Positions 1-18,537 of a DNA stretch of 18,537 nt are shown here, one piece after another. The stretch covers positions 1 to 18,537 of the forward strand of contig JAATGK010000107.1 of the NCBI GenBank assembly GCA_015654715.1, in the 5' to 3' direction. Each line of letters opens with the position of its first letter. Position 1 is the stretch's first letter. Source of the DNA: Alphaproteobacteria bacterium (lineage in GTDB: Bacteria; Pseudomonadota; Alphaproteobacteria; Micropepsales; Micropepsaceae). Both the position numbers and the translations under genes were made by a program. Under the pieces are notes generated by a model. The model worked only from the letters and a program-made list of their open reading frames with translations. It did no database searches and was not told where the DNA came from.

Positions 1-1196
1 AGCAGCGCGAAGAACAAGAGGCCGCCGATCGTCACCAAACGGGTTTTGCGCCCCACCGGGATCAGCCCGACGCCCATGGCGATCAGGATCGGAGCCAGCA
101 TCTCGAGCTGCAGGATGTAGCGGTGGATGGCGAACAGTTTCAGCCAGAAATAGTATGTTCCAGCAACAAACGCGAACAGGATACGCGTGGCGATCGGATC
201 GAACAGCGGCTCCTTCGAGCGTTTGCCGACGAACCACACCAGCAGGCCCGCGATCACAACGACATAAGCGATACCGATGCGGATGTCGCCATAAGGAATA
301 TCGTCGGCGATGCGGTAATCGATCGAAAAGCGGATCGGATATGTGATGACATTCCAGAAACCGCCTTGCAGGAAGCGCATGTCGCGATAAGGCGAGGCCA
401 ACGCCAAGGGTGATTTGAAATAGTCGTTGAAATACGGGAACAGCGGATTGCCGGTCAGTTCCTGCATCCGCCACATCCAATAGCCCGCGCCCGCCGCGAA
501 CCCGACAACGCCGCCGAGCCCGCCGGCCGCCAGCCGCGTCACGAGATGCTTGCGCGAGCCGCCGACGGCGATCAGGGCGGCGGCAAATCCCATCGTATAC
601 GGGGCCATCGGCAGCTTGAGACCGGCGGCAAATCCGGTGAGCAAACCCGCCAGCCCGCACCATTTGGCGACCGCCAGCAGTTTACCTTCCGCCATCTCCT
701 GGCGCCGGAGCACGATGATGGCCAGAGCCGTGAGGGTGAAGATGCTGAGGGTGTTGTCGTAATAGTGGGTGCCGTAGAGCGTCAGCATCATGCCGCCGGT
801 CATGCCGAAGAATGACAGCGCGGCGGCGGCCAATTCCCGCTCGGCGATTTTGAGGCACGAGCGTGCCATCAAATACATCGGTACGATGTTGAGCGCCTGG
901 ATCAGCCCCAAGACCGCAATCGCAAACCACGATGTCGTGTAGCGGGCGAGCAGGTAGAACGGCACGTCCGACAAGGGATTGTAGTAGCTGCCCTGGTGGG
1001 CCACCGCGATGTCGAGATTCAAACGGCCGTTGAGCAGGGCATAAGGTATGTACCAGTGGTAGTTACGAAAATCCCAGGATGTGTCCTTGCCCAGCCAGAC
1101 CGTATAGGCCGTCCAGATCAGGAGCGAGACCCCCAGAAACGCCTTTTCGGCTGGCGCGAGGCGCTCAGCCTTGGAAAAAGTAACACCTGACCGCAT
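1..1196 (-). CDS. polytopic membrane protein, GT-C glycosyltransferase-like (3' end outside window)
   Basis: This minus-strand reading frame is open from an ATG at 1196 to the window edge (398 codons), so the C-terminus is missing. It encodes many hydrophobic helices. After a first helix (about residues 19-36) comes a polar loop with DTSWDFRNYHWYIPYALLNG, then HQGSYYNPLSDVPFY. An acidic residue in the first periplasmic loop and NYHWY/YYNPL-type motifs are common in uncharacterised bacterial GT-C-fold (polyprenyl-phosphate-sugar dependent) transferases, but I cannot name donor or acceptor. The gene starts 60 nt after the stop of the GT4 gene and is probably its operon partner. The Shine-Dalgarno sequence before the ATG is weak. 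It could instead be a membrane protein of unknown function that only shares the topology. I am confident it is a real inner-membrane protein, and moderately so about the GT-C assignment. Confidence 0.75.
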   Translation of the reverse strand, partial: MRSGVTFSKAERLAPAEKAFLGVSLLIWTAYTVWLGKDTSWDFRNYHWYIPYALLNGRLNLDIAVAHQGSYYNPLSDVPFYLLARYTTSWFAIAVLGLIQALNIVPMYLMARSCLKIAERELAAAALSFFGMTGGMMLTLYGTHYYDNTLSIFTLTALAIIVLRRQEMAEGKLLAVAKWCGLAGLLTGFAAGLKLPMAPYTMGFAAALIAVGGSRKHLVTRLAAGGLGGVVGFAAGAGYWMWRMQELTGNPLFPYFNDYFKSPLALASPYRDMRFLQGGFWNVITYPIRFSIDYRIADDIPYGDIRIGIAYVVVIAGLLVWFVGKRSKEPLFDPIATRILFAFVAGTYYFWLKLFAIHRYILQLEMLAPILIAMGVGLIPVGRKTRLVTIGGLLFFAL

Positions 1197-1256
1197 GAAA
1201 TGTCCGCGCCGAAGCAACCAGCACCCGTTCTAGCGCATTTTGCCGCCACGTAAGAG

Positions 1257-2321
1257 TCAGGGTTCGTGGTCGATGGCGATGTTCGACAGGAACTGCCCGG
1301 TACAGGAGTGCCAGTTGTGCCCGACGGCGAAGGCCCGGGCGGCATCGCGGCTAATTTTCAGCGCTTCGCGGCAGGCGGTGGCGAGGTCTTCGTTCAGAAC
1401 CCCGACCGGCGCATCGCCGATCACGTCGATCGGCCCCTGGACCGGATAGGCCGCGACCGGCGTGCCGCAGGCGAGCGCCTCCAACACGACCAGACCAAAG
1501 GTGTCGGTTTTCGAGGGGAACACGAACACGTCGCTGCCGGCATAGGCTTCCACCAGCGCCTCGCCGGTACGAGGGCCGAGGAACTTCACCTGTGGATAGG
1601 TGCGGGTGAGGCTCGGCCGCGCCGGCCCGTCGCCGACCACGACCTTGGTGCCGGGCAGGTCGAGCTTGAGGAATGCCTCGATGTTTTTCTCGACCGCGAT
1701 GCGCCCGACATAAAGCCACACCGGTCCGGGATAGGGCAGGTGGTGGCCCGGCAGCGGCCGGAACAGGTCGGTGTCGACGCCGCGCGACCAGATCTTCAGG
1801 TTTTTGAAGCCGTGGCTTTCGAGCTCTCGCTTCAGCGCCGGGGTCGCCACCATCATGGCAGTGGCCGGTCCGTGGAACCAGCGCAGGAAGCGGTAGACCG
1901 CCTCTTCCCGGATGAAGGGGAACCGCGCCGCCACGTATTCCGGGAAGCGGGTGTGGAACGAGGTCGTGAACGGGATGTCGTACTGCAGGCAGATCTTGCG
2001 CGCACCGATGCCGAGCGTGCCTTCGGTGGCGATATGGATCGCGTCGGGTGCGAACTCGCGGATTTCCTCTTCCAGGGTACGCTGAGCGAACAGCGATAGG
2101 CGGATTTCTGAATAGGTCGGCAAAGGAACGGTGGTGCGTCCTTCCGGCGTGACATAGCGCACTTCGTGGCCAAGGGCGCGAAGTTCCTGGCCCAGCATCT
2201 CCAGCGTGCGCACGACGCCGTTGACTTGGGGCGACCAGGCATCGGTGACAATCATCACCTTCAGCAGCTGCGGCTCCTGACCGACAGCCGTCCAGTCGGC
2301 CAGACCAATGCCTGCCGGCAT
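1257..2321 (-). CDS. GT4-family glycosyltransferase (MgtA/PimB-like)
   Basis: A cytosolic or membrane-associated retaining glycosyltransferase with two Rossmann-like halves (GT-B). The N-terminal half opens with VMIVTDAWSPQVNGVVRTL, the nucleotide-sugar transferase start typical of this family. The C-terminal half has VWLYVGRIAVEKNIEAFL, VVVGDGPARPSL and the donor-binding SKTDTFGLVVLEALACGTPV, in which Asp replaces the first Glu of the EX7E motif, as is usual in this subfamily. Related enzymes transfer mannose, glucose or glucuronate to lipid acceptors; the sugar here is unknown. The chosen ATG at 2321 lies 19 nt after the phosphatase stop and gives 354 residues. A GTG at 2258 or ATG at 2255 would begin at the conserved core and is a real alternative, since neither start has a strong ribosome site. 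It sits between a phosphatase and a membrane protein on the same strand, which suggests one operon. Confidence 0.88.
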   Translation of the reverse strand: MPAGIGLADWTAVGQEPQLLKVMIVTDAWSPQVNGVVRTLEMLGQELRALGHEVRYVTPEGRTTVPLPTYSEIRLSLFAQRTLEEEIREFAPDAIHIATEGTLGIGARKICLQYDIPFTTSFHTRFPEYVAARFPFIREEAVYRFLRWFHGPATAMMVATPALKRELESHGFKNLKIWSRGVDTDLFRPLPGHHLPYPGPVWLYVGRIAVEKNIEAFLKLDLPGTKVVVGDGPARPSLTRTYPQVKFLGPRTGEALVEAYAGSDVFVFPSKTDTFGLVVLEALACGTPVAAYPVQGPIDVIGDAPVGVLNEDLATACREALKISRDAARAFAVGHNWHSCTGQFLSNIAIDHEP

Positions 2322-2340
2322 CGGCCGCCGTTCCCGGCGT

Positions 2341-3231
2341 CTACGCGGGTATAAGCGCAGCTTCACCTTCGGCGCCCGCGATGGCGCCGGCAGGATTGTC
2401 TGCAGGAGTGGATGTTGCCCAGCGCAGAATCTCCAGATGTCCGCGCGCATCTTCGACAACGGCTGTGCAGCTTTCAACCCAGTCTCCGTCGTTGAGATAC
2501 AGAATGGGGCCAATCTTTCGGATTTCGGCATGATGGATATGGCCGCAACAGACGCCATCCACCCCTTTGGCGGCGGCGGCCCGCGCGACGATCTCCTCGT
2601 AGCGGGAAACGTATTCGACAGCGTTCTTCACCACGCCTTTGAGATAGGCCGAGATCGACCAATAGGGCAGGCCGAGCCAGCGGCGCAGGGCGTGTAGCCG
2701 GTCGTTTAGCGCCAGGGCGACGGAATAGGCGCGGTCACCGATATGGGCGAGCCATTTGGCGTAACTGATCACCGAATCGAACACGTCGCCATGCAGCACC
2801 CATAGCCGCTTGCCGTCGGCGGTCACATGGATTGCCTCGGAGACGACCTCGATGCCGGCCATCGCGCGGGTGCAATAGCGCCGCAGGAACTCATCATGAT
2901 TGCCGGGAATGTAGATGACGCGGGTGCCCTGATCGGCTTTCTTGAGGAGCTCTTGGACGACGCGGGTCTGTTCCGGGCTCCAGAACCAGCGCCGCTGGAG
3001 CGCCCAGCCGTCGATGATGTCGCCAACGAGGTAGAGAGTCTCGCAGGTGTTGCAGGCCAGGAAGTCGGCCAGCAGTTCCGCCTTGCAACCGCGGGTTCCC
3101 AAATGGACGTCGGAGATGAAAATCGTGCGGTGTTGCCGCGCCACCGACCCGGCGGCGGGCCCCGGCGAGTGGCTCCGGGGAGCCTGGGGTAACCGCAAGA
3201 ACGCCAAGACACTCCAATCTCGCACAGCCAT
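2341..3231 (-). CDS. LpxH-like calcineurin-family metallophosphatase
   Basis: A dinuclear-metal phosphoesterase of 296 residues. All family signatures are visible: SDVHLG (D41, H43), VGDIIDGW (D71), PGNHDE (N111, H112), LHGDVFD (H147) and CGHIHHAEI (H231, H233). The middle has the aromatic insert RRWFWSPEQ and the WLGLPYWSISAYLKGVVKNA cap-like segment found in proteins annotated as UDP-2,3-diacylglucosamine diphosphatases. True LpxH makes lipid X in lipid A synthesis, but most alphaproteobacteria use LpxI for that step, so this clade may hydrolyse another (lipid) substrate. The ATG at 3231 is preceded by AGGGA at a suitable distance. The frame is open further upstream, but those codons do not resemble the family. 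The first 35 residues (Pro/Ser/Arg rich) are an unusual extension before the fold. It is first gene of the minus-strand run with the GT4 enzyme. Confidence 0.88.
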   Translation of the reverse strand: MAVRDWSVLAFLRLPQAPRSHSPGPAAGSVARQHRTIFISDVHLGTRGCKAELLADFLACNTCETLYLVGDIIDGWALQRRWFWSPEQTRVVQELLKKADQGTRVIYIPGNHDEFLRRYCTRAMAGIEVVSEAIHVTADGKRLWVLHGDVFDSVISYAKWLAHIGDRAYSVALALNDRLHALRRWLGLPYWSISAYLKGVVKNAVEYVSRYEEIVARAAAAKGVDGVCCGHIHHAEIRKIGPILYLNDGDWVESCTAVVEDARGHLEILRWATSTPADNPAGAIAGAEGEAALIPA

Positions 3232-3481
3232 GAGTCTGATTCCCTGCGAATCGTTCGCTTCGTTCTGGGTACCCCCCGTACGCGAAAATTTTCTTGCAGA
3301 TGCGCAACAGTGTTGTGACTCTGTGGTGGTTAATTCCAGTCCGTATAATTCCGACTCGCAATTGACGCGGTGCACAACGGTGCGGCGTACAATGCTCAAG
3401 ACTTGGGCAAATGTGTATTTCTTGTGACGTTACAAAGGCTTCAGCTTCATAGCTTCAATCAACGGCCCCCATAAAAGGGAC
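3232..3481. other. intergenic leader between the phosphatase operon and the sRNA
   Basis: About 250 bp without a credible gene. It is noticeably more AT-rich than its surroundings and must hold the minus-strand promoter of the phosphatase operon, but I cannot pick a convincing -35/-10 pair. The phosphatase frame stays open through it on the minus strand, though those codons lack family similarity. Confidence 0.5.
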
Positions 3482-3510
3482 TTGCAGTCAACCGGCTATG
3501 CTGGCATATT
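3482..3510 (+). promoter_or_regulatory. sigma-70-like promoter of the sRNA
   Basis: A -35 box TTGCAG (3482-3487), a 17-bp spacer and a -10 box CATATT (3505-3510). They place the start of transcription near A3517, directly before the first perfect hairpin of the small RNA. The predicted length from that start to the U-tract is about 78 nt, which fits the known size of this RNA family. Confidence 0.6.
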
Positions 3511-3516
3511 GTTGCA

Positions 3517-3594
3517 ACGCGGTAGTTTCTACCGCGGCCCTTCCTGGGCGTTTCCTCCCTGAACTTGGCCGCTCCTCCGGGAGCGGCCTTTTTT
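3517..3594 (+). ncRNA. mmgR: alpha-r8 family small RNA (suhB / MmgR type)
   Basis: A trans-acting small regulatory RNA. Three hairpins can be read. The first is perfect, 3518-3525 pairing with 3529-3536 around a TTT loop. The second is short, GCCC (3537-3540) with GGGC (3546-3549). The third is a strong terminator. Between the second and third lies the unpaired decamer TTTCCTCCCT (3551-3560), followed by GAACTTGGCCGC. I recall this pyrimidine decamer as the hallmark of the alpha-r8 family (Rfam suhB), whose Sinorhizobium member MmgR is about 77 nt and limits polyhydroxybutyrate granule formation. The CCUCCC stretch can base-pair with Shine-Dalgarno sequences, which fits repression of translation. 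The gene has its own promoter and is divergent from the phosphatase operon. Function in this organism is inferred only from the family. Confidence 0.85.
3567..3594 (+). terminator. rho-independent terminator of the sRNA
   Basis: A 9-bp perfect GC-rich stem (GGCCGCTCC 3567-3575 with GGAGCGGCC 3580-3588), a TCCG loop and a run of six T (3589-3594). It forms the 3' end of the small RNA and insulates the next gene. Confidence 0.93.
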
Positions 3595-3644
3595 CTTTCC
3601 AGACATTAGACAGCGCTGTCGATACCGATCGATGCGGTCACGCC

Positions 3645-3650
3645 TATAAT
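3645..3650 (+). promoter_or_regulatory. possible -10 box of the exported-protein gene
   Basis: A perfect TATAAT at 3645-3650 lies 22 nt before the chosen start codon at 3673. No good -35 box is found 16-18 bp upstream, so the call rests on the -10 alone. If used, transcription would begin near 3657, which rules out the earlier ATG at 3649. Confidence 0.35.
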
Positions 3651-3672
3651 GACGGACGTGCGGGAGGGCGCG

Positions 3673-4305
3673 ATGCGGGGCATATATTTCATTGCAGCGG
3701 CTATGCTGTGCTCAGTAATTGCACATGCTGGAATTTGGGGCAGCGATGATCTGCTGCCGTGGTCCGATCCTTCGGTGCCGGCCAAACCGGTCGAGGTCAA
3801 GCAGCCGATGTTCCAGTCGGTATCACTCGGCAGTGTGTTGATCATTTTCGAGAAGACGACTCTCGCCGAAGTGCGCGCCAAGCTCGGAGCGGGCGAGGTC
3901 CAACATCAAGGCGATGCGGCTGGGTCCTATTATTGGCTGTGTTATCGCCTCGCTGACGGCAGTGCCCTCGGCATCTTTTCCAACGGCGAAATGGGCGGGC
4001 CGGATCATGCCGTCACCGACATCGAACACCGTGCCGAAGCCGGCGAAAAGGGCGCGCTCTGTCCGCTGCTGCAGACGACGTCGACAGTAGCGAGCGATAC
4101 CGGCCTTGGTCTCGGTGCTGCCGAGGCGGCCTTCGTGAAACGACTCGGACCACCGGGTGGTCGGGCGGCGGACCGGGCGAGTTGGCTCTTTGACCGGAGC
4201 GGCAAAGGCCGGGGCGGCGAATGGACGACCGATCAATGGATCGACGTGCAATTCCGGGGTGGGTGCGCCGCCGTGATCGTGTTCGGCCAGGAAACCTCTT
4301 ACTGA
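3673..4305 (+). CDS. exported protein of unknown function
   Basis: A 210-residue protein that I do not recognise. It begins with a clear signal peptide (MRGIYFIAAAMLCSVIAHA, probably cut after the final Ala), so it is likely periplasmic. The mature part has SVSLGSVLIIFEKTTLAEVRAKLG near residues 49-72 and a repeated theme of similar shape later (GLGLGAAEAAFVKRLG). This hints at two related halves, each with a short strand and a helix. Cysteines in WLCYRL, ALCPLL and GGCAAV might pair after export. The start at 3673 is chosen because GGGAGG sits 4 nt before it and the signal peptide begins there; an in-frame ATG at 3649 overlaps a TATAAT box. The gene converges on the amidohydrolase, with only 3 nt between the two stop codons. 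No substrate or partner can be inferred. Confidence 0.75.
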   Translation: MRGIYFIAAAMLCSVIAHAGIWGSDDLLPWSDPSVPAKPVEVKQPMFQSVSLGSVLIIFEKTTLAEVRAKLGAGEVQHQGDAAGSYYWLCYRLADGSALGIFSNGEMGGPDHAVTDIEHRAEAGEKGALCPLLQTTSTVASDTGLGLGAAEAAFVKRLGPPGGRAADRASWLFDRSGKGRGGEWTTDQWIDVQFRGGCAAVIVFGQETSY

Positions 4306-4308
4306 GGC

Positions 4309-5217
4309 TTATTCCGCGGCCAGGGATCGGCGCGGGCGTAACTGCGAAATGTCGAAGCAGAGGATTTGGCGCAAGGCGACGGTGATCCGGCCCTTGATGC
4401 CGGCAAAGCCCGCCGATTTCTCAATCTGCTCCTCGTCGAGATAGAGGGCGCGATTGATCTCGATCTGCAAGGCATGCACGCCGGACTCGCGCCGGGCATA
4501 AAGGTGCGTGGTGTAGCCTCCGGCATAGGGCGCGTTGCGGGCCGTGGCGAACCCGGCACCGGCAAACGCGCGCTCGACATGGCGGATCAGCGCTGGGTTC
4601 ACCGAGGTGCCGTGGCAATCGCCGAACACCATCTCGGGCACGGCCGGGAACGACGGCATCGAGTGGCAATCGATCACCACGGCGCAGCCGAAACGTGCCA
4701 AGGTCTCTTCCACCAGATCTGCCAGCGCCAAGTGATAGGGCCGGTAGAGCTGTGTCAGCCGCTGTACGGCTTCGCCTGCGGCAAGTTTGCCGCGATAGAT
4801 ACCAACGCCGTCGCGCACCACCCGCGGGATGACACCGAGGCCGGCCTGAACCCGTGGCCCCGGCACATCGACCGCAAGGGGCAGCGGCGCATCGAACATG
4901 TCGGTATCGAGTTCACTGGCGGCTCGGTTGGCATCGACATAGGCACGCGGAAATTCGGCGGCGATCAGCGGGCAGCCAAGCGCAGGCACTGCCTCGAACA
5001 GTTCATCAACATAAGCGTCCTCGGAACGGCGCAAGCCTTGCGGCGACAGGGCGCTGGCGGCGACGAACCCCGGCGGATAAATCCGGCCCGAATGAGGCGA
5101 GGCGAACACGAACGGCAATCGCTGCACCGCCGGCCGGACAAGGCGTGCAGGGCCCGCTTCCAACTGGGCCAGAATCGGATCAGCAACCGGATCGGCAGGT
5201 TTGTCGAGCGTGTTCAC
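4309..5217 (-). CDS. N-formylglutamate amidohydrolase family protein
   Basis: A zinc-dependent amidohydrolase-like enzyme that in its best-known form removes formate from N-formyl-L-glutamate, the last step of one histidine degradation route. Family motifs are plain: FVFASPHSGRIYPPGF near the N-terminus, DAYVDELFEAVP, EFPRAYVDANRA, VVIDCHSMPSFP, NAPYAGGYTT and ALQIEINRALYLDE. No other hut genes lie nearby, so a role in histidine use is not supported; the family includes members with unknown amide substrates. From memory, this gene often sits beside cpdR in alphaproteobacteria, and it does so here. I chose the GTG at 5217 (302 residues). The frame is open to an ATG at 5334, but the extra 39 residues do not look like protein and overlap the repeat-rich spacer. 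The product is firm and the start uncertain. Confidence 0.88.
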   Translation of the reverse strand: MNTLDKPADPVADPILAQLEAGPARLVRPAVQRLPFVFASPHSGRIYPPGFVAASALSPQGLRRSEDAYVDELFEAVPALGCPLIAAEFPRAYVDANRAASELDTDMFDAPLPLAVDVPGPRVQAGLGVIPRVVRDGVGIYRGKLAAGEAVQRLTQLYRPYHLALADLVEETLARFGCAVVIDCHSMPSFPAVPEMVFGDCHGTSVNPALIRHVERAFAGAGFATARNAPYAGGYTTHLYARRESGVHALQIEINRALYLDEEQIEKSAGFAGIKGRITVALRQILCFDISQLRPRRSLAAE

Positions 5218-5264
5218 CAGCCAAGTGGACCACCAACATGGTGTGGCAATCAAGCGCTGTAGGG

Positions 5265-5340
5265 GGTAATGCCTGCTTGGGCCGGTTAAGGCCGATACGG
5301 GGAAATGCTTGCTCGGGGCGGCATTAACCGGCATTTACGG
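5265..5340 (+). repeat. two tandem imperfect repeats upstream of cpdR
   Basis: Copy 1 (5265-5300) and copy 2 (5301-5340) share the order GG(T/A)AATGC, TTGC or CTGC, TTGG or TCGG, a TTAA core, then ATACGG or TTACGG. A third partial start (GGAAATGCG) follows at 5339. The copies lie directly head to tail between the divergent amidohydrolase and cpdR genes, where a regulator-binding site would be expected. Confidence 0.5.
5324..5338 (+). promoter_or_regulatory. possible CtrA-type box
   Basis: TTAA (5324-5327), a 7-bp gap, then TTAC (5335-5338). This is one base from the TTAA-N7-TTAA consensus of the alphaproteobacterial cell-cycle regulator CtrA, 103 bp before cpdR. CpdR controls CtrA degradation, so a feedback site would make sense, but one near-match can occur by chance. 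Confidence 0.3.
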
Positions 5341-5441
5341 AAATGCGATTATAGAGTTTAGTTGAGAGCGCTTCCCGAAAAGTGGGGACCCGGTTTCGGA
5401 CAAGAAGCGCAACAAAACAAACGGCTCGGGCGAGGCGGCGT

Positions 5442-5801
5442 ATGGCGCACATCCTGTTGGTCGAAGATGATGAGTCGCTGCGCAAGTTTTTGGCGCTGGC
5501 GCTGACGCGCGCCGGTCACGACGTCATCGATTATGGTGACGGCCAGGAAGCTTGGTCGAAGCTCAGGGAAAACCCCTTCGATCTGCTCCTCACCGACATC
5601 GTGATGCCCGGCATGGACGGCATCGAGCTGGCCAAGCGCGCCGCCGAGAAGAATGCGGCGATGAAGATCATGTTCATCACCGGCTTTGCCGCCGTGGCGC
5701 TGCACCCGGCGTCCAACGCGCCCAAACAGGCCAAGGTTCTGTCGAAGCCCTTCCATCTGCGCGAGATCGTGGCGGAAGTGGAACGCATGATGGCGGCCTG
5801 A
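5442..5801 (+). CDS. cpdR: CpdR-type single-domain response regulator
   Basis: A 119-residue receiver domain without an output domain. In Caulobacter, unphosphorylated CpdR acts as an adaptor that primes the ClpXP protease for CtrA, PdeA and McpA degradation, and the CckA-ChpT relay phosphorylates and inactivates it. Visible residues are the acidic pocket E8-D9-D10, the phospho-acceptor D52 in LLLTDIVMPGMDGIELAKRA, a switch Thr in IMFITGFAAVAL and the conserved Lys in VLSKPFHLREI. The IMFITGFAAVAL and VLSKP blocks and the C-terminal Ala-Ala match what I recall of Caulobacter CpdR closely, more than a generic receiver. The ATG at 5442 has GAGG 6 nt upstream. The gene is divergent from the amidohydrolase, and its spacer carries tandem repeats. 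A hairpin about 145 nt downstream may end its transcript. Confidence 0.92.
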   Translation: MAHILLVEDDESLRKFLALALTRAGHDVIDYGDGQEAWSKLRENPFDLLLTDIVMPGMDGIELAKRAAEKNAAMKIMFITGFAAVALHPASNAPKQAKVLSKPFHLREIVAEVERMMAA

Positions 5802-5944
5802 CCGCCGTCCACCGAATCGCGCCCACCGAATCGCACTTGAAATATCCGATCGCGCCTGACGCGAAACGGGCTCGCCTTTGACGCGAACCCGCCGCAATCA
5901 CTCCCCAATCCGGCCGCGGAGCGCGCTCAGCCTTTTACCGTTCC

Positions 5945-5965
5945 GGCGAGAGAAACTCGCCTTTT
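5945..5965 (+). terminator. candidate rho-independent terminator
   Basis: GGCGAG (5945-5950), an AGAAA loop, CTCGCC (5956-5961) and four T. It lies between cpdR and the TonB-like gene on their strand. The stem is short and the T-run modest, so it is a moderate call. Confidence 0.5.
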
Positions 5966-6028
5966 GCGAGACTCCCGTCAGGACCGTCTGAAGGCCCTTG
6001 TGGCGCTTCATGATTGGGGGAGGCAAGC

Positions 6029-6655
6029 ATGCAATACACACCAGCAAAAGCAGTTGCGGTAACGGGGCGCGCGCGGTTGCGCCTGGTCGGGTTTGTCTGT
6101 GCCGCCACGCTTCAGATTGCCATGGTTTGGGCTCTGGTAGATGGGCTCAACATCAAAGGCATCCAGGACTTCGTGAAACCAATCGAGACGTTTTTTCCCA
6201 AAGACCAAACCAAACCGCGAACCCCGCCGCCGGCGGAACCGCAGCAGCAACAGCCGGACCGGGTCTTCGTGCCCCAGCCCGACCTGCCGCCGATCGACGC
6301 CGGGGCACGCGACACCGGGCTCACCCTCGATAGCCGGCCGACGCCGCCGCCGACCAGCGGTCCGGCCGACCATGGGCCGCTCAGCCTCGCGGCCACCCAT
6401 ACCATCCCGCCCTATCCGGCCATGGACGTCCGGCTGGGCAATGAAGGAACCGTGTTGCTCCGGCTCACAATCGGGCCGGATGGCCGCGTCGTTGACGCCC
6501 GCGTGGTCCGCACCAGCGGCTTCGAGAGCCTCGACCGGGCGGCCCAGGCCTGGGTGGTCAGCCACTGGCGCTACCAGCCGGCGGTCCGGGGTGGCGGGGC
6601 GGCGGCGAGTGCCGTTGATGTCGCGGTAAAGTTCAGCCTGAAAAACGCCGGCTGA
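6029..6655 (+). CDS. TonB-like energy-transducing protein
   Basis: A 208-residue inner-membrane-anchored periplasmic protein that would pass proton-motive energy to TonB-dependent outer-membrane receptors. The layout is classic: a short cytoplasmic tail, one membrane helix (about 18-38), a Pro/Gln-rich spacer (about 50-115, with TPPPAEPQQQQP and TPPPTSGP) and a C-terminal TonB domain (about 122-204). That domain holds IPPYPAMDVRLGNEGTVLLR, IGPDGRVVDARVVRTSGFES and AAQAWVVSHWRYQPA. The ATG at 6029 is chosen because GGGGGAGG sits 5 nt before it; a TTG at 6014 would overlap that ribosome site. No exbB or exbD is in the window, so the motor is supplied from elsewhere. It may or may not serve the two receptors 4-8 kb downstream, since a tRNA gene and a gene-poor stretch separate them. 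Confidence 0.88.
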   Translation: MQYTPAKAVAVTGRARLRLVGFVCAATLQIAMVWALVDGLNIKGIQDFVKPIETFFPKDQTKPRTPPPAEPQQQQPDRVFVPQPDLPPIDAGARDTGLTLDSRPTPPPTSGPADHGPLSLAATHTIPPYPAMDVRLGNEGTVLLRLTIGPDGRVVDARVVRTSGFESLDRAAQAWVVSHWRYQPAVRGGGAAASAVDVAVKFSLKNAG

Positions 6656-6656
6656 C

Positions 6657-6686
6657 TTGCGTTGCCCGCCGGGCGGAGGCTATACA
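6657..6686 (+). promoter_or_regulatory. promoter of tRNA-Val
   Basis: A -35 box TTGCGT (6657-6662), an 18-bp spacer and a -10 box TATACA (6681-6686), with the mature tRNA starting 17 nt after the -10. The position just after the TonB-like stop codon supports an independent tRNA promoter. Confidence 0.55.
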
Positions 6687-6702
6687 CCCAGCCCCGTCTG
6701 GC

Positions 6703-6777
6703 GGGCGGTTAGCTCAGCGGGAGAGCACTACCTTGACATGGTAGGGGTCACAGGTTCGATCCCTGTACCGCCCACCA
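6703..6777 (+). tRNA. tRNA-Val (anticodon GAC)
   Basis: A full cloverleaf can be drawn. The acceptor stem GGGCGGT (6703-6709) pairs with ACCGCCC (6767-6773), then A and an encoded CCA (6775-6777). The D-arm is TAGCTCAGCGGGAGAGC. The anticodon arm is CTACC-TTGACAT-GGTAG, giving anticodon GAC for GUC valine codons. The T-arm is CACAG-GTTCGAT-CCCTGT-like. The gene is 75 bp with no intron or odd base. It marks the border between the conserved left part and the accessory right part of the window. Confidence 0.97.
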
Positions 6778-7703
6778 CCTTTATCCCAACAATCTCAATT
6801 GTTTGACGATTCAGGTGGGCCCGCCGCCATGACGGCTGTGGGATTTTTGCAGGTGAGATCGCCCCAGAAATGGCGGTCCACGGGCCAGGTCCGTGGGCTC
6901 GTTTTGGGGTTGATCACTCTGGCCGAAGCAACATGGAAAACCGGATTTCTCTGCCCCCGATTCCTCGATCGCGGCCTTCGCGCGCGGTGGTTGAGCCGCC
7001 CGTGCTCGTAAGCTGGCGGCAATGATGCAGGACGCGCACGAACTTTCGCCGGAGGCCTTTAGGTAGAAGTGCTCGCGCGGCGGTCTCATCATCTAAAGGG
7101 CAGGCGACGGCAAAGGCGACGACCGCCGCCCGTGCTCCAAAAAGATTTTGAAGGGAGCGGTTCGACAGCGCGGCTTTGCAATCAGCGGGTGATGTTCCGG
7201 CATAACCGGTCTTTGGCTGCGCGCCCTGTCGGACTGGCCGGCAGTCCAGGGGGCTTTGTACCCAAGGCGTCGGTGCCGGGCTATGCGGAAAGCGAAAACG
7301 ACGAAACGCTAATTGGGTTTTCCTCCCCTTTAGCGGATTTGGGCGGCAGGCGGTGAAACGAGTGCCGCCCCTTTTCTCGGGCCGTGGTGGCATTCTCGTG
7401 AGGTCTGCATGCGTGCTCGGCTTGATCTCGTTGTTTGCTCCGTCCCCGGGGGGCTCTTCTATTTTGAAAATCTCCAGGCCGAGGCCGGCATGGTTGCCGT
7501 TCATCTGCCGCCTTCAAGCATCACCAGTCTCGTCATATGAGAGCCGCAAGAGGATGCAACACAGGTCGGATGAGGAATTTCGGAAACGCCAACGTTTCAC
7601 CGCGCATTGATCGGCAGTTCGGGACCGCGGACTGCCGAAAAGCAAATGCGGCGGGAAATTTTCACGCGGGTCACTATGACCGTTCAAGGTAAGGAGAAAA
7701 GGA
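6778..7703. other. gene-poor region of about 0.9 kb
   Basis: I see no credible gene. Overlapping open frames exist on both strands (the longest is 6914-7504 on the minus strand), but their translations are rich in Arg, Pro, Ser and Gly with no domain, and none has a ribosome site. Short hairpins occur (AACAAT/ATTGTT at 6788-6803; GGACTG/CAGTCC at 7231-7247). The region could hold decayed genes, a dispersed repeat or an old integration scar beside the tRNA. The 3' end of the tRNA is not repeated in the window, so an attachment site is not shown. Confidence 0.6.
7341..7375 (+). terminator. weak candidate terminator or hairpin
   Basis: GGGCGGCA (7341-7348) pairs perfectly with TGCCGCCC (7363-7370) across a 14-nt loop and is followed by CTTTTC. 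There is no obvious gene for it to end, so it may be a relic or a chance stem in GC-rich DNA. Confidence 0.25.
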
Positions 7704-8687
7704 ATGGATAGACGAGCAGTTCTCGGGCTTGGATTGAGCGCGGCAGTTCTTGGTCTCGCTTCGAAGTCTGAGGCGGAACAAATGAGCGCCGCCGGAACGC
7801 TATCCACCGATCCGACCGAAACCGTGAATCTATGGCCGGGAGTCCCGCCCGGCGGCCAGAATGTGCATCTCACGACGCAGATCGTCGACCATAGCCCGGA
7901 CGCCTTGCGGCCCGCCGATCGCTATGTTTTCAACATCGGCACGCCGCTGTTCACGGTTTTCCGTCCGGCGCATCCAAACGGCACCGCCGTGCTGATCGCG
8001 CCTGGCGGCGGCTATTTCCGTATCGTGATCGACCGCGAAGGAATCGAAACTGCACGTTGGCTGAACGCCTGTGGCGTCACGGCGTTCATGTTGCGCTATC
8101 GTCTACCGCATGAAGGTTGGGCAAACGGACAGGATGTGCCCTTACAGGACGCCCAACGCGCCGTGCGGCTCATCCGGGCGGGGGCGGAGAAATTCGCCAT
8201 CAATCCGGCAAAGCTCGGGATCCTTGGTTTCTCCGCAGGCGGACATCTCGCGGCGTCGCTCGCGACCCGTTACGACGCCAAGGTCTATGAACCGGTCGAC
8301 AAGGCCGACACGATCGATCCGCGGCCTACCTTTGCCGGCCTGATGTATGCCGCCACCGCCATGAGCATTCCCGGCGCGTGTGCGGGGCGTGTTGGTTCCG
8401 ATCCATCTCCCGCGCAGTGCAACACCCGCTCCCTGGACAAGCTGGTGACTGAGAATACGCCGCCCTGCTTCATTGCGATGGCCGCAGACGACCCCGTGGT
8501 GCCGCCGTTCGAGAATGGCTTTGCCATGTACCGGAGCCTGCAAGCGGCGAAGGTCAAGTCCGAACTGCACATCTTCGAGGGCGGCGGCCATGGCTTCGGT
8601 ATAAGCCGCGCCGCCGGGTCAACATGTGCGTCATGGCCTGACCTTTTCCTGGCGTGGATAAAGGGCCACGGCTTCATCACGGCGTGA
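7704..8687 (+). CDS. exported alpha/beta hydrolase, xylan acetyl-esterase / BD-FAE type
   Basis: A serine esterase of 327 residues, likely active outside the cytoplasm on acyl groups of plant polysaccharide. The N-terminus MDRRAVLGLGLSAAVLGLAS is a signal sequence with twin arginines that may use the Tat route. Then come the family start VNLWPGVPPG, the oxyanion loop APGGGYFRIV (about 100-109), the nucleophile elbow GFSAGGH (Ser177), the acid in MAADDPVVPP (Asp262 or Asp263) and the base in EGGGHGFG (His296). Relatives are often mislabelled endo-xylanase or acetylxylan esterase, and several are shown to be feruloyl or acetyl esterases. The start has AAGGAGAAAAGGA just upstream. Placement ahead of a FecI/FecR/receptor set and a GH115 gene supports a xylan deacylation role. 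It could have another ester substrate. Confidence 0.85.
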   Translation: MDRRAVLGLGLSAAVLGLASKSEAEQMSAAGTLSTDPTETVNLWPGVPPGGQNVHLTTQIVDHSPDALRPADRYVFNIGTPLFTVFRPAHPNGTAVLIAPGGGYFRIVIDREGIETARWLNACGVTAFMLRYRLPHEGWANGQDVPLQDAQRAVRLIRAGAEKFAINPAKLGILGFSAGGHLAASLATRYDAKVYEPVDKADTIDPRPTFAGLMYAATAMSIPGACAGRVGSDPSPAQCNTRSLDKLVTENTPPCFIAMAADDPVVPPFENGFAMYRSLQAAKVKSELHIFEGGGHGFGISRAAGSTCASWPDLFLAWIKGHGFITA

Positions 8688-8923
8688 GCGTTTGACGCGA
8701 CGAAATCATTCGCTTCCGGCAGAAGCGGATGCAAATCCCAAATCTGCGTGCCGTTCAAAACGTGCCGTGGACACCGAAGACGTATGTCGTACCGGACGCA
8801 TAGCAATATTGGGCGGCCTGCTTACCCGAGCAATGATGTTGATACTTCGATGCGTCTATTTCGTTGTTGTTTCGTTGGATCATTGCGGTACCATCGTTCG
8901 CGAATAGTCGAAGGCCGTCAAAG

Positions 8924-9499
8924 ATGTCGACGATCTTGGAGGTCTACCTCGAGAACGAAGCGGCGCTTAAGCGGTTCTTGAGGCGATTCACGAAGTCGCG
9001 TGATGATATCGACGATCTCGCACAAGAATGCTTTGTGCGGGCATATGCGGCCGAATCCGATCACGCAATCAATGCGCCGAAAGCGTTTTTGTTCACTGTC
9101 GCCAGGAACTTGGCCCTGAATGAGCTGGCCCGGCGAGCGAATGCCGCAGTCGAGCCACTGGGGGATTTTGGTGACGAGGACGTCTTAGTAGATGAAAGCC
9201 AAGTGGCAGTTGACGACCAAGTGGACAGCCATGAGCGAATACGGCAACTTGCGCGCGCAATTGCCAGTTTGCCGCCTCAGTGTTCGAAGGTGTTTCTCCT
9301 CCGTACGATGCAGGGGCTGTCCCACAAGGAGATCGCCGCGCGGCTCAACATCTCGGTGAGGACGGTCGAAAACCACATTGCTATCGGATTGTTACGATGC
9401 AAAGCGCATTTGCGCGCCACCGGCAGTCCGTCTGATACGGAGGTGTCAGGCGCAAATGGAGGGGTTTCAACCCCCTTCGTCTCGGTGAACGAGAACTGA
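8924..9499 (+). CDS. ECF RNA polymerase sigma factor, FecI type
   Basis: A small sigma factor of 191 residues. Region 2 lies at about residues 10-75 (DDIDDLAQECFVRAY and PKAFLFTVARNLALNELARR). Region 4 lies at about 105-165, with LPPQCSKVFLLRTMQGLSHK, EIAARLNISVRTVENHI and GLLRCKAHLR. These match the iron-starvation FecI group, which is normally held and activated by a FecR membrane partner in response to an occupied outer-membrane receptor. A fecR-like gene follows after 28 nt and an STN-bearing receptor after that, so the likely targets are the receptor promoters. The ATG at 8924 is chosen over an in-frame ATG at 8864 because the region-2 helix follows at once and GAAGG lies 9 nt upstream. 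The tail after residue 165 is Ser/Gly rich and not conserved. Confidence 0.93.
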   Translation: MSTILEVYLENEAALKRFLRRFTKSRDDIDDLAQECFVRAYAAESDHAINAPKAFLFTVARNLALNELARRANAAVEPLGDFGDEDVLVDESQVAVDDQVDSHERIRQLARAIASLPPQCSKVFLLRTMQGLSHKEIAARLNISVRTVENHIAIGLLRCKAHLRATGSPSDTEVSGANGGVSTPFVSVNEN

Positions 9500-9527
9500 A
9501 ACCACGATGTCTGGATCGAATGCGTAA

Positions 9528-10583
9528 ATGAACGACGGGCCGAAAATCGCCAAGTTTCCCGATATGGCTGTCATCGAAGCCGAGGCTGCCGCTTGGGTGG
9601 CACGCTTTGATGGTGGTGATGTTTCGGCCGAAGAATACGCGAAATTCCAGAGCTGGCTGAACCGAAGCGCGGCACACCGGCATGCGGTCGGGGAGTGCGG
9701 ACGGCTTCTGGCCGAGTTTTCCAACATGAAGCAATTGGCGGCTGCTCTTGAGGCGGGGCGGAAATCCTCTGCGCAGGAACGGCGGCCGGTCGCGACCTTG
9801 ATATCGCGGCGCTGGTTCACCTACGCGGCGGGCGGGAGCATTGCCGCCGTATTGATGGCGGCCATCTTCTTTCGCGGGCTGCAAGAGCCACCGGCTGTTG
9901 TTCAATCGTATGAAACTGCCGTTGGCGCGCAGCAGAACGCCGTGCTGCCGGACGGATCGACTGTCGTTCTTAACACCAATAGCCGGATCGATGTGAGAAT
10001 CTCGCGCGAGCGGCGCGATGTGCGCCTTGTGCGCGGAGAAGCCTATTTCGAAGTTGTGCACGACGAAAAGCGTCCGTTCACCGTCGCCGCCGGCAGAGGA
10101 CAGGTACGCGACGTCGGCACGGCATTCGAAGTCCAGTTGCTGAACAGCGGCGTGAATGTAAGCGTCGCAACGGGCAGCGTCGAAATCTCTGCATTGCACC
10201 CTGAAGGCGGCGCGTCCGGCACTGCTCCACAGCGACTGGCAGTCGTTAGTGCCGGCCAAAACGCTCTCTTCGACCGCAAGATTGAACATCTTGAACGCCT
10301 GTCCGACGCGGATATGAACCGGCGCCTCGCATGGCGCCAGGGAGTCTTGATCTATGCGGGCGAACCGCTGGCCACCGTGGTTGCGGATATCAGCCGGTAC
10401 TCCAACATAAAAGTCGAACTCGACCCCAAGTTGCGTGACCGACGCATTGGCGGGTCATTCAAAATCAGCCAGATCCGCGATGTATTTTCAGCGTTGGAAG
10501 GCAATTTCGGCGTCCATGCGGAATGGGTAAGCGATAGACAAGTTCGCATAACTTCAGCCCAAAGTGGTAGCAGGCAATACTAA
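9528..10583 (+). CDS. FecR-type transmembrane sigma regulator
   Basis: A 351-residue inner-membrane protein that passes a signal from a TonB-dependent receptor to the ECF sigma factor. The cytoplasmic N-terminus (about 15-65, DUF4880) has AAWVARFDGGDVSAEEYAKF and QSWLNRSAAHRHAVGE, with the Trp residues typical of FecR sigma-binding segments. One membrane helix spans about 95-117. The periplasmic FecR domain (about 125-222) contains LPDGSTVVLNTNSRIDV, RLVRGEAYFEVVHDEKRPF and VRDVGTAFEVQ. A C-terminal STN-like domain (about 268-343, GVLIYAGEPLATVVADISRY) should meet the STN domain of the receptor. It follows the sigma gene in the same direction, so the two are probably cotranscribed. The ribosome site at 9528 is poor, which suggests translational coupling or low synthesis. 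Confidence 0.93.
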   Translation: MNDGPKIAKFPDMAVIEAEAAAWVARFDGGDVSAEEYAKFQSWLNRSAAHRHAVGECGRLLAEFSNMKQLAAALEAGRKSSAQERRPVATLISRRWFTYAAGGSIAAVLMAAIFFRGLQEPPAVVQSYETAVGAQQNAVLPDGSTVVLNTNSRIDVRISRERRDVRLVRGEAYFEVVHDEKRPFTVAAGRGQVRDVGTAFEVQLLNSGVNVSVATGSVEISALHPEGGASGTAPQRLAVVSAGQNALFDRKIEHLERLSDADMNRRLAWRQGVLIYAGEPLATVVADISRYSNIKVELDPKLRDRRIGGSFKISQIRDVFSALEGNFGVHAEWVSDRQVRITSAQSGSRQY

Positions 10584-10822
10584 CGGTATAAGCGCGAACC
10601 GGAACGCGCGGCCTGCGCACTTGCTCCAGAATTATCTCCGTTGCAGACTATCGTTTCGAAGGGCCGTGGCGATCCGCTATGATTGCGGGGCTTTGCTCGA
10701 CGTTGACCCTCGGCATGGGGCTGTGGGTTGGCGGGACTCGTAGGATAAGGAGGTGTTGGCGCCGGTCTTTGTGAAGGCTGGCGACGAGGTGAAACGTAAA
10801 TCCGACCATAGAGTCGAAAAAA
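10584..10822 (+). promoter_or_regulatory. leader of the STN receptor gene
   Basis: A 239-bp spacer. A possible promoter is TTCGAA (10655-10660), 17 bp, TATGAT (10678-10683). A nearly perfect ribosome-binding sequence AAGGAGGTG (10747-10755) has no start codon at the proper distance. The last ~95 bp (from about 10730) have a decayed counterpart before the second receptor at about 14224-14316. Confidence 0.4.
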
Positions 10823-13800
10823 ATGATGTTAGGGAGGAGTGGGCTCGCGGGGGCAGCGCTGTACGCGGCGCTTGCAGTTTCTATTCCAGCTTTCGCAGCG
10901 CCATCGTATACGCAAGCAACGAAATATAATCTGAATATTTCGGAGTCAAACTTAGGCGCGGCCCTGTCGGCATTATCGACGCAGACGGGGGTAGTGGTAC
11001 TTTATCCCTACGAACTAACGCAGATACACGACGTGCGCTCCGTGGCCGGTTTGCATACGGTTCGTGAATCGCTCGATTTTCTTTTGAAAGGGACGGGTTT
11101 TTCGGGCAGCGTGACTCCGCAGGGCGTGGTGATAATCACGCAAGCCTCGAATGAGAAGCCTGGGCTGGTGCTCTCGGACGGCGACAACGACGCTGCAAGA
11201 GAGGTAATCACGGTCACCGGCTATCGCGAGTCTCTGGCCATAGCCGCGGCGGTGAAGCGGTCGAATCAAAATTTCTCTGATCTGATCTTTTCAGAAGACA
11301 CTGGCAAATTTCCCGATCTGAACATTGCCGAATCGATCAATCGCGTTCCCGGCATTCAGCTTACCCGCGACAGCAGTGGCGAAGGCATGCAGATTTCGGT
11401 TCGTGGTTTGGGACCGAGCTTTACGAAAGTCGTATTGAATGGAATGCCGATTGCTGTCGCGTCGGACGGACCGTTTGGCGTCGGCACCGCAAATCGCGAA
11501 GTCGATTTGGACATGTTTCCGACGGAGCTCTTCACGCGCATAGCCGTCAACAAGACTCCCACGGCCGGCATGGCCGAGGGCGGCATCTCCGGCATCGTGG
11601 ATATGGAAAATGTCCGGCCCTTCGACAAACCCGAAGAAGGCTTTCATCTCAGCTATTCGGTGCTCGACCAGTATTCGAACTCCAACGGCGGCTTCGGTCC
11701 GCGGGGCACGCTCATTGCGAGCTACAAATGGGGCAACAAGCTCGGAATTCTGTTCGGCGTGAGCGCCCAGCACTTTATCTACAGGACCGACGGCTACAAC
11801 GCGATCAACGAGGCGCTCTCGGGTGTTGTCGATCAGGTACCTGCGGGGTCCTGTCCGAACTGCAATACGATCGGTGCCGGAAAAAACTTTCACTGGGCTA
11901 CAATCGTCCCGCCAGGCGTCAGCGCCGATCCATCGTTGGGTATCGGAAGCACGGGATCGCATTATAATTATGCCGGCGGCATCAATACGCCGGGCGGCAC
12001 ATCTGGTCTTTCTACGACAGACCTCAGCAATGCCATCATCGGTTATATACCGGAGGAGACGACCGTAAGGGGCAATAAGAACCGCCTCTCGAACTTGTTG
12101 GCGGTCCAGTACAGTCCGACCGAGAATCTGCTGATAAGTCTCGACGTGCTCTACGAGTATTCTCAGCGGCTCTTCGGGGGCTCCGCAATGGCGTGGTATG
12201 TCCGCAACACGTGCAACACGGCAGGCACAGCTGACGACTGCATGATCCCGGTGAACGTCGTAACGGACAATCTCCATTACATCACCTCGGGCACATTCCT
12301 GAACTCGTCGTTCTTTCTCGTCCAATACGCCCAGCGCGAGAATCTCGATTTCCTCGACCTGCACCCGAGCGCCGAGTGGACGGTTAACAACTGGCTGAAA
12401 ATCCACGGCAGCGTCGACTACAACGACAGCCATTTCCACCGGCGCTTGTGGTCATACCTCATTCAGACCACTCCGGGGGCGGGCAATTACGTCAACTATA
12501 CAATGCCGCCCGGTGCCGATATGCCGATCATCAAAACGAACATCAATCTGGCCGATCCGAATGCCGGATGGGAATGGTATCAGGTTCGCGCGCAGCCGGA
12601 GTTCCGCCGAACCATCGATCGGGGGACGGCATGGACCGCGACGTTTGCCAGTGACGTTGCGGACATCACCGCCGGGTACTCGTTTGATCAGAGCTACCGC
12701 TACATCGACGCGCGCGATAACAGCAACGACGCGCAGAACTGTGTGTTGGGCACCAGCACCGAAAGCGATCTTTGCACGTTACCCAACGGTACCGTTTTAC
12801 CTCCCGGCGCACCGCCTCTGGTACCGAATACGGAGGTATTGCGGTATCTCACACAGTTGCCGATCGGCGACTTCCTTCATCTGTCGAATCAGTCCGTCGG
12901 CTTCAAGAACTACATCTCCATCGATATGGCCGCGCTCAATGCGGCAACGCAGATTGCCGGTTTCGTCGACAACGCGCCCTTCGCGGCCAACGGCGCCATA
13001 GGTGCAAACCGTTCTGGCGCGCTCAATGAGAAGACGCAGGCCGCGTTTCTTGAAATGAACCGCCACGCCTCGTTTCTGGATCACGATGTGGGTATCAACG
13101 CCGGAGTGCGCTATTTCAACACAGACCAGTCGATCACCGGGTCAACGTCCGTCGCTGGTACGACCGAGTTCATTACGACCGAGCGCAGCTATGATGGCTT
13201 CCTGCCGGCTTTCAACATCTCGGCCGAGGTGTGGCGCAACCTGGTGATCAGGTTTGCAGGATCGCGGGCGATGACACGCGCCAATCCGAATTCCATGCTG
13301 CCCGGCATTGCTTTCGGGAGTGCCCAGTTAAGTCCGATCGCCGCGGGAAACCCGGATTTACAGCCGTACTATTCGACCAATTTCGACGCCGGCGCGGAAT
13401 ACTACATCGGCGGTCCCGGCGTCATAGCGATTGATTTTTTCAAGAAGGACATCAGCAACTTCACGGCCAACCAACAGATCATCGAGCCATTCAGCGCGAC
13501 CCAGATCCCCCTTTCGCTTCTGACGGCGACGCAACTGGCGGATTACAACGCCAACGGCGGCCCGAATGTGCCGGTCACGGTCAATACGCAGGTCAACCTA
13601 AAACAGAAGTTGCACCTCACCGGATTCGAGTTCAGCTACGTCCAACCTCTGGATGTGTTGCTTGAAGGACTGGGTCTGACGGCGAACTATACGCGGGTCA
13701 TACAACGCGTCGATGCCGGTCTTACCCCATCGCAGACGCAAGGCTTGGCGACCGGGATTGCGCCCTATACTTTCAACGCCGGGGGCTATTACGAGCACGC

Positions 13801-14098
13801 CGACATCTCTATCCGTTTGACGTACAACTACATCGCGAGATTCATCGACTTGGCTACCCCGGCATCCGACGGTATCATGCAACCGGGCTATCGCGACGCC
13901 TACGGCCAGCTCGACTTGTCGACGAGCCTTACCGTCCCCTGGTTCGACGGCACGCTATTCGAGGGTGCACAGGTCACCTTCGATGCCCTCAATCTGACCA
14001 ATGCACGACAGCGCAGATACATTGGCAATACGAACGACCCGATGTCCGTGATCTATTCCGGTACGTCGTATCTCGTTGGTTTCAGAGGAAAGCTGTGA
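10823..14098 (+). CDS. TonB-dependent receptor with STN signalling domain
   Basis: An outer-membrane transporter-transducer of 1091 residues. Signal peptide: about 1-25, ending IPAFA. STN domain: about 36-106 (YNLNISESNLGAALSALSTQ, LYPYELTQI, ESLDFLLKGTGFSG). TonB box: near 126-133 (REVITVTG). Plug: about 145-265, with DTGKFPDLNIAESINRVPGI, RGLGPSF and VNKTPTAGMAEGGISG. The remainder is the barrel, ending GTSYLVGFRGKL. It belongs to the long TonB-dependent receptor class seen with carbohydrate use in Caulobacter, Xanthomonas and Sphingomonas. The STN domain and the upstream FecI/FecR pair indicate that ligand binding is signalled inward. Six cysteines occur in the whole protein, in three close pairs (344/347, 464/473, 640/651). 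The ATG (10823) lacks a Shine-Dalgarno sequence. The final residue is Leu, not the usual Phe. Confidence 0.95.
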   Translation: MMLGRSGLAGAALYAALAVSIPAFAAPSYTQATKYNLNISESNLGAALSALSTQTGVVVLYPYELTQIHDVRSVAGLHTVRESLDFLLKGTGFSGSVTPQGVVIITQASNEKPGLVLSDGDNDAAREVITVTGYRESLAIAAAVKRSNQNFSDLIFSEDTGKFPDLNIAESINRVPGIQLTRDSSGEGMQISVRGLGPSFTKVVLNGMPIAVASDGPFGVGTANREVDLDMFPTELFTRIAVNKTPTAGMAEGGISGIVDMENVRPFDKPEEGFHLSYSVLDQYSNSNGGFGPRGTLIASYKWGNKLGILFGVSAQHFIYRTDGYNAINEALSGVVDQVPAGSCPNCNTIGAGKNFHWATIVPPGVSADPSLGIGSTGSHYNYAGGINTPGGTSGLSTTDLSNAIIGYIPEETTVRGNKNRLSNLLAVQYSPTENLLISLDVLYEYSQRLFGGSAMAWYVRNTCNTAGTADDCMIPVNVVTDNLHYITSGTFLNSSFFLVQYAQRENLDFLDLHPSAEWTVNNWLKIHGSVDYNDSHFHRRLWSYLIQTTPGAGNYVNYTMPPGADMPIIKTNINLADPNAGWEWYQVRAQPEFRRTIDRGTAWTATFASDVADITAGYSFDQSYRYIDARDNSNDAQNCVLGTSTESDLCTLPNGTVLPPGAPPLVPNTEVLRYLTQLPIGDFLHLSNQSVGFKNYISIDMAALNAATQIAGFVDNAPFAANGAIGANRSGALNEKTQAAFLEMNRHASFLDHDVGINAGVRYFNTDQSITGSTSVAGTTEFITTERSYDGFLPAFNISAEVWRNLVIRFAGSRAMTRANPNSMLPGIAFGSAQLSPIAAGNPDLQPYYSTNFDAGAEYYIGGPGVIAIDFFKKDISNFTANQQIIEPFSATQIPLSLLTATQLADYNANGGPNVPVTVNTQVNLKQKLHLTGFEFSYVQPLDVLLEGLGLTANYTRVIQRVDAGLTPSQTQGLATGIAPYTFNAGGYYEHADISIRLTYNYIARFIDLATPASDGIMQPGYRDAYGQLDLSTSLTVPWFDGTLFEGAQVTFDALNLTNARQRRYIGNTNDPMSVIYSGTSYLVGFRGKL

Positions 14099-14301
14099 CA
14101 CGCCTTTACGCGACGGCCCTCAAGCGGGGCAAAATCGCGCAAGAACGTCCGTGACTCCAACAAGCTGCCTCACGGTTCTGTGATAATTCCGATACACGAC
14201 GGACGACATTCCACGAATTCCGTGGCGCCTCTTAGGTAGTCACAAGTGCCCGCTGGTCTTCATCATCACAGGGCCGGTGAAGGCGATGTGTGCCGATCAC
14301 T
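14099..14301 (+). other. spacer after the first receptor, including a copy of its leader
   Basis: No gene seen. An inverted repeat GTCCGT (14147-14152) / ACGGAC (14199-14204) and a palindrome CCACGAATTCCGTGG (14211-14225) may be part of the transcript end. From about 14222 on, TAGG (14233) and GGTCTT (14255) keep the order and spacing seen before receptor 1 (10741 and 10764), so the decayed copy includes the leader. Confidence 0.5.
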
Positions 14302-14586
14302 GAGTCAATAAAGACTAGGGAGGGGACAGTTCGCGGAGCTGCACTCTGTGGAACGATTGCGTCCACGTGTTCATCGGTCGCGAAGCATTGGTGCACTCGG
14401 GTACAGCGCATGAGGTGAGTATTTCGGCGTGAACTCCGGGTGTTCTCCCGCTTGTCGGATGCGACAGGCGGGATAGAGAACCCTTATCCCTACGAATTGG
14501 CTCAGGTCCGGAGCGATCCGGTCGGTACATCATCTCATGAAGCGCTCGCTATGACGCTTCAGGGAATGGCTTCACCGGAAAATTGA
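14302..14586 (+). pseudogene. decayed 5' end (signal peptide and STN domain) of a TonB-dependent receptor
   Basis: This part of the 543-bp gap between the receptor genes aligns with the start of receptor 1. GAGTC, TAGGGAGG, TCGCGG, TATTTCGG and TTATCCCTACGAA occur in the same order. The spacing is near equal: 167 bp here against 171 bp in receptor 1 from AGGGAGG to TTATCCC, and 64 against 66 bp from TATTTCGG to TTATCCC. Translation gives LSDATGGIENPYPYELAQV, then EALAMTLQGMAS and a stop at 14584. Receptor 1 has LSTQTGVVVLYPYELTQI and ESLDFLLKGTG. The start codon is gone, indels shift frame and a TGA interrupts it at 14416. The likeness continues upstream through the untranslated leader to about 14222. 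It is best read as the remnant of an STN-coding gene start left by tandem duplication. Confidence 0.8.
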
Positions 14587-14590
14587 CCTC

Positions 14591-14640
14591 GCAAGGTTTG
14601 AGCGCCTTGCACAAAAGAGGTTGTAACAAAGAGGGAGAGC
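14591..14640 (+). promoter_or_regulatory. 5' leader hairpin and ribosome site of the second receptor
   Basis: GCAAGG (14591-14596) pairs with CCTTGC (14605-14610) in a small stem-loop, followed by a strong GAGGGAGAG ribosome site (14631-14639) before the ATG at 14642. The good ribosome site contrasts with the first receptor, which has none at its ATG. Confidence 0.4.
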
Positions 14641-14641
14641 C

Positions 14642-17638
14642 ATGCTCCAGGATTACAAATCAACCGTTTCTGTTCTTGCGCTGCTTGTTGGTTTTGCCAG
14701 CACGCCGGCCTTTGCGCAGACAACTCCGGCGACCGGTGACGGAATAGAAACGATCACCGTTACCGGTTACCGCGGCAGCCTAGAATCCGCGGCGATGGCC
14801 AAGCGGACGGCCACCAACTTTTCGGATACGGTGTTCGCCGAAGACATCGGCAAATTCCCGGATCTGAACATCGCTGAAGCGATCAACCGCGTGCCGGGCA
14901 TCCAGCTCACCCGCGATGCTTCGGGCGAAGGCGTGCAGATCACTGTTCGCGGCATGAACCCGAGCTTCACCAACATCACGATGAACGGCCATCCGATCAG
15001 CGTCGCGACCGATGGGACGCTCGGATCAGGCAACCAAAACCGCGAACTCGACCTCGACATGTTCCCGGTCGAACTGTTCACCAAGGTCGCAGTCAGCAAG
15101 ACACCGTCGGCCGACACCTATGAAGGCGGCATCGGCGGCACGGTCAACCTCGCTACCGCCAAGCCACTCGATACTCCAGATCAAGGCTTCCATGCGAACT
15201 ATGCCGTTCAGGAAGAATACAACGACATCAGCGGTGCGTTCAGTCCTCGCGCTTCGCTGATCGCGCGCTACAACTGGGACGACAAGCTGGGCGTCCTGTT
15301 CGGCTTCTCCGGCCAGCACTACAAGTTCCGTACGGACGCCTATGCGAGTGTCGGCAATGCGCTCGCCGATGTCGGCGGCCAGCAGCCGGCCGGCTCGTGC
15401 CCGAACTGCAATACGATCGGCACCGGCAAAGCCTTCCGCTGGGCGACGGTCGTTCCGCCCGGCATCAGCGCCGCGGATGCCGCCAAATACGGTCTCGGCG
15501 CGGCCGGGACGCCGTATGCTTATGCCGGCGGCAACACTGCCGGCGGTACTTCGGGTCTGACGACGGCCGACTTATCCAACACGATTATGCCGTATCTGGC
15601 CAATGAAGGTTATACCGCGGGCGGCAAGGACCGTCTGTCATTCCTGACCGACGTCCAGTGGCGTCCCACGGATACCCTCGAATTCAATTTCAACGCCCTG
15701 TACGAGTTCTCGCAACGCCTGTGGACGACCGACGGTATGGAATGGTACGTCCGCAATACTTGCAACTCGGCCGGCACAGCTTCGAACTGCATGGTTCCGG
15801 TCGGCGTACAGCGCGACTCCCTCGGCTATCTGACCAAGGGTACGTTCCTCAACTCGTCGTGGTTCGCGATTCAATCCCAGTATGCCGAGAACATCGGCTT
15901 CTTGGATCTCAATCCGACGGTTGCTTGGTCACCGACGACGTGGCTGAAGATCGATGGCAGCGTCGACTACAACGACAGCTCGATCAACCGCCGCAACTGG
16001 GGCTATCTGACCCAGACCGCGCCCGGCTCGGGGATTACGGTCAATTTTGAGCAGAAGCCCAACTCTCAAATGCCGACCCTCACCACCAATGCGCCGCTCA
16101 ACGATCCCACCAGCGCGGTTTGGCAGTGGTATCAGGTGCGCGTGCAGCCGCTGTTCCGCGACACCGTCAACCAAGGCACCGATTGGAACGCGACGATCGG
16201 TGACGATGCGAACAACATCAAGCTTGGCTATTCGTACAACAGCATGCATCGCCGGATCGACGCGCGTGACAACGGCGCCATGGCGCAGGCCTGCATCACC
16301 GGGTCTTCCGCATGCACCATGCCGGACGGCTCGACGCGTCCTGCCGGTGTTGGCCTGGTCCCGAACTCCGATCTTACGAAATACCTCCAGACGATACCGG
16401 TCGGAAGCTTCATGAGCCAGACCGATGGCAGCAATGGCTACGATAGCTACATCGGCTTCAACATGAAGGCTCTCGGCCAGGCGGCTCATATCGCCGATTT
16501 CGTGTCGACAGCTCCGTTCTCGACGACCGGCGCTTTCGGTGCTCAGAAGTCCGGCGCCATCACCGAGAGATCGCAGAACGGCTACGTCGAAGTGAACGGC
16601 TTGATCAAAATCGTCGATCATGATCTGCACCTCAATGCCGGTGTGCGTTACTACAACACCACTCAGATCATCACCGGGCCGCAAGCCGATGCGACCGGCA
16701 AGTATTACTTCGTCACCAACCAGACCACCTATCAGGGCATTCTGCCGTCGTTCAATTCGTCGTTTAACCTGCTCGAAGATGTCGTGCTCCGCGCGGCGGC
16801 TTCGCGTACCATGACCCGCGCGCAGCCCTCGGCGATGCTTCCGGGTTTCTCGTTCCAAAGCGCGCTGTTGAGCCCGATCAACATCGGCAATCCGGACCTC
16901 AAGCCGTACTACTCAAACAACATCGACTTGGGTGTTGAGTGGTACACCGGCGGCCCGGGCGTTGTGTCGCTCAACTACTTCCGCAAGGACATCAGCAACT
17001 TCACAACCATCGTTTCGAGCAGCCAGACGTTCGGATCGATGGGCATTCCGTTCTCGCTGCTGACGCCGACCCAAGTCGCGGACTTCAACGCGAACGGCGG
17101 CAACAATGCGGTTGTCCAGGTCAGCCAGACGGTCAATCTGGCACAGGACTATCATCTCGAAGGCTTCGAGATTAACTACGTCCAACCGCTCGACGTCGTT
17201 CTCGAAGGTCTCGGCGTGTCCGGTACCTTCACCAGCCTGACCCACTCGGTCGACCCGGGCCTGTCTGCGGCCATCGCGCAGGGCCTGGCTCTCGGCATCG
17301 CCCGGTACACCTACAACCTCGGCGGTTATTACGAGAACAACGGGTTTTCGCTGCACGTCAACTGGAACTACGTGGCGCGTACGATCTCCATGGCCACGCC
17401 GGCCCAGCAGGGCGTGAACCAGCCTGGCTGGAACAAGCCTTATGGCCAGTTGGACCTGTCGTCGAGCTATCAGCTTGGGTTCCTCGATGGCACCTTGTTC
17501 GAAGGCTCGATGGTGACTCTCGATATCCAGAACCTGACGTCGTCGACGCCGGCCTCGTATATCGGTTCGCAGAATGCGGTGTACGGCGAGACCTATCGCG
17601 GTGCGACCTACATCGTCGGCTTCCGCGGGAAGTTCTGA
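14642..17638 (+). CDS. TonB-dependent receptor without STN domain
   Basis: An outer-membrane transporter of 998 residues, a close paralogue of the preceding receptor along its whole plug and barrel. Signal peptide: about 1-25 (VLALLVGFASTPAFA). A TonB box ETITVTG follows at 36-42 with no STN domain between. Plug: about 55-170 (DIGKFPDLNIAEAINRVPGI, RGMNPSFTNITMNG, VSKTPSADTYEGGIGGTV). Barrel: from about 180 to GATYIVGFRGKF, with the normal C-terminal Phe. The six cysteines of receptor 1 are matched (253/256, 374/383, 551/558). Without STN it should transport but not signal to FecR. It has a strong ribosome site, and its codon choice is more GC-ending and uniform than in receptor 1, which hints at higher expression. 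A GH115 gene follows, which suggests the ligand is a glucuronoxylan fragment. Confidence 0.95.
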   Translation: MLQDYKSTVSVLALLVGFASTPAFAQTTPATGDGIETITVTGYRGSLESAAMAKRTATNFSDTVFAEDIGKFPDLNIAEAINRVPGIQLTRDASGEGVQITVRGMNPSFTNITMNGHPISVATDGTLGSGNQNRELDLDMFPVELFTKVAVSKTPSADTYEGGIGGTVNLATAKPLDTPDQGFHANYAVQEEYNDISGAFSPRASLIARYNWDDKLGVLFGFSGQHYKFRTDAYASVGNALADVGGQQPAGSCPNCNTIGTGKAFRWATVVPPGISAADAAKYGLGAAGTPYAYAGGNTAGGTSGLTTADLSNTIMPYLANEGYTAGGKDRLSFLTDVQWRPTDTLEFNFNALYEFSQRLWTTDGMEWYVRNTCNSAGTASNCMVPVGVQRDSLGYLTKGTFLNSSWFAIQSQYAENIGFLDLNPTVAWSPTTWLKIDGSVDYNDSSINRRNWGYLTQTAPGSGITVNFEQKPNSQMPTLTTNAPLNDPTSAVWQWYQVRVQPLFRDTVNQGTDWNATIGDDANNIKLGYSYNSMHRRIDARDNGAMAQACITGSSACTMPDGSTRPAGVGLVPNSDLTKYLQTIPVGSFMSQTDGSNGYDSYIGFNMKALGQAAHIADFVSTAPFSTTGAFGAQKSGAITERSQNGYVEVNGLIKIVDHDLHLNAGVRYYNTTQIITGPQADATGKYYFVTNQTTYQGILPSFNSSFNLLEDVVLRAAASRTMTRAQPSAMLPGFSFQSALLSPINIGNPDLKPYYSNNIDLGVEWYTGGPGVVSLNYFRKDISNFTTIVSSSQTFGSMGIPFSLLTPTQVADFNANGGNNAVVQVSQTVNLAQDYHLEGFEINYVQPLDVVLEGLGVSGTFTSLTHSVDPGLSAAIAQGLALGIARYTYNLGGYYENNGFSLHVNWNYVARTISMATPAQQGVNQPGWNKPYGQLDLSSSYQLGFLDGTLFEGSMVTLDIQNLTSSTPASYIGSQNAVYGETYRGATYIVGFRGKF

Positions 17639-17681
17639 TCGGAGCGTAGATTGTAATGGTGTTCACACTTTAGCTTGCGGC

Positions 17682-17716
17682 GGGGTGGCGTATCGCGAAA
17701 GCGGTCGCCGCCCCGG
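17682..17716 (+). terminator. stable hairpin between the second receptor and GH115
   Basis: GGGGTGGCG (17682-17690) pairs with CGCCGCCCC (17706-17714) with one G-U. The stem is extended inside by ATCGC/GCGGT with a GAAA tetraloop (17697-17700). Only a short T-run follows, so it may be a weak terminator or an mRNA-stabilising 3' structure that lowers expression of the downstream enzyme relative to the receptor. Confidence 0.45.
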
Positions 17717-17837
17717 TTTCGCTTTCGTCGACTTTTGCTCGGTTTTGAACAAGCAAGCGTCGTCGCGGGCCCCAGGCAATAGAGACACGGACGGTCTTGG
17801 TTAGGCGACACGCCCGGAACAATAATCGGAGGTAACA

Positions 17838-18537
17838 ATGAGGCACAGAACGGGCGCATCGCCGCGGGTTGGCGGCCGGCAGGTGCTAATCGTGTTCTTG
17901 TGTCTTGCGTTTGCAGGATGGGCGCAATCTGCTCGCGCCGAGACTTTGACGCTGTTCGACAAGCACGGCTTGGCCTCGGTCGTCTATGACAAGGATAGCG
18001 GCACGCCAATCGCCAAAGCCGCGGCGTTGCTATCGCATGATCTGAACGCGCTGAGCGGCACGACGCCGGTGGTGACAGCGGATTTCGACGCGGTCAAGAA
18101 TGGGGCCGTGGTGATTGGTCTGGCCTCTTCGCCGAGGATCGCTGCGCTGTTGAAGGCCAACAATATTTCAACCTCGCCGATCGCGGGCAAGTGGGAGACC
18201 TACGGCCGCGCCGTGGTTCCGGCTCCGTGGGACGCGAGCAAGAAGGTTTTGGTGATCTTCGGCTCCGATACTCGCGGTACGATCTGGGGCGTGATGGATC
18301 TGACACGCGAACTGGGCGTGTCGCCGTGGGAATGGTGGGCGGATGTCAAGATCCAGAAAACCGATCGCCTCGCAGTGGCAAGCGCCACGCGCTACTCCAA
18401 AGAGCCTTCGGTCAAGTATCGCGGCTTCTTCCTGAACACCCCAATGCTGTCGGTTTGGGCACACAAGAACTTCGACCAGAAACAGGGCGGCAGGGACGAA
18501 GGCACGAGGTTCTACGGCATCGGTCCCAAGACCTATG
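17838..18537 (+). CDS. GH115 xylan alpha-glucuronidase (3' end outside window)
   Basis: The first 233 residues of a glycoside hydrolase family 115 enzyme, which removes (4-O-methyl)-glucuronic acid from internal and terminal xylose units of glucuronoxylan. A signal peptide (about 1-34, VLIVFLCLAFAGWAQSARA) predicts export. The N-terminal domain has VVYDKDSGTPIAKAAALLSH and DLNALSG. Then come FGSDTRGTIWGVMDLTRELG, VSPWEWWADV and EPSVKYRGFFLN, which match the GH115 hallmark order (YGIYDLSEQIGVSPWYWWADV and PSVKYRGIF in relatives). A perfect GGAGG ribosome site lies just before the ATG at 17838. GH115 enzymes usually exceed 800 residues, so most of the catalytic region lies beyond the window. 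It follows the second receptor by about 200 bp, probably under the same control. It is the best single clue to the substrate of the locus. Confidence 0.9.
   Translation, partial: MRHRTGASPRVGGRQVLIVFLCLAFAGWAQSARAETLTLFDKHGLASVVYDKDSGTPIAKAAALLSHDLNALSGTTPVVTADFDAVKNGAVVIGLASSPRIAALLKANNISTSPIAGKWETYGRAVVPAPWDASKKVLVIFGSDTRGTIWGVMDLTRELGVSPWEWWADVKIQKTDRLAVASATRYSKEPSVKYRGFFLNTPMLSVWAHKNFDQKQGGRDEGTRFYGIGPKTY

Follow-up and report, generated by a model that had tools for sequence, protein, structure and literature searches.

TonB-dependent transducers such as FecA, FpvA, FoxA, and PupB join an STN signaling domain to a plug and a barrel and occur in a FecR-type setting, and STN-less TonB-dependent receptors consist of a signal peptide, a plug, and a barrel. 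To our knowledge, no second signal peptide or start lies between STN and plug in these model STN receptors. For FoxA, it has been proposed that the signaling domain is cleaved off the receptor and protects the anti-sigma factor, with the protease CtpA as the proposed cutter (PMC11637429). Pairs of bacterial N-terminal proteoforms that arise from alternative in-frame starts are known in general (PMC11005335). Alternative in-frame starts are known, then; the two-signal-peptide layout discussed below was not found described for STN receptors, and a literature search that covered few subscription papers returned no account of an internal start or a second signal peptide in such proteins. The terms "two signal peptides" and "TonB-dependent" co-occur in PMC10455584, in connection with chitinase predictions.

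The window analyzed here, a stretch of DNA of 18,537 nucleotides, carries two TonB-dependent receptors that can be compared with these systems. Receptor 1 (R1) and the intact relatives of receptor 2 (R2) share the STN, plug, and barrel of the known transducers. The FecR-type setting recurs at R1 and also at loci L006 and L005, which lie downstream of FecR-like genes. The intact relatives of R2 differ from these transducers by adding a second signal peptide and a start between STN and plug. R2 itself is today like an STN-less receptor, except that a broken STN half lies in front of it. The layout of the relatives resembles the proteoform pairs of PMC11005335 in having two in-frame starts per gene, but here a separate signal peptide would come after each start, and the resulting forms would differ by a whole signaling domain. 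Unlike the cleavage proposed for FoxA and CtpA, a second signal peptide or second start could build the separation into the gene.

The reading favored here, with a probability of roughly 0.84, is that R2 is the remainder of a two-start gene whose first start was lost and whose STN was broken, with the internal-start transporter kept. The ancestral gene would have comprised, in one reading frame, a leader, signal peptide 1, STN, a ribosome-binding site with its start, signal peptide 2, plug, and barrel. An STN-bearing product would have come from the first start, and the internal start would have yielded a transporter without STN but with a signal peptide of its own. In the R2 lineage, loss of the first start and breakage of the STN part by indels and stops would have left the internal start, and R2 would have needed no new signal peptide because that start already existed. 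R1, which lies beside the sigma factor and FecR genes, is more distantly paralogous and has STN but lacks a second signal peptide. Since R2 lacks STN and R1 lacks a second signal peptide, the two neighbors hold complementary halves of the layout. The identity of the fossil, its continuity with R2, the intact relatives, the tree position, and the internal start signals are each shown at the level of sequence.

The locus and its two receptors

The features of the locus are collected in Table 1. R1 is built of a signal peptide, STN (approximately 10919-11146), plug, and barrel. Its STN is not recognized by the Pfam STN profile, even at an E-value of 1. When the region 10898-11152 was modeled (22 sequences, pLDDT 85.4) and compared with the PDB in a fold search, the top match was chain B of 6ovk, from a PupR entry, a chain that we take to be the PupB partner of PupR. 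The model also resembles PupA (2a02; E 3.9e-5, TM 0.81) and the signaling domains of PupB (9cuv; E 2.1e-4), FpvA, FoxA, and FecA. Pfam and the fold search provide independent checks on an in-house STN profile, whose training sequences contained R1 and C50, making its scores for those circular. Of the features that define TonB-dependent transducers, R1 has an STN domain, by the fold search, and an adjacent ECF sigma factor and FecR; it presumably performs the signaling for this locus. R2 has the plug and beta-barrel but lacks an in-frame N-terminal STN.

Table 1. Features of the receptor locus (window coordinates) and of the leader element in related loci (locus coordinates)
Feature	Location	Strand	Evidence
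ECF-type sigma factor	8864..9499	+	Pfam Sigma70_r2, Sigma70_r4_2, Sigma70_ECF
FecR-type anti-sigma factor	9528..10583	+	Pfam FecR, DUF4880, FecR_C
Receptor 1 (R1), 1091 aa	10823..14098	+	Pfam Plug, OMP_b-brl_3
Leader of the decayed module, start codon of signal peptide 1 gone	14251..14322	+	DNA identity to L218/L208 of 0.82-0.83 over 14250-14299; leader alignment A3; motif list
Fossil signal peptide 1 and STN, with frame shifts and in-frame stops	14323..14629	+	tblastn with P0025; DNA alignment with L218/L208
Ribosome-binding site and spacer ahead of the R2 ATG	14630..14641	+	Duplex energy -7.1 kcal/mol; aligned with L006, L208, L218
Receptor 2 (R2), 998 aa TonB-dependent receptor, intact, without STN	14642..17638	+	Pfam PF07715 (Plug), PF00593 (TonB_dep_Rec_b-barrel)
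R2 signal peptide, counterpart of signal peptide 2 of the relatives	14642-14719	+	Judged by eye
Beginning of a GH115-type glycoside hydrolase gene that lies downstream of R2 and is truncated where the window ends	17838..18537	+	Pfam Glyco_hydro_115, E 1.6e-4, under the curated cut-off; match confined to profile positions 2-31 of 335
Conserved leader element	L006:1155-1248, L208:496-589, L218:1297-1390		Motif list and leader alignment

Several other features were observed in the window and in the same genome. A TonB-type energy transducer gene lies at 6014-6655, in the same window as both receptors, with a tRNA gene (6703-6774, Rfam) downstream of it, and a suhB/mmgR small RNA (Rfam) is located at 3530-3603. 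Further relatives occur on other contigs of this genome. L122 (G000:C347) is an STN receptor accompanied by genes resembling FecR and sigma, and L121 (G000:C512) is a receptor fragment whose 5' end is cut by the contig end and which adjoins a GH35-like gene. The L121 fragment and its GH35-like neighbor are similar to locus L040 of genome G010.

A decayed STN module upstream of receptor 2

The preliminary description of this DNA placed a decayed STN (signaling) module in the gap before R2, and alignment bears this out with a score above shuffled controls. Smith-Waterman comparison of the gap (14099-14641) with 10584-11220 gave 33, with none of 1000 dinucleotide shuffles scoring above 22.5, under a scheme of match 1, mismatch -1, and gap -3/-0.5. 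Under a stricter scheme (2/-3/-5/-2), just a 13-base block was aligned, and 47 of 1000 shuffles matched it. Taken alone, the R1 comparison is moderate evidence for a fossil. The shared blocks do follow the same order as had been reported, 10760-11125 being colinear with 14251-14597, and the quoted peptide LSDATGGIENPYPYELAQV is present at 14452-14508. Also, the missing start codon, the changes of matching frame, and the stops are all seen in the tblastn and DNA alignments.

Higher scores were obtained with modules other than that of R1. In tblastn searches, the N-terminal 150 residues of P0025 matched 14323-14565 in frame 3 (43.9 bits, E 1e-11) and 14493-14636 in frame 2 (37.4 bits, E 3e-9), as against at most 23.5 bits for R1 in the gap; P0027, P0009, and C50 gave weaker matches to the fossil than P0025. 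At the DNA level, the best gap matches among the STN loci read are L218 (68.5, a figure obtained without shuffles) and L208 (67), compared with 33 for R1. With the R2 signal peptide included, the scores become 95.5 for L218 and 88 for L208, and that of R1 stays at 33; for the 95.5 of L218 against 14099-14720, the highest score among 500 mononucleotide shuffles was 18.0. When 123 loci were scanned, L006, on contig C50 of the same genome, matched best besides the gap itself (39, versus 33 for R1). Given 43.9 against 23.5 bits for P0025 and 68.5 against 33 for L218, the earlier view of the fossil as a copy of the R1 5' end is not supported. The closest intact modules found are those of P0025 among proteins and L218/L208 among DNA sequences, not R1.

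The fossil extends over approximately 14251-14641, and homology to L218 runs on across the R2 start to 14777. The DNA of L218 and L208 aligns unbroken through the leader, the fossil, the R2 ATG, and the R2 signal peptide (14251-14777), and identity to L218 over this range is 0.60-0.82 per 50 bases, with a dip to 0.60-0.65 in 14350-14499 and no step at the R2 ATG. This identity is about equal in the fossil and in the living R2 signal peptide, which counts against the favored reading. L006 encodes, in one frame, a signal peptide, STN, GAGGAGGGGAAAGCCATG, a second signal peptide, plug, and barrel, and its junction is recognizable in the fossil right ahead of the R2 ATG.

The sequence at 14251-14285 resembles a conserved inverted-repeat-like leader element, CCGGTCT...GGCCGG...GAAGGC, that is located upstream of signal peptide 1 and that may form an RNA hairpin or serve as an operator. 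Errorless copies occur only in L006, L208, L209, L214, and L218, all of one STN type. Elsewhere in the window, 7037-7189 resembles the gap segment 14212-14352 (score 29 versus a maximum of 20.5 in 500 shuffles) and may be another decayed leader; in comparisons with the intact leaders of L006 and R1, 52 and 54 of 300 shuffles were equally good.

The two-signal-peptide layout and its internal start

An intact STN, which the preliminary description suggested looking for on relatives of R2, is present and in frame in P0025 and P0027. A protein search with R2 residues 1-300 gave 602 proteins at E <=1e-40, of which the best 120 of 602 were listed and 25 new ones were read. P0025 and P0027, among the matches listed and known here as proteins, are R2-type receptors in which signal peptide 1, an intact STN half, the internal start, signal peptide 2, and the receptor follow one another in frame. 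Counting from its internal Met 118, P0025 is identical to R2 at 730 of 1001 aligned positions (73%). P0009, likewise known here as a protein, is a more distant intact example of STN with a second signal peptide.

The same layout recurs across the genus set, where a PF07660 search gave matches in 31 of 69 genomes. STN was found in 110 of the 111 regions read, some of which are not receptors, and in 20 of these 110 STN loci it is followed, as judged by eye, by an in-frame second signal peptide. STN, an internal start, and a second signal peptide in one open frame, the combination that defines a two-start cassette, are found in those 20 and in P0025, P0027, and P0009. Among the STN-bearing frames, the only ones examined, no STN was seen to be paired with a second signal peptide in another frame, although this choice of frames favors in-frame cases. 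A sequence matching L209 (G010:C72), P0014, is annotated from the internal start, with the frame open through STN.

Inside the STN reading frame of the intact relatives, a ribosome-binding site and a start codon precede signal peptide 2. The Shine-Dalgarno energy at the internal start averages -7.66 kcal/mol (n = 20), compared with -2.06 at 108 other in-frame Met codons (p 1.4e-10, a value that overstates independence because the loci are related and pairs overlap). Energies of -6 kcal/mol or lower are reached by 17 of the 20 internal starts and by 9.3% of the 108 control codons. The starts that miss this value are those of L173 (-5.8), L196 (-3.9), and L222 (-3.7), and in L196 and L222 no strong ribosome-binding site precedes the second signal peptide. 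In L214, which is related to L006, the internal start is TTG, which is still a start codon. Across 18 of the 20 loci (L196 and L222 excluded), Glu codons at the Shine-Dalgarno core are GAG 27 times and GAA twice, against 87 and 209 elsewhere (p 1e-11, overstated for the same reason). Thus, the codons at the internal start favor a Shine-Dalgarno site.

Selection was assessed by dN/dS in 8 overlapping pairs drawn from 11 related loci. Values for STN are 0.05-0.26 in all 8 pairs, and those for the second signal peptide are 0.05-0.32 in 7 of the 8, the eighth being saturated; both STN and signal peptide 2 are under purifying selection. Signal peptide 1 gave 0.15-0.42 in 7 pairs and 1.88 in L006/L214. 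In 5 of 8 pairs, which all belong to one module type, the junction shows clearly less synonymous change than STN. The junction and STN are similar in L006/L209 (0.11 versus 0.14), and the junction value is higher in L006/L214 (0.22 versus 0.13) and L208/L218 (0.46 versus 0.33). Because STN is under selection and no stop intervenes up to the receptor, the long protein is probably translated in the intact relatives. The internal start signals and the survival of R2 without its STN half argue that the short protein is translated too, and we infer that intact relatives make both. Within the long form, signal peptide 2 could serve as a linker, signal peptidase could cleave it, or it could anchor the chain in the inner membrane; the model proposed for FoxA (PMC11637429) would fit either of the last two.

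The strength of the first start, read at 17 loci, is variable. It is weak in L208, L217, L218, and R1 (-2.4 to -3.6 at the likely start), and in L006, L209, and L214 it is uncertain, the candidates being a GTG (-2.5) and an ATG farther on (-7.1). In the other module type, GTG is frequent as the first start and has a fair or strong site (L151 -8.9, L223 -9.2, L219 -11.6). The idea that the long form is always a minor product of a weak first start was only partly borne out, since L006, L209, and L214 have the possible ATG with -7.1 and several GTG starts are strong.

Another explanation is that the second signal peptide of the relatives is a gene-fusion relic, that only the long protein is made, and that the internal start goes unused; this would be compatible with the fossil having once been the STN half of R2. 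It draws on the occurrence of the layout with a weak ribosome-binding site in L196, L222, L285, L288, and L298. The strong, codon-biased Shine-Dalgarno site in the genus, the TTG of L214 and GTG of L257 at the internal start, the purifying selection on signal peptide 2, and the retention of the short frame alone in R2 all argue in the other direction, and a relic of this kind is unlikely.

Origin of the fossil and spread of the module

The gap is best read as R2's own former 5' half rather than as a copy of R1. The preliminary description also considered the remnant of a third receptor, deleted save for its 5' end, and a related possibility is that an STN module was recombined before R2 and then decayed. 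The N-terminal module is indeed found on unrelated receptors, as P0025 and L208/L218 illustrate. Against such an origin, the R2 signal peptide and the fossil form one module with no break at the ATG, and the R2 body groups with P0025 and P0027, which are carriers of that module type. With homology unbroken over the R2 ATG and with P0025 joining the same module to an R2-type body, the deleted receptor is an unlikely source, and either event would be quite improbable.

It was originally suggested that this locus captures the conversion of a transducer into a transporter by duplication. Loss of STN in the lineage of R2, and with it the change from transducer to transporter, is supported; a recent tandem duplication of R1, with a fossil copied from it, is not. 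R2 is intact, as had been noted, but a new and separate signal peptide is not supported, its own matching signal peptide 2 of the relatives. In a tree of 30 plug-and-barrel sequences, midpoint-rooted for display, P0027 and P0025, with STN and a second signal peptide, fall just outside (P0026,(R2,(P0023,P0024))) with supports of 98-100, and R1, P0033, and P0035 form a separate clade (100/100). With R1 in that clade and R2 amid STN-keeping lineages, a recent R1 duplication is therefore not supported. R1 and R2 are neighbors with a shared orientation and approximately 54% identity, and the fossil does align to the R1 leader and STN, all as expected of a tandem duplication of R1 followed by STN loss in the copy. 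Nevertheless, the fossil is closer to P0025 and L218/L208 than to R1, the R1 clade is well separated from the lineages with STN and a second signal peptide among which R2 lies, and the second signal peptide of R2 is missing from R1, so that this history is more improbable still.

That the breaks in the STN half are artifacts of sequencing or assembly is scarcely credible even for a fragmented genome (518 contigs, 74% complete), as a lost start, several indels, and stops cluster in 0.4 kb near open R1, R2, FecR, and sigma frames and L218 identity falls to 0.60-0.65 in 14350-14499.

The states of STN only, second signal peptide only, and both require 11 changes on the tree, where rows scored as second signal peptide only may hide an STN because annotation can pick an internal start. 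Shuffled labels require 13.2 changes on average, and 20 of 200 shuffles are as low as 11; the three states are therefore scattered on the tree. In G010, the related pair L040/L120 consists of divergently oriented neighbors, one receptor with STN and one without, that are tree sisters (100/100) and thus represent a separate split. This pair was also considered as a carrier of the same fossil and was rejected: it is absent from the 40 best chunks of the scan, and the STN region of L120 scores only 14.5 against the gap.

Beyond the genus, a search with alignment A1 (18 modules, threshold E 1e-6) gave matches in 44 of 385 class genomes and 82 of 398 phylum genomes, and most of the listed matches stop before the second signal peptide. 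Among 58 loci read, 2 of them within the genus, a second signal-peptide-like stretch was seen in 9 of the other 56, as judged by eye, and these cases are weaker. Outside the genus, 4 of 9 internal starts reach -6, L257 has GTG, and L312 is without a usual start codon. The modules of L208/L218 and P0025 are 68-71% identical, compared with 28-30% for their bodies over the aligned 137 and 201 positions, and the DNA of L208/L218 also matches the R2 leader, fossil, and signal peptide. Therefore, an N-terminal unit that includes the leader has changed partners.

Even odds might be given to a broader proposal, namely that a movable N-terminal cassette makes many TonB-dependent receptors two-product genes, with paralogues such as R1 and R2 dividing the jobs. 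Such a cassette would consist of the leader element, signal peptide 1, STN, the internal Shine-Dalgarno site and start, and signal peptide 2. Its first start would yield a transducer that bears STN or else an STN fragment, generated at signal peptide 2, that is free or held in the membrane; its internal start would yield an STN-less transporter.

Annotation from the internal start, as with P0014, hides the signaling half, and such genes may be undercounted. R2 can be regarded as a natural knock-out of the long form in which the short reading frame survives alone. If true, the layout bears on a question raised in PMC11637429, which is how a signaling domain can reach the inner membrane while joined to a receptor in the outer one. 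If the favored reading is true, the signaling domain would be separable from its receptor by design, and translation within one gene could set the ratio of transducer to transporter.
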